This document shows, piece after piece, positions 1 to 64,000 of a stretch of 64,000 nucleotides of DNA. The notes beneath the pieces are model-generated. The model was not told the origin of the DNA and ran no database searches. It saw only the letters and a program-made list of their open reading frames with translations. This DNA is from Ignavibacteria bacterium (GTDB taxonomy: Bacteria > Bacteroidota > Ignavibacteria > Ignavibacteriales > SURF-24), in assembly GCA_025612375.1 (NCBI GenBank), contig JAAXKN010000001.1:166669-230668 (forward strand), given 5' to 3'. The translations under genes and the position numbers were made by a program. Position 1 is the stretch's first letter. Every line of letters starts with the position of its first letter.

Positions 1-660
1 ATTTATGTCCTTTGATGACAGGTCGCGCCCCAGGAGCTGATTGAGCCTGTAAGTACCACTTTCGAGCTCTCTTTGCAGCGTTACGAGCTGAGTCTGGCTT
101 GAGGCAATTTCCCCTTTGAGCGTCAGTATGTCTGCCTGGCTTGCGCGGTTAACCGAATAATTTGTAGTCAGGAAGTTTATAAGATTATTATATAGATCTA
201 TATTTCTTTTCTGGACTTCAATTTTCCGTTCCGTCATCCACAGGCTGTAATAAGACATCTTTATCTGTCCTATGAGGTTAACTTTATAGATCTGGTAGTT
301 ATCTCCCTGGACGACGGCATTTTTTCTTTCGCTTTCGGTCATAGCATTGATCTTGCCGCCCAGCATGAACATCTGTGAGAGTGAGACTTCATTTGAGAGG
401 GCGTCGTTAACTATGTTATACTTACCAAAAGGGATCTCAGAGAACTGAACGCCAAGGGTTGGAGCCTGTGCCGAGTTAAATGATTCCGCCCTGAACTCAG
501 CCGAGCGGGTTTTAGCCTCCAGCGACTTCAGCCTGGGGTTATTCTTAAGGGCCTCATTAACCAATGAGTCCACCGACTGTGCTTTTGCCGCCCGCGGCAT
601 TAGAATTAACACAATCATTAAAACTGCAAAAGCTTTCAAATTATTTAACAAAGTTTCCAT
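1..660 (-). CDS. TolC-family outer-membrane efflux protein, 3' end cut by window
   Basis: Translating the minus strand from the ATG at 660 gives about 220 open codons that run off the left edge, so the C-terminal half is missing. The product begins with a hydrophobic signal peptide ending near 'PRAAKAQS'. The motif 'LVNEALKNNPRLKSLEAKTR' follows, then long amphipathic helices and 'RLNQLLGRDLSS', the usual layout of the first half of a TolC/CusC-type trimeric channel. It lies about 90 bases downstream of the CusA pump and is probably in its operon; it would form the outer-membrane exit duct. An in-frame ATG at 675 is an alternative start. A periplasmic adaptor (CusB) was not found here and may lie beyond the edge; that is inference. 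Confidence 0.85.
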   Translation of the reverse strand, partial: METLLNNLKAFAVLMIVLILMPRAAKAQSVDSLVNEALKNNPRLKSLEAKTRSAEFRAESFNSAQAPTLGVQFSEIPFGKYNIVNDALSNEVSLSQMFMLGGKINAMTESERKNAVVQGDNYQIYKVNLIGQIKMSYYSLWMTERKIEVQKRNIDLYNNLINFLTTNYSVNRASQADILTLKGEIASSQTQLVTLQRELESGTYRLNQLLGRDLSSKDIN

Positions 661-751
661 TTTACTTTTCTGCATTTTGAATTCTGTATTTGAATAATGG
701 TTCTCTTTTTTCTCTTCATTCAGCATTAATAATTCAGCATTCATCATTTTC

Positions 752-3700
752 TTAGTCCCCCTCCCTCATCCAGTCTGCCATCTTGGAGACTTCAAGATTA
801 CCTTTCTTTAAGGCACGCTCCTTCATTATGGCAAAGAGTATAGGGGTTACAACAAGAACGTGCATTGCGCTGGTTAATAGGCCTCCGATCATTGGAGCTG
901 TAAGAGGCTTCATAACGTCGCTTCCTGTTCCTGTAGACCACATGACAGGAATAAGTCCAACCATTGCCGTTGCCACAGTCATAACCTTGGGCCTCAGTCT
1001 TAAGACAGATCCTTCAACCGTTGCCTCATAGATATCCTGTTTTGTAATCTCTCCCCTTTCACTCCTGTGGTAAGCTCTCAGGCGTTTATCCAAAGCTTCG
1101 TGGAGGTAGACCACCATAACAACACCGGTTTCAACCGCAATACCGTAGAGTGCGATAAAACCTACCCAGACTGCAACCGAGAAGTTATAGCCCAGGGCGT
1201 AAACCATGTACATGCCGCCAATGAGTGCGAAAGGCACTGAGAGCATAACGACGCCAGCTTCCTTATAATCCTTCAGAGTAAAGTATAGGAGCACAAATAT
1301 TAAGAGGAATACTACAGGCATTATTATAGTTATTGTCCTCTGCGCCCTCACCTTGCTTTCATACTGTCCGCTCCACGTGTAGGAGTATCCTGCCGGGAGG
1401 TGGAGTTTTTCAGAGATAACCTTCTTGGCGTCGACCATGACGCTTCCCATATCGCGTCCGCGCGTATTCATAAATACTATTGACCTCAGCATACCGTTTT
1501 CGCTTGATATCATAGGTGGCCCTGTAACCACATTGACGTCAGCAATTTCAGAAAGCGGTAGATAAATTGTAGAGCCTGCTGATGGTGCCGTCAGTGAATT
1601 ATCCTCAGCCTGAGGGCCTGGGGTAACTGAAGCAGTCTGAACGGTTCTTTGGCTGTTGCCTCCGCCCATTGAAGACATGCCTGAAGACTGTGAAGCTCCC
1701 ATTGAGCTCCCGCTGCCCATTGCTCCTCCGCCAGAAGAAGCCATGGGTGCGCTTCCCATTGTAGAGGAAACAGGAACGATCAGGTTTTTGAGGTCTTCGA
1801 TATTGTTTCTATAGTCTCTTTCATATCTCATTCGTATCGGGAAGCGCATTCTGCCTTCAAGCACGATTCCCAGGTTCTGTCCCCCGATAGCGGTTTCAAT
1901 TATGTCCTGCAGGTCGCGTATATTTACGCCGTAGCGGGCTGCAACATCGCGTTTAACCTGTATGTCCATATAGTATCCGTTCTGCACGCGGTCTGCCACT
2001 ACGTCTGCGGCACCCGGGACATCTTTTAAGATCTGTTCAGCCTTTATTGCATAAGCTTCCAGAGTATCCAGGTTAGGCCCGAATATCTTAAACCCTATGT
2101 CAGTCCTGACGCCTGTAGCAAGCATGTTGATTCGATTAATGATAGGCTGTGTCCATCCGTTACGCACGCCCGGGATCTGGAGTTTCTCATCAAGCTCGCT
2201 GATGATATCTTTCTTTGTAATGCCAGGCCTCCACTCGCTCTTGGGCTTAAGGAGAATGATTGTTTCGATCATGCTTAAAGGAGCGTTATCCGTTGCTGTT
2301 TCAGCGCGCCCGGCCTTGCCCAGTACATGATGAACCTCGGGCACAGTTTTAATTATCTTATCCTGTTCCTGCAGGATCCTGTTTACCTCAGTAATCGAGG
2401 CGTTAGGAAGGGTTACAGGCATATAAAGTATGGAGCCTTCATCCAATGGCGGCATGAATTCGCTTCCGGTATTCATAACCATCGGGATTGTTATTACGAG
2501 AGCCAGAAGGTTTAAGCCGATAGTGATCTTTCTGTGCTCCAGGACCCAGTGTATAACAGGCCTGTAGAGTTTAATGAAGAAATTAGTAGTAGGGTTTTTA
2601 TCCTCGGGGCGGAATTTGCCTCTCATGAGCATTGTCATAAGAACCGGGATGAGTGTAACCACGACGATTGCGCTTCCGGCCATGGCAAACGTTTTAGTAA
2701 ATGCCAGGGGTTTGAACATTTTTCCTTCCTGCCCCGTAAGCATAAAGACCGGCAGGAACGAGACCAGAATTATGAGTTCGGAGAAGAATATTGCGCGCCC
2801 CACCTGCTTGGCAGACATGATGGAAATATCCATGTATTCCTGTTTGGTGAGGTGCCCTTTTGTCTCTAGCGCCTTGGCAAGGTTGCGGTAGGCGTTTTCA
2901 ACCAGCACAATGGACGAGTCGACAATGACTCCTACTGCCAGCACGATACCGCCCAGGCTCATTACGTTTGATGTTATGCCGAAGGCGTACATCAGTATGA
3001 ATGCTATCAGGACCGAGATCGGGAGCTCAATTAAAATTCTGACGATGCTTCTGAAGTGAAGGAGGAAGAGAGCAACCATTATGGCTACAGTAATAGAAGC
3101 TTCAACAAGTGCGCGTTCAAGAGTCCCGACTGCCTCGCGTATAAGAGTGCTCCTGTCGTATGAAGGAACTATATCTACTCCTGCGGGAAGTCCCGGTTTA
3201 ATTTCTTCAATTTTTGCTTTTATTCTGTCTATAACGTTCTTGGCGTTTTCGCCGTTTCTCATGACGACGATGCCGCCGACCACCTGACCTTCGCCGTTTT
3301 TATCCAGAGAGCCACGTCTTATGTCGCCACCGATCTGGACGTTGGCAACGTTGCTGATTAAGACCGGGACGCCGTTAGCTTCATTACGGACTACCGTATT
3401 TTCGACGTCTTCCTTGCTTTTAATGTAGCCCTGGCCGCGCACGAAGTACTCGGCGTCGTTTCTTTCAATAATGTTGCCTCCGACTTCGTTGTTTGTCCTT
3501 TGAATGGAGTTTACGACGTCAGAAACCGTAAGGTTATATGCTCTAAGCTTCATCGGGTCGACGTCCACCTGGTACTGTTTTACAAAGCCGCCTATTGAGG
3601 CAACTTCGGCAACGCCGTCTACTGAGGCAAGTTTGTATCTAACGTACCAGTCCTGCACCGACCTTAAAGTACCAAGGTCGTAGCCTTTGCCTTCAAGTGT

Positions 3701-4126
3701 ATACCAGAATACGTGTCCCACGCCCGTGCCGTCAGGCCCTAAAGAAGGAACAACGCCCTGAGGAAGCTGTGCCTGGACTGTGTTCAGGCGCTCCAGGACC
3801 CTTGTTCTGGCAAAATAAGTATCGACGTTATCGTCAAAAATTACAAAAACGAAAGACATGCCGAACATTGAATTTGCCCTAACGGCCTTAACGCCCGGCA
3901 GGCCCTGAAGCCCTGTAGTGATAGGGAAAGTTACCTGGTCTTCAATAATTTCAGGCGAGCGGCCCATCCACTCAGTATAGATAATCACCTGATTTTCAGA
4001 CAAGTCGGGAATTGCATCTACAGGCAGGTTAACGACGCTATAAATACCGAATCCTATAACGATCAGGTAGATAAGGATTACGATGAACCTGTTCTTTGCA
4101 CTCCACTCAATTAATTTTTCGATCAT
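752..4126 (-). CDS. cusA: CusA/CzcA-family RND metal efflux pump, probably Cu(I)/Ag(I)
   Basis: This is the inner-membrane proton-driven pump of a tripartite metal exporter, about 1124 aa (E. coli CusA is about 1047). Transmembrane helix 1 is near residues 12-30 and the fourth helix carries the proton-relay Asp in 'VGVIVDSSIVLVENAYRNL'. The three methionines that bind Cu(I)/Ag(I) in CusA are matched in 'ILYMPVTLPN', 'APLSMIETI' and 'RINMLATGVR', which favours monovalent copper or silver over zinc or cobalt. The ATG at 4126 has AGGAG seven bases upstream; the longer GTG frame to 4147 would place that site inside the gene. A roughly 70-residue Met/Ser/Gly-rich segment (about 1570-1775) is inserted in the periplasmic part and is absent from CusA as I remember it. 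Confidence 0.93.
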   Translation of the reverse strand: MIEKLIEWSAKNRFIVILIYLIVIGFGIYSVVNLPVDAIPDLSENQVIIYTEWMGRSPEIIEDQVTFPITTGLQGLPGVKAVRANSMFGMSFVFVIFDDNVDTYFARTRVLERLNTVQAQLPQGVVPSLGPDGTGVGHVFWYTLEGKGYDLGTLRSVQDWYVRYKLASVDGVAEVASIGGFVKQYQVDVDPMKLRAYNLTVSDVVNSIQRTNNEVGGNIIERNDAEYFVRGQGYIKSKEDVENTVVRNEANGVPVLISNVANVQIGGDIRRGSLDKNGEGQVVGGIVVMRNGENAKNVIDRIKAKIEEIKPGLPAGVDIVPSYDRSTLIREAVGTLERALVEASITVAIMVALFLLHFRSIVRILIELPISVLIAFILMYAFGITSNVMSLGGIVLAVGVIVDSSIVLVENAYRNLAKALETKGHLTKQEYMDISIMSAKQVGRAIFFSELIILVSFLPVFMLTGQEGKMFKPLAFTKTFAMAGSAIVVVTLIPVLMTMLMRGKFRPEDKNPTTNFFIKLYRPVIHWVLEHRKITIGLNLLALVITIPMVMNTGSEFMPPLDEGSILYMPVTLPNASITEVNRILQEQDKIIKTVPEVHHVLGKAGRAETATDNAPLSMIETIILLKPKSEWRPGITKKDIISELDEKLQIPGVRNGWTQPIINRINMLATGVRTDIGFKIFGPNLDTLEAYAIKAEQILKDVPGAADVVADRVQNGYYMDIQVKRDVAARYGVNIRDLQDIIETAIGGQNLGIVLEGRMRFPIRMRYERDYRNNIEDLKNLIVPVSSTMGSAPMASSGGGAMGSGSSMGASQSSGMSSMGGGNSQRTVQTASVTPGPQAEDNSLTAPSAGSTIYLPLSEIADVNVVTGPPMISSENGMLRSIVFMNTRGRDMGSVMVDAKKVISEKLHLPAGYSYTWSGQYESKVRAQRTITIIMPVVFLLIFVLLYFTLKDYKEAGVVMLSVPFALIGGMYMVYALGYNFSVAVWVGFIALYGIAVETGVVMVVYLHEALDKRLRAYHRSERGEITKQDIYEATVEGSVLRLRPKVMTVATAMVGLIPVMWSTGTGSDVMKPLTAPMIGGLLTSAMHVLVVTPILFAIMKERALKKGNLEVSKMADWMREGD

Positions 4127-4225
4127 TAGCTGACTCCTGTTTAGCACTTTTGAGATATACGCCGTGTGCTAAAGCTTTATTTCCGTTATTTCCAATTATT
4201 TTTATAGAACCCAAACTTTTATTAT

Positions 4226-4396
4226 CTAATTGTATTTTCCTGCCGGCCTGGAGACCCTTGAATGCCGGTCTTTATAGCTGAAGGGCTTACCAGCTTCGGG
4301 TTTCTTAATATAGGTTTTAACCAGATATGTAAAACCCGCTATAAAGAGAGTTACAATAAAAGCGTAACCGAGGATTAAAATTATTTGCACAAGCAT
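4226..4396 (-). CDS. Small single-pass membrane protein, first gene after the sigma-54 promoter
   Basis: A 56-codon frame encodes one hydrophobic helix (residues 3-28, 'VQIILILGYAFIVTLFIAGF'), then a basic tail 'VKTYIKKPEAGK'. I do not recognise a family. It is supported by position: its ATG lies about 24 bases beyond the predicted start site of a strong sigma-54 promoter and 100 bases before the CusA start, so it would be the first cistron of the efflux operon. No clear ribosome binding site is visible; a TTG at 4408 would add four residues. Small helical partners of RND pumps are known elsewhere (AcrZ with AcrB), so a pump accessory is one possibility, but this is inference. Confidence 0.5.
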   Translation of the reverse strand: MLVQIILILGYAFIVTLFIAGFTYLVKTYIKKPEAGKPFSYKDRHSRVSRPAGKYN

Positions 4397-4429
4397 ATAA
4401 AAACTCAATTAGATTTTTGATAATGTTTG

Positions 4430-4445
4430 TGCAAGGATTGTGCCA
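4430..4445 (-). promoter_or_regulatory. Sigma-54 (RpoN) promoter of the Cus efflux operon
   Basis: Read on the minus strand the site is TGGCACAATCCTTGCA, which matches the -24/-12 consensus TGGCAC-N5-TTGC(A/T) at every defined position. The predicted start site is near 4420, just before the small membrane gene and cusA. The next gene upstream on the same strand is an NtrC-type activator. Further upstream the heptamer TGGCGGA occurs twice with a 10-base period (plus strand 4454-4460 and 4464-4470); it might be a binding site, but it sits closer to the promoter than usual sigma-54 enhancers. Confidence 0.85.
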
Positions 4446-4487
4446 CTGTAAAATGGCGGATTTTGGCGGAATTTAGGGGGCATGAAA

Positions 4488-4533
4488 TAAAAACCCTTAA
4501 ATTATTTAAAGGTATGTTTAAATAATTTAAGGG
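4488..4533 (-). terminator. Rho-independent terminator after the response regulator
   Basis: A perfect 17-base inverted repeat (arms 4494-4510 and 4517-4533, six-base loop) is followed on the minus strand by a T-run at 4493-4488. It starts 29 bases after the response-regulator stop codon. It would separate two-component transcription from the sigma-54-driven efflux operon that begins about 70 bases on. The stem is unusually AT-rich, with a GGG/CCC pair only at the base. Confidence 0.85.
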
Positions 4534-4561
4534 TAATAAACTTATAATCACAGTATGCAGC

Positions 4562-5908
4562 TTAGTCCCTTATAATCTTGTATTGGTCTATTTTGGAGTA
4601 GAGTGTGGGAACGGAGATCTGGAGGATTTCAGCCGTGCGCTGTTTGTTCCAATTATTGGCGTTTAAGACGCGTTTTATGTGTATTTTTTCCACTTCAGAG
4701 AGACTTAAATTATCGCTATAGCCGTTCTGGGGAGCGGAGTCGGATTTTCCGATGAGCACATTTTCCCTTAAAAGGACGTCTCCCTGCGTTAAAACTACAG
4801 CCTGCATGAGTGTATTTTCAAGCTCGCGGACGTTGCCAGTCCACTCGTGGCTCCTCAATGTTTCCATGACCTCTTCAGTCACCTTGTTTACATTTTTATG
4901 AAGCTCGGCATTGATCTTTCCCAGGAAATGATTTACAAGAAGAGGTATATCGTCGACCCTTTTTCTAAGAGGCGGTATTTCAATATCAACTACTTTAAGA
5001 CGGTAATAGAGGTCCTCCCGGAACTTACCTTCATTTACAAGCGCGGTAAGATCTTTATTGGTAGCGGCAATAATGCGGGCTTTCATCGGGATGGACGCCT
5101 CGCCTCCAACCCTCTCGAACTCCCTTGCCTGAAGCACCCTTAAGAGCTTCACCTGAAGCTGGGGTGAGACCTCGGAGATTTCGTCCAGGAAGATGGTACC
5201 TTCGCCTGCAAGCTCAAACTTCCCTTTTTTATCCCTCATGGCTCCTGTAAAAGAGCCCTTTACGTGCCCGAAGAGCTCGCTTTCAAGGAGCGACTCAGAA
5301 AGTGCGGTGCAGTTTACCGCAACAAAGGGATAATTTTTTGTAATTCCCATATAATGAATGCTTCTGGCTACAAGCTCTTTTCCCGTGCCGCTTTCGCCGC
5401 TGATTAAGACGGTAACCTTGCTGGAGGAAACCTGCCCGATCTTCTTATATACCTCCTTCATTTCGGGAGTTTTGCCCACTATATTGTTTTCGAGGTTATA
5501 CTCAGAGGATTCAATTGTAAGGAAGCTTGAGAGCTGTTCGCTTAACTTTTTATTTTCAAGAGCCCTTTTGACGGCTACTTTAAGGCGTTCAATTTCGAGG
5601 GGTTTTTCGATATAGTCATATGCCCCTTTCTGCATCGCAAGAACCGTGGACTGCATGTCGTCGTGAGCCGTAATTAAGATCACCTGCACCTGGTCGTCCA
5701 TTGCCTTGACCTTATCCAGAACTTCAAGGCCGTTTAAGCCCGGCATTCTGATATCAGATATTACGAGGTCGATCTGTTCTTTTTCAGCCATTTCGACGCC
5801 TGAAGTGCCGTCGGGGGCTGAAATAGCCTCATAGCCCTGTTTTTTAAGGTAATTTGTTATAGTTTTCCTTATAGATTCGTCGTCATCAATTACCAGAATT
5901 CTTTCCAT
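4562..5908 (-). CDS. NtrC-type sigma-54-dependent response regulator
   Basis: The 448-aa protein has the three domains of a bacterial enhancer-binding protein. The receiver domain (1-120) has the acidic pair 'IDDDES', phospho-acceptor Asp52 in 'ISDIRMPG' and Lys in 'EKPLE'. The AAA+ domain has Walker A 'GESGTGKE' (171-178) and the sigma-54 contact loop as 'GSFTGA' (218-223) in place of the usual GAFTGA. A Fis-type helix-turn-helix ends the protein ('RTAEILQISVPTLYSKI'). It activates RNA polymerase carrying sigma-54 when phosphorylated. Its ATG is one base from the stop of the sensor kinase, so the two are translationally coupled. The sigma-54 promoter just downstream makes the small gene, cusA and the TolC gene its probable targets. 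Confidence 0.95.
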   Translation of the reverse strand: MERILVIDDDESIRKTITNYLKKQGYEAISAPDGTSGVEMAEKEQIDLVISDIRMPGLNGLEVLDKVKAMDDQVQVILITAHDDMQSTVLAMQKGAYDYIEKPLEIERLKVAVKRALENKKLSEQLSSFLTIESSEYNLENNIVGKTPEMKEVYKKIGQVSSSKVTVLISGESGTGKELVARSIHYMGITKNYPFVAVNCTALSESLLESELFGHVKGSFTGAMRDKKGKFELAGEGTIFLDEISEVSPQLQVKLLRVLQAREFERVGGEASIPMKARIIAATNKDLTALVNEGKFREDLYYRLKVVDIEIPPLRKRVDDIPLLVNHFLGKINAELHKNVNKVTEEVMETLRSHEWTGNVRELENTLMQAVVLTQGDVLLRENVLIGKSDSAPQNGYSDNLSLSEVEKIHIKRVLNANNWNKQRTAEILQISVPTLYSKIDQYKIIRD

Positions 5909-5909
5909 A

Positions 5910-8018
5910 TTAGTTGTTATCCCTCATGGGTAGTAAAATTTCAAATGTTGTCTCTCCACTGTTAGCATTAAGGAGGCTGATCTGTCCGCCATGCTGTTCA
6001 ATAATTTTCTGGGAGATAGAAAGTCCAAGTCCCGTACCTGAAGCCTTTGTTGTCACAAAGGGGTCGAACACCTTTTCAGGCGAGGCGATTCCGCTGCCTG
6101 TATCCTTAACGTGAATGCGGAGAAAGCGGTCAGAGGGTCTTGAAGAAATCAAGATCTCCCCGCCGGAAGCCATGGCTTCCAGTGAATTTTCAATTAAGTT
6201 TATAAACACCTGCCGCAGCTTTTCTTTGTCGGCACTGATCTGGCAGGGCTGGACGTCAATTATGACGCTTATATTTCTTTCATCCAGTCTTGCCTGGAAC
6301 TGTTTTTTAACGTCTTCAACGAGCTCCCGGATATCGAGCATTGAGCAGTTAAGCTCAGGCTGGCGTGAGAGCTGAAGGACCTCTTTAACAAGATTATTAA
6401 GCCTTTTAATTTCTTTTTGAATTATCCCGAAGGAATCCTCATCCTCTTCACTCAGCTTAAGGCTTTCCGAGAGGATATCGGCATTCATTTTAATTGATGT
6501 AAGCGGGGTTTTGATCTCATGGGCCAGAATGGCAGACATCTTGCCCAATGCAGCCAGCTTTTCTGCCTGAAGGAGCTTATTTTCAAGCAATTTTCTTTCT
6601 GTTATGTCAACTTCCACAAACATATGGCCTGCGTACTTAACATCATCAAAATCGACAGGCGAAATAGTTACAAGGATATCCTTTCTCAGGCCTGAGGGAT
6701 CGGTATATTCAATTTCACATTCATAATTTCCCCTGCTTTTAAGTGCGGAGGTGACACCTGCGAGACCGTCACTTTTACAATTACTGAACTGCAGGGATAA
6801 AATATTCTGATTCAAGACCTCAGAGGGTTCTTTACCCAAAAGCCTGAAAAATGTTTTATTAGCTTCAAGGATTTTTGCATCCTTATCCACGACGGCAATT
6901 GAAGCCTGGGACTTTTCGAATGCATTAAGAAGGAGTGTAATTCTTTGTTCCTTACTTTTCAGCTCCTCTGAATTCTGGTGCAGAGTCTGCGCCATTTCAT
7001 TAAATGCCTCTGCCACCTCTCCAAGCTCATCGTTTGAGTTAATGGAGACTTTAGTATTAAAATCACCCTGCTTGATCTCAAGGGCCTTGTTTTTAAGCTC
7101 TTTTAAGGGGTATGAAATTACAATATTTATGAGGATTGCCATGCTGATGCTTACAATCAGTCCGCCCATAACGCTTAAGGAAAAATAGTTAAGCCATTCC
7201 TCATTGCTGATTCCCATTACGGCGCGCCCAAGAGGCACCTGGATCAGCATGATAATTATGGGCACAAGGATGAGGGCTATAAGCATGACTTTCCTGTTAA
7301 TGGAGAATTCACGCACACGGTCCAAAGCCTTGGGAAACATGTTGAATTTCCCTACGGCAACGGCAGTAAACATGATTACTCCAACCAGGAATGCCAGCGG
7401 GCTGGCCTCAACGAGGTAATAAAAACCTACCGTCCAGGGAATTAACATACCGAAAACAAACGATGTGAGGTTTGTAATGGTAAGTCCTAAGAGGAAGGTT
7501 ATAATCTGCATTTTTATCTGTCTGGAAGGCTCCTTTTTATACCTTCTTATAAGAATGATGGCCGAGAATGCCAGGAGGAACAGGTACCAGGCTATAAAAA
7601 CCGGGTATAAAGCCGTAAACTGGGGCTGGAAGTGATTGTGATGCGCATGCGACTGTTTTACAAGATATCCTCCCCAGAGCATCGCCAGGACTATTACCGA
7701 GGGGATGAGGATAACGGATGCCTTTACAAGGCTTATTTTCCTCTCCCTTGGGAAGTTCCAGGCAAAAAATGTCAGGCTCATGTTGATAAGAAGAAGGAAG
7801 GAATGGCACGACTTATCCAGGATAGTCACGTCCCCCATGGTCATAATAAGGAAATGGATTCCGTGGGAGATAATATAACCCACCACAAGCACCAGCGTCA
7901 GAAGGAAAAGCCTGCTGCTATTGTTCCCCTTCTCCCTGGAATATATAATTACACTAAGCCCTATAGCGCCAAGCACAGTGGATATTAAAAAAATAAGGTC
8001 TGTTATGTCGGGTTTCAT
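5910..8018 (-). CDS. Membrane sensor histidine kinase, candidate metal sensor
   Basis: The 702-aa protein begins with about seven hydrophobic helices (residues 5-225). Another membrane pair follows (about 245-300), then a HAMP-like linker (300-350), a PAS domain (360-475) and a complete kinase core: H-box 'ILAHEIKTPLTSIK' with phospho-acceptor His500, an N-box 'FINLIENSLEA', and G-boxes 'VKDTGSGI' and 'GTGLGLSIS'. A loop between early membrane helices reads 'KQSHAHHNHFQPQF' (121-134), four histidines in six residues, which could bind a metal outside the membrane. It forms an operon with the NtrC-type regulator and lies between the Cus and CopB-type genes, so copper or silver sensing is the most likely role. 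Ligand identity is inference. Confidence 0.92.
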   Translation of the reverse strand: MKPDITDLIFLISTVLGAIGLSVIIYSREKGNNSSRLFLLTLVLVVGYIISHGIHFLIMTMGDVTILDKSCHSFLLLINMSLTFFAWNFPRERKISLVKASVILIPSVIVLAMLWGGYLVKQSHAHHNHFQPQFTALYPVFIAWYLFLLAFSAIILIRRYKKEPSRQIKMQIITFLLGLTITNLTSFVFGMLIPWTVGFYYLVEASPLAFLVGVIMFTAVAVGKFNMFPKALDRVREFSINRKVMLIALILVPIIIMLIQVPLGRAVMGISNEEWLNYFSLSVMGGLIVSISMAILINIVISYPLKELKNKALEIKQGDFNTKVSINSNDELGEVAEAFNEMAQTLHQNSEELKSKEQRITLLLNAFEKSQASIAVVDKDAKILEANKTFFRLLGKEPSEVLNQNILSLQFSNCKSDGLAGVTSALKSRGNYECEIEYTDPSGLRKDILVTISPVDFDDVKYAGHMFVEVDITERKLLENKLLQAEKLAALGKMSAILAHEIKTPLTSIKMNADILSESLKLSEEDEDSFGIIQKEIKRLNNLVKEVLQLSRQPELNCSMLDIRELVEDVKKQFQARLDERNISVIIDVQPCQISADKEKLRQVFINLIENSLEAMASGGEILISSRPSDRFLRIHVKDTGSGIASPEKVFDPFVTTKASGTGLGLSISQKIIEQHGGQISLLNANSGETTFEILLPMRDNN

Positions 8019-8340
8019 ATTACTCTTTAATGAAGGTAAGAAGGATATTCCTGTTAATGTATAAAATTATAGTCCAATATATAATTAAAAGTAAACTTTT
8101 GTTCAATTTTATTCCGCTCTTTATTATGCCGCATCATTCAGAAGGAATAACAGAAAATCCACTTTTTTAATTCCCGGATTCCGCTTTTATCCAGCTTCTA
8201 TGCTGATTTTTTGCCTTGCTAAAGGGGGCCAACCGGATATTATTACGTTATCAGCCACCTCTTATGGGGGGCTTCTTAAGAAAACCGGTGCTTCAGCCGG
8301 TAAATATGCAGCTTAGATTTTAATTAAAAGAACAGGGATT
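8019..8340. other. Divergent intergenic region between sensor kinase and copper ATPase
   Basis: This 322-base AT-rich stretch must hold the promoters of the minus-strand two-component operon and the plus-strand ATPase gene. I see no coding frame and no second sigma-54 motif of the quality found at 4430. A short hairpin (8284-8301, ACCGG...CCGGT) lies 40 bases before the ATPase start and contains GCTTCAGC in its loop, resembling the hairpin units at 62910-63062. Confidence 0.5.
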
Positions 8341-10458
8341 ATGGATCACTCACACGACAAGCATACAAAGTACACACACGAAAGTCATAACGGGCACGGC
8401 CACCACCATATGGATCATGTAAGTGAAGTAAAAGAGCATTCCCGGATGGAAATGGAGCATGCTTCTCATGCCGAAGAGCACAAAGGGCATAATGGACATG
8501 CCGGGCATGAAGGGATGATTGAAGACTTTAAGCGGAGGTTCTGGATTTCTTTAGTTATTACCATTCCCGTACTGGTTCTTTCACCTATGATTCAGCATTT
8601 TCTGGGCCTGGACAACTCCATTAGGTTCAGCGGGGATATTTACTTATTATTTGTCCTTTCAAGCGTAATTTACTTCTACGGGGGCTTCCCCTTCTTAAAA
8701 GGGATATATGAGGAGCTCCGGATTAAGAGAATGCCCGGCATGATGACTTAAATTGCTGTAGCAATTACGACGGCTTATGTTTACAGCAGCGTCGTTGCCT
8801 TCGGCCTCAGAGGCGAAGTATTCTTCTGGGAGCTGGCGACATTAATAGACATTATGCTTGTGGGGCACTGGATTGAAATGCGGTCTGTCATGAGCGCCTC
8901 ACGTGCTCTCGAAGAACTTGCAAAGCTATTGCCTTCAGAGGCCCATAAAGTAATGGATGACGGCACGCTTAAGGATGTTGAGCTGGAAGAGCTTAAGGTT
9001 AACGATAAAATTTTAATTAAGCCGGGTGAGAAAGTTCCAGCCGATGGGGACATAATTGAGGGCAAGACATTCATAAATGAGTCGATGCTTACGGGTGAGG
9101 CCAGGCCTGTTTCAAAAGAGGCCGGGGGTGAAGTTATTGGAGGCTCCATAAACGGCGAGGGTTCTGTGACCGTAAAGATAAAAAGGATGGGAAAAGACTC
9201 CTTCCTTTCGCAGGTAATAGAGCTTGTACAGGAGGCCCAGCAGAGTAAGTCGAGGACTCAGAACCTGGCCGACCGGGCGGCTTTCATTTTGACAGTCGCA
9301 GCAATATTGGGAGGAGTAATTACCTTCTTCCTCTGGAATTTTCTTGCATCCTACGACACCGCCTTTGCACTGGAAAGGACGGTTACGGTTATGGTAATTG
9401 CATGTCCTCACGCGCTGGGACTTGCCGTACCGCTGGTAGTTGCAGTTTCTACAAGCATTGCCGCAGGTAACGGTTTTCTGATAAGGGACAGGACCGCCTT
9501 CGAAAGTGCCCGGAAAATTACAGCCATAGTTTTTGATAAAACGGGCACGCTGACCGAAGGGAATTTCGGCGTAACAGACGTAGTTAATTTTTCAAATAGT
9601 TTCAGGGATGATGAGATCTTGAAATATGCAGCTTCTGTTGAAGCAAACTCCCAGCACCCGATTGCAAAAGGGATTGCTGAATCTGCCAAAGAGACTTACA
9701 AAGTGCAGGACTTCAACTCCATTACAGGAAAAGGGATTGAAGGAACTATTGAAGGCAAAAGTGTCAGAGTCGTAAGCCCGGGGTATCTAAGCGAGGAAAA
9801 AATAGCATATGATGAAGGTAAAATAGAGAAGCTGCAGTCACAGGGGAAAACCGTAGTATTTGTTCTTATTGACAATGATCTTATAGGGGCAATTGCACTT
9901 GGCGACAGGATAAGGAGTGAATCCAAAGAAGCTATTGGGAAACTCAGGTCGATGGGAGTAAAATCCTACATGCTGACAGGAGACAACGCTCAGACGGCAA
10001 AGTTTGTTTCAGATGAACTGGGGCTTGATAGTTTCATTGCTGAGGTTCTTCCAGATCAGAAGTCCGGAAAGATAAAGGAAATACAGAAAGAGGGGTATAC
10101 AGTGGCCATGACGGGTGACGGAGTCAATGACGCCCCTGCGCTTGCACAGGCAGACGTGGGAATTGCAATCGGGGCCGGAAGCGACGTGGCAGTTGAAACA
10201 GCAGACGTAATTCTTATTAAAAATAACCCGAATGATGTTGCAGCAGTAATTGAGCTCTCGAGGTCAACTTATAAAAAAATGATACAAAACCTCTGGTGGG
10301 CAGCGGGATACAATATCGTTGCAATTCCACTTGCAGCAGGGGTGCTTTACAAAATGGGGATTTTATTAAGCCCGGCGCTTGGCGCAGTATTGATGTCGGC
10401 CAGCACCGTAATTGTAGCAATTAACGCAAGGCTGTTAAAAATTAATAAGAGCTACTGA
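8341..10458 (+). pseudogene. copB: CopB-type copper P1B-ATPase, interrupted by one in-frame TAA
   Basis: The reading frame encodes a copper-exporting P1B-3 ATPase of about 705 codons, but codon 137 (8749-8751) is TAA. Frame is kept on both sides: 'KRMPGMMT' precedes the stop and 'IAVAITTAYVYSSVVAF' follows, where the family normally continues 'MMTLIA...'. TTA (Leu) to TAA is the simplest explanation. Before the stop are a His-rich N-terminus (residues 1-60) and two membrane helices. After it come the CopB-defining CPH motif ('VIACPHALGLAVPL'), phosphorylation motif 'DKTGTLTEG', hinge 'GDGVNDAPALAQADVG' and 'MIQNLWWAAGYN' near the last helices. The downstream part has an internal ATG at 8854 but would lack the first helices. 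A decayed gene, stop readthrough or a base-call error are all possible. Confidence 0.8.
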
Positions 10459-10487
10459 TAGGATATAAATCCATTGGTGAGGAGGAG

Positions 10488-11840
10488 ATGAGAGAATTGA
10501 GGTCTTTTGCCATGGTGCTGCTGCTGCTGCCTTTTACCTTTATTATGCCGCAGGAACATATGCACCACATGGAGAAAGACACCACTATGCAGATGGGGAA
10601 AGATACGGTTATGCAGATGGGCAACAAAATGAATATGGATATGCACAAAATGGGCTCTATGGGAAAAAGCGCTGAGCCTTTCCTTGCAGGCTCAGGCACA
10701 AGCTGGCTTCCCAAGTCCTCTCCCATGTACGGATATTTGACAAGTCCGGGAAGCTGGATGTTAATGTTCCACGGCAATTTTTTCTTAAGGTACAACTCTC
10801 AGGACGTGACAAAAAAAGGCGGCCGCGGAGCTTCAAAGTTTGACGCCCCGGACTGGTTTATGGTAATGGCAGAAAAGGGCCTGAACAAAGAAAGCAGGCT
10901 TAAGCTTTCCTTAATGATGTCTTTAGATCCCCTTTTTGTTGGAGGTAGCGGATATCCGCTTTTATTCCAGTCCGGGGAGACTTATGAGGGCAGGCCCTTA
11001 GTGGACAGGCAGCACCCGCATGACCTTTTCAGCGAGCTTGCGGCTGAATACACGTACAGCTTCAGCCGTAACTTTGCTCTTAGCGCATACGTTGGTTATC
11101 CCGGGGAGCCTGCAATAGGTCCTGTTGCCTTTATGCACCGCCCGTCTGCACAGGACAATCCCGACTCCCCTATTGGCCACCACTGGCAGGATGCGACACA
11201 CATAACATTCGGCACGGCAACGCTCGGCCTCAGGCTTTATAATTTTAAGATAGAAGCCTCATCCTTTACCGGGCGTGAGCCCAATGAAAACAGGTACAAC
11301 TTTGATAAGCCTAAGTTCGATTCATATTCAGGGAGAATCTCCCTAAACCCCACGTATGAATTCTCCTTGCAGACTTCATACGCATTCATTAAAAGTCCCG
11401 AGAGCCTGCACCCGGAAGAAAACATTCACAGAGCAACGGCTTCGGTTCTGCACAGCATGAAACTATCAGGGGGACAGTTCCTCAGCTCCGCCGTAATCTG
11501 GGGCTATAATTACCTGGGAAGCGAAGACAAAGAGCATTCGGTAACGCTGGAATCGGATCTGGACTTTATGAGCTTTGCAATATACGGAAGATATGAATGG
11601 ATTGAGAAATCGGCTGAAGAGCTGGACCTTCATGACTTTGAGCATATGAGGATATTCCCTATAAACGCAGTAACAATCGGGGGCAACTATTCCCTGCTGC
11701 ATTTTGCAGGCAGCAGTCTGAGGCTTGGCCTTCAGGCGAGCCTCTTTACAACTTCGGGGGCACTTGAGTATCTCTATGGCAAAAATCCCTTTTCTGTAGA
11801 AGTCTACTTCAGGATAGCACCGGGCCTAATGAGCATGTAA
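10488..11840 (+). CDS. Met/His-rich probable outer-membrane protein of the copper island
   Basis: The 450-aa product starts after a strong GGAGGAG site and has a signal sequence ('MVLLLLPFTFIMPQ'). Residues 20-65 are packed with Met and His ('HMHHMEKDTTMQMGKD', 'NKMNMDMHKMGSMG'), a composition typical of periplasmic copper-binding segments. The rest is rich in alternating aromatic/polar stretches and ends in an aromatic-rich strand ('PFSVEVYFRIAPG'), consistent with a beta-barrel. It also has conserved-looking His patches such as 'DRQHPHDLFSELAAEYTY'. It begins 30 bases after the copper ATPase frame and is probably co-transcribed with it. I do not know a named family; a metal-handling outer-membrane protein, analogous in role to but not clearly homologous with the Pco/Cop system's CopB, is inference. 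Confidence 0.75.
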   Translation: MRELRSFAMVLLLLPFTFIMPQEHMHHMEKDTTMQMGKDTVMQMGNKMNMDMHKMGSMGKSAEPFLAGSGTSWLPKSSPMYGYLTSPGSWMLMFHGNFFLRYNSQDVTKKGGRGASKFDAPDWFMVMAEKGLNKESRLKLSLMMSLDPLFVGGSGYPLLFQSGETYEGRPLVDRQHPHDLFSELAAEYTYSFSRNFALSAYVGYPGEPAIGPVAFMHRPSAQDNPDSPIGHHWQDATHITFGTATLGLRLYNFKIEASSFTGREPNENRYNFDKPKFDSYSGRISLNPTYEFSLQTSYAFIKSPESLHPEENIHRATASVLHSMKLSGGQFLSSAVIWGYNYLGSEDKEHSVTLESDLDFMSFAIYGRYEWIEKSAEELDLHDFEHMRIFPINAVTIGGNYSLLHFAGSSLRLGLQASLFTTSGALEYLYGKNPFSVEVYFRIAPGLMSM

Positions 11841-12152
11841 AGAGGGAAGGTAAAGATAAATTTGAGAATTTCTTAAAGCATGAGATGCACGTCACTAAAG
11901 TGCATTTCTTTTGTGTGTTATTTTATGTAATATTTATTAATATTACAGGCAGAACTAAAAACAATTTCTCTCGTGGAGAAATGACAAATATACCGCTTAA
12001 GGCTGTTATAAAGGCTCCTCTTTTTTCAGGTCAAAATTCAGGAACAGGATTCAATCTCCAATCCGGCACAGCTCCATCCGGAAGAAAACAACATTTTTGT
12101 AAAATTCCCCAGGGATGGGCTCCGGAAGTTCTAATATTTACAAGGAGGTTTT
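11841..12152. other. Intergenic region with two small inverted repeats
   Basis: No convincing gene lies here. ATGCAC...GTGCAT (11885-11905) is followed by a T-rich stretch and may end the copper transcript. ATTTCTC-TCGTG-GAGAAAT (11964-11982) is a perfect seven-base stem with a five-base loop and no T-run; its role is unknown. The strong AAGGAGG ribosome site of the next gene begins near 12141. Confidence 0.5.
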
Positions 12153-12497
12153 ATGTTTACTCAGGATGAAAGCAACTACTTAAGAGGCTTGATAATCCTG
12201 GCGGCGGTCGACCGTGACATTACAGAAAGTGAAAGAAGATTTATCATGGACATCGGCAAAAAGCTTGGTTTTGAGAGAAGGTACTGCGCAGAATCAATTG
12301 AGGGTGTCTTAAACAATGAGTACCTGGATCAGACTATCCCTGTTTTCAGTAATCCGAACACTGCGGAAAAATTTCTACAGGACTGCTACCGTCTTGCGAT
12401 GGTGGACAATCAGCTTAATTTTAAGGAGGCATCCTGGATCAATGTTGTAGCAATCAACAACAACATACTTCATGTAGAATTTATGGAAGACAGTTAA
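12153..12497 (+). CDS. TerB-like small helical protein
   Basis: The 114-aa protein follows a near-perfect AAGGAGG site. It is all-helical, with the pattern of the tellurite-resistance TerB/DjlA family: 'LRGLIILAAVDRDITESERRF' early (acidic residues after a helix that starts the domain) and 'CYRLAMVDNQLNFKEASWI' as the second half-repeat. TerB-like domains are thought to bind metal ions at acidic loops and occur in stress responses, but solitary copies have no agreed function. It is a single-gene unit between the copper island and the sugar locus. A weak hairpin (12504-12520) follows the stop codon. Confidence 0.7.
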   Translation: MFTQDESNYLRGLIILAAVDRDITESERRFIMDIGKKLGFERRYCAESIEGVLNNEYLDQTIPVFSNPNTAEKFLQDCYRLAMVDNQLNFKEASWINVVAINNNILHVEFMEDS

Positions 12498-12575
12498 TAT
12501 TTGCAGGAAATATCTTCCTGAATAATTTATGTTAAGGTCCTAGAAGTCACAAATAACTTTACGGGCCTTTCAGTT

Positions 12576-13802
12576 TTAGAATTTAGTAATTTTGCTTTTT
12601 ACCGGAAAGAGGTCATCTTCTTTTCTTAGCATTTCAGCTTTTTCAAGTTCAATTGCTGCAAGGAGAAAAGTACCCAGTTCTTTAAGCGCAGTTCCACCGC
12701 CGGCTTTATGAAAATCTATGCGGCCCATTTCGTCCACTGATGCAAATTTACCTGCTACGCCAATGAAAGTTTCCTTTGCAAATTTCAGGTATTTCCTCTC
12801 CAGGTACTCCTTATTAGCTCCCTTTGCAAAAGCATAGGCAATCATATAGTTTGAGGAGGCTTCAAGATAGCTGTCATTTTGTACACCCTGACCGACTGCT
12901 TCGTACCAGAGGGAGTTTTCATCCCTTGCTTTCAGGAGAGCTTCTGATAGCTCTCTAAGGATTTTAACAAGTTCTTTGCGCTTGGGGTGATTCTTCGGGA
13001 AATAGTCCAGCACATCTATAAGCGCCATGGCGTAAGATCCCATTGCCCGGGCTGAGAAGCCAGGAGCTTTCGCGGTTATTGTGTCAGCCCCTCCCGTCTG
13101 AAGGTTTTCATCCCAAGCATTTTGTAAAAGCCCGGTTTTGGTATCAAGTGTTTTTTCTTTTATCAGTATGAACTGTCTGGCAATATCGTTAAAATTTTTA
13201 TTTTGTCTGAACATCCTGGAATACTGTGCGTAGAAAGGCTTATACATATAGAGCCCTTCGAGAGATAACTTAGAGGGGCAATTTTTCTTATCAGAGAAAA
13301 AGCCGCTTTTCGTTCTTGGCTGATTTTTCAGCTGTTTCATCAGTGTATCTGCAGCGGCTTTGTATTTCTTATTTTTATTCAGAGAATAAAGAAACAGGAG
13401 CTGTCTTCCGGTATTTATGTTTTCGAGGTTAAAGTCTTCATAATTATAAGTCCTTATCGATCCGTCGCCGCCGATAAACATATCGACATTGGTTTTAATA
13501 TAGGTAAGATATTTCGCATCATGATTAAAAAGCCACATCTGGTGCAGGGCTTCAAGCATCATTCCCTGCTCATAAGTCCATTTACCGCAATAAAGGCTGT
13601 CATAAATCTCACTTGCAGCGTGGCGGTTGATAAAGGATTCAGCAATTCTTACCGGCCACTTTTTCTTTGTACCCTTTTCAGGGAGGCTGTCATTTGGCTG
13701 CCTGAGCTCAATTGCAGCAGAAAAGACAGCTACACGTGCCTGGAGCTGCGCGTAAAAAATCAATAAAGAAAGAAAGAGGAACAGGAAAATTCTTACTTTC
13801 AA
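12576..13802 (-). CDS. GH105/GH88-like secreted hydrolase with altered catalytic positions
   Basis: The fold signature is that of unsaturated rhamnogalacturonyl hydrolases (YteR/GH105): 'WPVRIAESFINRH', 'GKWTYEQGMMLEALHQMW', 'DTLMKQLKNQPRTKSGFF' and 'EGLYMYKPFYAQY' in order. I place the start at TTG 13802, which has GGAAGG seven bases upstream and gives a clean signal peptide ('RIFLFLFLSLLIFYAQLQA'); the frame is open further upstream but without such features. Family members usually have Asp in 'LDNI' and 'WLDGLYM' and a His before the latter. This protein has Glu at both acidic positions (codons at 13422-13424 and 13257-13259) and Asp in place of His (13290-13292). Activity on unsaturated uronides is therefore uncertain; a different substrate or a non-catalytic role is possible. 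Confidence 0.8.
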   Translation of the reverse strand: MKVRIFLFLFLSLLIFYAQLQARVAVFSAAIELRQPNDSLPEKGTKKKWPVRIAESFINRHAASEIYDSLYCGKWTYEQGMMLEALHQMWLFNHDAKYLTYIKTNVDMFIGGDGSIRTYNYEDFNLENINTGRQLLFLYSLNKNKKYKAAADTLMKQLKNQPRTKSGFFSDKKNCPSKLSLEGLYMYKPFYAQYSRMFRQNKNFNDIARQFILIKEKTLDTKTGLLQNAWDENLQTGGADTITAKAPGFSARAMGSYAMALIDVLDYFPKNHPKRKELVKILRELSEALLKARDENSLWYEAVGQGVQNDSYLEASSNYMIAYAFAKGANKEYLERKYLKFAKETFIGVAGKFASVDEMGRIDFHKAGGGTALKELGTFLLAAIELEKAEMLRKEDDLFPVKSKITKF

Positions 13803-13984
13803 TGAAACACCTTCCGGTAAATGTGAATAATAGATGACGGTACAAATATATATTCTTGGGGGCACATTTGCTAATTTCCCACTGTGCCCGGTGGCTATCG
13901 ATATGATGCCGCTGACCGCGGCATCTGAATGAAATAAATTATAGCCACTCCTGAGGAGGTATGCGACTATTGATCAGGTGCGTT

Positions 13985-16405
13985 TTATTTCTGAAGCATC
14001 ATCTTACCTGAGAGTTGCATGCCGGCGGTGCGTATTATATAAATATAAATTCCCGAACTTACGGTTTCTTTCCTGCCGTTTTCACCATTCCAGAAAATGA
14101 AGTTCTTCCCTTTTTCCATCATATCATTTATAAGTGTTTTTACCTTCCTGCCCAGCACGTCAAAAACCGTTATGTCCACTTTCTGGCGTTCAGGAAGAAT
14201 AAATTCAATTCTGGCTGAGGAGTTAAATGGATTAGGATAGCTCCCTCTTAACTCAAATGTCATGGACTTGGCATATTCATCTTTTATTCCGGAGGTAGTT
14301 GTGTCAGCAACAAATCCTATTTTTTCCAGCATGGGAGCAATTTCGCTGTTTGCCATAAAGTTCTTCCAGAGGAGTCCCGATCTGAAGTTTTCCACCATAA
14401 TTATAATGGGGCCTTCATCGATTGCGAGGTAATTGTTGTCGAACCAGTCTTTCTGGACGTTAAAGGCATCCTTGAAGCCGTAGGGGCCGTAGAGCTTTGC
14501 TCCGTAGGTATGGTAAAAGTTCTTAAATGCTGCAATGGATTCATTAGGTGTATAAGGCATTGATGAGAGTGCCGCCGTGGGGGCAATCGTCCCGTTGTCG
14601 ACTTTAACCGGCTCATGGGCAGCATAACCGGTTTCAGGGTCATCGCTTGCCGTAAGCCCCCAGGTAACGTCGTTATACCCTGCAAACTTCTTCGGGTTTT
14701 CAATACAGTATGCCCTGTTAATTAAAGTGGCATTCCTGTTATTGATGAAATAATTTGCATACTTGTCCTTTTTGCCTCTCGGGTCAAATCCAAGGAATGA
14801 ATAGTGCGCAAAGAACAATGGACCGAAGTAATCTGCTCCGACATATAAAGGATACCCGTAGAACGACTTCCCGTTTTTGTAGCTGCTGCTGTTAGCCCAG
14901 CCATTTTCGTAATCACCTGCGGGTATCGGGTGTGTGGGCGAGGCGATGGCCAGAAGATAAGTAATCATGGTTTCATTCCAACCCCTGATCGGCATATTTA
15001 TCTGCCATTTGTAGTCAGGCGACCAGTGCCAGTAAAGAACTGTGCCTGAAGAGTCCTTAAGGTACCAGTTCCACTCCACCTGTTCCCAGAGGGCTGTAGA
15101 GAGAACCCTTACAATATTTTCTCCCGTAGTGGCTTTATTAAAATACTGCCTTGCCGTCAGGAGACCCTGCATCAGGTATGCGGTTTCAACCAGGTCGCCT
15201 CCGTTGTCGTACTGGCTAAAAGGGATCACCTTACCCGTCGAGCCGTCCATCCAGTGAGGGAACGCGCCGTGGAATTTGTCGGCAGTGGTAAGGAAATTCA
15301 GTATCTTGATCATCCTGTTTATACCTTCTTCACGCGTAATAAAGCCGCGTTCAATTCCTACGGGTATGGACATAATACCCATTCCGCTACCCCCTGAGGT
15401 TACGGTATTGCCCGAGCCCGTACGCTCTCTTGCCATTCCGCTTGAGGGGTTGGCATAGTCCCAGAAGTAGCGGAATGTGGCTTCCTCAAGCATTGAGAGC
15501 ATTTCGTCGTCTGTGAGCGCCTTTGTTGATGCTGAGGCCTCCTGCGACAGGCCGGACTCATTCCCCTTTGCGTCAACGGCAGAAACCTTATATGTACCTG
15601 TCAGGCCCTGTGATCCCACGAAGTCGGTATACACGTGGTCATCTTTGCCTGTTGCGGCAATAAGCTTAAATACTGTTCCTTCCTGCTTATAGACGTTATA
15701 TCCCGCGAGGTCTCCTTCAGAATTTGCGGACCAAAGGATATCTATATGGCTGTCGAACCCTTTGGCTTTAATGCCCGAAGGCACTGCTGGCGGTATTGAA
15801 TCGTTGGATGGTCCAGAAGAAGACATTCTTATATCATCCAGAAATAAGAAGTGCTCCACCCCGTCGGCCTTATCCTGTCCGAAGAAAATTGTTTTAATTA
15901 TTGTGAGGTCCGCGCCCTGGCTTCCCGGGGTAAAAAGCGACAATGGGACATGAAGCTTTGTCCACTTCCCTGCCGGAAGGTCAATACCAACTTCGGAAAG
16001 CATAACGCGGCTTGACTTTTTGTTTGTATTGTCCTCAAGGTAAAGAAGCGGCAGGTCCGTCTTTTTAACGGAATCCTGTGCATAAACCCATAAAGCAAGG
16101 GAGTCCATTTTTGTTACGTCATGGACGGGCCAGGGGGTACCCATCTGGGCTACAGCAATTCCCCAGTCCCCTCCCGTGCTGGACTTCCAGTGAAGGCGAA
16201 GGCTGTTTGTTCCCTGGTAGTGGTGTGCAGTATCGACGGGGAACTTCTCACCAACTCTTTCCACGCTACTGGGGCCTGAGGCAAAGCCCCAGCTCCAGTC
16301 ATAAAACACCTTGTCGGGGCTGTCGCTGAAGAATATATAGTCCTGTGCAAATACATTAGCGCAAAGCCCGGAAAATAAAATAATAATTGTAAATAGCTTG
16401 TGCAT
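13985..16405 (-). CDS. Secreted GH144-like (glycoamylase-like, PF10091) glucanase with T9SS sorting domain
   Basis: The 806-aa protein has a signal peptide ('LFTIIILFSGLCANVFAQ'), a jelly-roll carbohydrate-binding-like domain (about 25-200), a fibronectin type III domain (about 205-295), a glycoamylase-like catalytic domain (about 298-715) and a C-terminal type IX sorting domain ('YPNPFNSSARIEF' to the end). Catalytic-domain landmarks include 'MLEEATFRYFWDYANP', 'RGWNETMITYLLA' and 'IDEGPIIIMVENFRSG'. This Pfam family includes endo-beta-1,2-glucanases (GH144, Chitinophaga pinensis) and a domain of cyclic beta-1,2-glucan synthase. It is 30 bases downstream of a GH94 phosphorylase resembling the same synthase, so extracellular cleavage of beta-1,2-glucan is the best guess. 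The older label 'glucoamylase' is not supported. Confidence 0.82.
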   Translation of the reverse strand: MHKLFTIIILFSGLCANVFAQDYIFFSDSPDKVFYDWSWGFASGPSSVERVGEKFPVDTAHHYQGTNSLRLHWKSSTGGDWGIAVAQMGTPWPVHDVTKMDSLALWVYAQDSVKKTDLPLLYLEDNTNKKSSRVMLSEVGIDLPAGKWTKLHVPLSLFTPGSQGADLTIIKTIFFGQDKADGVEHFLFLDDIRMSSSGPSNDSIPPAVPSGIKAKGFDSHIDILWSANSEGDLAGYNVYKQEGTVFKLIAATGKDDHVYTDFVGSQGLTGTYKVSAVDAKGNESGLSQEASASTKALTDDEMLSMLEEATFRYFWDYANPSSGMARERTGSGNTVTSGGSGMGIMSIPVGIERGFITREEGINRMIKILNFLTTADKFHGAFPHWMDGSTGKVIPFSQYDNGGDLVETAYLMQGLLTARQYFNKATTGENIVRVLSTALWEQVEWNWYLKDSSGTVLYWHWSPDYKWQINMPIRGWNETMITYLLAIASPTHPIPAGDYENGWANSSSYKNGKSFYGYPLYVGADYFGPLFFAHYSFLGFDPRGKKDKYANYFINNRNATLINRAYCIENPKKFAGYNDVTWGLTASDDPETGYAAHEPVKVDNGTIAPTAALSSMPYTPNESIAAFKNFYHTYGAKLYGPYGFKDAFNVQKDWFDNNYLAIDEGPIIIMVENFRSGLLWKNFMANSEIAPMLEKIGFVADTTTSGIKDEYAKSMTFELRGSYPNPFNSSARIEFILPERQKVDITVFDVLGRKVKTLINDMMEKGKNFIFWNGENGRKETVSSGIYIYIIRTAGMQLSGKMMLQK

Positions 16406-16434
16406 ATAAAGCCTTTATGTTATGAATGTTGTTT

Positions 16435-18831
16435 CTAACCCAGAGTTACTTCCACCTTAACCTCTTTATTTTTCTGCGGCAGGATTATGTTCCTCTCATA
16501 AGGCCTGCCGTCAATGCAGACAGATTTTACTCCTCCTGATGTGTGGAGGGGGTTCATGACCTTAATATGGTAAACTGTGCCGCGGAATGTGCGCCTGATG
16601 GAAAAGCCGTCCCATTCCTCCGGTATGCATGGAGAAATTACAAGTCCCTCTTCGGTGGCTTTAATGCCCAGTATATTTTCCACAATCACCTTCTGGAGCC
16701 ATGCCGCAGAACCGGTATACCACGTCCAGCCCCCTCTTCCGTAAAAAGCAGACTCAGGGCCGTCAATATTTCCGGGAGTTACGTACGGTTCAGACTGGTA
16801 GCGCTCAGGCTCCAGGGCGTTAAAGATCGGGCATATGCGTCTAAAGACCTCATAGGCTTTACCATTGCGTCCCAAAAGGCTTAAGGCCCGGATTGACCAG
16901 GCGGCAGCGTGCATATAGACCCCGCCATTTTCCCTTTTACCCTGTGCGTAGCGCGATAAGTATCCTATAAACTTGTCGGGCTTGGAATAAGCCGGGAATA
17001 AAAGAAGGGGTCCAAAATCTTTCATAAGATATTTTTCCACAGCGTCCATTGCCAAAGTCATTCTTTCTTTAGTTGTTATACCAGAAATAACAGCCCACGA
17101 CTGTGCATTAAGGTAAATTTTCCCCTCACTGTTCTCCCTGCTTCCAATTTTCTCCAATGAATCTTTTGTCGCCCTGAAAAACCACTCCCCGTCCCAGGCA
17201 TATTTTTCAAATGCTTTCCTTAGCCTGATTGCGCTTTTTTCATACTCCTCACTTTTTTTCTTCTTCCCGAAGTTTTTAAGAAGAGAGGAAAACCTGGTAA
17301 GTACATAATAAAGAAACTCTGCAAGCCAGATGGATTCACCTTTCCAGTCGAGGCCCACGGCGCTAAGGCCATCGTTCCAGTCCCCTGCGCCGATTAAAGG
17401 AAGCCCTCTTCTGCTCATTCTTTCCAGGACCCTGTCTATTGCCCTCATCGAATGTTCAAGCAGGCTTCGGGGATTTTTTTCCCCGCCGTAGAAAGGCTCT
17501 TTTATTTTCAGAATTGAATAATCGCCTGTTTCATTTATGTAACTTATGATTAAAAACGGGAGCCACAGGAGGTCGTCTGTCATAATTGTCTCGAGGCCTG
17601 TATCCGTAATTGGGTGCCACCAGTGAAGCACTGTGCCGTCAGGTTTCTGGTGGCGCGCGTGGTAACAGATCTGGTTTAGTGTCATTTCAGCCTTAAGGGG
17701 AAGAAAAACCAGGCTGTCCTGGAGCTGATCCCTGAAGCCAAAGGCGCCGCTCTGCTGGTAATAAGCTGTCCTGGCCCAGAGTCTTCCGGATATTGCCTGA
17801 TAAGGAAGCCAAGTATTAGTCATGAGGTTCATCGCATAGTCAGGTGTATTGATTTCAAGCGGAGAGAGCATACCTTTCCAGGTCTTTTTTACGTCACTAA
17901 AAGCTTCATCTATACTTTTGTCAGTATTATATTTCTCCAGAATATTTTTAATTTCTTTTTCTTCTTCTGAGAGTCCCAGGAAGTACTGAAATCTTTCAGA
18001 GTCGCCAGTGCCCAGTGAAACCTTAATATGAAGCGATCCTATGGGGTCATATGAGCTGCCTGAGGACTGAGAAAGGCTGCCATTTGCGACCTCCAAAGGC
18101 ATTTGGGTGCTGCCGTACTGCCCCAGAAACATCTCCTTATCGCATTCAAAAGACTCTGCAGTCCTGCTGGAAGAAAAGAAGGCCTTATAGGCGTATTCAG
18201 TGTTCCAGTGCCCGCGACTTTCAAGCGGGATATCCCAGAGTCTTTTTCCCGCTACAATTGCGTTAAGTTTCCTGTCGAACCTGGTTCCAATAAAAGTCCT
18301 GTGGAACTCCCTGTGGAAGTCCCCTGAAGAGCCCAGGCACCACTCAAAATAGTTATAAAATGAGAGTTCAGCCTTCCTGCCAGAGTTATTTTTTACCTTT
18401 ACGTCCCAGATCTCAAGATTCTGCCCAAACGGGATAAACATTGTTAACGTAACATTGATCCCCTTATATTCAGAAGTAAAAGTTGTGTATCCCAGGCCGT
18501 GGCGGCATTCAAAAAAGCCGGGTTCAGCCTTAACCGGCATCCACGTGGGAGAGAAGACCTCGCCCGTGAGGTCGTTTTTTACATAGATGTATTTTCCCCA
18601 GTCATCCTTAATAAGGTCCTGGTGCCAGCGAGTAATTCTGTTAAATTCAGAATGGGTCTTAAAGCTGAAGCCTCCTCCGGCCTGTGAGATTACAAGTCCG
18701 TAGTCCCCGTTTGAAATTACGTTTATCCACGGCTTAGGGGTTTTGGGAGATTTAATTACATATTCATCCCCTGCGGCAGAGAACATACCGTATTTTGTTT
18801 CAAAGAGATTTTCAGTATGAGTTTTTTCCAT
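16435..18831 (-). CDS. GH94 glycoside phosphorylase, probably on beta-1,2-glucooligosaccharides
   Basis: This 798-aa protein without signal peptide is a cytoplasmic inverting phosphorylase that would split beta-glucosides with phosphate to give glucose 1-phosphate. The N-terminal beta-sandwich begins 'KYGMFSAAGDEYVI'. The (alpha/alpha)6 domain contains 'RTAYYQQSGAFGFRDQLQD' and the GH94 signature 'GAGDWNDG' (17371-17391), where the general-acid Asp lies. The 'YQQSGAFGFRDQLQD' and 'LHWWHP' segments match the GH94 part of cyclic beta-1,2-glucan synthase and 1,2-beta-oligoglucan phosphorylase better than cellobiose phosphorylase, as I remember those sequences. Its length is nearer cellobiose or chitobiose phosphorylase (about 800 aa), so the linkage is not certain. 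AAGAGG precedes the ATG. It is followed by the GH144-like gene. Confidence 0.85.
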   Translation of the reverse strand: MEKTHTENLFETKYGMFSAAGDEYVIKSPKTPKPWINVISNGDYGLVISQAGGGFSFKTHSEFNRITRWHQDLIKDDWGKYIYVKNDLTGEVFSPTWMPVKAEPGFFECRHGLGYTTFTSEYKGINVTLTMFIPFGQNLEIWDVKVKNNSGRKAELSFYNYFEWCLGSSGDFHREFHRTFIGTRFDRKLNAIVAGKRLWDIPLESRGHWNTEYAYKAFFSSSRTAESFECDKEMFLGQYGSTQMPLEVANGSLSQSSGSSYDPIGSLHIKVSLGTGDSERFQYFLGLSEEEKEIKNILEKYNTDKSIDEAFSDVKKTWKGMLSPLEINTPDYAMNLMTNTWLPYQAISGRLWARTAYYQQSGAFGFRDQLQDSLVFLPLKAEMTLNQICYHARHQKPDGTVLHWWHPITDTGLETIMTDDLLWLPFLIISYINETGDYSILKIKEPFYGGEKNPRSLLEHSMRAIDRVLERMSRRGLPLIGAGDWNDGLSAVGLDWKGESIWLAEFLYYVLTRFSSLLKNFGKKKKSEEYEKSAIRLRKAFEKYAWDGEWFFRATKDSLEKIGSRENSEGKIYLNAQSWAVISGITTKERMTLAMDAVEKYLMKDFGPLLLFPAYSKPDKFIGYLSRYAQGKRENGGVYMHAAAWSIRALSLLGRNGKAYEVFRRICPIFNALEPERYQSEPYVTPGNIDGPESAFYGRGGWTWYTGSAAWLQKVIVENILGIKATEEGLVISPCIPEEWDGFSIRRTFRGTVYHIKVMNPLHTSGGVKSVCIDGRPYERNIILPQKNKEVKVEVTLG

Positions 18832-18871
18832 TTTACCTCTTATTGATCTAAGGCTAAAAAATCAGAAGGGG

Positions 18872-19879
18872 TCAGAACCCGATTTCAACTGAGAAGCGGT
18901 GAATGGCTTTAAGCCGTCCAAAGTCTGCGTATGCATAATCCACCTTAACTGGCATCTGTTCCGTCAGGTAGTAGACAAGCCCCGCTCCTGCTGTAAGCCC
19001 TTCCTCGCTTTCTTTCTTAAAAAGCGACTTATAGCCTGCCCTTAAGAATACCCTTTCCCTGAAGCCATATTCAAAGCCTGTATTTATGCTTTCGCCGTAA
19101 TCATTCGGGTGGTTGGCATCAGCGCTAAGGGTTATGCTGTTATATTCATCTTTTAAGATGTCCATTGAAATGCCGAAACGAAAGAACAAGGGAAGCGTCC
19201 AGCTATCCATTTTAAGTTCGGCAAAGATCTTATCGTTATTACCCGTAAGGGCGGGATTAAAGTCGTAGTTGACGAAATTGTCGCTTCCGTCGTATGCCAT
19301 TTTGCCTCCGATGTTTGAGACGCTCATTCCCATGCGGAGGCCTTCAATGGGAGTTATATAAATCACGCCCACGTCAAGGGCAAATGCGGAGGCAGACATA
19401 TGCCAAATGGACTCTCCGACATATTTGCCTGTAAAGCCTATGCTGAAGCGGTCCGTAAGGTTGAGCCCGTAGCTAAGGCCAATAGAATAGTCCGAGGCGC
19501 TGAAGAGTTCACCGGTGCCTTCGGGAAAAACCTCAGTTCTCACGTTCATATCCGCCATTGTAAGCGAGGTATAGCTTACGGCAAGTGAGTGCATATCATT
19601 AAGCTTAATTACTACGGCGGCAAAGTCGTGTCTTGTATCAGCAAGCCAGAAGTTATGCGTAAAATAAGCTTTACTTCCCTCAAGCCTGGGGATTCCGCCT
19701 GGATTCCAGTAGACGGCGCTGGCGTCGTTTGCACGGGAGACGAATGCACCTCCCATTGCAACTGCCCTGGCCCCGGCTTCAATTTTAAGGAACTGCCCGG
19801 AGGTTGTGCCGCTGAAGACCTGAGAGCGGATGAGCGTGGTAAGGCACAAAAAGAAGAGAATAACAAAAATCTTTTTCAT
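18872..19879 (-). CDS. PorV/PorQ-family outer-membrane beta-barrel protein
   Basis: The 335-aa protein has a signal peptide and the family hallmark 'FLKIEAGARAVAMGGAFVS' followed by 'NDASAVYWNPGGIPRLEG', then a FadL-like barrel ending in 'IHRFSVEIGF'. In type IX secretion PorV shuttles cargo bearing C-terminal sorting domains from the translocon to the attachment complex; PorQ-like paralogues are less well understood. It sits 11 bases after the large secreted protein gene, and neighbouring genes encode likely type IX cargo. This arrangement of a PorV-like gene beside its presumed cargo suggests a locus-specific paralogue, which is inference. Confidence 0.88.
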   Translation of the reverse strand: MKKIFVILFFLCLTTLIRSQVFSGTTSGQFLKIEAGARAVAMGGAFVSRANDASAVYWNPGGIPRLEGSKAYFTHNFWLADTRHDFAAVVIKLNDMHSLAVSYTSLTMADMNVRTEVFPEGTGELFSASDYSIGLSYGLNLTDRFSIGFTGKYVGESIWHMSASAFALDVGVIYITPIEGLRMGMSVSNIGGKMAYDGSDNFVNYDFNPALTGNNDKIFAELKMDSWTLPLFFRFGISMDILKDEYNSITLSADANHPNDYGESINTGFEYGFRERVFLRAGYKSLFKKESEEGLTAGAGLVYYLTEQMPVKVDYAYADFGRLKAIHRFSVEIGF

Positions 19880-19890
19880 TTTGACTTCAT

Positions 19891-22884
19891 TTACTTAATT
19901 AGTGCAAACTTGTCTATCTTATCCGGCAGCCCCGGTGAACTGACGTGAAAAATGTAGATCCCGGGGGCAACGTCGAGCCCCTCGCTGGAAGTCAGATCCC
20001 AGCCTTCCTTGCCATTTAACTCATTAGAAGAGTGATAAAGCGTAATTACATGGTCCCCGCTAATGGTAAAGATTCTGATTTCACAGCTTTGGGGGAGATT
20101 TATAAAGTAGATTCTCCTTTCCCCCCGTCCTGAATTTGTCAGTCTCTGAGATTCCCAGCGTGCGGCGCCGACGTAAGGGTTCGGGACGACGGCAATCCTG
20201 TCAAGCTGTGCTGAAGCGAGGCTTTGGCTCACCTTCTGTGCCGTGGTTGTAAAGGTATATGTGTCACCCGACTTAAAAGGTGTTCCGATTATGAGATCTG
20301 CAACGGCGCCAGAGTCGGGTTTAACCGCTAAAGCGCCGCCGGTAGGGGCAACAAAGTCGAACTCCCAGACTTGTTTCCATGTATTATTTATCTGCTGCCA
20401 TACGTTTACAACGTCCCCCGCCTCGAGCTCGCCGTACTTATAGGCCGCGGGTTTCCTGAGCTCATATCTTACTTTTGTGCCTGTGTATTTATCCCAGATC
20501 TGGAAATTTGTAGCCGCCCTGTAGCCGAAGCGCCATGAGGAGTCGGGCGCTCCCACTCTTAATTCATAGCTTGAAGGGAAGCCTTCCGAAGGGGGTTTTC
20601 CCTGGAGTATCTTTTTGCCGACTATGATCAGGTTGGATGCCTTGTTCCGCCAGCCCGATCTCTGATCTAAAAATCCCACGGTATCGTTCTGAACAAAAAG
20701 CCTGAGGCCCTGAAACAAAGGGTTTGCATCTTCACCCTGTGTGTACGGGGAGTCCTTAATTATAAGAGCTGAATCCCCGTCCTGAACCACATAGACGGAG
20801 TATGAAATAGTGTCTTTGTGTGACTTGCTGTCGAACCTTACAAGGTAGTTTTTATTTTCAACCATAAAGGGGTCTATTACTTTAGTCCACACGTTTCCCG
20901 TAGCAAAGCCCGAGGTGTGGCTAATGGTGTCTTTTAAGCCCGGCTCCTCATAGCCCAGTGCAGGTGTTCCCGGAGTAACCATAACGGTATTCTTGTCCAA
21001 GGTAACGTTACCTGCAAGGTCGCGGATTACGACTTTGGTAACTTCGGAAGGATATAGCCCGATTGAGGCATCCCCCTTATCGTAGGACACGACGGCATAA
21101 AAGTATGTCTGTCCGTTCATTACGTCATTATCCGTCCATGAATGCTGCAGCCCCTTATTGTCCCCCATATAAAGCTTTATGCCGTGGAAGTCGAGCGGAA
21201 AAAACCCCTTGACGTCGTTTTGAATGTCAAACTGTGCCGCGGGCTTAAAAAGGGACGGGTCGCCGTAGCCGTCAGTAATCACCCTTGCGTCCAGGAAACC
21301 CGGGTCCGTGCTCTTATAGATTTTATACCCCTCAAAGTCATATTTCTTAAGGAAAGAGTCGTAAGATTTTTCAGCCTTATTATCCCAGTAGAGTGTAACT
21401 TTTTTATTTCCGGCTACAGCCGTAACCTCCGGTTTATCGGGCGGGCGGGCAAAATTATAATTATTGTTGTAGATGCTCTGCACGGTATTCTTATTTCTTT
21501 GAATTGCCGGCAGGTCCTGCCCGAAGACGAGGCAAAGGGAAAATCTTTCTGTAGAGCCGGATCTTAAGATAAAGGGTCCGGAGCCGAATAAGAACGCCAC
21601 GTTGCCGAAGAGGGTCTGTGTAACAAAATGGTGGTAAGACATTCTCTCCCAGATTATGTCGTCATTTCTAAAGACGACGCCGCTGCCGACATAGAATCCG
21701 TCGAATGCGGTAAGGCCGATCTGATCCGACTCATCCTTATCGGTTTTGTCCATATCAGGTTCACCGGGCTCGTTTGTATCAATAAGGCCGTAGCGGTTAA
21801 CGGGTCCTGTTGGTGCGCCCGGCACCAATCCCGGCATCTGCCAGCCGGAGGTCGGTTTTCCGTCCCCTTCACCGAAGTCGCCCGTTCCGGGTATTCCGTC
21901 CAGGCCTACGTCGTCGGTCTCCGGGTTCCAGTTTTTATTATTATCAATTCCGTCTTCACGCGATTCATCCGTCATGCCGTCGTGGTCGTCATCAATTCCG
22001 TTGGTGGAGTTTCCGGGGCTTTCCAGGAAAGCGTAGGCGGCGTAGCCTGTAGGTCCCCAGCCCCCGTCGCCAATGCCGTTATAGTCCCAGCTATAGGCGA
22101 TATTATTCAGTGTATCAAAGTTAGCCAGGTCGTCGTTGCTGTCATTCTGCCCGCCGACGCCGCAGTCGACGTACATCCCGAAAATTATTTTATCGTAATT
22201 GTGGGTGCCCTCATTTGTAATTTCATAGTGCCAGAAGATTAGGTCCTGAGCCAGGAGGTTGGACCACTGGAATCCCCTGACGCCCATTTTGAGCCCCAGG
22301 CCGCGCCTTGTGCGGTCAGTGGAGTCGGGGTAGTAGTCCTGCCCGTCGTCTGCCTGGTCATCCACAACAAACCAGCTTTCCTGGTCGGCGTTGGTTCTTT
22401 TGCCAAAGTACCCGTCCCAGTACCCATCCCACGAGTCATCCTTATCGGCCCATTTGGATGGCCAGGTTTTGGGCTTATCGCTCATTGCAATTTCATCCTG
22501 GTTGGTATTTACGTATCCGGGCCGCGGCTGCCAGCCGCGCTCTATTCCTGTAGGAGAGACGTCCATATTTTCTCTGTAACCCGCCTCATCAATGTGTATT
22601 GCAGTTCCGGCGGCACTATTAACTTCAGCCACAACAATGGGTGTAATTCCATCCATATAAGAGTGCCCGCTTCCCTTGGGCCAGACTCCCGAGGGCTGGC
22701 GCCCCCACCAGGCCACCTCGCCGAAGTTATAGAAAAGGGTTTCAACATTGTTCCCGTTATGAATTCCTTCCTTCCTGTATTTCCTGTTTCCGCGCATATC
22801 CATGGGAACGTGGATTTGTGCAATGGTTTCGGCACAAATTGGAAGAAAGAGCAGAAAAATAAAAAAGGCTTTACTCGTCTTCAT
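19891..22884 (-). CDS. Large secreted protein with Asp-rich repeats, FN3-like domain and C-terminal sorting domain
   Basis: The 997-aa product has a signal peptide ('AFFIFLLFLPICAETIAQ'). The first 400 residues are rich in Trp, Gly and Asp and include a calcium-binding-like stretch of Asp repeats ('NGIDDDHDGMTDESREDGID', about 300-320). A fibronectin III-like module follows (about 495-640). The C-terminus 'CEIRIFTISGDHVITLYH' to 'GIYIFHVSSPGLPDKIDKFA' has the architecture of type IX sorting domains, though without the PNPFNP motif; 'AVVPNPYVGAARWE' stands in its place. I do not recognise an enzyme domain. It lies between the TonB receptor and the PorV-like gene with spacings of 12 and 11 bases, so all three are probably one transcript and may act together at the cell surface. 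Confidence 0.75.
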   Translation of the reverse strand: MKTSKAFFIFLLFLPICAETIAQIHVPMDMRGNRKYRKEGIHNGNNVETLFYNFGEVAWWGRQPSGVWPKGSGHSYMDGITPIVVAEVNSAAGTAIHIDEAGYRENMDVSPTGIERGWQPRPGYVNTNQDEIAMSDKPKTWPSKWADKDDSWDGYWDGYFGKRTNADQESWFVVDDQADDGQDYYPDSTDRTRRGLGLKMGVRGFQWSNLLAQDLIFWHYEITNEGTHNYDKIIFGMYVDCGVGGQNDSNDDLANFDTLNNIAYSWDYNGIGDGGWGPTGYAAYAFLESPGNSTNGIDDDHDGMTDESREDGIDNNKNWNPETDDVGLDGIPGTGDFGEGDGKPTSGWQMPGLVPGAPTGPVNRYGLIDTNEPGEPDMDKTDKDESDQIGLTAFDGFYVGSGVVFRNDDIIWERMSYHHFVTQTLFGNVAFLFGSGPFILRSGSTERFSLCLVFGQDLPAIQRNKNTVQSIYNNNYNFARPPDKPEVTAVAGNKKVTLYWDNKAEKSYDSFLKKYDFEGYKIYKSTDPGFLDARVITDGYGDPSLFKPAAQFDIQNDVKGFFPLDFHGIKLYMGDNKGLQHSWTDNDVMNGQTYFYAVVSYDKGDASIGLYPSEVTKVVIRDLAGNVTLDKNTVMVTPGTPALGYEEPGLKDTISHTSGFATGNVWTKVIDPFMVENKNYLVRFDSKSHKDTISYSVYVVQDGDSALIIKDSPYTQGEDANPLFQGLRLFVQNDTVGFLDQRSGWRNKASNLIIVGKKILQGKPPSEGFPSSYELRVGAPDSSWRFGYRAATNFQIWDKYTGTKVRYELRKPAAYKYGELEAGDVVNVWQQINNTWKQVWEFDFVAPTGGALAVKPDSGAVADLIIGTPFKSGDTYTFTTTAQKVSQSLASAQLDRIAVVPNPYVGAARWESQRLTNSGRGERRIYFINLPQSCEIRIFTISGDHVITLYHSSNELNGKEGWDLTSSEGLDVAPGIYIFHVSSPGLPDKIDKFALIK

Positions 22885-22896
22885 TTTAAATCCGCA

Positions 22897-25545
22897 TTAA
22901 AAATTGAAGTTATAATTAAGTCCCAGGACAATTCTCCTGGGTTCCGAGTAATAGTCCGGTCTGGTTAAAAACTCACTCAGGGTGTTAACCCCCTGGTCCT
23001 GAGGAGTGTACTGGCTTACTAGTGAATAGCCCGCGCGCCCGGTATCCCGGAAGACGTTTGTTTCATTTCTTGAATCAAAAAGGTTATAGACTTTAAGGTA
23101 AAGCGAAACGCTGTTTTTTTCTGAAACTATCAGGTCTTTGTTCAGCTGAAGGTCGACATTAATCTTATTCGGCATTCGGGAAGAGTTCTCAAAGCTGGTC
23201 TCCAGGTTCTGGTATTCAGGAGTAAACGGGAATCCGCTTTCATACTTTGCAATTATCCCGAGGTTAAAATTATTCGGGACTATATAGAACAGTGAAAGGT
23301 TGACCGTATGGGTCTGGTCCCAGTCCAGGGGAATCACCTGAATATTTGGCTTTTTATTTTTCTGCATCTTATTAAATGCGTCATTTGGATCTGAGGCATT
23401 GCCCTGAGCGCTCTGGAATGTATAGTCGAGCGAGACCGAGACGTTATCCGAAGCCGTTGGTCTTTTATAAAGCGAGATTGTGATGCCTTTTGTCTGTCCG
23501 TAGTCGCGGTTTGCGTAAACGGCATACCTGTCGCCCCCGATATAGGTATCATGAATTTCCGTTCCAAGTAGGTTTGTCATATCCTTAAAGTAGCCGATTA
23601 CTTCAAGTCCCAGCGTATTAAAAAATGAATAATGGAGCCCCACTTCATAGGCTACAGTTGACTGGGCCTTCAGGTTTGCATTACCCATAAGCGTATAAAG
23701 CCCTCCCGGCGCGACCCTGAAGTTAGGGTTAGCGTAGAGAAATTCCAGCGGGGGGATCTGGAAAAAGTGCCCGTAGCTGAAGTGTATTGTGCCGTCGGCA
23801 GATATGGGGAATGCAATACCTATTCTTGGGCTAAACTGGTTCTGAGCCTTTGTCCGGACTTTGGGGCTGTTTTCAGGGTCCCTTGGGTCTGTGGGGATGA
23901 GCCCTTTGGAATTAAAGTAGTCGTATCTTATTCCGGCATTTATAATAATGCTTTCGTATTCAATTTTATCCTGGAGGTAGAAAGCCATGCTGAAGGGCCT
24001 GTAGGAAAAATAGCCTTCATTAAAGAACTGGTTTACGTCAAAGATTAAGACCGTATCCCTGTACTTTGCAGTCTGGTTATCGAGGTTAATTTTGTTGAAT
24101 CTGAGTTCGAAACCTGTTTTGGCCTCGTTATATCGGTTCACCTGGCTTTCCAGGTCCCCTTTTATAATATTTGTAGTTGTACCCCTTTTATAATGGACCA
24201 TTTTGGTCCCGCCCGTATAGAAAGCATAACCTGTCATCTGCTGCAGGAGCTGGGGGTTTGCATAGCGCGGATCATTTATATCCGGATAAACGTAGGCTTT
24301 GCTTTCAGAATATCTTAATGAATGCTTAAGAGTAGCATAGGTGCTTGGAGTAAAAACATAAGTAAGCGTAACAATATTATTGTACGTCCTGCCGTAGTTT
24401 TTCGGCAGCCCGTCCGGGTCGTACTTATAAAGGTGGTCATAATACTGATGTGTTGAATCGTCAAACAAAAACAGGTCCGAAAACTTCAGCGGGTTAAGGA
24501 TATTAAAGCTGAGTTTTCCCTGAAGGTTATAATCAAGGTTTCCGTTAAGGGGGATGAGCTTATTATCTCCCGTAGCATTAATATAGAACACGTTCCCCTT
24601 TTCAAAGGAACTGTCCTTAGGGTTAAACCTTCTTATTCCGTAGATCCACCCCTGGTTTTCATAGCGTCTGAAGGCCAGGTAATAGCTCACTTTTTGGCTG
24701 AAAATTTCTATCGGACCGCTAAGGTTTGCTTTAATGTCGTTTATCTGAAGGGGATGGAACTTATTGAGTCCGGGGTAGATATTGCGGGCTCCTGTAAGAT
24801 AGTCGCCAGAGGAGATATTAAGGTTCCCTTCAAACTTGTCGCTTCCCTGTTTGGTAATTACGTCCACAATACCCGACATTGCCTGTCCGTATTCGGCATT
24901 AAAGACGCCGCTTATCACTTTGACCTCTTCTATAGCCTGAACGTCGACGCCGAAGGCCTGTTCCCCGGCAAAATTATCTGTAACGGGGATTCCGTCGATG
25001 AGGTAGCCCACCTCGGAGGTTCTGCCTCCTCTTATATGTATTCCCCCGTTAGCATCTGTAATTACGCCTGCTTTGAGCTGCAGGACATCCTTAAGGTTTT
25101 CAACCGGGAGATTTTTAATTTCTTCTGATCCTACCGAGAGTTCACTTGAAGTAATATCCTTTTGTATGACGGGCCTTTCTGCCGTAATTACAACTTCCTG
25201 AGCCAGGACTGCTGAGGTTTCCTCAAGCTGTATATCGATAGTAGTTGTTTTGTCCGCCGAGACGCCGACACTTTCAACCTTTACAGTCCTGTATCCTGTC
25301 ATTGAGGCCATTAGGGTATACCTGCCCGGAGGGACATTAAGAAGAACGTAGTAGCCGTTTATATCGGTAGCCGTTCCGTACTTTTTATCTTCGGTGTAAA
25401 CGTTGACTCCCATTAAGGGTTCGCCCGTTTTCTTATCTTTAAGCGTACCCGTAATCTTCCCGGTCTGTCCGGCATAAAATGTTTCCGAGGCCAGGAACAA
25501 AAGTAAAGGAAGGATTACCTTCAGAACTCTGTAAAGTTTCATCAT
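22897..25545 (-). CDS. TonB-dependent outer-membrane receptor with N-terminal carboxypeptidase-like domain
   Basis: The 882-aa protein has a signal peptide, then a carboxypeptidase-regulatory-like beta-sandwich ('GKITGTLKDKKTGEPLMGVN', 27-115) as in SusC-like receptors. The plug domain follows ('VENLKDVLQLKAGVITD', 'IHIRGGRTSEVGYLIDGIPV', 'ISGVFNAEYGQAMSGIVDVI') and then a 22-strand-type barrel ending in 'RRIVLGLNYNFNF' with terminal Phe. Receptors of this type import substrates with energy from TonB/ExbBD. The plug has no SusC signature that I can assert and no SusD partner is present. Its place in a sugar locus suggests carbohydrate uptake or surface assembly. Confidence 0.9.
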   Translation of the reverse strand: MMKLYRVLKVILPLLLFLASETFYAGQTGKITGTLKDKKTGEPLMGVNVYTEDKKYGTATDINGYYVLLNVPPGRYTLMASMTGYRTVKVESVGVSADKTTTIDIQLEETSAVLAQEVVITAERPVIQKDITSSELSVGSEEIKNLPVENLKDVLQLKAGVITDANGGIHIRGGRTSEVGYLIDGIPVTDNFAGEQAFGVDVQAIEEVKVISGVFNAEYGQAMSGIVDVITKQGSDKFEGNLNISSGDYLTGARNIYPGLNKFHPLQINDIKANLSGPIEIFSQKVSYYLAFRRYENQGWIYGIRRFNPKDSSFEKGNVFYINATGDNKLIPLNGNLDYNLQGKLSFNILNPLKFSDLFLFDDSTHQYYDHLYKYDPDGLPKNYGRTYNNIVTLTYVFTPSTYATLKHSLRYSESKAYVYPDINDPRYANPQLLQQMTGYAFYTGGTKMVHYKRGTTTNIIKGDLESQVNRYNEAKTGFELRFNKINLDNQTAKYRDTVLIFDVNQFFNEGYFSYRPFSMAFYLQDKIEYESIIINAGIRYDYFNSKGLIPTDPRDPENSPKVRTKAQNQFSPRIGIAFPISADGTIHFSYGHFFQIPPLEFLYANPNFRVAPGGLYTLMGNANLKAQSTVAYEVGLHYSFFNTLGLEVIGYFKDMTNLLGTEIHDTYIGGDRYAVYANRDYGQTKGITISLYKRPTASDNVSVSLDYTFQSAQGNASDPNDAFNKMQKNKKPNIQVIPLDWDQTHTVNLSLFYIVPNNFNLGIIAKYESGFPFTPEYQNLETSFENSSRMPNKINVDLQLNKDLIVSEKNSVSLYLKVYNLFDSRNETNVFRDTGRAGYSLVSQYTPQDQGVNTLSEFLTRPDYYSEPRRIVLGLNYNFNF

Positions 25546-25640
25546 ACCGGCCTTTTTGGTTTAATTAACGCCAAGTGCATTTTCAAAAGAAGACAGATTA
25601 CATTTCAGAGAGTGCATTATAATTTACAGAACCATTCAGA

Positions 25641-25666
25641 GGGGCAGAGCCTTAGGGCCCTGCCCC
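25641..25666 (-). terminator. GC-rich hairpin after the CBM9-like gene
   Basis: GGGGCAG...CTGCCCC arms (25641-25647 and 25660-25666) with inner pairing lie 26 bases after the stop of the CBM9-like gene. No T-run follows on the minus strand, so it may be a weak terminator or an mRNA-stabilising hairpin between this gene and the TonB receptor. Confidence 0.5.
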
Positions 25667-25691
25667 TGCGAAATATAGTAAGCCTTAGAGG

Positions 25692-27449
25692 CTATCTAAT
25701 CAGCATCATCTTTTTAGCCTGAACAAAGCCGTTTGCATTTATCTGGTAGAAATAGAGTCCGCTTGAGAGCCTGGAGGCATCAAACTGCACGGTGTGCACG
25801 CCGGCCTTCACCTCAGAATCCACCAGGAGGGCAACTTCACGGCCGATAACGTCAAAGACTTTCAGAGTAACCGTGGCGTCAACAGGGATTGAATACCTGA
25901 TTGTAGTTGACGGGTTAAAAGGATTAGGATAGTTCTGCAGGAGCGCATAAACTTTGGGTCCGATGCTGTTATTCTGAACCCCGGCCGTCTGTCCTTTCAG
26001 CACCACGCTGCGGTACATATAGAACTTTTCAAAAGTATTATCCACCCACTGACTACCCCACCAGTGCGGGGCATAGTCGGAGGTATCCTTTGAATATGCC
26101 ACCTTGTCGGAGTACTGCATATCCCACATGCATATACTTAGCATAACCGTGTCGCCCTCGGCGTAACCGAACATATCGGTATGGATAACGGTTTCAAGAG
26201 AGTAGCCTTTATCGGGTCCTCCTGTTTCAGAATCTGTAATTGTACCTACAGGTTCAAATGACACTCCTTCAGCTCCGCCGTTTGGGACGGTCGTACTGGT
26301 TTGGAATTCCGTATGGGCACCGATACTGTCTTTGAAGTACATGTTTTTTATTTCCATTCTTCCCGCAGGGGCCGGGATTTCTCCCTTATTAGTCATCCAG
26401 AGGAACATGCCGTCAGCTTCCCAGCCTGGGGACCATCTGGTTACGGACTTGTCGTCGGAGGTGACGCCCACGTAAAGGTCCGTTCCATTATGGGCAAATT
26501 TAACAACAGAAGTTGTCTTAGGCCTGTAGACATTGTTTGTATCGGACCACTGCATATAGAAGCCGCCCGTAGAGGAATTGCTCCCTTCGGCAATTACAAC
26601 TGAATCGGCCATTGCCCAGAACGCCTCGTCCAGCTTTCCGTCCAGCGTTATTGCGGTTTCAGTCTTAACTGCGTCTTTAAGAGGCGGGTCCGAGAGCCTT
26701 AAGATCCTCCACTCCTTGGGGTCGTTGCCTCCCATGCCTACACCCCACTCGCTTCCCCACCAGCTCTTAAAGTATGTGCCGGTAGTAACGCTGTCTGTAA
26801 ATCCGTTCGGGTCGAAGATGTTGACAAGAACAAGTATGTCGCCATAAGGGTCCTTGTATCCGAGGGAATCCAGGTGGATAACCATTTCAGCCGTGTAGCC
26901 CGAATCCGGGGGACTGATCTGGTTTACGATTCCCTTAGCAATACCTGCTCCCTGTGCTGAGTTAGGATACGATGCCGGGGTTTCAACGTGTATTGAATCC
27001 TTTTTGCCGGGGAGGTTATAGTAGAGCTTGTATTCCTGGCTGGCGCCTTTTGTGTCCTTGATCTTCATAAACAGGCCGTCGCCTTCCCAGCCTGTTGTTC
27101 TTCTTGATATGGAGTTATCGTTTGATTTCAGGGAGATATAAAGGTCGAGTCCCCTGTGGAGGAATTTCACCTGGCAGAAAGTAGTATCGATATACCCCGT
27201 GTCTACGATAGCGCTTCCTGTTACTGTATATTCGACGTCACCCGGCTTGGCGTTCCTTCCGAAAACGAGATAGTCGAACCTCCTCTGCCAGTCCGTTTCA
27301 TCCAGTTTGCCGTCGATTATGAGGGGTTTTTCTGCCGTAACGACCTGCAGGTACTGTGGATCTTTATGCCCTTTCTGGGCATAAGAATTCTGGTATGCTG
27401 CCAAAAGACACACTGCGAGCAGCACTAAAGATAGAAAGGTCTTCTTCAT
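25692..27449 (-). CDS. Secreted protein with two CBM9-like domains and T9SS sorting domain
   Basis: The 585-aa protein has a signal peptide ('TFLSLVLLAVCLLAAYQN') and two homologous beta-sandwich modules. Module 1 (about 37-255) starts 'PLIIDGKLDETDWQRRF' with 'DLYISLKSNDNSISR' and 'GWEGDGLFMKI'. Module 2 (about 260-480) repeats it as 'AITLDGKLDEAFW', 'DLYVGVTSDDKSVTR' and 'GWEADGMFLWM'. Such 'DGKLDE..W' domains belong to the CBM9-like family seen in sugar-binding surface proteins. The end carries a classic type IX sorting domain ('LLQNYPNPFNPSTTIRYSIP'). No catalytic domain is visible, so it is probably a surface glycan-binding protein. It is the first gene after the lacI-type regulator, 53 bases away. 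Confidence 0.85.
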   Translation of the reverse strand: MKKTFLSLVLLAVCLLAAYQNSYAQKGHKDPQYLQVVTAEKPLIIDGKLDETDWQRRFDYLVFGRNAKPGDVEYTVTGSAIVDTGYIDTTFCQVKFLHRGLDLYISLKSNDNSISRRTTGWEGDGLFMKIKDTKGASQEYKLYYNLPGKKDSIHVETPASYPNSAQGAGIAKGIVNQISPPDSGYTAEMVIHLDSLGYKDPYGDILVLVNIFDPNGFTDSVTTGTYFKSWWGSEWGVGMGGNDPKEWRILRLSDPPLKDAVKTETAITLDGKLDEAFWAMADSVVIAEGSNSSTGGFYMQWSDTNNVYRPKTTSVVKFAHNGTDLYVGVTSDDKSVTRWSPGWEADGMFLWMTNKGEIPAPAGRMEIKNMYFKDSIGAHTEFQTSTTVPNGGAEGVSFEPVGTITDSETGGPDKGYSLETVIHTDMFGYAEGDTVMLSICMWDMQYSDKVAYSKDTSDYAPHWWGSQWVDNTFEKFYMYRSVVLKGQTAGVQNNSIGPKVYALLQNYPNPFNPSTTIRYSIPVDATVTLKVFDVIGREVALLVDSEVKAGVHTVQFDASRLSSGLYFYQINANGFVQAKKMMLIR

Positions 27450-27502
27450 AGGCCTACTCCTTTTGTATAGATTGTTAATTTGTTTAGAACAGCAGAACTA
27501 TT

Positions 27503-28540
27503 TTAAAATTTCTTCCAGTCATGAAATTTGCAGGACTTACCGACCACAACGCCGGTAGATATTTTAATATGTGTTCTTTTAACGGGGTCTTCCTGATTTC
27601 TTTTTGTTTCTTTTATTCTTTGAATCAGGAGAATTGCAGAGGTTCTTCCCAGTTCCTGAATGGGGACGTGGACAGTAGTAAGTCTGGGAGACAGGAATTG
27701 GCTGACAAAAACGTCGTCGTAGCCCGCAATGCCAATGTCATCCGGGATTCTGAGGCCGAAGGACTCAATGGCCTTATAGCACCCGATTGCAGACATATCG
27801 TTTGCGGCAAAGATGGCCTCGGGTTTATCCGGAAGGCTAAGGAGCCTCAGGCAGGCATTCTCGCCGCTTTTAACCGTAAAATCGCCGTTAATTATCCAGT
27901 TCTCGTTTACAGTCAGGCCGTTCTCTTTAAGCGCACTTAAGTAGCCGTTTTTCCTTTCAACAGCGTCATTATTTAAGGAGGGTCCTGTAATGTGGGCAAT
28001 TTTTCTGTAGCCCAATGTTCTTACAAGGTAGTCTGTAATTGAATAAGCCCCCTGGAAATTGTCTATACCGACAGAGTCATATTGATCCAGTTCACTTTTT
28101 CCGTTTATTATCACGACCGGTATTTCGCACCTGAAGAGTGCCTCTTTAAGGCGTTCGGTTAAAGAAGGGGCCATGATTACAATTCCGTCGACCACTCCCC
28201 TTGCCGAGAAGCTGATTATAGATTCAATGATTGTGCGTTCCTTGTGTGTATCTGCAATCATTGTGTTATAGGACGAGGCGCAGGCCACCTCGTCAATTCC
28301 GCGGATAAACTCGGTAAAGAATCCGTCTACAGCCTCAGGAAGGACGATTCCTATAATATTGGTTTTCTTTTTTACAAAATTCCGGGCAAGAATATTCGGT
28401 TTGTATTCTAGCTGGCTGGCAAGGTTAAGTATCAGGTCACGGGTTTCTGGTCTAACCTTAGGGTCATTGTTAAGCGCCCGGGAGACTGTTGCCGTAGAGA
28501 CCCTGGCACGTCCGGCCAATTCCTTGATAGTAACTGTCAT
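27503..28540 (-). CDS. LacI-family transcriptional regulator of the sugar locus
   Basis: The 345-aa protein starts with a LacI helix-turn-helix ('TIKELAGRARVSTATVSRAL', 3-22) and hinge helix ('KPNILARNF'). A periplasmic-binding-like effector domain follows ('IIGIVLPEAVDGFFTEFIRG', 'AIFAANDMSAIGCYKAIESF', 'IGIAGYDDVFVSQFLSPRLT'). It would repress transcription until a sugar ligand releases it. It lies between the ABC transporter genes and the secreted-protein genes, all on the same strand. A perfect LacI-type palindrome lies 16 bases before its start codon, which indicates autoregulation, and a second copy lies about 220 bases upstream. Confidence 0.93.
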   Translation of the reverse strand: MTVTIKELAGRARVSTATVSRALNNDPKVRPETRDLILNLASQLEYKPNILARNFVKKKTNIIGIVLPEAVDGFFTEFIRGIDEVACASSYNTMIADTHKERTIIESIISFSARGVVDGIVIMAPSLTERLKEALFRCEIPVVIINGKSELDQYDSVGIDNFQGAYSITDYLVRTLGYRKIAHITGPSLNNDAVERKNGYLSALKENGLTVNENWIINGDFTVKSGENACLRLLSLPDKPEAIFAANDMSAIGCYKAIESFGLRIPDDIGIAGYDDVFVSQFLSPRLTTVHVPIQELGRTSAILLIQRIKETKRNQEDPVKRTHIKISTGVVVGKSCKFHDWKKF

Positions 28541-28555
28541 TACTGTCGCGCCCCA

Positions 28556-28569
28556 TGTAAACGTTTACA
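28556..28569. promoter_or_regulatory. LacI-type operator 1
   Basis: TGTAAACGTTTACA is a perfect 14-base palindrome with the central CG typical of LacI-family operators. It ends 16 bases upstream of the lacI-type start codon, where bound repressor would block the gene and anything co-transcribed with it. Confidence 0.85.
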
Positions 28570-28759
28570 CGCCTATTGAAGGCTACTAAATGGAGCGGTT
28601 ACTAACAATGTATTTTTATGTGCCCCAATGAGAAATTCAGCGCTTAAAATTCCATAATTACTTCTGAAGGCAACTGGTTTTATTATTGTGTTTATTCCGG
28701 GTATGCCTGAATTTTTATAAGGGGAGAAAAAGTACAAAGACAATATTGCCTACAAAATA

Positions 28760-28773
28760 TGTATACGTTTACA
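28760..28773. promoter_or_regulatory. LacI-type operator 2
   Basis: TGTATACGTTTACA differs from operator 1 by one base. The two centres are 204 bases apart, compatible with DNA looping by a tetramer or two dimers. It lies 65 bases after the last ABC permease gene, just beside a short TTGCT...AGCAA inverted repeat (28775-28788). I found no third copy upstream of the ABC, TonB or GH94 genes. Confidence 0.75.
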
Positions 28774-28837
28774 TTTGCTTTTAAGCAAGTTAATTAAATC
28801 TCCCGCAATAGAAATAACCATTTTGGGGAAGGCACAA

Positions 28838-29653
28838 TCACCCCTTTATGCTTCCTGACATAATTCCTTTAATATAATGCTTCTGCAGAGCAAGGAATAC
28901 GGCAAGGACAGGAATAATAGTAATTACAGAACCCGCCATCATGAGTTCGGGATCTTTTGAATGTTCCCTCATAAGGCTTGAAAGCGCAACAGGAAGTGTG
29001 TACATACTGCTGTCGGTAAGAGCTATAAGGGGCCATAGGAAATCGTTCCACGTGCCCATGAATGTAAAGATTGTAAGGGTTACAAGAACAGGTTTTGCAA
29101 GAGGAAGTATTATCCTGGAATAAATCTGGAAATCGCCCGCCCCGTCAATTCTTGCGGATTCAATTAAGCTGTCAGGAATTGAAAGAGCATACTGCCTGAT
29201 CAGGAATATACCGAAAATGTTTGCCATGCCGGGAATAAGGATTGCCATGTAGGTATTTATTAGTCCCATGTACTTAAGCATGAGGAATAACGGCAGCATT
29301 GTAACCTGGGATGGAATGATCATTGAGCTTAAAAGCAGGTTAAAGAGTTTATTTTTCCCTCTGAAGCGGTACTTTGCAAAGGCGTAGCCCGCCATGGAAT
29401 TAAAAATAAGGGAGACGCCTGTGACCAGGAGGCTTACAAAAATGCTGTTAAAGAGATTCTGTGCAACGCTTAGCCTGGAGAAAAGGCTTTCATACTGCAC
29501 GGTTGTAAAGGTGTCCGGAATAAACCTCGGGGGATAGACGCTTGCATGGCCGTCTGCCATAAGTGAGGCGGAAATCATCCAGATAAAAGGCATGACCGTA
29601 AGCAGTGACGTTATTACGAGGAATAAGTGCAGTATTGTTTTCTTTGCCGGCAT
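28838..29653 (-). CDS. Carbohydrate ABC transporter permease, MalG type
   Basis: The 271-aa protein has six predicted membrane helices and the binding-protein-dependent permease EAA loop 'ESARIDGAGDFQIYSRIILP' that docks the ATPase. Features such as 'TWNDFLWPLIALTD' after the loop are typical of MalG/CUT1 sugar permeases. It forms the inner-membrane channel with the MalF-type protein encoded immediately upstream (one base between stop and start). No ATPase gene is nearby; CUT1 systems often share a general MsmK/UgpC-type ATPase encoded elsewhere. Confidence 0.93.
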   Translation of the reverse strand: MPAKKTILHLFLVITSLLTVMPFIWMISASLMADGHASVYPPRFIPDTFTTVQYESLFSRLSVAQNLFNSIFVSLLVTGVSLIFNSMAGYAFAKYRFRGKNKLFNLLLSSMIIPSQVTMLPLFLMLKYMGLINTYMAILIPGMANIFGIFLIRQYALSIPDSLIESARIDGAGDFQIYSRIILPLAKPVLVTLTIFTFMGTWNDFLWPLIALTDSSMYTLPVALSSLMREHSKDPELMMAGSVITIIPVLAVFLALQKHYIKGIMSGSIKG

Positions 29654-29654
29654 G

Positions 29655-30632
29655 CTATTCTACATCCTTCTGGAACCTTAGCTGCAGTAATGCCGCAGCA
29701 AAAATTATAAAGAAAAGGACAAAGGCCAGTGCGGCAGAGTATCCCATATTCCACCACCTGAAGCCTTCCTCATACATATACTGGACAATGCTTAAAGTCC
29801 TGTTGAGCGGTCCACCCTGCGTCATCACATACGGCTCGGCAAAAAGCTGGAAATATCCTATCATGGTAATGATGCCCACAAATATTGTTGTGGGGGCCAG
29901 CATAGGAAGAGTAATGCTTTTGAACCTGTGCCACCAGCCCGCGCCTTCAAGCACTGCAGCCTCATAGAGGTATTCCGGAATATTCTGGAGCCCCGCAATA
30001 AAAATGATCATATTGTAGCCGAAGTTTTTCCAGACTGCCATGAGAATAATTGCAGGCATAGCCCAATCGGGGTCACCAAGCCAGTCAATGGGGTTTACGC
30101 TCAGAAATCCAAGGAGGTAGTTAAGAATGCCGAAGCGTGGGTGGTAAATAAATCGCCAGACCACTGCAACGGCAACAAGCGTTGTAACTACAGGTATAAA
30201 ATAAAAAAGGCGGAAGAGACCTTTTAGCCTGACCATGGGTGAGTTTAAGAGCATTGCGGCACCTAAGGAGACCGCAATTGAAAGAGGGCCTGCGCCAATT
30301 ACAAAATAAAATGTATTCTTAAGCGCCCTGTAGAACAAGGGGTCATTAAAAATCCTGAGATAATTCTTCAGGGCAATAAACCTGAGGTTTGAGAAGCTGC
30401 TTAAGGCGTAGATATCAAAATCCGTAAAGCTGATTATGAATGCCGCGGCAACGGGGATAAAGAAAAAAACAGCTATTGCCAGCATCGCAGGAGCCAGGAA
30501 TAGATAAGCCGCGGGGATCTTAACTGAAAATGGCGCTTTCGAATGGAGATCCCGGCTCCCAGCTTTTTCTTTAGCTTCATGCTTCTTTTTGTCAACAGTG
30601 TATTTTCTGCTTCTTACCTGCTCAGGAGCCAT
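29655..30632 (-). CDS. Carbohydrate ABC transporter permease, MalF type
   Basis: The 325-aa protein has a charged cytoplasmic N-terminus of about 40 residues and six membrane helices, with the EAA loop 'YEAAVLEGAGWWHRFKSITL' and the tail 'GFRWWNMGYSAALAFVLF' typical of CUT1 MalF-like subunits. Its ATG lies 19 bases inside the end of the binding-protein gene, so the two are translationally coupled. The N-terminal extension is Lys/Glu-rich and may be partly non-native; no internal start looks better. Confidence 0.92.
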   Translation of the reverse strand: MAPEQVRSRKYTVDKKKHEAKEKAGSRDLHSKAPFSVKIPAAYLFLAPAMLAIAVFFFIPVAAAFIISFTDFDIYALSSFSNLRFIALKNYLRIFNDPLFYRALKNTFYFVIGAGPLSIAVSLGAAMLLNSPMVRLKGLFRLFYFIPVVTTLVAVAVVWRFIYHPRFGILNYLLGFLSVNPIDWLGDPDWAMPAIILMAVWKNFGYNMIIFIAGLQNIPEYLYEAAVLEGAGWWHRFKSITLPMLAPTTIFVGIITMIGYFQLFAEPYVMTQGGPLNRTLSIVQYMYEEGFRWWNMGYSAALAFVLFFIIFAAALLQLRFQKDVE

Positions 30633-31885
30633 CTTCTTTTCTCCAGTATATTATCCACGTCATGGTCCAGGGCCTTAAGTGCCTGACTTTCAGGCATAAC
30701 GTTCCGGGCGGCAAGTTCGGCATACTGCTGAACCTTTGAAAATACTATTTCTTCCCACTCGGGGACTTTGGGTGTAGCCACCACGTTCTGAAACTGAATG
30801 AAAAAAGCCTTCATGTATTTATTGCCTGTAATGGAAGAGTCATGCCAGGCTTCTTTAAGTGCCGGAAGGTCATTTATTTCCTTATAGAACCGGAGCTGAA
30901 CCTGTGTGGAAGAAAGGTATTCAAAGAATTTCCATACCTCTTTTTTATGAGGGCTTTCCTTAAAGATTACAAGGCTGGAGCCCCCGGCAAGCGACAAACC
31001 CGGTTTATTTCCCGTTGGAGAAGGAAGTGCCGCCGTCATCCACTTGTCCTTTAAGGGCCCGGTCATCCACTTTTCAAATTCCCTTATATTCCAGGGGCCC
31101 GAGATATACATGGCAAAGTACCCGTCGCGGAATGCCTGATATACGTTTGTCACCTGAGAGATGCCCACAGGAGAAAGCCCCTCTTTGTGAAATTTTATCA
31201 GGTACTCAAAGGCTTCCCTGAATTTTATATTGCTGAAGTCGCCATAGCGCCCGTTGTCTTTAAGTATATCGCTCCCGTTCTGGAGGCCGAAAATTATAAA
31301 AGGCGCCCACTCGTTGCTTGTAGGCAGGTAAATGGCAAATCTTCCGGATTCTCCGGCAAGGGCTTTTATCTTTTTGGATACGTCGTAGAGCTCGGCCCAG
31401 GTTTTGGGCGGATTTTTGTAGCCCGCCAGGGCTAAAATATCTGTCCTGTAGAAAAGGAGCCTGGTATCGATATACCAGGGAATGCCGAAGGTACTTCCTC
31501 TAAGCACGTTGGTATCCCATATGCCGGGAAAGTATTTATCCTTCTGAATTACATTGGAAGATTTAATCCATTTGTCCAGGTTTTCCAGTGAGTTTAAGGC
31601 TTCGAACTGTGGAACCCAGGTATTGCCAAGCTGGCAGCCGTCAGGTGTATTTCCGCTTGCGTATGCTGTTATCAGTTTTTCCTGAGCAGTTGTCCATGGG
31701 ATCATCTGAATTTTGACGTGAATTCCGGGGTTCAGGTTTTCAAAAGCCGGAACGAGCTTCTGCACGGTTTCCCCTTCGGCCCCCATGGCCCAGAAAGTAA
31801 TTGTTACTTTTCTTTCGGCCTGCTGCCTGCAGGACATAGACAAAAAGGAAAGGCAGATCAGAAGGATTTTAACTGTAAACTTCAC
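30614..31885 (-). CDS. Extracellular sugar-binding lipoprotein of the ABC transporter
   Basis: The 423-aa protein starts at GTG after a GGAG site and has a lipoprotein signal with lipobox 'LSMSC', so it would be membrane-anchored. The mature part is a family 1 solute-binding protein: 'KVTITFWAMGAEGETVQKLV' opening, 'NTPDGCQLGNTWVPQFEALN', 'GIPWYIDTRLLFYRTDIL', and 'FRDGYFAMYISGPWNIREF'. It captures the sugar for the two permeases that follow. It is the first gene of the minus-strand sugar operon. Confidence 0.93.
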   Translation of the reverse strand: MKFTVKILLICLSFLSMSCRQQAERKVTITFWAMGAEGETVQKLVPAFENLNPGIHVKIQMIPWTTAQEKLITAYASGNTPDGCQLGNTWVPQFEALNSLENLDKWIKSSNVIQKDKYFPGIWDTNVLRGSTFGIPWYIDTRLLFYRTDILALAGYKNPPKTWAELYDVSKKIKALAGESGRFAIYLPTSNEWAPFIIFGLQNGSDILKDNGRYGDFSNIKFREAFEYLIKFHKEGLSPVGISQVTNVYQAFRDGYFAMYISGPWNIREFEKWMTGPLKDKWMTAALPSPTGNKPGLSLAGGSSLVIFKESPHKKEVWKFFEYLSSTQVQLRFYKEINDLPALKEAWHDSSITGNKYMKAFFIQFQNVVATPKVPEWEEIVFSKVQQYAELAARNVMPESQALKALDHDVDNILEKRRWLLSR

Positions 31886-32092
31886 TTCTCCCAGCTCCGA
31901 TGAAGGTTTCTAAAGCGGAATTTGATTTGTACAGTTACTTAGTTTCTGATATATAATTATTTTTGTGCTCAGGTGCAATCGGAATACTTGCATTTGGAGA
32001 GTCTTAAATATTATATTTGGCAATCAGCTCTTGCATGCACCGTTCTTTTATTCAATGGTTGTCATTTTTTCATAAATAAACCTGGGCCAGAT

Positions 32093-32797
32093 ATGAAACT
32101 ATTTACTGCCGCAGTATTTGCCTCCCTGATCTTTGCCGGGTGCGGGGGCGGTTCTAAATTTGTATTAAGTCAAAATTATAATAATACCGATTTTACTGAC
32201 AAGGTCCTCTTAATTGCACCTATAAGCAAGGATGCAATAAAAATTGTAAACAAGGATGATGCGAAAGATGATTTCCCCAATGACAAACGGGAACCGGAAG
32301 TTATAATTGAAGAGCTGGCATATAAAAACATTATGGACTACGCCGGTGCAAATTTAACAGGGGTTAAAATCTACAAAACGCAACTGGACTCCAGTATTTT
32401 CATTTCCCAGTACGATAAGCTGAAATATTTCAGGCTTTATGAGCCTCTGAATAACAATGAAGTGCTCCCGTTTTTTTATATACCCCAAAAAGAAGTCTTA
32501 TATTCCCGCAATATAAAACCGGATCTGATTCTGGTTATGAACAGGCTTAAAATTGAAAGAAAGAAGCGATCATTATTAAGTATATTCAAGGGGGCCAAGG
32601 ATTCGGAAACTCTGAATGCAGAATTTGAATACATTCTTTATGATTACAATAAAAAAGAAGTTGTTGCAATCGGGGAAGCCACTATAGATGCTCCCTTTTC
32701 GCTCAATGTGACCTTGGCAACCTGGGAAGAAATTACAAAGAAAATTGCCCCTGAGTTTTTCAGGGAAATGCCTTTCCGGATTTCAAAGCCGCAATAA
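32093..32797 (+). CDS. Uncharacterised lipoprotein
   Basis: From ATG 32093 the 234-aa product has a clear lipoprotein signal, 'MKLFTAAVFASLIFAGCGGG'. The frame is open 120 bases further upstream but that part does not look like a protein start. The mature part has 'KVLLIAPISKDAIKI', a central 'IKPDLILVMNRLKIERKK' and 'FEYILYDYNKKEVVAIGEA', a pattern seen in small outer-membrane lipoproteins that assemble as alpha/beta sandwiches, but I do not recognise a named family. It is a single-gene unit divergent from the ABC operon and followed by a terminator. Confidence 0.72.
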   Translation: MKLFTAAVFASLIFAGCGGGSKFVLSQNYNNTDFTDKVLLIAPISKDAIKIVNKDDAKDDFPNDKREPEVIIEELAYKNIMDYAGANLTGVKIYKTQLDSSIFISQYDKLKYFRLYEPLNNNEVLPFFYIPQKEVLYSRNIKPDLILVMNRLKIERKKRSLLSIFKGAKDSETLNAEFEYILYDYNKKEVVAIGEATIDAPFSLNVTLATWEEITKKIAPEFFREMPFRISKPQ

Positions 32798-32831
32798 AAC
32801 TGACAGATTATAAAACTACTTATAACTTTGC

Positions 32832-32865
32832 AAAAGCTCAGGATAACAAAGCCTGAGCTTTTTAG
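32832..32865 (+). terminator. Rho-independent terminator after the lipoprotein gene
   Basis: AAAAGCTCAGG (32832-32842) pairs with CCTGAGCTTTT (32852-32862) over 11 bases with a nine-base loop, followed by T-rich sequence. It ends the lipoprotein transcript 35 bases after its stop. Confidence 0.85.
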
Positions 32866-32949
32866 TTTTAAATAGTCCTCCTTTGAATTTCATTGAATCA
32901 GTAAGTAATTCAGTGCATTATATAGTTATGTCCATTTTTCAGGAAACCT

Positions 32950-33873
32950 ATGAGTAAAAATAACGAAAGCCCGGTTGCAGTCTACGGGGCACTGGCGGCA
33001 AACCTGGTCATAGCCGCGGCAAAGCTCGTTGCCGCCACCGTAACCGGGAGCTCGGCCATGCTGAGTGAGGCAATCCATTCCTTTGTAGATACAGGAAACG
33101 AGGTATTTCTTTTAGTCGGTATTCATAAAAGCAAAAAGCCCCCCGATGAACTCCACCCCTTCGGGCACGGGAAAGAGCTTTATTTCTACAGCCTTGTTGT
33201 TGCGGTACTGATCTTCGGGCTTGGAGGAGGCATGTCGTTTTATGAGGGGATAAAGCATATAAACAGTCCTTCTGAAATCAGGGATCCTTTGTGGAATTAT
33301 GTCGTAATTGCAATAGCCCTGGTTTCAGAAAGCATCTCCTTCTTTATTGCCTTGAGGGAATTCATAAAGGAAAAAGGTAAAAGGACATTCTTCCACGCGC
33401 TTATTACGAGCAAGAACCCGACAAATTACACCGTTCTTTTAGAAGATGCCGCGGCAATTGCAGGACTTATAATTGCTGCACTTGGAATTTATCTCGGGCA
33501 CACTTTAGAAAACCCTTATCTGGATGCTATTGCGTCACTTTTAATCGGGTGTATTCTTACAATTGTAGCCTTCTTCCTTGCCTTTGAAAGCAAGCAGCTT
33601 TTGATTGGCGAGAGTGCCGAACGTGAGGTGGTGCAGAAAATTAAAGAGATAACAAGCAGCGATCCGTCGGTTAAGGATACGGATAAAATCCTGACCATGC
33701 ATATTGGGCCCGACCAGGTACTGCTTAATATGGAAATCCAGTTTAACAAAGATGTTATGCTGAGAGATCTTCCCGAGGTAATAAGCCGCCTGGAGGAGAA
33801 GATCACCACGTGCTACCCCGAGATTCAGCAGATATTTATTGAGGCGGGGTCTATAAAAAAGCAGAAAGCGTAA
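32950..33873 (+). CDS. Cation diffusion facilitator (CDF) metal transporter
   Basis: The 307-aa protein has the CDF layout of about six helices and a cytoplasmic C-terminal domain. Helix 2 carries 'MLSEAIHSFVDTGNEVFLL', with His and Asp spaced as in the metal-binding site; the fifth-helix region is 'NYTVLLEDAAAIAGLIIAAL', with Glu-Asp in place of the HxxxD of classical zinc exporters. The C-terminal domain ends in 'CYPEIQQIFIEAG'. It would exchange a divalent metal (Zn, Mn or Fe) for protons at the inner membrane; which metal cannot be read from the sequence. An AGGAAA site precedes the ATG. Confidence 0.9.
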   Translation: MSKNNESPVAVYGALAANLVIAAAKLVAATVTGSSAMLSEAIHSFVDTGNEVFLLVGIHKSKKPPDELHPFGHGKELYFYSLVVAVLIFGLGGGMSFYEGIKHINSPSEIRDPLWNYVVIAIALVSESISFFIALREFIKEKGKRTFFHALITSKNPTNYTVLLEDAAAIAGLIIAALGIYLGHTLENPYLDAIASLLIGCILTIVAFFLAFESKQLLIGESAEREVVQKIKEITSSDPSVKDTDKILTMHIGPDQVLLNMEIQFNKDVMLRDLPEVISRLEEKITTCYPEIQQIFIEAGSIKKQKA

Positions 33874-33877
33874 GATG

Positions 33878-33912
33878 AAAGGCGGACACAAAAGAAACTG
33901 CCCGCCTTTTTT
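33878..33912. terminator. Terminator between convergent CDF and oxidoreductase genes
   Basis: AAAGGCGG (33878-33885) pairs with CCGCCTTT (33902-33909), followed on the plus strand by TTT. It lies between the CDF stop and the end of the opposite-strand oxidoreductase gene; on the minus strand an upstream A-run becomes a short T-run, so it may act both ways. Confidence 0.8.
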
Positions 33913-33917
33913 AGTCT

Positions 33918-34907
33918 TCAGAGGTTAATTTTTCTTTTACTGTCAGCCGATTTTAAGGCGTTAATAATTACTTCGAGGTCCTTGTAGCCTTCAAGAGGAG
34001 TGCTTAAGACTTCCCTCTTTTTCATAATGGCGTTATAGAAGTCCATAAACTCCGCGACATAGCCGTTATCGTCTTCAAGGTCCTCAACGAAGTCGTCTTC
34101 TCCGTTTCTTTTAAGCGTGAGCTTATTTTCCTGTATAATAATGCTTCCTTTGCTGCCGAATATGAGAAGCTTATTTTCCCAGTATCCGTCAACCGAGAAG
34201 AAGATATTAAACACACCGCTTATGCCCGTGCGGGTTTCAAACTGAATGCTCATAGTATCGGGCCGGCCAATCTTAGGATTTATGCTTTTTGTAAATGCGC
34301 TAATTGAAGTAAAATCACCAAAGAGCATTCTTAAGGCTGCTATGTTGTGGACACCGGCGTCATTCATAAAGCCACCCGGGTACCGAGGATGCTGCCGCCA
34401 CTTTGTTCTGGCATATTTACTTTGAAGAGTCACCTGGTTAAACAGGTCCCACGTTGCGGCATACGGCTTTCCGATCTTTCCTTTTTTTATGAGCTCTTTA
34501 GCCCTCAAAAAAACCTTGCGGTACCGGAAATTTTCGGCTACCAGCATTACGCGCTCTGAAGATTTTGATAAAGAAAGAATTTTCTTCCCCTCGGTAAGAT
34601 TTGCCGTTACCGGTTTTTCCACAATTACGTGGCGGCCTGATAGAAGTGCATCTTTTGTAACCATGTAATTTAAGTGGATTGGAAGCGCAATATCCACGGC
34701 TTCAACGCTGCTGCTTTTTAAGAGGTCACGGTAGTCCAGCACATAAGGAACGTTACCAAGGCTGCCTGATAAGTCCTTTGCCTTCTGCTCTGTATGGTTG
34801 CAGAGCATGGTTATTTCGAACCTGTCTTTCAGCTTTTCGAGTGCCGGCAGGTGCAGTTCCCTTGCCGCAATGCCGCAGCCTATGATGCCAAGTTTTACTT
34901 TTTTCAT
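33918..34907 (-). CDS. Gfo/Idh/MocA-family NAD(P)-dependent oxidoreductase
   Basis: The 329-aa protein starts with a Rossmann fold ('KLGIIGCGIAARELHLPALE'), has the active-site motif 'VIVEKPVTANLTEGKKI' with catalytic Lys, and the family's C-terminal alpha/beta domain ('YPGGFMNDAGVHNIAALRML' contains the conserved Asp/His region). Members oxidise or epimerise sugars, inositols or sugar acids. It has a GAGGGG site and follows the SMP-30-like gene by 12 bases, so it is the last gene of an AraC/SMP-30/oxidoreductase group. Substrate unknown; see the neighbouring glycyl radical enzyme. Confidence 0.9.
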   Translation of the reverse strand: MKKVKLGIIGCGIAARELHLPALEKLKDRFEITMLCNHTEQKAKDLSGSLGNVPYVLDYRDLLKSSSVEAVDIALPIHLNYMVTKDALLSGRHVIVEKPVTANLTEGKKILSLSKSSERVMLVAENFRYRKVFLRAKELIKKGKIGKPYAATWDLFNQVTLQSKYARTKWRQHPRYPGGFMNDAGVHNIAALRMLFGDFTSISAFTKSINPKIGRPDTMSIQFETRTGISGVFNIFFSVDGYWENKLLIFGSKGSIIIQENKLTLKRNGEDDFVEDLEDDNGYVAEFMDFYNAIMKKREVLSTPLEGYKDLEVIINALKSADSKRKINL

Positions 34908-34919
34908 ATCCCCTCAATT

Positions 34920-35909
34920 TTATTTTGTAAAGTATCCCCTGTTTAATGTTTTTATCCTGTAGAGGCTTTTTCCTGCCGTAATATAAAGGTAGCCATTTCT
35001 GCTGAAAGTAAGATTGCTGGGCACTTCAGGCACGGGCAAAGACGCAATTTCAAGTCCTTCTGAAGAAAACACTTTAACCGATGGCGAAGCCTCATTTCTA
35101 ATTGCGGCAAATATGTTTCCCTTTTCGTCAAGCCTGATGCCGTCAGGCCCGCCTTCTGCAGGAAGCTTAATTAGAACTTTTTTTAATTGTGCGCTCCCGT
35201 CCTCCTTCAGATTATAGGCAAGGATCTCCATCAGCGGGGATCTTGAAACTTTATTTACTGAATCAGCTTCACTTCCCTCATCATAGCACCCGACGTACAA
35301 AGTCTTCTCATCAGGTGAGACTGCAATGCCGTTAGGCATCGGGAGGTCACTTATAATGAGGCTTACTTTTCCGTCTGTGTCCAGGCGGTAGACACCCATA
35401 ACAGGCTGCTCAACTTTTTCGTGCCCCGTATACCTGGGGTCTGTAAAGTATATCCTTCCCTTTTTATCTATTGAAAGGTCATTAGGCGAGTTATAAGGTT
35501 TGTTATTAAAAAGCCCTGCTATTATGCGGCTTTTGCCTGTTTTCATGTCAGTTTCAGTTATGCATCTTAAGCCAAAGTCGGCGCTTTGGGCTACAATCAT
35601 ATTGCCCTCATTATTAAATCTGATCCCGTTAGCCATTCCGCTCGGGGAGCGGAAAAGATGGGTCTTCCCCGTCCGGGGGTCAAACTTCCAGATATATCCC
35701 GCCTGCATCCGGCTTTCGGAGGTAAAGGTTAGATCGCTGAAGTATATCGATCCATCGGGGCTTTCTGCAGGGCCTTCGGTAAAAAAGCCGTCACCGAATA
35801 CTTTTTCGAGACTTGCTCCCGGAGGGAAAACGTTCCCTTTTTCCTGCGCGTTTGCAGAATAAGAAGCAATAAGGCATATAAGTAAGAAAAGAAGAGACTT
35901 TAATTGCAT
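34920..35909 (-). CDS. SMP-30/gluconolactonase-like protein with signal peptide
   Basis: The 329-aa protein has a signal peptide ('SLLFLLICLIASYSANA') and a six-bladed beta-propeller pattern: 'FFTEGPAESPDGSIYFSD', 'MANGIRFNNEGNMIVAQ', 'YNSPNDLSIDKKGRIYFTDP', 'MPNGIAVSPDEKTLYVGCYD' and 'EGGPDGIRLDEKGNIFAAI'. The Glu, Asn and Asp residues in these repeats match the divalent-metal site of SMP-30 lactonases. It would hydrolyse a sugar lactone outside the cytoplasm. It is transcribed between the AraC regulator gene and the Gfo/Idh oxidoreductase. Confidence 0.87.
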   Translation of the reverse strand: MQLKSLLFLLICLIASYSANAQEKGNVFPPGASLEKVFGDGFFTEGPAESPDGSIYFSDLTFTSESRMQAGYIWKFDPRTGKTHLFRSPSGMANGIRFNNEGNMIVAQSADFGLRCITETDMKTGKSRIIAGLFNNKPYNSPNDLSIDKKGRIYFTDPRYTGHEKVEQPVMGVYRLDTDGKVSLIISDLPMPNGIAVSPDEKTLYVGCYDEGSEADSVNKVSRSPLMEILAYNLKEDGSAQLKKVLIKLPAEGGPDGIRLDEKGNIFAAIRNEASPSVKVFSSEGLEIASLPVPEVPSNLTFSRNGYLYITAGKSLYRIKTLNRGYFTK

Positions 35910-35973
35910 GGCTTACCGGCTTAAGTTGAGTTTATTAAAAGCAACATAGATAATTTGGTTTTTATAATCAATA

Positions 35974-36843
35974 TCAGGAAGGGATCATGCTTTTCTTATG
36001 AAGCTTTCTAAACTCTCCGGGCGACACGCTATACCTTTCTTTAAAGAGGTGATAAAAGTGGCTTAAGTTCTCAAAGCCCGCGCGTGCAGAGACGTCAATT
36101 ATTTCAAGATCGGTGCTGGAAAGGACGTTTGCGGCATAGTTAAGCCTGAGGTCATTTATAAATTCAGTGGGAGTAGTGTTAAGGTACTTTTTGAAAACAC
36201 GGCACAAGTGTTCAGGCGACCTATGGGATAATTCCTGCAGCACGGGAAGCCCCTTAATGAAATTTTCCTTTTCCTGCATTATAGTGCACAGGCCTCTTAG
36301 CCACTGGGGCACAGAGCTTTTTTCTTCTGCTTTCTCAAGGGGAAAATATCTTGTAAAAATTTCAAGGAGAAGTACTCTAAGGCGTGTTTTTATCTCCTCC
36401 TTATTCTTTCTTGGAATAACGTTAAGCTGCTCCAGCTTTTCAACAACAAAGTTTTTCTCGGCCCCGGAGAGTAAAACATAAGGAGGCTTTTCAGCCAAAA
36501 GGAGCCTTTCAGGCATAAAGCCTTTACCCAGGTAGCTGAAGAGCTCACTGACAGCTTTCTTTGGGAAAGCCAGGTTTAAGAGTTCACAGACCTCACTTTC
36601 ACTTTTTTCATAGTAATGCCGGTCTTCAGGACGGATAAAAACAAGAGTGCCTTCAGTAAGACGTTCCCTTTGGCCATTAATCTTATGAATTACACTTCCC
36701 TTTGTAATTATAAAAATTTCGTAAAAGTCGTGGTAGTGAGGAACGGTAATATCCTTCAGGTTCCTGTGAAACGCATAGTGAATCTCAGCAGCAGGATCTA
36801 TCAGTTCATCCGCCTTCATTTTGAGCATATTTTCCATTTCCAT
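35974..36843 (-). CDS. AraC-family regulator with cupin sensor domain
   Basis: The 289-aa protein has an N-terminal cupin ('ITVPHYHDFYEIFIITKGSV' with metal- or sugar-binding-type His residues) and a C-terminal double helix-turn-helix ('FINDLRLNYAANVLSSTDLE', then 'SARAGFENLSHFYHLFKERY'). It would activate genes in response to a sugar-type ligand. It is divergent from the glycyl radical enzyme gene across 135 bases and leads the SMP-30 and oxidoreductase genes, so it probably controls both directions. Confidence 0.92.
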   Translation of the reverse strand: MEMENMLKMKADELIDPAAEIHYAFHRNLKDITVPHYHDFYEIFIITKGSVIHKINGQRERLTEGTLVFIRPEDRHYYEKSESEVCELLNLAFPKKAVSELFSYLGKGFMPERLLLAEKPPYVLLSGAEKNFVVEKLEQLNVIPRKNKEEIKTRLRVLLLEIFTRYFPLEKAEEKSSVPQWLRGLCTIMQEKENFIKGLPVLQELSHRSPEHLCRVFKKYLNTTPTEFINDLRLNYAANVLSSTDLEIIDVSARAGFENLSHFYHLFKERYSVSPGEFRKLHKKSMIPS

Positions 36844-36978
36844 TTACCCCAAAACAAATTACTTAGAAACGTCAATATCAATATAGCACAATAAACTGAT
36901 CATTAAAAGACAAGATAAACTCCCTCACAATACTTATTTTTCCTTTAGTTAGAGAGTCCACAAAGGAATTCAGGAGCT

Positions 36979-39216
36979 ATGAAGAACAATATATTACAAA
37001 CAGAGCTGAAATTTACAGAAACTTACAGAAAGTATAAAGATGCACACGCGGCAGTCCGGGAGGCCATGTGCCTGAAGGCGCAATATCCCGCATTTTTCAC
37101 AGAAATTAAGGATGGCGACCTTTTTGCCGGAAGAATTAAACATACATTTGTAGGAGTTACGCCCGACGAGTGGGGTCCTACGGCATTCGGCTACTACTGC
37201 CAGGAACGTGAAATGCGCGAGCTAATGGCAAAAAGCGATCTGGATGAGGCATACAGGCAGAAAATTGAAGACATGCTGAGTTTCTGGAAAATGGAGAACA
37301 CATCTTCAAGGCTACGCAGCCGTTATCCTGAGGAGATGGCAAAATGGCTCCCAACGGATGACTGGATGCACGACTACGGCATAGGGTTTCCTTTATACAG
37401 GCTGACAGGTGGAAATATTGATTTCGGTAAACTCCTAGAACTTGGAATTCCGGGAATGGCTGATGAGATAAGGCGCTTTAAGATCTATGCCTCAAATGAA
37501 GGCAATGATACTGAAATTTATGAGGCCATGCTTACAGCCCTGAACGTTTTAATTGATATATGCCTTTACTATGCCTGTGAGGCAAAGCTTAAGGCGGAGG
37601 AAGAAAATAGTTCTGAACGCAAAGGTGAACTCCTCAAAATGGCGTCCGTGATGGAAACAATTACAGCTTCAAAACCCGGAACTTTCCGTGAAGCTCTGCA
37701 GCTTTTCTGGCTTTACTCACTGGCGGCCGACATAAGGAACTATGGACGGATGGACGTCTATATGGGAGACTTTCTTGTAAATGACCTTAATTCTAACCTT
37801 ATCTCTGAAAGTGAGGCACAGAAGATGCTGGACTCCATGTGGAGGCTCATGGCGGCAAGAAACACTGTTGTGCATAACCGTGTAATTATTGGAGGCAAAG
37901 GGCGGAGAAACGAAAAAAACGCCGACCGTTTTGCTCTTATGGCAATGGAGGCCACGCTGAACGTAAAAGAAGCCGAGCCGCAGCTCTCCCTCAGGTTCTA
38001 CAAGGGAATGAATCCCCATCTTATGGAGAAGGCTCTGGACACAATTGGCGAAGGGCGCACCTACCCTATGCTTTATAATGATGACGTCAATATCCCATCT
38101 GTGCAGTCGGCTTTCTGCCTGAGCCGCACTTTAAGCGAGCAGTACGTCCCCTACGGCTGCGGTGAATATATTATCGACCATAAGAGCTTCGGTACGCCGA
38201 GCGGGGTCATAAATTTACTTAAGGCACTGGAAGTTACGCTTCATAACGGGGTTGACCCTGCTACAGGAAAAAAGACGGGGCTTTCACTGGGTGAGTTCAG
38301 GAGTTTTGACACATTCGATAAGCTCTGGAATGCCTATACTAAACAGGTGGAGCATTTTATTGATCTTCTGGCATGCCACGAGGAGCTGGAATACAAAGTT
38401 GCCGGGGAGACTGCCCCCTTTCTCTACCTCAGCATGCTATACGACGGATGCCTTGAGAAAGGACTTGGAGCCTTCCAGGGCGGCATTGACTATCTTGGCG
38501 GAACGCTTGAAACCTATGGTAATTCCAATACGGCAGACAGCCTGACTGCGATAAAAAAGCTTGTCTATGATGAAAAGCGCTTAAGCCATGAGGATCTCTT
38601 AAGAGCTCTGGACCATAACTTTGAAGGCTTTGAAGAGGAGCGCAGTCTTATGCTTGAATGCCCAAAGTACGGAAACGACGATGAGTGCGCGGACAGCATG
38701 CTCTTAAAGGTAGATACACACGCGGCTGAGTATACAAGGTCGCAGAAAGATAAGACAAACCTGCATTCTTATCTCATTGTAATTATAAATAACAGCGCCA
38801 ACACTCTCTTAGGGCACCAGACCTCAGCCTCAGCCGACGGAAGGAAGTCGGGCGAGCCTATGAATAACGGGAACGCCCCATCAAGCGGCTTTGACCGTCA
38901 GGGTGTAACGGCAATGCTGAATTCAATTGTCAAGCCATCGACATACATACATGCCGGCGCCGTACAGAACATGAAATTCAGCCGCGACATGTTTACAAAA
39001 AAGCGTATAATAGCAGAAAGCCTGCTTAAGACATACTTCGAAAAAGGAGGCGCGCAGGCAATGATTACGGTTGTAAACAGGAACGACCTGGAAAACGCAA
39101 TGAAGGAGCCTGAAAAGTACGGACATATTTTTGTGAGGGTCGGCGGCTTCAGCGCACGTTTTGTGGAGCTTTCAAGGGACGTGCAGATGGAGATATTAAA
39201 CAGAACACTATACTAG
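36979..39216 (+). CDS. Glycyl radical enzyme of unassigned function (PFL/diol-dehydratase superfamily)
   Basis: The 745-aa protein has the complete catalytic set of a glycyl radical enzyme. The C-terminal glycine loop is 'VRVGGFSARFVEL' with the radical-bearing Gly723 (39145-39147), and the end is 'MEILNRTLY' as usual. The active-site thiyl cysteine is Cys394 in 'YVPYGCGEYIID', with Glu396 two residues on, matching the Cys-x-Glu of eliminases and lyases (the named ones mostly read GCVE) and not the Cys-Cys of pyruvate formate-lyase. The intervening residue is Gly, and the surroundings are unlike choline, glycerol, hydroxyproline or isethionate enzymes as I remember them. It is oxygen-sensitive in principle and needs the radical-SAM activase encoded 27 bases downstream. 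Divergent AraC, lactonase and oxidoreductase genes hint at a sugar or sugar-acid substrate. Confidence 0.9.
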   Translation: MKNNILQTELKFTETYRKYKDAHAAVREAMCLKAQYPAFFTEIKDGDLFAGRIKHTFVGVTPDEWGPTAFGYYCQEREMRELMAKSDLDEAYRQKIEDMLSFWKMENTSSRLRSRYPEEMAKWLPTDDWMHDYGIGFPLYRLTGGNIDFGKLLELGIPGMADEIRRFKIYASNEGNDTEIYEAMLTALNVLIDICLYYACEAKLKAEEENSSERKGELLKMASVMETITASKPGTFREALQLFWLYSLAADIRNYGRMDVYMGDFLVNDLNSNLISESEAQKMLDSMWRLMAARNTVVHNRVIIGGKGRRNEKNADRFALMAMEATLNVKEAEPQLSLRFYKGMNPHLMEKALDTIGEGRTYPMLYNDDVNIPSVQSAFCLSRTLSEQYVPYGCGEYIIDHKSFGTPSGVINLLKALEVTLHNGVDPATGKKTGLSLGEFRSFDTFDKLWNAYTKQVEHFIDLLACHEELEYKVAGETAPFLYLSMLYDGCLEKGLGAFQGGIDYLGGTLETYGNSNTADSLTAIKKLVYDEKRLSHEDLLRALDHNFEGFEEERSLMLECPKYGNDDECADSMLLKVDTHAAEYTRSQKDKTNLHSYLIVIINNSANTLLGHQTSASADGRKSGEPMNNGNAPSSGFDRQGVTAMLNSIVKPSTYIHAGAVQNMKFSRDMFTKKRIIAESLLKTYFEKGGAQAMITVVNRNDLENAMKEPEKYGHIFVRVGGFSARFVELSRDVQMEILNRTLY

Positions 39217-39243
39217 TTCTTAATTTTTAATTTTTAATTGTTT

Positions 39244-40152
39244 ATGAGCCCAAAAGGTTTAACGTTTGACATACAAAGGTTTTCACTGCATGACGGGCCG
39301 GGAATAAGGACAACCATATTCTTAAAGGGCTGCCCTCTCAACTGCCTGTGGTGCCATAACCCGGAGAGCAAGAGCTTCTTTCCTGAAATCTCATTTGCCG
39401 GAGAACTCTGCGAGGGCTGCCGGAAAAAAGTAAATAACTTTTTAAGAACGTCTGAGGGTGAGGTAACACCGGAAGACCTGAAGGATTTTCCTTTCTGCCA
39501 GAGCTGCCGGGAAAATATATTAAAAAGCCCCAAGGGGAGCCTCAAAATTATAGGCAGAAGTCAAAGCGCTGAAGAAGTGCTGAAAGAAGTCTTAAAAGAC
39601 CTGGACTATTACAAAAATTCCAAAGGCGGCGTTACCATTTCAGGCGGAGAGCCTTTAGCGCAGCTTAAGTTTACTCTTGAACTCTTAAAAGGCTTAAAGG
39701 AATCTGGCATTCATACAGCAGTTGAAACCTGCGGGCTGGCACCCAGGGAAAGCTTCAGGAAGCTCCTCCCTTTTACGGATCTTTTTCTTTTCGACTATAA
39801 GGCAACAGGCGAAGGGCTGCACAGAGAACTGACCGGAGCCGGAAATAAGGCCATTTTAGACAACCTGGACTTTCTTTACGCTAGTAAGGCCAGGATAATC
39901 CTGCGCCTGCCTTTAATTCCGGGTGTTAATGATTCCTTAGAGCACCTTAAGGCGATTGCGTGTCTTGCAGAGAAATACCCTGAACTTTCCGGAATTGAAA
40001 TCATGTCATATCATAATATTGGAAACGACAAGGCGTGGAAAATCGGGAAACCTTCCTCCTTAGGTGACCTCAAGACCACCCCGGAGGAGGTAAAAGAGGG
40101 TTGGATTAATACTCTTCACTCAATGGGATGCATTTCAGCAGTCTTAAGCTGA
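39244..40152 (+). CDS. Radical-SAM glycyl radical enzyme activase
   Basis: The 302-aa protein has the activase signature 'SLHDGPGIRTTIFLKGCPLN' with the CxxxCxxC cluster at Cys30, Cys34 and Cys37, and the SAM motif 'GGVTISGGEPL'. It installs the glycyl radical on the enzyme encoded just upstream by cleaving S-adenosylmethionine. The ferredoxin-like insert has only two CxxC pairs (Cys56/59 and Cys85/88), where typical eliminase activases have two four-cysteine clusters, so it may carry a single extra cluster. The start is ATG 39244; a TTG two codons earlier is possible. No clear ribosome site is seen, and the start is close to the upstream stop, suggesting coupled expression. Confidence 0.92.
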   Translation: MSPKGLTFDIQRFSLHDGPGIRTTIFLKGCPLNCLWCHNPESKSFFPEISFAGELCEGCRKKVNNFLRTSEGEVTPEDLKDFPFCQSCRENILKSPKGSLKIIGRSQSAEEVLKEVLKDLDYYKNSKGGVTISGGEPLAQLKFTLELLKGLKESGIHTAVETCGLAPRESFRKLLPFTDLFLFDYKATGEGLHRELTGAGNKAILDNLDFLYASKARIILRLPLIPGVNDSLEHLKAIACLAEKYPELSGIEIMSYHNIGNDKAWKIGKPSSLGDLKTTPEEVKEGWINTLHSMGCISAVLS

Positions 40153-40244
40153 AAAATCGTAATCATATAATTCCCGGCTGAAGTCAACTTAATCTTTCAT
40201 ATTTCCTGATAAAGTGTTACCTTTCGGGTTAATTTGTAGATATA

Positions 40245-41810
40245 ATGGAATTAAATTTTAAGGCATATACCCGGTTTTATTTAATTTTATTGGGCGTTCT
40301 GGCACTTGGAGCGTTATACACCACTCACCTTTTCAGCTTTCTCCTTTTCCACACAATTTCAGAAATGATCAGTATCGGGATTGCATGGGGTCTGTTTATG
40401 CTTGCCTGGAACCTGCGTGATCTTTCGGAAGACCGTGCCTTTATATTTATAGGCATTGCATTTTTATTCACCGGTGCAATAGATCTGCTCCATACTCTGG
40501 CTTATAAGGGGATGAATGTATTTCCGGAAAGCGGCGGGGCCAATCCGGCAACACAGCTTTGGATTGCAGGCAGGTACTTTCAGAGCATTTCCCTTTTAAT
40601 TGTGCCTTTTTTAATTAAGCGCAGGATAAATTACAGCCTGATATTTTTTGTGCTTTTTTGTGTTACACTCCTGCTCTTAGCTTCAATTTTTTACTGGAAA
40701 GTATTTCCTCAGTGCTACATTGAAGGACAGGGTCTTACACGCTTTAAGATTGTAAGCGAGTATATAATCTCACTTGTACTTGTGCTTTCGGTATTCAGCC
40801 TTTTAAGGAAAAGGGATTTCTTTGACGCTGAGATGCTGAGACTCCTGCTGCTTTCAATAGGGCTGCTTATAATTTCTGAACTTGCTTTTACTTTTTACAT
40901 TAAGGTTTACGACCTTTCGAATGCAACGGGGCACCTTGTAAGGATAGTTTCTTACTTTCTTCTTTATAAGGCCATAATAGGTACAGGGCTGAAGAAACCT
41001 TTCAACCTCATGTTCCGCAGCCTCAAGCAAAGTGAGATGGAGCTCTTAAAAATAAATGAAAGGCTCCATGAGGAGCTGGAATCCAAAGAAAAGGCTGAAA
41101 TCGGCCTTAAGCATGCTGTAGAAGAGCTGGAACGGTCGAATAAAGAGCTGGAGCAGTTCGCCTACATAGCATCGCACGACCTGCAGGAACCGGTCAGGAT
41201 GGTCGGTAATTTTACTCAGCTGCTTGAAAGAAGATACAAAGACAAGCTGGACAATAAGGCACTCGAGTATATTAGTTTTGCCGTCGACGGCGCCCAGAGG
41301 ATGCAGTTACTGATAACTGGCCTGCTCAAGTATTCCAGGATAACGACACATGCAAGGGATTACTCGGCTGTAAACTGCAATATGGTATTGGGATCTGTTC
41401 TAAAAAATCTGGAACTGAGCATCAGGGAAAGCAGGGCCATTATAACTTCCGGGGTTCTGCCCACAATAATGGCCGACGAGGTTCAGCTGACACAGCTGTT
41501 TCAAAACCTCATCAGTAACGCCATAAAGTTCAGGCGCGGCAGCGAGGTGCCTGAAGTCCACATCAGCTCCGTTCAAAAGAACGAAAATTGGCTTTTTTCT
41601 GTTAGGGACAATGGGATTGGTATAGACCCGCAGTATGGCGAAAGGATATTCCAGATCTTTCAGCGCCTGCACACAAGAAGTGAGTATCCCGGAACCGGGA
41701 TCGGGCTGGCAGTATGCAAAAGGATAGTGGAACGTCACGGCGGCAAGATATGGATTGAATCTGAATTAGACAAGGGAACGACTTTTTATTTTACGTTTTC
41801 AATGAACTGA
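40245..41810 (+). CDS. Histidine kinase with MASE3-like membrane sensor
   Basis: The 521-aa protein has an N-terminal block of about seven to eight membrane helices (residues 10-265) with 'FLFTGAIDLLHTLAYKGMNV', which matches the MASE3 sensor domain as I recall it. A coiled-coil linker follows (270-305), then a complete kinase core: H-box 'AYIASHDLQEPVRMV', N-box 'LFQNLISNAIKF', 'VRDNGIGIDP' and 'GTGIGLAVCKRIVERHGGKI'. It belongs to the phytochrome-like kinase subtype. No response regulator is adjacent, so its partner is unknown. It is an orphan kinase between the radical enzyme activase and the aminotransferase. Confidence 0.88.
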   Translation: MELNFKAYTRFYLILLGVLALGALYTTHLFSFLLFHTISEMISIGIAWGLFMLAWNLRDLSEDRAFIFIGIAFLFTGAIDLLHTLAYKGMNVFPESGGANPATQLWIAGRYFQSISLLIVPFLIKRRINYSLIFFVLFCVTLLLLASIFYWKVFPQCYIEGQGLTRFKIVSEYIISLVLVLSVFSLLRKRDFFDAEMLRLLLLSIGLLIISELAFTFYIKVYDLSNATGHLVRIVSYFLLYKAIIGTGLKKPFNLMFRSLKQSEMELLKINERLHEELESKEKAEIGLKHAVEELERSNKELEQFAYIASHDLQEPVRMVGNFTQLLERRYKDKLDNKALEYISFAVDGAQRMQLLITGLLKYSRITTHARDYSAVNCNMVLGSVLKNLELSIRESRAIITSGVLPTIMADEVQLTQLFQNLISNAIKFRRGSEVPEVHISSVQKNENWLFSVRDNGIGIDPQYGERIFQIFQRLHTRSEYPGTGIGLAVCKRIVERHGGKIWIESELDKGTTFYFTFSMN

Positions 41811-41876
41811 ATTACCTTATTCCCGGTTTCATAGTGAATATGATCAACAAAAAAGACCCATTTTCAAGGAACATCA

Positions 41877-43088
41877 ATGATGACAGAAGCAAGATTTGAT
41901 AAAAATGTTGAGAACATCAGAATGTCGCCGATTGTATCAATCAGCGAGGAGGCAAGAAGAAAAGGACCTGAGTTTCATGCGAGGACAGGCAAAAAGATCC
42001 TTTTGTTTCAAAGAGGAGAAATCGATCTTCCGACGCCTGAATACATAAGAAACGCAGCAAAAAAGGCAATGGACGAAGGACACACAAAGTATCCAAAGTC
42101 GGGCGGTGAGGATTTCTTTAAGGAAGGTGTCATAAAGAAACTCGAGTATTTCAACAAGGCCACAGGCATAGGAAAGGAAAACATTGCCGCAACATACGGC
42201 GGGCAGGAAGGCCTTGAACTTACTTTTAAGCTTTTCCAGGGGAAGAAAGCCGGGGGCTTTGCTCCCTGCTGGAGCTGCGTGCTGGAGAATTTTATTCCTT
42301 ATGCCGGTACTAATTTTTCTGAACTCCCGTTAAATGAGGATTTCAGCATCAACTTTGACGACCTCAAAAAGCTAGTAAAGAATATATCGTTTCTGTACCT
42401 GAACACACCGCAGAACCCGACCGGAAAGCTTTTTACTAAAGACGAGGTTCTGGAGGTGGTAAAATTATGCCGCCAAAACGGCGTCTACCTCATCTCGGAT
42501 GAGGCCTATGAAGCCATTACTTTTGAAGGCAAGGAGCACTTCAGCCCTATTTCACTCGATTTCGACAACATCATAAGCGTATTTACCATGTCGAAAACAT
42601 ACGCCATGACGGGCTGGAGAGTAGGATACCTTGTTTCAAGGAACAAGAGGATTGTGGAACTCATTAAAATGGGCAACTATACACAGACTGCCGGCGTGGC
42701 AACATTCCTTCAGTACGCTGCAGGCGAGGCCCTGGCAAACAAGGAAGAAAGCGATAAGCACATTAAGCTGATGGTAGGCGATTTCCAGAAAAGGCGCGAC
42801 CAGCTCATGGAAGGTTTCAGGTCAATTCCGGGCGTAAAGGTCGAGAAGCCTGACGGGGCTTTCTACCTCTTCCCTAACTTTACAGAGCTGATACCAAAGG
42901 GCTTAAAAGGTGAAGAAAGGAATCATTTCATTTATAATCTTCTCATGCAGAACGGCATTGCTGCCGTGCACGGCTCGTGTTTCGGGCATTATTTTACAGA
43001 CAACATGAGATTCTCCTTCTCAACTACCCCGCCTGAGGTGATCTCGGAAGGAATTGAGAGGATGAGACAGATCTTTACGCAGGACTAA
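41877..43088 (+). CDS. Class I/II pyridoxal-phosphate aminotransferase
   Basis: The 403-aa protein has the class I fold-type landmarks: 'YLNTPQNPTGKL' (176-185), Asp208 of the cofactor pyridine nitrogen contact in 'YLISDEAYEAI', catalytic Lys240 in 'SVFTMSKTYAMTGWRVGYL', and Arg in the C-terminal 'MRFSFST'. The AAGGAAC site fits ATG 41877 (a second ATG is the next codon). It probably transfers amino groups between an amino acid and 2-oxoglutarate, in the aspartate or alanine aminotransferase branch; the exact substrate cannot be read. A strong palindromic terminator follows. Confidence 0.9.
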   Translation: MMTEARFDKNVENIRMSPIVSISEEARRKGPEFHARTGKKILLFQRGEIDLPTPEYIRNAAKKAMDEGHTKYPKSGGEDFFKEGVIKKLEYFNKATGIGKENIAATYGGQEGLELTFKLFQGKKAGGFAPCWSCVLENFIPYAGTNFSELPLNEDFSINFDDLKKLVKNISFLYLNTPQNPTGKLFTKDEVLEVVKLCRQNGVYLISDEAYEAITFEGKEHFSPISLDFDNIISVFTMSKTYAMTGWRVGYLVSRNKRIVELIKMGNYTQTAGVATFLQYAAGEALANKEESDKHIKLMVGDFQKRRDQLMEGFRSIPGVKVEKPDGAFYLFPNFTELIPKGLKGEERNHFIYNLLMQNGIAAVHGSCFGHYFTDNMRFSFSTTPPEVISEGIERMRQIFTQD

Positions 43089-43112
43089 GTCCTGGGAAAA
43101 CAAATCCAAACT

Positions 43113-43147
43113 AAACAGCCGTTTTATATCTCATAAAACGGCTGTTT
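43113..43147. terminator. Bidirectional terminator
   Basis: A perfect 15-base stem (43113-43127 with 43133-43147, five-base loop) ends in a T-run on the plus strand. It sits between the convergent aminotransferase and beta-lactamase-like genes. On the minus strand the T-run is short. Confidence 0.88.
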
Positions 43148-43168
43148 TTATAATTCCGGAATTTAATC

Positions 43169-44275
43169 CTAGAAAAGCTCTTCCAGGTCAGGCAGGTGAA
43201 AAGGCACGTGCTGTGCTGTATTGATAAGAACAATTATAGTCCTCTGGTTACCCAGTGATCTTACGATATATGAACGGTAGCCGTCCCACCATCCGCCGTG
43301 ATAGACTATATTGTCTTTTTCATTAATTCTCCAGCCGAATCCGTAGTTATGGTCGTCTCTCAGGTTCTTGAAGGCCGGTGTAAAGGCTTCAGTCAGGCAT
43401 TCCTGCCCAACGAGCTGAGCCTTATAGAGGGCGTAATCCCATCTTAGGAGGTCTTCAACGGTTGAATAGACATTCTTATCTCCCACAACGCCGTTCTGGT
43501 AGTTGAAGCCTACGGGAGCCCTGTTGGGGTTATGCCCTTCAGCAACATTCATGGGAAGCGGGTTCTGAGGATTATATACAAATGTGTTTTCCATGCCAAG
43601 GGGCTTAAAGATCTGGGTTTCCATGAACTTATAGAAAGGCATGCCTGAGACTTTTTCAACAATTGAAGCCAGAACTGCGTAGCCTGTATTGCTGTAGAAG
43701 TATCTTAGTCCCGGGCGGAAATAAGGCTCGGGACGATTATTCTGCAGCATTGAAAACATATCCCTGTTATCCATCAGCTTATGCTTATCGGGCCAGTAGT
43801 CGTTTGCAAAGTACATATAGTTTGGAAGTCCTGAAGCATGGGTCAAAAGCTGCCTGATTGTGATATTTTCATAGGGGAAATTTGGGAAAAACTTTCTCAC
43901 ACTGTCGCTATAGGAGAGTTTTCCTCTTTCCTTTAAGAGCATAACGGCAAATGCCGTAAACTGCTTGGAGACAGAGGCAAGCTGAAAGACCGAATTTGTT
44001 GTTAAAGGGGTTTTCTTTCTGAAATCCGAATAGCCGAAGGCCTTTTCAAAAACTATATTTCCCTTTTCGGCAAATAAAACGACTCCGTTAAAAGCGCCTT
44101 TTCTGTATTTATCGGAGAAGTACTGGTTAATTCTTGTTGTAGCACTGGTAGTTTCGCGGTTAAAAGTAACTCTTGTATAAACCTGAGCATTGCTGACGTT
44201 TGGAACTTTTTCACTTTTGCATGCTGAAACGAATAATAACAGTAGAGTAAAAAAATAAATAGCTGTCTTTTTCAA
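43169..44275 (-). CDS. Serine beta-lactamase-like lipoprotein (class C / DD-peptidase family)
   Basis: The start is TTG 44275, which has AGGAAAG seven bases upstream and gives a clean lipoprotein signal ('TAIYFFTLLLLFVSAC', lipobox Cys19); the frame opens ten codons earlier at another TTG without such a site. The mature 350-residue domain has the serine-hydrolase trio: 'ASVSKQF' (S-x-x-K), 'YFYSNTGYAVLA' (Y-S-N) and 'VYHGGWWDGYRSY' (H-G-G in place of K-T-G). Such proteins are usually D-aminopeptidase/DD-peptidase-like or esterases, and only some hydrolyse beta-lactams. It is anchored to a membrane and faces the periplasm or outside. Confidence 0.88.
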   Translation of the reverse strand: MKKTAIYFFTLLLLFVSACKSEKVPNVSNAQVYTRVTFNRETTSATTRINQYFSDKYRKGAFNGVVLFAEKGNIVFEKAFGYSDFRKKTPLTTNSVFQLASVSKQFTAFAVMLLKERGKLSYSDSVRKFFPNFPYENITIRQLLTHASGLPNYMYFANDYWPDKHKLMDNRDMFSMLQNNRPEPYFRPGLRYFYSNTGYAVLASIVEKVSGMPFYKFMETQIFKPLGMENTFVYNPQNPLPMNVAEGHNPNRAPVGFNYQNGVVGDKNVYSTVEDLLRWDYALYKAQLVGQECLTEAFTPAFKNLRDDHNYGFGWRINEKDNIVYHGGWWDGYRSYIVRSLGNQRTIIVLINTAQHVPFHLPDLEELF

Positions 44276-44510
44276 ATCATCTTTCCTGTAAATTTTCGAG
44301 CGCAAAATTTAATTAAAAGTATTTTTAAATGCAGTACATTTATTCTTATTTGTAAAAGATTTTTTACAATTATTTAAAAGCTTTCCGTGTCCGGTATAAT
44401 TACCGGCATTTTCCGCTTAATGGGGTAATACCGCATATGGACTATAGGCAGGAAATTTCAGAGACGCAGGCACATAAGATATGAACAATATCCTGACTTC
44501 AACTCACCTC

Positions 44511-44894
44511 CTACTGAACGACCTGATGTACTACAGCCGTAATACCGAGTTTGGTTAAAAGGGCGTCAACTTTTTTCAGCATCCCGCGGGGAACGACAAT
44601 ATGGAATATCATATTGTTTTGCCCGGCATAGGAATAAAACTCCTGCCATTTTCTTGCTGCCGGACCGTCTATGTACAGGTCCCCGGTTTCAACGGCAAAG
44701 AGATAAGTTTCACCCTGCCTTTCTGCAACGATGTCTGGAATAAACGACATTCTTTTATTGCGTGAGGCTATTTTCTCCGGCTGGGGAAACCCGGGGAGGT
44801 TAGCAAAGATTTCCTTAAAGCCGAGTCCGGCCAGGTAGTCTATAACCTTCTCAATAATAAACTCATGTACGCTTAGTTCTTTAACCTTTAACAT
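44511..44894 (-). CDS. Small protein with a possible PD-(D/E)xK nuclease-like core
   Basis: The 127-aa product has the pattern of a compact alpha/beta protein. 'FIPDIVAERQGETYLFAVETG' (about 51-71, given here in its key form PD...VExG) resembles the PD-(D/E)xK core: an Asp in 'PD', a strand-turn-strand and an acidic residue (Glu) in the second strand. The usual catalytic Lys is replaced by Gly. The end ('FHIVVPRGMLKKVDALLTKL') fits the last strand-helix unit. I do not know a named family; it is a hypothetical gene alone on its strand between two longer genes, so confidence is modest. Confidence 0.55.
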   Translation of the reverse strand: MLKVKELSVHEFIIEKVIDYLAGLGFKEIFANLPGFPQPEKIASRNKRMSFIPDIVAERQGETYLFAVETGDLYIDGPAARKWQEFYSYAGQNNMIFHIVVPRGMLKKVDALLTKLGITAVVHQVVQ

Positions 44895-45000
44895 AGTAAA
44901 GTTCCTCCCATAAAGTTCAGAACATATTCTACTTAAAGATTATGAAAAATGCTGCAGATTTTCAAGCGCGGAAGGAAAGATTGAGGTTAAGGCAAATAAA

Positions 45001-45033
45001 AAGGCGCTGTCTTTTGTTAAGATTCAGCGCCTT
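45001..45033 (-). terminator. Rho-independent terminator after alpha-glucan phosphorylase
   Basis: Nine-base arms (45001-45009 and 45025-45033) pair perfectly; on the minus strand a run TTTTTATTTG follows. It lies 26 bases after the phosphorylase stop codon. Confidence 0.88.
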
Positions 45034-45058
45034 ACAGGAATTTTGTAACTTTTGGGTT

Positions 45059-47629
45059 TTAAGCCCAGGCAATTAAGCCCATGTCGAATGAGCTGTTTAA
45101 GAGCGGATGCTTTGGCAGCACCCGGGCAGTAAAGCCGAACTGGCCGCTCTGCTGGCTGACAATGGCGCCTCTGTAAATATAAACATTGTTCCTGGCCTTG
45201 CCCTTTTCGTTCTGCATAGTAACAAAAGAGTTGGCGTGAGCGATATTCTGCCTGTCGACCGATCCGAAATAGATCTGAACTTCCACGTCGTCGGGTGTAA
45301 GTCCGCCTAAGTTTATCTCTGCCCTGACGAAAAACTCCGTACCGACTTTAACGTCTGTTGAGGTTCCCTCGCTAACGAGGCTTACAAATTTGACCTGGTT
45401 CCAGTTGTCCCTCACCTTCTTCTTCCATTCGGTAAGTGTCTTTACCTGCTGACAGCTGTTTTTCATGAGGGCCTTTCTGTTTTCAAAGGCGCGGTTATAG
45501 AATTTCACAAAGTACTGCTCAACCATTCTGTTAGTGTTGAATACAGGTCCGAGCTTTTTCATGGACGACTTCATTTTGCTGATCCAGAGCCTCGGGAGCT
45601 TGTCGGAGGAGCGGTTATAGAAAGTTGCCACAATTTCCGTTTCAAGAGTATCATAAAGCTCGCGGCTTTCGACTTCATTCTGGTAATCGACGTCCAGGTA
45701 TTCCTCGCCGTTGCCTATTTTCCAGCCGACCTCGGGATCGTAGCCTTCGTCCCACCATCCGTCAAGTATGCTGAAATTAAGTCCTCCGTTTGCAATTACC
45801 TTCATGCCCGAGGTTCCGCTGGCTTCCAGTGGTCTTCTCGGGTTATTAAGCCATACGTCGCATCCTTCTACCATATAGCGGGCAACGTTCATATCGTAGT
45901 TTTCCAGGAATACGATTTTTTTTCTGAACTGGTCCTCCTTGGCAATCTGCACTATTTCCTGTATAAATTTCTTTCCTTCCTCATCCTTGGGGTGTGCTTT
46001 ACCTGCAATAATCAGCTGCACCGGGTGCAGAGGGTTATTCAGGATATTAGCCAGGCGGTCGCGGTCTGTAAAGATCAGGTTAGCTCTTTTATATGTAGCA
46101 AACCTTCTTGCAAAACCGATTGTAAGTGCGCCGGGATCCAGGACCTCATTTGCTGAAGCAATTTCGCTGTGGCTTCCGCCGCGGGCAAGTACCTGTTTTC
46201 TTAGTCTGCTTCTGGCAAATGCCACTAGTCTTTCGCGTCTTCTTTCGTGTGTTCTCCAGAGTTCAACGTCCGGGATCTTATCCACCCTTACCCAGATGCT
46301 CTGGTCTTCAGGCTTCTGGATAAACTTGTCTCCCAGGTATCTGAATAAAAGCTCAACCATATCGTTTGAGATATGGCTTCTTGTATGAACGCCGTTTGTG
46401 ACATAATCGATCGGGATCTCTTCAAAAGGAACTCCCTTAAAGCCTGAGACCCACATCTTCTTTGAAACCTCGCTATGGAGTTTGCTGACGCCGTTTACAT
46501 AGCCCGAGGTGTTCATGGCCAGGTGTGCCATGTTGAAGTTTATGAGCGGGGCATCCTTATCTAGTGTACCCAGGCGGTAGAATTCCCTGTCCTGAATTTT
46601 CAGTTCAGTCCTGTAGTAGCTCCCGAAATATTTTTCCATAAGGTCATTTGAAAAAACGTCAATTCCGGCCGGGACAGGAGTATGTGTTGTAAAAATGTTT
46701 GATGCATAGCCGAGCTCTTTTGCCTCGGCAAAACTGAGGCCTTCGGTGCTCATAATGTATCTGATTCTCTCGAGTGAAAGGAATGCCGAATGACCCTCGT
46801 TCATATGGCAGACCTGAGGTTTAATGCCGAGCGTATGGAGGGCGCGAAGGCCTCCGATACCAAGTATCAGTTCCTGCTGAATTCTTGTTTCAGCATTTCC
46901 GCCATAGAGTGTTCTTGTAATTTTCCTGTCCTCATCGTTGTTTTCAGGCACATTAGTATCCATGAGGAAAAGAGGAATTCTTCCTACATCAATTCTCCAG
47001 ATCTGGAAGTGTACCGTGCGGTTAGGGAAATTCAGGCGCACTTTAACGGGCTTTTTATTCTCATCCATTAAAAGCGTCATGGGGAGGTTATAGAAGTCGT
47101 TGATCTCGTAACGTTCCTGCTGCCAGCCGTCAGAAGTAAGGTATTGCTGGAAGTAGCCTTCCTTATATAAAAGTCCCACCCCGACAAGAGGCAGTCCAAG
47201 TTCGCTTGCCGATTTCAGGTGATCTCCGGCCAGTATACCCAGGCCGCCGGAATAGATCTGCAGGCATTCTGTAAGGCCGAACTCGGCTGAGAAGTAAGCG
47301 ATATAGGGTTTAGTGCCATTTGATTTGAAATTCTTCTGAAACCATGTAGGAGAAGAAAGATAGCTTTTCAGGTTATCGTAAGCCCTGTTCATATGGGCAA
47401 TAAAACCGTCGTCATTGGCAACTTCCAGCAGCCTGTCCTGGCTGATTTTCCCGAGCATCATAACAGGGTTATGCCCGGTTGAATCCCATAATTCCCTGTC
47501 GAGTCTTCTGAACAGCTCAAATGCATCCTGGCTCCACGTCCAGTAAAGATTATACGCCAGTTCCCTAAGTCTCTCCAGGTTCTGCGGAAGAGAAGGAATC
47601 ACGTTAAATGTACCAATGAAATTTGCCAT
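45059..47629 (-). CDS. glgP: Alpha-glucan phosphorylase, GT35, with N-terminal DUF3417 domain
   Basis: The 856-aa protein starts with the DUF3417 domain seen in thermophile-type phosphorylases ('LPQNLERLRELAYNLYWTWS'). Phosphorylase landmarks follow: 'YFSAEFGLTECLQIYSGGLG', 'THTPVPAGIDVFSNDLM', 'ATYKRANLIFTDRDRL' and the pyridoxal-phosphate lysine in 'EASGTSGMKVIANGGLNFS'. It releases glucose 1-phosphate from glycogen or maltodextrin. The length matches Thermotoga-type AgpA (about 820-850 aa). It is transcribed alone with its own terminator and lies next to the possible motor pair. Confidence 0.96.
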   Translation of the reverse strand: MANFIGTFNVIPSLPQNLERLRELAYNLYWTWSQDAFELFRRLDRELWDSTGHNPVMMLGKISQDRLLEVANDDGFIAHMNRAYDNLKSYLSSPTWFQKNFKSNGTKPYIAYFSAEFGLTECLQIYSGGLGILAGDHLKSASELGLPLVGVGLLYKEGYFQQYLTSDGWQQERYEINDFYNLPMTLLMDENKKPVKVRLNFPNRTVHFQIWRIDVGRIPLFLMDTNVPENNDEDRKITRTLYGGNAETRIQQELILGIGGLRALHTLGIKPQVCHMNEGHSAFLSLERIRYIMSTEGLSFAEAKELGYASNIFTTHTPVPAGIDVFSNDLMEKYFGSYYRTELKIQDREFYRLGTLDKDAPLINFNMAHLAMNTSGYVNGVSKLHSEVSKKMWVSGFKGVPFEEIPIDYVTNGVHTRSHISNDMVELLFRYLGDKFIQKPEDQSIWVRVDKIPDVELWRTHERRRERLVAFARSRLRKQVLARGGSHSEIASANEVLDPGALTIGFARRFATYKRANLIFTDRDRLANILNNPLHPVQLIIAGKAHPKDEEGKKFIQEIVQIAKEDQFRKKIVFLENYDMNVARYMVEGCDVWLNNPRRPLEASGTSGMKVIANGGLNFSILDGWWDEGYDPEVGWKIGNGEEYLDVDYQNEVESRELYDTLETEIVATFYNRSSDKLPRLWISKMKSSMKKLGPVFNTNRMVEQYFVKFYNRAFENRKALMKNSCQQVKTLTEWKKKVRDNWNQVKFVSLVSEGTSTDVKVGTEFFVRAEINLGGLTPDDVEVQIYFGSVDRQNIAHANSFVTMQNEKGKARNNVYIYRGAIVSQQSGQFGFTARVLPKHPLLNSSFDMGLIAWA

Positions 47630-47770
47630 CTATATCTCCATGACTATTTTCGAATAAAAATTAAAAAAACGGGAAGAATATCAGATTACTAATATAATGA
47701 AATTCTCTATTCAATGAAATTCCGCCGCACAGGGAAAATTTAGGGTGGAATTTTTAGAATGGGAAAGAAA

Positions 47771-47809
47771 TTCCCGGGTCCAGGGGGGTACAATTTCGGG
47801 ACCCGGGAA
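47771..47809 (-). terminator. GC-rich terminator after the GldM-like gene
   Basis: TTCCCGGGTCC (47771-47781) pairs perfectly with GGACCCGGGAA (47799-47809). On the minus strand the hairpin is followed by TTTCTTTCCC. It starts 20 bases after the stop of the GldM-like gene. Confidence 0.8.
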
Positions 47810-47828
47810 TAAATATATAACGAAAAAA

Positions 47829-48791
47829 TTATCTCTGGAATGATGTAAAGTAGAAGGAGTCGCCCACCTGGACTCTGGTCCTGGTAATTTTATCCATTGC
47901 AACGAAGAAGAAATTGACCTTATATCTGCCGTCGCCTTCGCGCAGCGGGCGCGACTTATCCATCCACTCCTCAAACTTCTCCTCATTGGGGGCAAGCCTC
48001 AAAGAGACATTGTAAACGAGGTTTCCCTTGGAATCCTTAATGGGGCCTGAAGCCGTTATAGGTCCGTTAAATGCAATGTTCAGGTCTTCGGGCCTGGGTG
48101 AAATGATTGAAACCTTAAAGACGGTAGTTTTCTGCAGGTCCTGTACGTATACATCAGAGCCGTTCATCTTTGTTGAGACGTTATCTATTTTAATTTCAGG
48201 GGGGCGTTTAGGAAGGACGTCAACTTTTTCCTCGTGGCCGTTAAACCTTACAATAACCCTGCTCTGGGCTGCAAGGTCGAACTTTTTCTGTTCTCCCGGG
48301 GCAATTCTTGCAATAATGTTTCCAGTGGAGGGGTCAACAATTTCCGCGGGTACGCTGCCCGAGTTTTTTGCCACGTTCCACGTATTCTGCATGAACTTCT
48401 GCCCTTCGGCCAAAGGGGAGTTGAAAGGCTCCTTAGTCCTTACTTCCTCTCTGGGTTTATTTACTGGGGTCTCATCAACTGCAGAAGGAGTTTCCTTTAT
48501 CTTTTTTGTAAGTGAAGCCATATTCTCAGAAAGCGACTCGATTTTCTTTTTCAGCTCCACGTTCTCGACCGCCATATTCTCCTCGACCCTCAGGTCGAAC
48601 TTGGCTCCAATTGCATTGAGGGAGTCGATAACAGTAACTAAAGAATCGCGCACGCTTCTTTTGATTGCCTCTTTTTTTGAGATCACTTCTCCAAGATCCA
48701 GGCCTGCGCCTTTTATAGCAAGGACAGTAATTACAAAGATGTAAAGCACCTGATAGATCACAAACTTACTGTCGCGGTTTTTTCTTACCAT
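47829..48791 (-). CDS. Membrane-anchored periplasmic protein, possibly GldM-like
   Basis: From ATG 48791 the 320-aa protein has a basic N-terminus, one helix ('FVIYQVLYIFVITVLAIKGA', 10-29), then a coiled coil (about 55-95) and a periplasmic beta-rich part with 'APGEQKKFDLAAQSRVIVRF' and 'KTTVFKVSIISPRPEDLNI'. GldM, the periplasmic subunit of the type IX secretion and gliding motor, has the same order: short cytoplasmic start, one helix, helical linker, beta domains. The protein is shorter than GldM (about 520 aa) and residue-level similarity was not tested. A GTG three codons earlier is possible. It follows a polytopic gene by 57 bases, as gldM follows gldL. Confidence 0.6.
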   Translation of the reverse strand: MVRKNRDSKFVIYQVLYIFVITVLAIKGAGLDLGEVISKKEAIKRSVRDSLVTVIDSLNAIGAKFDLRVEENMAVENVELKKKIESLSENMASLTKKIKETPSAVDETPVNKPREEVRTKEPFNSPLAEGQKFMQNTWNVAKNSGSVPAEIVDPSTGNIIARIAPGEQKKFDLAAQSRVIVRFNGHEEKVDVLPKRPPEIKIDNVSTKMNGSDVYVQDLQKTTVFKVSIISPRPEDLNIAFNGPITASGPIKDSKGNLVYNVSLRLAPNEEKFEEWMDKSRPLREGDGRYKVNFFFVAMDKITRTRVQVGDSFYFTSFQR

Positions 48792-48848
48792 TTCATGCAC
48801 CCTTATTATACTTGTCTTTAGTTAACATCAAATCTGAGCAAAGTTCAG

Positions 48849-49853
48849 CTATTTCCTAACCACTATTTGTTCGAGGCTCTGGAGTGCTTTAAGAGTTTTT
48901 TCGTCTTTCAGTGCATTTGATGCGTTTGCAAGAGATTCAGCGAGGGTTTTCAGTTCTCCCAGTTTCTGGAGATTAACCGCCGGGAGGGTGTTTATTTTTT
49001 CCATCATATCAAGGGCATTCTTTAAGTTCTGGTGCATCACCTGACTCAGTTCAGCCATGCGGGCATAGACCTCTTCATACTGCCTTAAGTCGCTTATGGG
49101 CATATAGTCTGCAACAGCAGCAATGTTTGACATTTTAGTGCTCTCGCTTAACTGGTCAATAACTTTCTGGAAGTGCTCAATCTGGGTCTGGGCGTAGTAC
49201 CTGTTCTTCAGTTCATTGGCGCGGTTAATGACGTGCTGGAACTCGACGCTGAGCTCGTCCAGGACGGGTTCAAATAGTTTGCCGAGGGCTAAGACAATGA
49301 GGGCCTTTATTTCAAAGGGGACAGAGAGCCCGAGAAAGACCTCTGGCCCGAGCTTAATGCTGATTAAAAGTATTGCAGCGCCGATTAAAGGCAGGGCTGT
49401 AGCAATTCCGTCGATAATGCTTATAGAGGATCCGATGATCCTGTCTATAATGTCGGGTGAAGTCGACTGTTTCACCTCACGTCTGAGTTCGCCGTAGGCC
49501 TTATAGGCAAAAAGGAGAAAGAAGATGTATGCGATAACCGGCATCCACCAGAAGCTTACGGAGTGGAATGCCTGGTTTACAGGTGTCCAGTTCGGGAATA
49601 TGCTCTTAGTGATGTTAATAGTAACGTTTCCGAGGATTGGAACGTAGGCCAGGTCCAGGAAAAATGAGAGAAAGAGCGCCAGAAGTGAAAAAAGGATATG
49701 TTTAGTGACAACGGTAAACTTAATTTCCCGCAGCTTAGATTCCTTGAACCTGTCGATCTCCTCTTCCAGACCATTTGACTTAAATATATACGAATAACTG
49801 TCTTCCTTAGTAGCCTGCGCGGTTTTAGTCTCCATGGCGCTTCCCTGTTTCAT
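48849..49853 (-). CDS. Polytopic membrane protein with coiled coil, possible GldL/MotA-like partner
   Basis: The 334-aa protein has four hydrophobic segments (about 52-75, 101-120, 147-168 and 172-196) and a long cytoplasmic helical C-terminal half ('YYAQTQIEHFQKVIDQLSES', 'SLANASNALKDEKTLKALQS'). The third helix, 'IATALPLIGAAILLISIKLG', has the small-residue spacing seen in MotA/TolQ/ExbB pore helices. The neighbouring single-helix protein would be the natural partner, giving the gene order of gldL-gldM. GldL itself has two helices, so this may be a separate ion-driven complex. I found no conserved charged residue that proves a proton path. The start is ATG 49853, with GGAGAT before it. Confidence 0.6.
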   Translation of the reverse strand: MKQGSAMETKTAQATKEDSYSYIFKSNGLEEEIDRFKESKLREIKFTVVTKHILFSLLALFLSFFLDLAYVPILGNVTINITKSIFPNWTPVNQAFHSVSFWWMPVIAYIFFLLFAYKAYGELRREVKQSTSPDIIDRIIGSSISIIDGIATALPLIGAAILLISIKLGPEVFLGLSVPFEIKALIVLALGKLFEPVLDELSVEFQHVINRANELKNRYYAQTQIEHFQKVIDQLSESTKMSNIAAVADYMPISDLRQYEEVYARMAELSQVMHQNLKNALDMMEKINTLPAVNLQKLGELKTLAESLANASNALKDEKTLKALQSLEQIVVRK

Positions 49854-50249
49854 CGTATCTCCGGTATTTTAATGCATCGTATCGTTAATTAGCCACAAAA
49901 AAAGCATGATCTTACTGCCTGAACCTGTTGAATCAGGCACATCTATTTAAGTATAAAATTTTTCACAATTATGTCCAGTGATTTTGGACAAATCTAGGTT
50001 TCTTATGCCGGTTTATCCAAAGGCATTATCCCCGGCATTTTCTTCATAAAGGGTTCTTCAGGCGGATTGATACTAATATCTTACTTAATTTATCTGAGAT
50101 GTGCACTATTAAAATCTTACTCTGTAATGCTTTATGGGAAAAAAATTCGCGCTGAAGAGCAAATGAGGTATATAGTTTTATTATAATTTGTTTATATTTG
50201 TGCTATATTTCTGTGGTGTAATGACAATAAACCCAAAAGGTCCAAATAA
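49854..50249. other. Intergenic region before the hybrid kinase
   Basis: This 396-base AT-rich stretch separates two divergent genes and must hold both promoters. TATATTTG (50193-50200), 50 bases before the kinase start, resembles the Bacteroidota -7 box TAnnTTTG, but no matching -33 element was found. A short GCCTGA...TCAGGC hairpin occurs at 49917-49938. No coding frame is convincing. Confidence 0.4.
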
Positions 50250-52622
50250 ATGCAAAGTGTTAAGCTGGAATTCCTGGAAAAATATAATTATCTGAACTCC
50301 CTTGCAGAAAGGGGGCATGAGCAGTTCACAGATGAGCTGTGCGATTATATTGTTAATGAATTCGAATTGCAGGCCATGGTTTTATTCAGGGTCAATGATG
50401 ATGAAAGTCTGAGCGTTTTAGGCCGTTCAGCCTCAGCAAAAAAGAATTACATGCGGGGGGCCTCCTTCCGCTGCCCTGTCTGCAGTCTTACGAAAGAGAA
50501 AAATCCCTCTTTTCAGACACATTCAGATGCCGAATGCCAGCTGCTGATTTCCGAGTTTGTCATTTATGAAGCCTGCATGACGGCAAAAATAACTGACAGC
50601 CAGAACGGGTTTATTAAGTTTGCAAAGAAGACGCCTTTTCAAAGGACTGATATTGACAACCTAAGGTCGGTTTCGGAATTCCTGGGTTACATTTTAAGGA
50701 CCTGGTCGGCCACACGGGGCGAGAGCCTTAGCCTTCCGGGCAAGTCGGCCTCAGAGATCTTAAATGACATTTCACAGGAGCTGAGGACGCCGGCAAACAG
50801 CATCATAGGTTTTGCCTCGCTGCTCGGTGAAGACAGCCTTACGCCGTCGCAGTCGGAATACGTCTCAATCATAAAGAGCAACGCGCAGAATCTGCTTTTA
50901 ACGGTAAACGACCTTATTGAAGCCGCAAAAATAGATTCAGGCAAGATAAAGGAAAACAGGACCCTCGTAGAGATCAGGAAGTTTACAGACGATATAATTA
51001 AAGTTTACGCCTCAAAGACAAATCCGTTAAACGTTGAGATCACCTCTGAATTCGACAGGGCGCTGCCGGAGAAAATTCTGGTTGATGTACCCCGTCTGAA
51101 ATACATTATGCAGAACATACTGCAGCATTCAATAAGAATGACAGAGCGCGGAAAGATAGTTATACGCATGGGGCTTTCAGGCAAAAGCCAGCTTTCTGTA
51201 AAAATTACAGACACCGGGCGCGGAATTGCGCAGGATCAGATAAAAAACGTTTTTGAACCATTTGCATTTTCTTCCTTTGATGGCCTGAAGACTTCGGGCT
51301 CCTCGGGGCTCGGGCTTACGCTCGCAAAAAAATATATTAACTTCTTAGGCGGCGATATTAGTGTTGAAAGCGCACCAGCGCGCGGGATGCTGTTTAACTT
51401 TACGGTTAACGTTGAGGCGGTCTCGGAACTGGAGAAAAAGATCATCAACCTCCCTGCCCCGGAAGGAAGCAGAAACAAGGTGCTTGTAATTGAGGATGAC
51501 TACGCCACTTCAAAGCTTTTAAGCAATTACCTGAACAAGTGGGGCTATGAGCCTACAATAGTCAATACGGCCGAGCAGACGATGATAATGATTGAAAAGG
51601 AGAAATTCCTTGCAATAATCATGGATATCGTGCTGCCAAATGCAAACGGCCTTGAGCTCTTAAAGAATATTCATGAGCACAAGCATACAAAAAACACCCC
51701 TGTTATTGTCTGCTCCATTGAGGCAGAGCAGCAGAAGGCTTTCATGCTTGGAGCCGTGGAATATTTTGTAAAGCCTATAAAGTACAAGTTTTTAGTTGAA
51801 GTCCTGCAGAGCTACCGCCTGAAGAAGGATTCGACGGTCCTGTGCGTAGATGATGACCTGCCGACGCTGAACCTTCTTAAGGAAGCCATAGTTAATGCGG
51901 GCTACAACGCACTTGCCGAGCAGTCCTCGGCCAGGGTGATGAGTCTTATAGAAGATAAGGACTTGGATCTTGCCATTGTGGATCTGGATATGCCGGACCC
52001 GAACGGCTTTGAGCTGATAAAGCTCATTAAATCCAACAGCAAGTTTCAGCGCCTGCCAATTATAATTTATACTGGCAAGGAGAACTACCAGGAAGACCTG
52101 ATGAAAATTGACGGGCTTTTTGAGGATCTGTTAAGCAAAAAAAGCACGAACATTGAGGACCTGGCACAGACAATTAACGAGATGATCAACCGTAACGACA
52201 TTCCCCTGCCGCCACAGGAAGTGGCCAAAAGGGATAACGTTATAAAAATACTTTTAGCTGAAGATTATAAGCATTCGCAGATAATTGTAACCAGGCTCCT
52301 GAAGAAGAATAATTTTGAGAACATCATTGTTGTTGAAAACGGCGAGGAAGCCCTTGATAACGCCCGCAGGCAGCATTTCGACCTGATACTTATGGATATG
52401 CAGATGCCTGTTATGAACGGCTTTGAGGCTACGGAAAAAATCAGGCAGATACCTGAGTATAAGGATACGCCGATTGTTGCCCTGACAGCATTTGCAATGA
52501 AAGGTGACCGCGAGAAATGCCTGGAGGCCGGGGCAACGGACTACATTCCCAAACCGATCGACAGCAAGGAGTTTATAGAGAAGGTTAAATACTATACGAG
52601 CATTAAAAAGCAGCTCTCTTAG
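50250..52622 (+). CDS. Hybrid sensor protein with degenerate kinase core and three receiver domains
   Basis: The 790-aa soluble protein has an N-terminal GAF-like sensor (1-150) with four cysteines (Cys75, Cys78 in 'FRCPVCSL', Cys96, Cys109). A kinase core follows (165-390), then three receiver domains with intact phospho-acceptors in 'IMDIVLPNANG', 'IVDLDMPDPNG' and 'LMDMQMPVMNG'. The kinase H-box reads 'DISQELRTPANSII', so the usual phospho-acceptor His is Gln176 (CAG, 50775-50777). The N-box is 'QNILQHSIRMTERG', with His293 where Mg-binding Asn is expected. The G-boxes 'ITDTGRGI' and 'SSGLGLTLAK' remain. It cannot phosphorylate itself in the usual way and probably acts as a scaffold or phosphate sink for other kinases. 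Confidence 0.9.
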   Translation: MQSVKLEFLEKYNYLNSLAERGHEQFTDELCDYIVNEFELQAMVLFRVNDDESLSVLGRSASAKKNYMRGASFRCPVCSLTKEKNPSFQTHSDAECQLLISEFVIYEACMTAKITDSQNGFIKFAKKTPFQRTDIDNLRSVSEFLGYILRTWSATRGESLSLPGKSASEILNDISQELRTPANSIIGFASLLGEDSLTPSQSEYVSIIKSNAQNLLLTVNDLIEAAKIDSGKIKENRTLVEIRKFTDDIIKVYASKTNPLNVEITSEFDRALPEKILVDVPRLKYIMQNILQHSIRMTERGKIVIRMGLSGKSQLSVKITDTGRGIAQDQIKNVFEPFAFSSFDGLKTSGSSGLGLTLAKKYINFLGGDISVESAPARGMLFNFTVNVEAVSELEKKIINLPAPEGSRNKVLVIEDDYATSKLLSNYLNKWGYEPTIVNTAEQTMIMIEKEKFLAIIMDIVLPNANGLELLKNIHEHKHTKNTPVIVCSIEAEQQKAFMLGAVEYFVKPIKYKFLVEVLQSYRLKKDSTVLCVDDDLPTLNLLKEAIVNAGYNALAEQSSARVMSLIEDKDLDLAIVDLDMPDPNGFELIKLIKSNSKFQRLPIIIYTGKENYQEDLMKIDGLFEDLLSKKSTNIEDLAQTINEMINRNDIPLPPQEVAKRDNVIKILLAEDYKHSQIIVTRLLKKNNFENIIVVENGEEALDNARRQHFDLILMDMQMPVMNGFEATEKIRQIPEYKDTPIVALTAFAMKGDREKCLEAGATDYIPKPIDSKEFIEKVKYYTSIKKQLS

Positions 52623-52629
52623 TAAATTT

Positions 52630-52736
52630 AACCCGGCTCCTCCGGGTTGCAGGTTTTAAGGCCTTGTATTGAGGGCCTGAATTAAGACAGAAACAGGTTT
52701 CTTTTTAAGAAGCGAATCTCGGGTTCGCTTTTTAGT
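52630..52736 (+). terminator. Two consecutive hairpins, terminator region
   Basis: AACCCGG-CTCCT-CCGGGTT (52630-52648) is a perfect seven-base stem eight bases after the hybrid-kinase stop. A second hairpin, AAGCGAA...TTCGCTT (52710-52730), is followed by TTTTTAG and more T-rich sequence and is the better terminator. Together they separate the kinase from gltX. Confidence 0.8.
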
Positions 52737-52858
52737 TTTTTGGGCAATTCTTTGTTTTCAGGGCAGGAACAAAATTTTTCCCTGCGGTAAGAACTTAGTT
52801 AATTGCAATTTCGTTTAAATAGAAGTTTTAGTATCATTTTAGAGGATAAAGAGGAATA

Positions 52859-54319
52859 ATGATTAGTGAACATCCAAGAGTAAGATTTGCTCCCAGCCCC
52901 ACGGGTTATCTTCACGTGGGAGGATTAAGGACTGCTCTTTATAACTATCTTTTTGCAAAAAATCAGAATGGAAAGTTCATTCTAAGAATTGAAGATACCG
53001 ACAGGAACAGATACGTTGAGGGCGCAGTTGAAAACCTGATAAACGTGCTTAAATGGATAGGGCTGGACTATGATGAAGGCCCGCAGAAGGGCGGCGAATA
53101 CGGCCCTTACATGCAGTCGGAGAGACTCGACATATATAAAAAATACGCTGACGAGCTGATTGAAAAAGGTCATGCCTACTACTGCTTCTGCACGCCGGAG
53201 CGCCTGACGGAGCTAAAGGAAGATCAGAGGGCTAAGGGGCTGCAGCCTAAATACGACAAGCACTGCCTCTCGCTTTCCAAAGAGGAAGTTGAAGAAAAAC
53301 TTAAGAGCGGAATGCCTTATGTTGTAAGGCTTAACATTCCTCCTGACCTTAAAGTAGCCTTTGACGACATTGTACGAGGCAGGGTTGAATTTGACAGCAA
53401 CGGAATTGACGACCAGGTACTGATTAAAAGCGACGGGTACCCAACGTACCACATGGCAAACGTGGTTGATGATCACTTTATGAAAATCACACACGTTGTG
53501 CGCGGCGAGGAATGGCTTTCTTCGACACCAAAGCACGTGCTTTTATATGACGCATTCGGCTGGGAAAAGCCGCAGTTTGCACACCTTCCCCTGCTTTTGA
53601 ATCCTGACCGCTCAAAGCTGAGCAAGCGCCAGGGAGACGTTGCAGTAGAAGACTACAGGGCAAAGGGCTACTTAAAAGAGGCGCTTCTTAACTTCGTTGC
53701 CCTCTTAGGCTGGAATGCCGGTGACGACGTGGAATTCTATCATTTAGATGAGATGGTTAAGAAATTCTCTTTAGAAAGAGTAAACAAGTCGGGCGCCGTA
53801 TTTGACCTGGCAAAGCTCAACTGGCTTAACGCCGAGCATTTAAGAAAAATGCCTGAGGCTGACCTGCTAAATCACCTGAAAGAAGAGCTTTCTAATTCAA
53901 AGTTTAAGGATAACACTCTCAGCGACGAATACCTTCTAAAGGTAATTGCAGCGATGAAGGAAAGAGTATCCTTTGTGAAGGAGTTTTTAGAGAAAAGCCC
54001 CTACTTCTTTGAGCGCCCGGAGGGTTATGAGGAAAATGCGGTAAAAAAGAGCTGGAAAGAAAATACTCCGGAACTTTTAGATAAGCTGATTGAGGGCTTT
54101 GAAAGGCTTGACAATCCGAAAAAGGAAGACTACGAAGATGTGCTGCACAAGACAGCCGAAGAGCTTCAGGTTGGAAATGCAAAGCTGATCCATCCTGTGC
54201 GCCTTGCAGTCTCAGGCGTAAGCGCGGGCCCGGGACTTTTTGACATGCTGGATATTCTGGGCAAGGAGGAAACTGTTCTGAGGCTTAAGACGGCAATAGA
54301 GAAAATAAAAATCCAGTAA
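52859..54319 (+). CDS. gltX: Glutamyl-tRNA synthetase
   Basis: The 486-aa class I synthetase has the HIGH-type motif 'RFAPSPTGYLHVGGLRTALY' (9-28) and the KMSKS-type motif 'DRSKLSKRQGD'. Between them is the Cys-containing zinc-finger-like region 'HAYYCFCTPERL', and the anticodon-binding domain follows. It charges tRNA-Glu with glutamate for protein synthesis (and tetrapyrrole synthesis where present). The AGAGG site fits the ATG. glnS follows 82 bases downstream on the same strand, possibly in one transcript. Confidence 0.97.
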   Translation: MISEHPRVRFAPSPTGYLHVGGLRTALYNYLFAKNQNGKFILRIEDTDRNRYVEGAVENLINVLKWIGLDYDEGPQKGGEYGPYMQSERLDIYKKYADELIEKGHAYYCFCTPERLTELKEDQRAKGLQPKYDKHCLSLSKEEVEEKLKSGMPYVVRLNIPPDLKVAFDDIVRGRVEFDSNGIDDQVLIKSDGYPTYHMANVVDDHFMKITHVVRGEEWLSSTPKHVLLYDAFGWEKPQFAHLPLLLNPDRSKLSKRQGDVAVEDYRAKGYLKEALLNFVALLGWNAGDDVEFYHLDEMVKKFSLERVNKSGAVFDLAKLNWLNAEHLRKMPEADLLNHLKEELSNSKFKDNTLSDEYLLKVIAAMKERVSFVKEFLEKSPYFFERPEGYEENAVKKSWKENTPELLDKLIEGFERLDNPKKEDYEDVLHKTAEELQVGNAKLIHPVRLAVSGVSAGPGLFDMLDILGKEETVLRLKTAIEKIKIQ

Positions 54320-54401
54320 GGATCAGGATAATTTGATTCCTTGAATTAAAGGCCTGCAAATTCTTAAATTTAGAGTTACAAATTTTAATAAAACATATTT
54401 T

Positions 54402-56171
54402 ATGGAAGAAAATAAAAACAATATGAACGCCGAAGGCGGAAACGACGCCCCACTGAACGATAAAAAAGTAACTACCGAGGGGGATAAGACTGTTGTAAAC
54501 GGGACTCCTACACAGGATTTTGTAAGAGCCATTATATCAGAGGACTTAAAGACAAACAAGTTTGGAGGAAAGGTTCATACCCGTTTTCCCCCTGAGCCTA
54601 ACGGATATCTTCACATTGGGCACGCAAAGTCAATATGCCTTAATTTTGGGGTAGCCCAGGAATTTGGCGGCCTCTGCAACCTGAGGTTTGATGATACGAA
54701 TCCGAGCAAAGAAGATGTGGAATACGTTGACTCAATTATTGAGGACGTAAAGTGGCTCGGCTTTGACTGGGGTAACCGCATGTTTTACGCTTCTGATTAT
54801 TTTGACCAGCTTCACGCCTATGCAGTTGAACTCATAAAACAAGGCAAGGCTTTCGTCTGCGACCTGAATGCGCAGCAGCTGAGGGAGTACAGAGGCACTC
54901 TTACAGAGCCGGGGAAAAACAGCCCCTACCGCGACCGCACAGTCGAGGAGAACCTGGACTTATTTGAGCGCATGAGACATGGTGAATTCCCTGACGGCAG
55001 CCGTACGCTCAGAGCAAAGATAGACATGGCTTCTCCTAACCTTAACTTGCGTGACCCTGTAATCTACAGAATTTTAAGAGCCACGCATCACCGCACAGGA
55101 GACAAGTGGTGCATTTACCCGATGTACGACTTTGCACACGGGCTTTCCGACTCTGTGGAAGGGATTACGCATTCAATCTGCACGCTTGAATTTGAGGCCC
55201 ACCGTCCCTTGTACGACTGGTTCTTAGATGAGCTTGAGGTTTATCACCCTCAGCAGGTTGAGTTTGCAAGGCTGAACCTGAACTACACAGTTATGAGCAA
55301 GCGCAAGCTTCTGCAGCTCGTACAGGAAGGGTTCGTCTCGGGCTGGGATGACCCCAGAATGCCGACCATCTCGGGCCTAAGGAGGCGCGGTTACACGCCT
55401 GAATCCATACGCAGTTTCAGCGAGAAAGTAGGCGTGGCAAAAAGGGAGAACACGATTAACGTAGCCCTGTTGGAACACAGCATCCGCGAGGACCTGAATA
55501 AAAGAGCGCAGAGAGTTATGGCGGTCTTAAATCCTCTGAAGCTTATAATTGACAATTATCCCGAAGGACAGACCGAAGAGCTTGAAGCCATTAATAACCC
55601 CGAGGATGCTTCAATGGGAACGAGGAATATCCCCTTCTCGAAGGAATTATTCATTGAGCAGGACGATTTCCGCGAGGAGCCTCCGAAGAAATTCCACAGG
55701 CTTTTCCCGGGTAACGAGGTACGCCTCAGATATGCATACATCATAAAATGCACAGACGTGGTAAAGGACGAGGCGACGGGTGAGGTTAAGGAAGTGCACG
55801 CAATTTATTATCCTGAAACCAGGAGCGGAAGCGACCAGAGCGGAAAGAAAGTTAAAGGCACGATACACTGGGTATCGGCTTTACACGCACTTAAGGCCGA
55901 AGTAAGGCTTTACGACCGCCTCTTTAAGGTTGAAGACCCATCGGTTGAAAAGGAAGGCTCCGACTGGAAGAGCAATCTGAATCCCGATTCGCTTCAGGTA
56001 TTGACTTCAGCTCTTGTTGAGCCGAGCCTTAAGAATGCACCCAGAGGCTCAAAGTATCAGTTTGAGCGCCAGGGTTATTTCTGCGTGGATCCTGACTCAA
56101 CGGTTGAAAAGCTTGTCTTTAACCGCACCGTTGCGCTTAAGGACTCTTGGGCAAAGATAGAAAACAAGTAG
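54402..56171 (+). CDS. glnS: Glutaminyl-tRNA synthetase
   Basis: The 589-aa synthetase has '[20 protein letters not shown]' (HIGH motif) and '[14 protein letters not shown]' (KMSKS-type), and the two beta-barrel anticodon domains of GlnRS ('[15 protein letters not shown]', '[20 protein letters not shown]'). A hydrophilic N-terminal extension of about 38 residues precedes '[13 protein letters not shown]'. With glnS present, tRNA-Gln can be charged directly and the GatCAB amidation route is not required for it. Bacterial glnS is generally thought to derive from eukaryotes by transfer. A strong terminator follows. Confidence 0.97.
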
Positions 56172-56198
56172 TTGCCTTTTTAAGGCTTTTAGTTTAAG

Positions 56199-56232
56199 GG
56201 CGGGAAAAAGGAGATCTTTTCCCGCCTTTTTT
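56199..56232 (+). terminator. Rho-independent terminator after glnS
   Basis: GGCGGGAAAA (56199-56208) pairs with TTTTCCCGCC (56217-56226), followed by TTTTTT. It begins 28 bases after the glnS stop codon. Confidence 0.92.
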
Positions 56233-56488
56233 ATTTTCCGCACGGTACTCACTTTTTGACTAACAAAAACTCTTGCTACTATAGGAAAAATGAGTAAATT
56301 AAAAACCATCATATCTTCTTAAACCAGCACTGTAATGGTACTGAAAAATGAAGCCGGGGCCTTTCAGTACTCCTATTTTCTCATTTCAAGGGCAGCGTTT
56401 GCGATTGCCCGCAATGTAATAACATATATTTTCACACAGTTAGAACGCCGCAGGCCTAAAACCTCCGGCAAAAGAAAGTGAGTACAAT
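56233..56488. other. Intergenic region with one inverted repeat
   Basis: No gene is visible. A perfect nine-base inverted repeat, GTACTGAAA (56338-56346) and TTTCAGTAC (56362-56370), encloses a GC-rich loop and is followed by pyrimidine-rich TCCTATTTTCTC. It could be a terminator or a leader hairpin for the downstream AhpD-like gene, whose start is 118 bases further on. Confidence 0.45.
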
Positions 56489-56890
56489 ATGGAGCGTAAG
56501 CAAGTATATAAAGAAGTAGAGGAAATTTTCGGAGCAGTTCCGTCTTTTATTAAAACTCTGCCGGACCAGACAATAGGCAGCGAATGGGATCTGTTTAAGA
56601 AACTTCAGATAGATGACGGCCCTATTCCCCAGAAATACAGGGAGCTTATAGGTTTAGGGATTGCAGCCGTGACAAAATGCCGCTACTGCGCATATTATCA
56701 CACGGCAGCAGCAAAACTCTTCGGCGCCACAGATGAAGAGATCCAGTTTGCGGTACACTATGCAAAGTCTTCAGCCGGCTGGAGCGCATACCTGAACGGA
56801 CTGCAGATGCCGTTTGAAGAGTTCAAGCAGGAAATTGACAAAGCAGTTGAATTTGCCCGTTCTCAGACACCTCAGACAGAAATGATTTAA
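56489..56890 (+). CDS. Carboxymuconolactone decarboxylase/AhpD-like protein
   Basis: The 133-aa helical protein carries the AhpD-type redox motif 'TKCRYCAYYHTAAA', with Cys64, Cys67 and His71 spaced as C-x2-C-x3-H. In AhpD these residues relay electrons to a peroxiredoxin; other members of this family have unclear roles. The paired cysteines suggest the redox branch over true carboxymuconolactone decarboxylase, whose substrate pathway is absent here. It is a single gene with its own terminator. Confidence 0.87.
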   Translation: MERKQVYKEVEEIFGAVPSFIKTLPDQTIGSEWDLFKKLQIDDGPIPQKYRELIGLGIAAVTKCRYCAYYHTAAAKLFGATDEEIQFAVHYAKSSAGWSAYLNGLQMPFEEFKQEIDKAVEFARSQTPQTEMI

Positions 56891-56901
56891 TGACCCATAT
56901 C

Positions 56902-56929
56902 AGGGCATCCCTCAGGATGCCCTTCTTTT
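56902..56929 (+). terminator. Rho-independent terminator after the AhpD-like gene
   Basis: AGGGCATCC (56902-56910) pairs perfectly with GGATGCCCT (56915-56923) across a four-base loop, followed by TCTTTTC. It begins 12 bases after the stop codon. Confidence 0.88.
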
Positions 56930-57071
56930 CCATAAAACACATCTTTCAGGCTCATTTTTTAACGATTTTTCAGATAATCATAAGATATTTTGTGCGATTT
57001 TTATTAATTTTATTCCCATCTTTTTCAACTGAAAAGAAGTTGAATTCCCCTAAAGTTATTTTGAGGTAAAA

Positions 57072-57740
57072 ATGGAAGTTTTGGAAAAACTTGCCGAATG
57101 TGTTGAAATAGGAAAAGCCGATGAAAAGACCTCTTTTCTGCCCGCGCTTATTGGACAGAAAGGGGCCTCTGAACTGACCCGCGAAGCCCTTGAGATGGGC
57201 CTTACACCAGGAGAGATCCTTTCAGACGGACTTATTACAGGTATGAACAGAATAGGCGAAAAGTTCGCCTCGGGCAAGGTTTACATTCCCAACCTGCTTA
57301 TTTCGGCTAAAGCAATGAAGGCTGCAATGGAACACCTTGTCCCCTATTTCGAACGTGGAGACGCACAATATAAAGGAACATTTGTTATTGGTACAGTACA
57401 GGGCGATATGCACGACATAGGAAAAAACATTGTAAAGATGGTGCTTCAGGGAGGCGGATGGAACGTTGTTGACCTTGGGACCAACACCTCCATAGACAAG
57501 TTCCTGGAAGCAATTGAAAAAAATGAGGCCAAAATGGCAGGCCTGAGCGCTTTACTTACTACAACGATGCTGAACATGGGAAAGATCACTGAAGAAATTA
57601 AGAAGAGGTTCAGTGACGTGAAGGTCTTTGTCGGAGGAGCCCCGCTTTCAAAGGACTACAATGATAAAATCGGAGCCGACGGATATTTCAAGGATCCACA
57701 CGGCCTTGCAAAGCACCTGGACTTACTCTTAAACGCATAA
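57072..57740 (+). CDS. Corrinoid (B12-binding) protein of a methyltransferase system
   Basis: The 222-aa protein has a helical N-terminal cap domain (1-90) and a Rossmann-like cobalamin-binding domain with 'GDMHDIGKNIVKMVL' (Asp112, His114, Gly117, the DxHxxG motif whose His binds cobalt), then 'GLSALLTTTM' and 'VFVGGAPLS'. This is the MtbC/MttC/MetH-type corrinoid carrier that accepts a methyl group from a substrate methyltransferase and gives it to a second one. It lies 18 bases before a UroD-family methyltransferase gene, so the two form a unit. GAGGTAAAA precedes the ATG. Confidence 0.93.
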   Translation: MEVLEKLAECVEIGKADEKTSFLPALIGQKGASELTREALEMGLTPGEILSDGLITGMNRIGEKFASGKVYIPNLLISAKAMKAAMEHLVPYFERGDAQYKGTFVIGTVQGDMHDIGKNIVKMVLQGGGWNVVDLGTNTSIDKFLEAIEKNEAKMAGLSALLTTTMLNMGKITEEIKKRFSDVKVFVGGAPLSKDYNDKIGADGYFKDPHGLAKHLDLLLNA

Positions 57741-57758
57741 CTCAACCGGAAGCTATAA

Positions 57759-58784
57759 ATGAAACCTGATATTGATAATTTTATAAAAACGCTGCGCGGC
57801 GGAAAAGGAACCCACGTCCCTGTCTGTGAACTGGGAGTGCATCCTATAGTAAAAAAGAGGTTTATAGGTCGCGACGTCTTAACGCTTGAGGATGACATTG
57901 AATTCTGGCGCAAGGCAGGATATGATTACGTAAAAATCCAGCCGACAGCCGATTTTAACCCGATGAAGATCGGGGCCAGCAATAACCTGACTTTCAACGA
58001 AGACGGCACCATGAGAATTAAATGGGCCTCTGAATCTGAAGGCGTTATCTCAGGCTGGGAGACATTTGAACAGTACAAGTTTCCGGAAAAGGAGGATTTT
58101 GACTATTCAAAGTTTGAAAGAGTGCGTAAACTCCTGCCCGAAGGGATGGGTGTAATCGGGCAGTACGGCGACATTTTTACAATGACGTGGGAAATGATGG
58201 GTTTTGAAGGCTTTTCAATGGCCTTATTTGAGAACCCGGAACTCATTGACGCCCTTAACAACAGGCTGGGAAGCCTGGTGCTCAGCATGTTCGAGTATTT
58301 TGCCCAGAGCGACGCCGTGGATGTAATCTGGTACACGGACGACATTGCATACACGAACGGCCTTTTAATGGGGCCTGAAGTGCTGGACAGGTATTTTTTC
58401 CCATGGCTTAAGAAAATAGGCGACCTGGCAAAAAAATACAATAAGCCTCTTATGTATCACACAGACGGAATACTGTGGGATGTGTTCGACAGGATAGTTG
58501 ACTGCGGCGTAAACGCCCTGCACCCCATTGAGCCAAAGGCTATGGACATAAAGGACGTAAAGAAAAAGTACGGTGAGAAACTCTGCTTAATCGGGCACGT
58601 TGACGTGGACCTTATCTGCCGCGGCACAAAGGAAGAGATAAGGCAGAAGGTAAAGGAAAACGTTGAGAATGCGGCCTATAATGGAGGCTACTGCATCGGA
58701 AGCGGAAACAGCATACCGGAATATGTTAACTATGATAACTACATTGCGCTGCTTGAGGCAGCCAGGGAGTTCGGCGTTTACTAG
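57759..58784 (+). CDS. UroD-family (MtaA/CmuA-like) methyltransferase
   Basis: The 341-aa TIM-barrel protein belongs to the uroporphyrinogen decarboxylase superfamily but lacks the N-terminal Arg-rich substrate motif of true HemE. It has a probable zinc site, 'MYHTDGILWDVFDRIVDCGV' (His) and 'GGYCIGSGNSIPEYV' (Cys), as in MtaA and other corrinoid-protein methyltransferases. Together with the adjacent corrinoid protein it would move a methyl group to or from a small substrate such as a methoxylated compound or a thiol. No separate substrate-specific methyltransferase or reductive activase (RamA-like) is seen nearby, so the system may be incomplete here or rely on genes elsewhere. Confidence 0.85.
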   Translation: MKPDIDNFIKTLRGGKGTHVPVCELGVHPIVKKRFIGRDVLTLEDDIEFWRKAGYDYVKIQPTADFNPMKIGASNNLTFNEDGTMRIKWASESEGVISGWETFEQYKFPEKEDFDYSKFERVRKLLPEGMGVIGQYGDIFTMTWEMMGFEGFSMALFENPELIDALNNRLGSLVLSMFEYFAQSDAVDVIWYTDDIAYTNGLLMGPEVLDRYFFPWLKKIGDLAKKYNKPLMYHTDGILWDVFDRIVDCGVNALHPIEPKAMDIKDVKKKYGEKLCLIGHVDVDLICRGTKEEIRQKVKENVENAAYNGGYCIGSGNSIPEYVNYDNYIALLEAAREFGVY

Positions 58785-58825
58785 CGGTCTTTACAAATTA
58801 TTCTCAGGCAATAGTACTTTTTATT

Positions 58826-60055
58826 TTATTCTTCTTCAGTAATTACCGTTACCCTTACGAGCTCAATCCTCTTGTTTGTGGATCTGATGATGAGGATTTT
58901 ATACCTCTCAATTGTGAGGTTCTCACCCTGCTGGGGTATTCTTCCTATGTGTGAAGTAATATAGCCGCCAATTGTGGCGTAGCTGCCTTCGGGTATATTC
59001 AGGTTAAGCTGGTCGTTAATATAGTCAATTTCCACCTTCCCGCCGATCAGGTAAGTATTCTCCCCCACATTGCGGCATATCTCGTCATCGGTATCGTATT
59101 CATCCCTGATCTCGCCCAGGAGTTCTTCAATTATGTCTTCCATCGTAAGTATGCCTGCTGTTCCGCCAAATTCATCCACGGCAACGGCAAAGGATACCCG
59201 TTTTGTGGAGAACTCCCTCAGCATTTCAGTACTCTTCTTTGTATCGGGCACGAATATGACAGGGCGCATTACGGCCGCAAGGTTTTGTGGATTCTTGAAC
59301 AGGTCGTAAGCCAGGACGACACCTTTTATGTTATCCAGGTTCTCTTCGTAAACGGGAATCTTAGAGTAACCTGATTCAATAAAGACCTGCAGGACTTCGT
59401 CCAGCGTGCTTGAGATCTCCACGCCTACTATGTCCGTACGGGGTCTCATAACCTCATAGACCCTTTGGTCGCCAAGTTCAATTATTCTTGTCAGTATGTC
59501 CGTTTCACTTTCATTAACCAGTCCCGCCTCCTGGCTTTCCTTAACGAGCATCTGAATTTCCTCGCGGCTAAAGAGCATATTAATGCTTTCCTCGCGGAGG
59601 TTCTCGCCGCGGGAGAAGAATTTTGAAACAAGAGAAGTCAATCTTACAACCGGGTACAAAATAAAAGAAACGGCTCTTACCGGAACAATTGTAACCATAA
59701 GAACGCGGTCTGCCATTTCCCTGGCCAGGTACTTGGGGAGGAGTTCACCAAAAAAGAGCAGGACCGAGGTGGATATGAAAAGAATGCCCAGGTCGGACAG
59801 GTGGAAATAATACCCCAGGAAAAGCGTTATTACGGAGGCAAAAGTTATGTTTACAATGTTGTTGCCGATTAAGATCGTAGAGAAGAACATCTGCGAAGAG
59901 TTGAAAAAATACAAGGCCGTTTTGCCCGCGAGGTTATTTTTCCTGGCTTTTATTTCAAACTTTATTTTGTTTGCAACAACAAAAGCAAATTCCGCCGATG
60001 AGAAAAATGCGCTTAAAACAATTAGCAATATAAGTACTGTAAGCTGCCAGATCAT
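58826..60055 (-). CDS. CNNM/CorC-type membrane protein with DUF21, CBS pair and CorC domain
   Basis: The 409-aa protein starts with the DUF21 membrane domain of about four helices (1-140), then a tandem CBS domain ('EVMRPRTDIVGVEISSTLDE', 'SGYSKIPVYEENLDNIKGVV', about 200-320) and a CorC/HlyC C-terminal domain ('TYLIGGKVEIDYINDQLNLN', 330-405). Proteins of this architecture were called hemolysins; many are now linked to Mg2+/Co2+ efflux (CorB/CNNM). Nucleotide binding by the CBS pair probably gates transport. It starts 24 bases after the stop of the prenyltransferase gene. Confidence 0.9.
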   Translation of the reverse strand: MIWQLTVLILLIVLSAFFSSAEFAFVVANKIKFEIKARKNNLAGKTALYFFNSSQMFFSTILIGNNIVNITFASVITLFLGYYFHLSDLGILFISTSVLLFFGELLPKYLAREMADRVLMVTIVPVRAVSFILYPVVRLTSLVSKFFSRGENLREESINMLFSREEIQMLVKESQEAGLVNESETDILTRIIELGDQRVYEVMRPRTDIVGVEISSTLDEVLQVFIESGYSKIPVYEENLDNIKGVVLAYDLFKNPQNLAAVMRPVIFVPDTKKSTEMLREFSTKRVSFAVAVDEFGGTAGILTMEDIIEELLGEIRDEYDTDDEICRNVGENTYLIGGKVEIDYINDQLNLNIPEGSYATIGGYITSHIGRIPQQGENLTIERYKILIIRSTNKRIELVRVTVITEEE

Positions 60056-60079
60056 ATAAAATTTAACGTTTTCCTCTTA

Positions 60080-60994
60080 TTAAAAATAAACTATATAAAT
60101 TGCCGTTAAGACGTAAAGGATTATGTTTACAATCATAGGGATGTCGGTCATCATTACTTCTGTTGCGTTTTCCCCCTTGCTTTTCTTATAAACAAGATAC
60201 ATAAATCTGAAGATCCCGAAAACAACAAAAATCGTCGTATAGACGAGGTTCTCGCTGTGAAGGTAGCTTATAGTTCTTTCAGATACAGAATAAAGGGCGT
60301 AGCAGATTATGACTCCGGCAGCAGAAATTGTTGCCATCTGTTCTGTAAAGCTGATAGAGTATTCAGACAAGACTTTCCTTGTACTTCCCCCTTCCAACGG
60401 GTTCAATCCGAGCTCGGAGCGGCGTTTCATAATTGCAAGGAAGAGTGATATAAAAAGTGTCGTTAGTATAAGCCAGCTTGAAACATAGACTGATATCACA
60501 TATGCTCCTGCCAGCACTCTCAGCATAAATCCCGCAGCAATGCTCATAATATCGATTATAACGAGGTGCTTTAATATGACGGAATATAAAACATTAAGAG
60601 CAATATAGCCTATGAGGGCAAGAATAAAAGTAAAGTCAAGCCTATAGGAAAGCGTAAAAATGCCGATGGCAAGCAGCAAAATTGTTACAAAGGCACTTCT
60701 TTCCGAGATCTGGCCGCTTGCAATAGGCCGGGATTTTTTCTGCGGGTGCAGCCTGTCGCTTTCAACGTCAAAAAGGTCATTCATTACGTATACGGCGCTA
60801 GAGGTAAGGCAGAAAGCCAGGAATCCAAGAAGCACAAGGAGGAAGTAGTTCTCGTGGAAAAGGTTCTTGGAGAACAGGAGCGGGACAAAAACGAAGAGGT
60901 TTTTAATCCACTGTGTAACACGCAAAAGTCTCAGGTAGTTAGCCACCTGTGTCCATAGAGTATTAGAATAAACAATATCTGCAGATTGCCCCAT
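60080..60994 (-). CDS. UbiA-family prenyltransferase, decaprenyl-phosphate phosphoribosyltransferase-like
   Basis: The 304-aa protein has about nine membrane helices and both Asp-rich motifs of the UbiA family: 'NDLFDVESDRLHPQKKSRPI' and the second near 'LLTTLFISLFLAIMKRRSEL'. 'RVTQWIKNLFVFVPLLFSK' at the start and 'RLHPQKKSRPIASG' are typical of the decaprenyl-phosphate phosphoribosyltransferase subgroup, which makes the precursor of decaprenylphosphoryl-arabinose in actinobacteria. In other phyla the product is less clear, and a polyprenyl-phosphate sugar is only likely. Confidence 0.87.
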   Translation of the reverse strand: MGQSADIVYSNTLWTQVANYLRLLRVTQWIKNLFVFVPLLFSKNLFHENYFLLVLLGFLAFCLTSSAVYVMNDLFDVESDRLHPQKKSRPIASGQISERSAFVTILLLAIGIFTLSYRLDFTFILALIGYIALNVLYSVILKHLVIIDIMSIAAGFMLRVLAGAYVISVYVSSWLILTTLFISLFLAIMKRRSELGLNPLEGGSTRKVLSEYSISFTEQMATISAAGVIICYALYSVSERTISYLHSENLVYTTIFVVFGIFRFMYLVYKKSKGENATEVMMTDIPMIVNIILYVLTAIYIVYF

Positions 60995-61096
60995 TTTTGC
61001 CCGAGTTTTAATTATTTCCTTTATTTACAGATAAAATATATGGTTTTTATAAGCTTTTCGCAAAACGGGCGGGGCACAAATCATTGAAATACATGG

Positions 61097-61126
61097 TACG
61101 GCTCTGCCGCTTTAGGCAGAGCCGTA
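61097..61126 (-). terminator. Strong hairpin after the mutase gene
   Basis: A perfect 12-base stem (61097-61108 with 61115-61126, six-base loop) lies 11 bases after the methylmalonyl-CoA mutase stop codon. No clear T-run follows on the minus strand, so it may be a rho-independent terminator of weak type or an mRNA-stabilising hairpin. Confidence 0.6.
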
Positions 61127-61136
61127 ATAAAAGTAA

Positions 61137-62789
61137 TCAGAATACCGCAACTTCTTCGTATATGCCGAAGTTTTTTTTAAGCACATGGACCATCTCGCCA
61201 AGTGTGACGTAGTTTTCTGAGGCTTTAATGAAAACGGGCATAAGGTTACGGCCGTCAATGGCAGCCTGTGCTATCTCTTTAAGGGATTCATCCACTTTCT
61301 CCTGGTTTCTGGACTGCCTGAGTTCCGAGAGCCTCCGGATCTGTTTTTTCTCAACTTCAGGTGAAATTGTAAGGATCGGGATATCTATTTTCGCCTCTTC
61401 CTCAACAAATTCATTTACACCTACAATAAACTTTTCCTTCCTTTCCAGCTCAAGCTGGTAGCGGTAGGCACTGTCGGCAATCTCCTTCTGGAAATAACCA
61501 GCCTCAATTGCGCCTATGACGCCGCCGAAGGCATCGATGCGTTCAAAGATCTCATTTGCCTTCTTTTCCATCTTGTCCGTAAGGGCTTCAACGTAGTAGC
61601 TTCCGCCAAGGGGATCCACGGTATTAATAACGCCCGTTTCATAGGCAATTAGCTGCTGAGTCCTGAGGGCAATTTTAACGGCTTTTTCGCTTGGGAGGGC
61701 CAGTGTCTCATCCATTGAGTTCGTGTGGAGCGACTGTGTTCCGCCAAGCACGCCTGCTAAAGCCTGGAAGGCTGTTCTTACAATATTGTTTTCAGGCTGC
61801 TGTGCCGTAAGTGTTACACCTGCGGTTTGTGTATGGAAGCGGAGCCACCAGCTTCTGGGATTTTTTGCTCCGTACTTCTCCTTCATTCTTTTTGCATATA
61901 TCCTGCGCGCCGCGCGGTACTTTGCAATCTCTTCAAAAAAGTCGAGGTGTGAGTTAAAGAAGAAAGAAATTCTGGGGGCAAATTCATCAACGTCCATTCC
62001 CCTTTCGATGCAGGCTTCAATGTAGGCAAAGCCGTCGGCCAGAGTAAAAGCCAGCTCCTGCACGGCTGTTGAACCGGCCTCTCTTATATGGTAGCCGCTG
62101 ACGGAAACAGGGTTCCACTGCGGGACTTCATTGGTGCAGTATTCAATCATATCCGTAATAATTCTCATTGAGGGTTTGGGAGGATAAATAAACTCCTTCT
62201 GGGCTATGTACTCTTTCAGAATATCGTTCTGCAGTGTGCCGCGAAGCTCCTTAAAATCGATCCCCTGCTTTTTGGCTACAGCCAGGTAGAAGGCAAATAT
62301 CATAGCCGCAGGTGAATTTATGGTCATTGATGTTGAAACCTTATTAAGCGGGATATTCTTAAAAAGGGTTTCCATATCTTCAAGCGAAGAGACTGCGACG
62401 CCGCAGATGCCTACTTCGCCCTGGCTTAAGGGGGCATCCGAATCCCAGCCCATGAGTGTAGGAAGGTCAAAAGCTACGGAAAGCCCCGTCTGTCCGTGAC
62501 TTAAGAGATAGTGGAATCTTTCGTTTGTATCCTCCGGAGTTCCGAAGCCTGCGAACTGTCTCATTGTCCAGATCTTTCCCCTGTAGCCGTTGGCATGGAT
62601 TCCTCTTGTGTAAGGATACTCGCCCGGGAAGCCCAGGTCGCGCATATAGTCCTGGCCTTCAAGGTCTTTTGGTGTATAGAGAACGTTAACGGGTTCACCG
62701 CTTACTGATGTGTATTTCATACCTGTATTTTTAGCCTTTTGGGCCTTTTCCAGGTACTGTTCCATCGCTTTTTTAAAGTCTTGGTTCAT
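61137..62789 (-). CDS. Methylmalonyl-CoA mutase large subunit (split type)
   Basis: From ATG 62789 (GAGGG before it) the product is 550 aa; the frame is open 90 codons further but that part overlaps the repeat-rich region and does not resemble the family. Motifs include '[20 protein letters not shown]', '[20 protein letters not shown]' and '[19 protein letters not shown]', the substrate-binding TIM barrel. No B12-binding DxHxxG domain follows, so this is the two-protein form in which a separate small cobalamin subunit (about 130-140 aa) completes the enzyme; it is not in this window. The enzyme converts succinyl-CoA and methylmalonyl-CoA in the propionate pathway, though isobutyryl-CoA or ethylmalonyl-CoA mutase relatives cannot be excluded. 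Confidence 0.92.
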
Positions 62790-62909
62790 TATTACCCTCT
62801 GAATTTCTTGTATTATTAAAAATACATAATGTCGTGAATATATAAAAGTTGAAAAAGGAGAAGATGTGGGATTATAGAGCCGGCGTGGGATATTAGAGTG
62901 AATCAATCT

Positions 62910-63062
62910 ATGACTAGCCCTGAGCTTTAGCTCGGGGTACCGGATATTCCCCCTCTCCCCTTTGGGCTTCAGCCCCAGATTCCCAGACGGAGGATCGGGG
63001 GCTAAAGCCCAAATGTCTTTGAATTCATTTCCCACCCCGACCTGAAGGTCAGGGCAAGTCAT
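62910..63062. repeat. Nested inverted repeat made of four small hairpins (REP-like)
   Basis: The outer arms (62910-62939 and 63034-63062) are inverted copies that differ at four places, and each arm is itself a hairpin: CCCTGAGC-TTTA-GCTCGGGG and, on the minus strand, CCCTGACC-TTCA-GGTCGGGG. Three of the four differences fall in the stems or loops in ways that keep pairing. The inner pair, GGGCTTCAGCCC (62964-62975) and GGGGCTAAAGCCC (near 62998-63010), are short palindromes in opposite orientation. It lies between mutL and the mutase gene and resembles REP-type intergenic repeats; no second copy of the full unit was found in this window. Confidence 0.7.
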
Positions 63063-63077
63063 ACCGGGGATTTAATT

Positions 63078-64000
63078 TTATGTGCGGCCGAAGCGCTTGT
63101 CGAATTCCTCCAGGGGAATTTTAATTATTATCGGGCGGCCGTGCGGGCAGACGTAGGGCATGGAGGTTGCAAAAAGCTGGTCCACAAGGAGCCTCATCTC
63201 TTTTTCCGAGAGCCTGTCGCCTGCCTTGATTGCAGTCTTGCATGAAAACGATTTTGCGAGGTTATCCCTTTCTTCAAGGTGCTTTTCCCTCTGGTTACGC
63301 TTGTACTCGTCCACAATTTCAAGGAGTATCTTCTCCTCTGTTCCGAGCTTTACGTCCTGCGGAACGCCGTCAATAACAACGGTATTTTTGCTGAAAAATT
63401 TAATTTCAAAGCCCAGCTTTGTAAGATAAGGCCTCAGCTCTTTTAAGAGCGCGTAGTCTCCCGCGTCAACGGTAATCGACTGCGAGAACAAAAGCTGCTG
63501 CGAAAACGGCAGGTCGGCATTAAAGGATTTGAGTGCTTTTTCATAGAGTATCCTCTCGTGCGCCACGTGCTGATCAATAATCATAAGTCCGCTTTTTATC
63601 TGCGAGAGAATATACTTATTGTGAAGCTGAATTATAAAGGATGAAAATACCTTCAGGTCCTGCGCTTCATCTTCAGGCCTGCCCGGTGAAACACTATGAT
63701 AGACTTCCCTGTTCTCGGTCTGGCTAAAGGGATGTTCTACAGCCTCCCCGGGGGCGGTTTTCCTGATCTCTGTATTAAGCGAGTTAAACAGCATGTCTAT
63801 GTCGCGGTCTGAAAAGTCGCTTCCGCGGCTGCCGCGCATAGCCTGGGGAGCATTTGGCATTGCCTCCTCCCTGTGCGAAGTGTTCTGGAAGTTCGGGCGG
63901 TCCTCAAAATCGTTTTTTTCTGTCCTGCGGAAGTCATCAAAGTGCAGCTTTTCTTTTCCGGGCTCGGTGCCGAAAGTCATCGAAGGCACCAGGTCGTAGC
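63078..64000 (-). CDS. mutL: DNA mismatch repair protein MutL, C-terminal part (N-terminus beyond window)
   Basis: The frame is open to the right edge ('YDLVPSMTFG'), so this is the last 307 residues or so of a longer protein; the ATPase domain is outside. A hydrophilic linker of about 125 residues leads to the MutL dimerisation domain: 'DQHVAHERILYEKAL' contains the DQHA-x2-E-x4-E endonuclease motif with Val for Ala, then 'SCKTAIKAGDRL' and the zinc-associated 'YVCPHGRPIIIKI' (CPHGRP). These indicate a MutL with intrinsic nicking activity, as in bacteria that lack MutH. The stop is followed by the hairpin-rich repeat. Confidence 0.95.
   Translation of the reverse strand, partial: YDLVPSMTFGTEPGKEKLHFDDFRRTEKNDFEDRPNFQNTSHREEAMPNAPQAMRGSRGSDFSDRDIDMLFNSLNTEIRKTAPGEAVEHPFSQTENREVYHSVSPGRPEDEAQDLKVFSSFIIQLHNKYILSQIKSGLMIIDQHVAHERILYEKALKSFNADLPFSQQLLFSQSITVDAGDYALLKELRPYLTKLGFEIKFFSKNTVVIDGVPQDVKLGTEEKILLEIVDEYKRNQREKHLEERDNLAKSFSCKTAIKAGDRLSEKEMRLLVDQLFATSMPYVCPHGRPIIIKIPLEEFDKRFGRT

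Follow-up and report, generated by a model that had tools for sequence, protein, structure and literature searches.

A kinase-degenerate hybrid protein with three conserved receiver domains in the order Ignavibacteriales and its possible role as a phospho-integrator

Described pseudo-histidine kinases and the Ignavibacteriales protein

Of the bacterial pseudo-histidine kinases, only a few have been studied so far (PMC5361649). A well-studied one is DivL of Caulobacter, a histidine kinase (HK) fold whose phospho-acceptor His was replaced lineage-wide and which is retained as a regulator (PMC4211667; PMC5361649). In plants, the subfamily-2 ethylene receptors ETR2 and EIN4 and their monocot relatives carry a degenerate HK domain on a canonical receiver, and for the monocot members phosphorylation of the receivers in trans has been proposed (PMC3611092). 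Two further systems resemble parts of the protein described here: the Fe-S sensor kinases AirS and NreB, with a four-cysteine N-terminal sensor region before the kinase (PMC4601167), and the alphaproteobacterial MrrA, a receiver-only integrating hub (PMC5964349).

Here we analyzed a gene in a stretch of 64,000 nucleotides from the genome of an Ignavibacteria bacterium (contig JAAXKN010000001.1), hereafter termed the window. Pfam recognizes HisKA (residues 168-231), HATPase_c (279-388) and three Response_reg domains in its product, in the HisKA, HATPase_c, REC order of a hybrid histidine kinase, and no DNA-binding or enzymatic output domain is present (Table 1). The first-pass annotation had called the protein soluble, which is reasonable given a maximum Kyte-Doolittle value of 1.53 in 19-residue windows, none of them hydrophobic enough for a membrane helix. 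In the literature searched we found no description of this order-wide protein family.

Hybrid histidine kinases of the BarA, TorS and HrmK type share the domain order and are the best NCBIfam matches, all far below cut-off; unlike them, the window family lacks the phospho-acceptor His, has a degenerate ATP site, three receivers and a four-cysteine GAF-like domain, and its kinase part appears to be evolutionarily dispensable. DivL-family proteins carry Tyr or Ala at the His site, keep the other HK boxes, and have PAS domains and no receiver, whereas the window family shows Gln, Asn, Ser, His or Asp at position 176, a GAF-like sensor and three receivers, and it is the kinase that erodes and the receivers that are conserved. 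The monocot subfamily-2 ethylene receptors are the closest functional analogue that we found, a works-like comparison only, as these are plant membrane receptors with one receiver. The same limit applies to MrrA, which has one receiver and no sensor. AirS and NreB are both active kinases, and AirS spaces its cysteines as C-x7-C-x-C-x17-C, as opposed to C-x2-C-x17-C-x12-C in the window family.

Table 1. Features of the pseudokinase gene and its downstream neighbor (window coordinates).
Feature	Position	Strand	Basis
Whole gene: GAF-like (4 Cys) - HisKA - HATPase - REC1 - REC2 - REC3	50250..52622	+	ATG start, 790 aa
N-terminal domain, res. ~8-160, predicted GAF fold	50271..50729	+	AF2 model and structure comparison
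C75, C78, C96, C109 codons, CxxC-x17-C-x12-C, candidate metal or Fe-S site	50472..50576	+	Conservation
HisKA/DHp, res. 167-231	50748..50942	+	Pfam E 7e-14
Q176 codon CAG at phospho-acceptor position	50775..50777	+	Alignment, sequence
E177-x-x-T180, E/DxxT/N position linked to HisKA phosphatase activity	50778..50789	+	PMC3510030
HATPase/CA domain, res. 276-390; H293 at 51126-51128	51075..51419	+	Pfam
REC1, res. 410-522, D459	51477..51815	+	Alignment
REC2, res. 530-645, D578	51837..52184	+	Alignment
REC3, res. 665-782, D716; alpha1 helix 674-686	52242..52595	+	Alignment
Terminator-like hairpin between pseudokinase gene and gltX	52705..52735	+	Consensus match only
gltX, conserved downstream neighbor	52859..54319	+	

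Loss of the kinase across the order

The reading as a pseudokinase, first made from the window alone, holds at the level of sequence and extends to the relatives. Gln176 stands in SQELRTP where HisKA has SHELRTP, and His293 (codon CAT, in NILQHSIRMT) takes the place of the second, Mg-binding Asn of the N-box, thus the complete N, G1 and G2 boxes of an active hybrid kinase are not found. The other five of six ATP-site residues (D321, G323, G325, G353, and G355) are present, and the HisKA fold is predicted to be intact, so that sequence and modeled HK fold together fit a pseudo-histidine kinase. The genome holds about 80 HisKA loci; as a control, 49 HisKA segments were read, 47 of which have the His and one of which is cut at that column, leaving the window protein as the sole one with another residue. 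A sequence error does not explain this, because Gln176 and His293 recur in a congener (89% identical) and the remaining orthologues from the same family have Gln, Gln and Ser at position 176; the loss is old and common to relatives, and the first-pass annotation thereby withstands its own test, which asked whether close homologues keep the His. Autokinase activity is very probably absent from the window protein.

The family is a feature of one order. A profile of the N-terminal domain, which was found only in Ignavibacteriales, matches 148 of 164 genomes of the order (102 of the 109 of good quality) at one copy per genome with one exception, a broken gene, and in other orders of the class and phylum it gave no match beyond four marginal partial ones (E 2e-4 to 0.01). 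Full-length, single-copy orthologues at 42-89% identity occur in nearly all of 59 relatives searched, and the receiver part as query finds 65-77% identity inside the order and, across the entire array, no more than about 35% outside. Most genomes compared are draft assemblies; those of the order include the cultured strain Melioribacter roseus P3M-2 (PMC3534657), which carries a kinase-degenerate copy. A virus origin was considered and set aside, the pseudokinase having no viral relative, as was a defence origin, the PADLOC matches falling on the receivers only.

Across 62 orthologues, residue 176 is Asn in 19, Gln in 13, His in 12, Ser in six, Asp in three and Leu in three, with other residues in the rest. 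None combines His with all six ATP-site residues (N293, D321, G323, G325, G353, and G355): each of the twelve His-bearing orthologues is without at least one of the six, and the one orthologue with all six (L046) has Ser176. Few positions of HisKA are conserved as poorly as 176, and hardly any in the entire HATPase domain is less conserved than 293, the reverse of what is expected for an active kinase family. On a rapidly built tree of the receiver columns only, in which 17 forks are weakly supported, residue 176 undergoes no fewer than 23 changes and shifts between His and non-His at least six times. A protein that is still an active kinase, through another phospho-acceptor or through the Ser/Thr activity reported for the degenerate HK domains of subfamily-2 ethylene receptors (PMC3611092), could draw on the five ATP-site residues kept in the window protein; however, these residues are gone in most orthologues, three or fewer of the six remaining in 38 of 62, and we regard this explanation as very improbable.

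The remaining kinase portion forms a series. L154 gives normal Pfam scores for both HisKA and HATPase, both domains fall below cut-off in the M. roseus protein (L140), HATPase is not matched in L049, and neither domain is recognizable in L294:1492-3720 (genome G579), where the four cysteines and three receivers are present. At the far end, L146:8351-9535 (genome G039), at the same locus between clpP and gltX, encodes a bare REC1-REC2-REC3 protein of 394 aa that starts at its own ATG in the linker before REC1; sensor and kinase are absent, and the 245 bp upstream hold no readable kinase remnant, in this case known from a single assembly (one MAG). Read from these alignments, kinase loss is recurrent across the order and graded, stepwise from near-intact to absent. 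A further copy, L287:2382-3584 in the reduced 2.1-Mb genome G600, is broken by frameshifts and stops and was therefore rejected as a natural domain deletion; no gltX was found in its 7-kb stretch.

What is left of HisKA may still serve as a phosphatase, as the first-pass annotation had considered. Glu or Asp at 177 together with Thr or Asn at 180 is found in 50 of 62 orthologues, including 39 of the 50 without His, and in the HisKA kinases tested the conserved Thr/Asn alone is needed for phosphatase activity (PMC3510030). A dedicated phosphatase or phosphate sink, in which the His-less HisKA would dephosphorylate its own or other receivers and drain partner kinases under redox control, has to be taken as a serious rival because Thr/Asn180 is retained in 41 of the 50 His-less orthologues. 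Against it, the two-residue motif is missing in 11 of those 50, receivers are kept in L146 without HisKA and in L294 with HisKA unrecognizable, and the E177/T180 motif may persist for helix structure. We consider a phosphatase role of some kind doubtful, and the dedicated phosphatase or sink unlikely.

Constraint on the receivers and the four-cysteine domain

The receivers present a different picture. All three keep their Asp in the window protein (D459, D578, and D716), as the first-pass annotation had stated, with the acidic pair, Ser/Thr (S489, T608, and T746) and Lys (K508, K630, and K768) near-invariant. In the orthologues the Asp is found in 59 of 64 for REC1 (the other five have Asn), in 63 of 63 for REC2 and in 61 of 62 for REC3. 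Mean pairwise identity over 43 loci is 0.33 for the N-terminus, 0.46 for HisKA, 0.33 for HATPase, 0.70 for REC1, 0.69 for REC2 and 0.82 for REC3, with GltX (0.67) and GlnS (0.71) of the same genomes as references, and REC3 identity exceeds that of GltX in every pair. In close pairs dN/dS is at or below about 0.22 in every domain where it was estimable and does not exceed about 0.05 in the receivers, with several dS values saturated and a few not computable. The receivers are very probably the functional core of the protein. Judging by sequence, the protein has lost its phospho-acceptor together with part of the Mg/ATP site, while three receivers with full active sites are very strongly constrained order-wide.

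A decaying, useless gene might be read from the degenerate kinase motifs and from the broken copy in G600. For the family, the conservation data have already disproved that reading, dN/dS being well below 1 in all domains where estimable, REC3 identity higher than that of GltX in each pair and the gene present in 148 of 164 genomes, and we give it almost no weight. Flow of information in the reverse direction deserves slightly more attention: DivL, with Tyr for His, senses DivK~P and controls CckA (PMC4211667; PMC5361649), and a degenerate kinase fold could likewise take up information by binding another kinase, or a response regulator in its phosphorylated form, and relay it. The predicted intact HisKA fold and the higher identity of HisKA (0.46) than of HATPase (0.33) would agree with this, yet a docking role would keep the surface, whereas DHp and CA are poorly conserved, unrecognizable in L294 and absent in L146; the receiver array, moreover, has no counterpart in DivL. 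We judge this explanation improbable.

In the alpha1 helix of REC3 (674-686), 12 of 13 positions are invariant. In known receivers the alpha1 helix docks to HisKA or HPt helices. The near-invariance points to a conserved phosphotransfer partner.

The N-terminal domain gave no Pfam match worth trusting and no match in a PDB sequence search. Its AlphaFold model (pLDDT 81), compared against known structures with Foldseek among others, matches GAF domains at Z 12-14 and about 9% identity; a phytochrome GAF ranks first (Z 13.8), which at this identity would indicate the fold only and not bilin binding. A redox-sensitive N-terminus had been proposed from the CPVC motif (residues 75-78). The motif is there and the proposal fits, although the conserved set within the predicted GAF fold is larger than the CPVC pair: C75, C78, C96 and C109 are each 94-97% conserved and all four occur in 57 of 62 orthologues. 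All four are missing in L147, L174, L282, L285, L288 and L289 and partly lost in L139, L143, L148, L283 and L284, lists that include six genomes chosen for a weak match to the domain profile and hence are not a random sample. As losses tend to be joint, one shared site is suggested, the simplest candidate being a metal or Fe-S centre like that of AirS/NreB but with other spacing. We hold a metal or redox site in this domain to be slightly favored.

A proposed receiver array served in trans

We propose, as a reading that we favor somewhat over all others taken together, that the protein is a kinase-dead receiver array acting as a phospho-integrator. REC2 and REC3, and usually REC1, would receive phosphoryl groups from at least one separate histidine kinase or HPt protein, with docking via the near-invariant REC3 alpha1 helix. 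The HisKA helix pair would act mainly as dimerizer and signal conduit, and the four-cysteine GAF domain, probably with a metal or Fe-S centre, would set filling, emptying or read-out of the array, possibly using a residual Thr180-type phosphatase action. Output is presumably by protein contact, because a DNA-binding or enzymatic output domain is lacking. Uptake of phosphate from other kinases had been among the roles first suggested and, with the receivers as the part that selection preserves, it is the best-supported one; phosphorylation of the receivers in trans seems probable to us. A bolder version, in which the protein is an order-defining core hub, a metal/redox-gated three-receiver array whose kinase was discarded many times and whose REC3 docks one essential partner common to all Ignavibacteriales, is put forward tentatively and is rather doubtful.

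Several observations weigh against the phospho-integrator. The candidates examined yielded neither a partner kinase or HPt protein nor an output target. Some of the twelve orthologues with His may autophosphorylate or relay phosphate in cis, and with five of six ATP-site residues the window protein is likely to bind ATP, so that heterodimeric or unusual kinase activity is possible. At least six genomes have lost the cysteines, indicating that the metal site is dispensable in places, and the receiver-only case rests on one MAG.

The heterodimeric alternative supposes that the DHp domain pairs with an active histidine kinase, and that the CA domain or the His of this partner then supplies the three receivers. 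A pseudokinase form pairing with an active paralogue is documented for ChrS/HrrS (PMC9491836), and the many HisKA loci of the genome offer candidates. On the other hand, even the nearest paralogue encoded by the genome shares only about 27% identity, DHp is strongly divergent between species, and the receiver-only version would be unable to pair via DHp, which leaves this alternative rather improbable.

With respect to single candidates for the phospho-integrator's partner, the MASE3 histidine kinase (window 40245-41810, +) had been suggested, but of 57 genomes of the order only four have a MASE3 domain that scores above cut-off, while the pseudokinase is nearly universal there, so it was dropped as a general partner. 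REC-HPt proteins of about 240 aa were also rejected, as the copies examined lie between motAB-like or beside cydAB-like genes and no link was seen.

The family matters in two respects. One order offers a natural gradient that begins with a near-intact kinase and ends with its absence, while REC3 is conserved more tightly than a tRNA synthetase; hence the fate of a hybrid kinase after it ceased to be a kinase becomes directly testable. It is also a warning for annotation: from its domain matches the gene would be taken for an active hybrid sensor histidine kinase, which would mislead across the order.

As for the surroundings of the gene, 57 of 62 loci have gltX downstream of it in the same orientation, usually as the next gene. 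An operon with gltX was rejected: gaps range from 15 bp to 1.9 kb, a terminator-like hairpin lies between the genes in the window, and synteny is no proof of co-expression. The gap before gltX in the window holds no tRNA. In the window gltX is followed by glnS (together 52859-56171, +), and glnS is nearby in 43 loci. Two uncharacterized proteins, for which Pfam gave no match worth trusting, are encoded divergently from the pseudokinase gene (window 47829-49853, -); four loci contain both of them (families 22 and 23).

The REC-HPt genes form a side observation of their own. In three genomes of the order a copy of about 240 aa lies between two motAB-like gene pairs (L271:2711-3439, L273:1962-2675, and L275:1724-2440), possibly a flagellar-motor phosphorelay, and in the window's genome a second REC-HPt (L270:2708-3436) has cydAB-like genes as neighbors.
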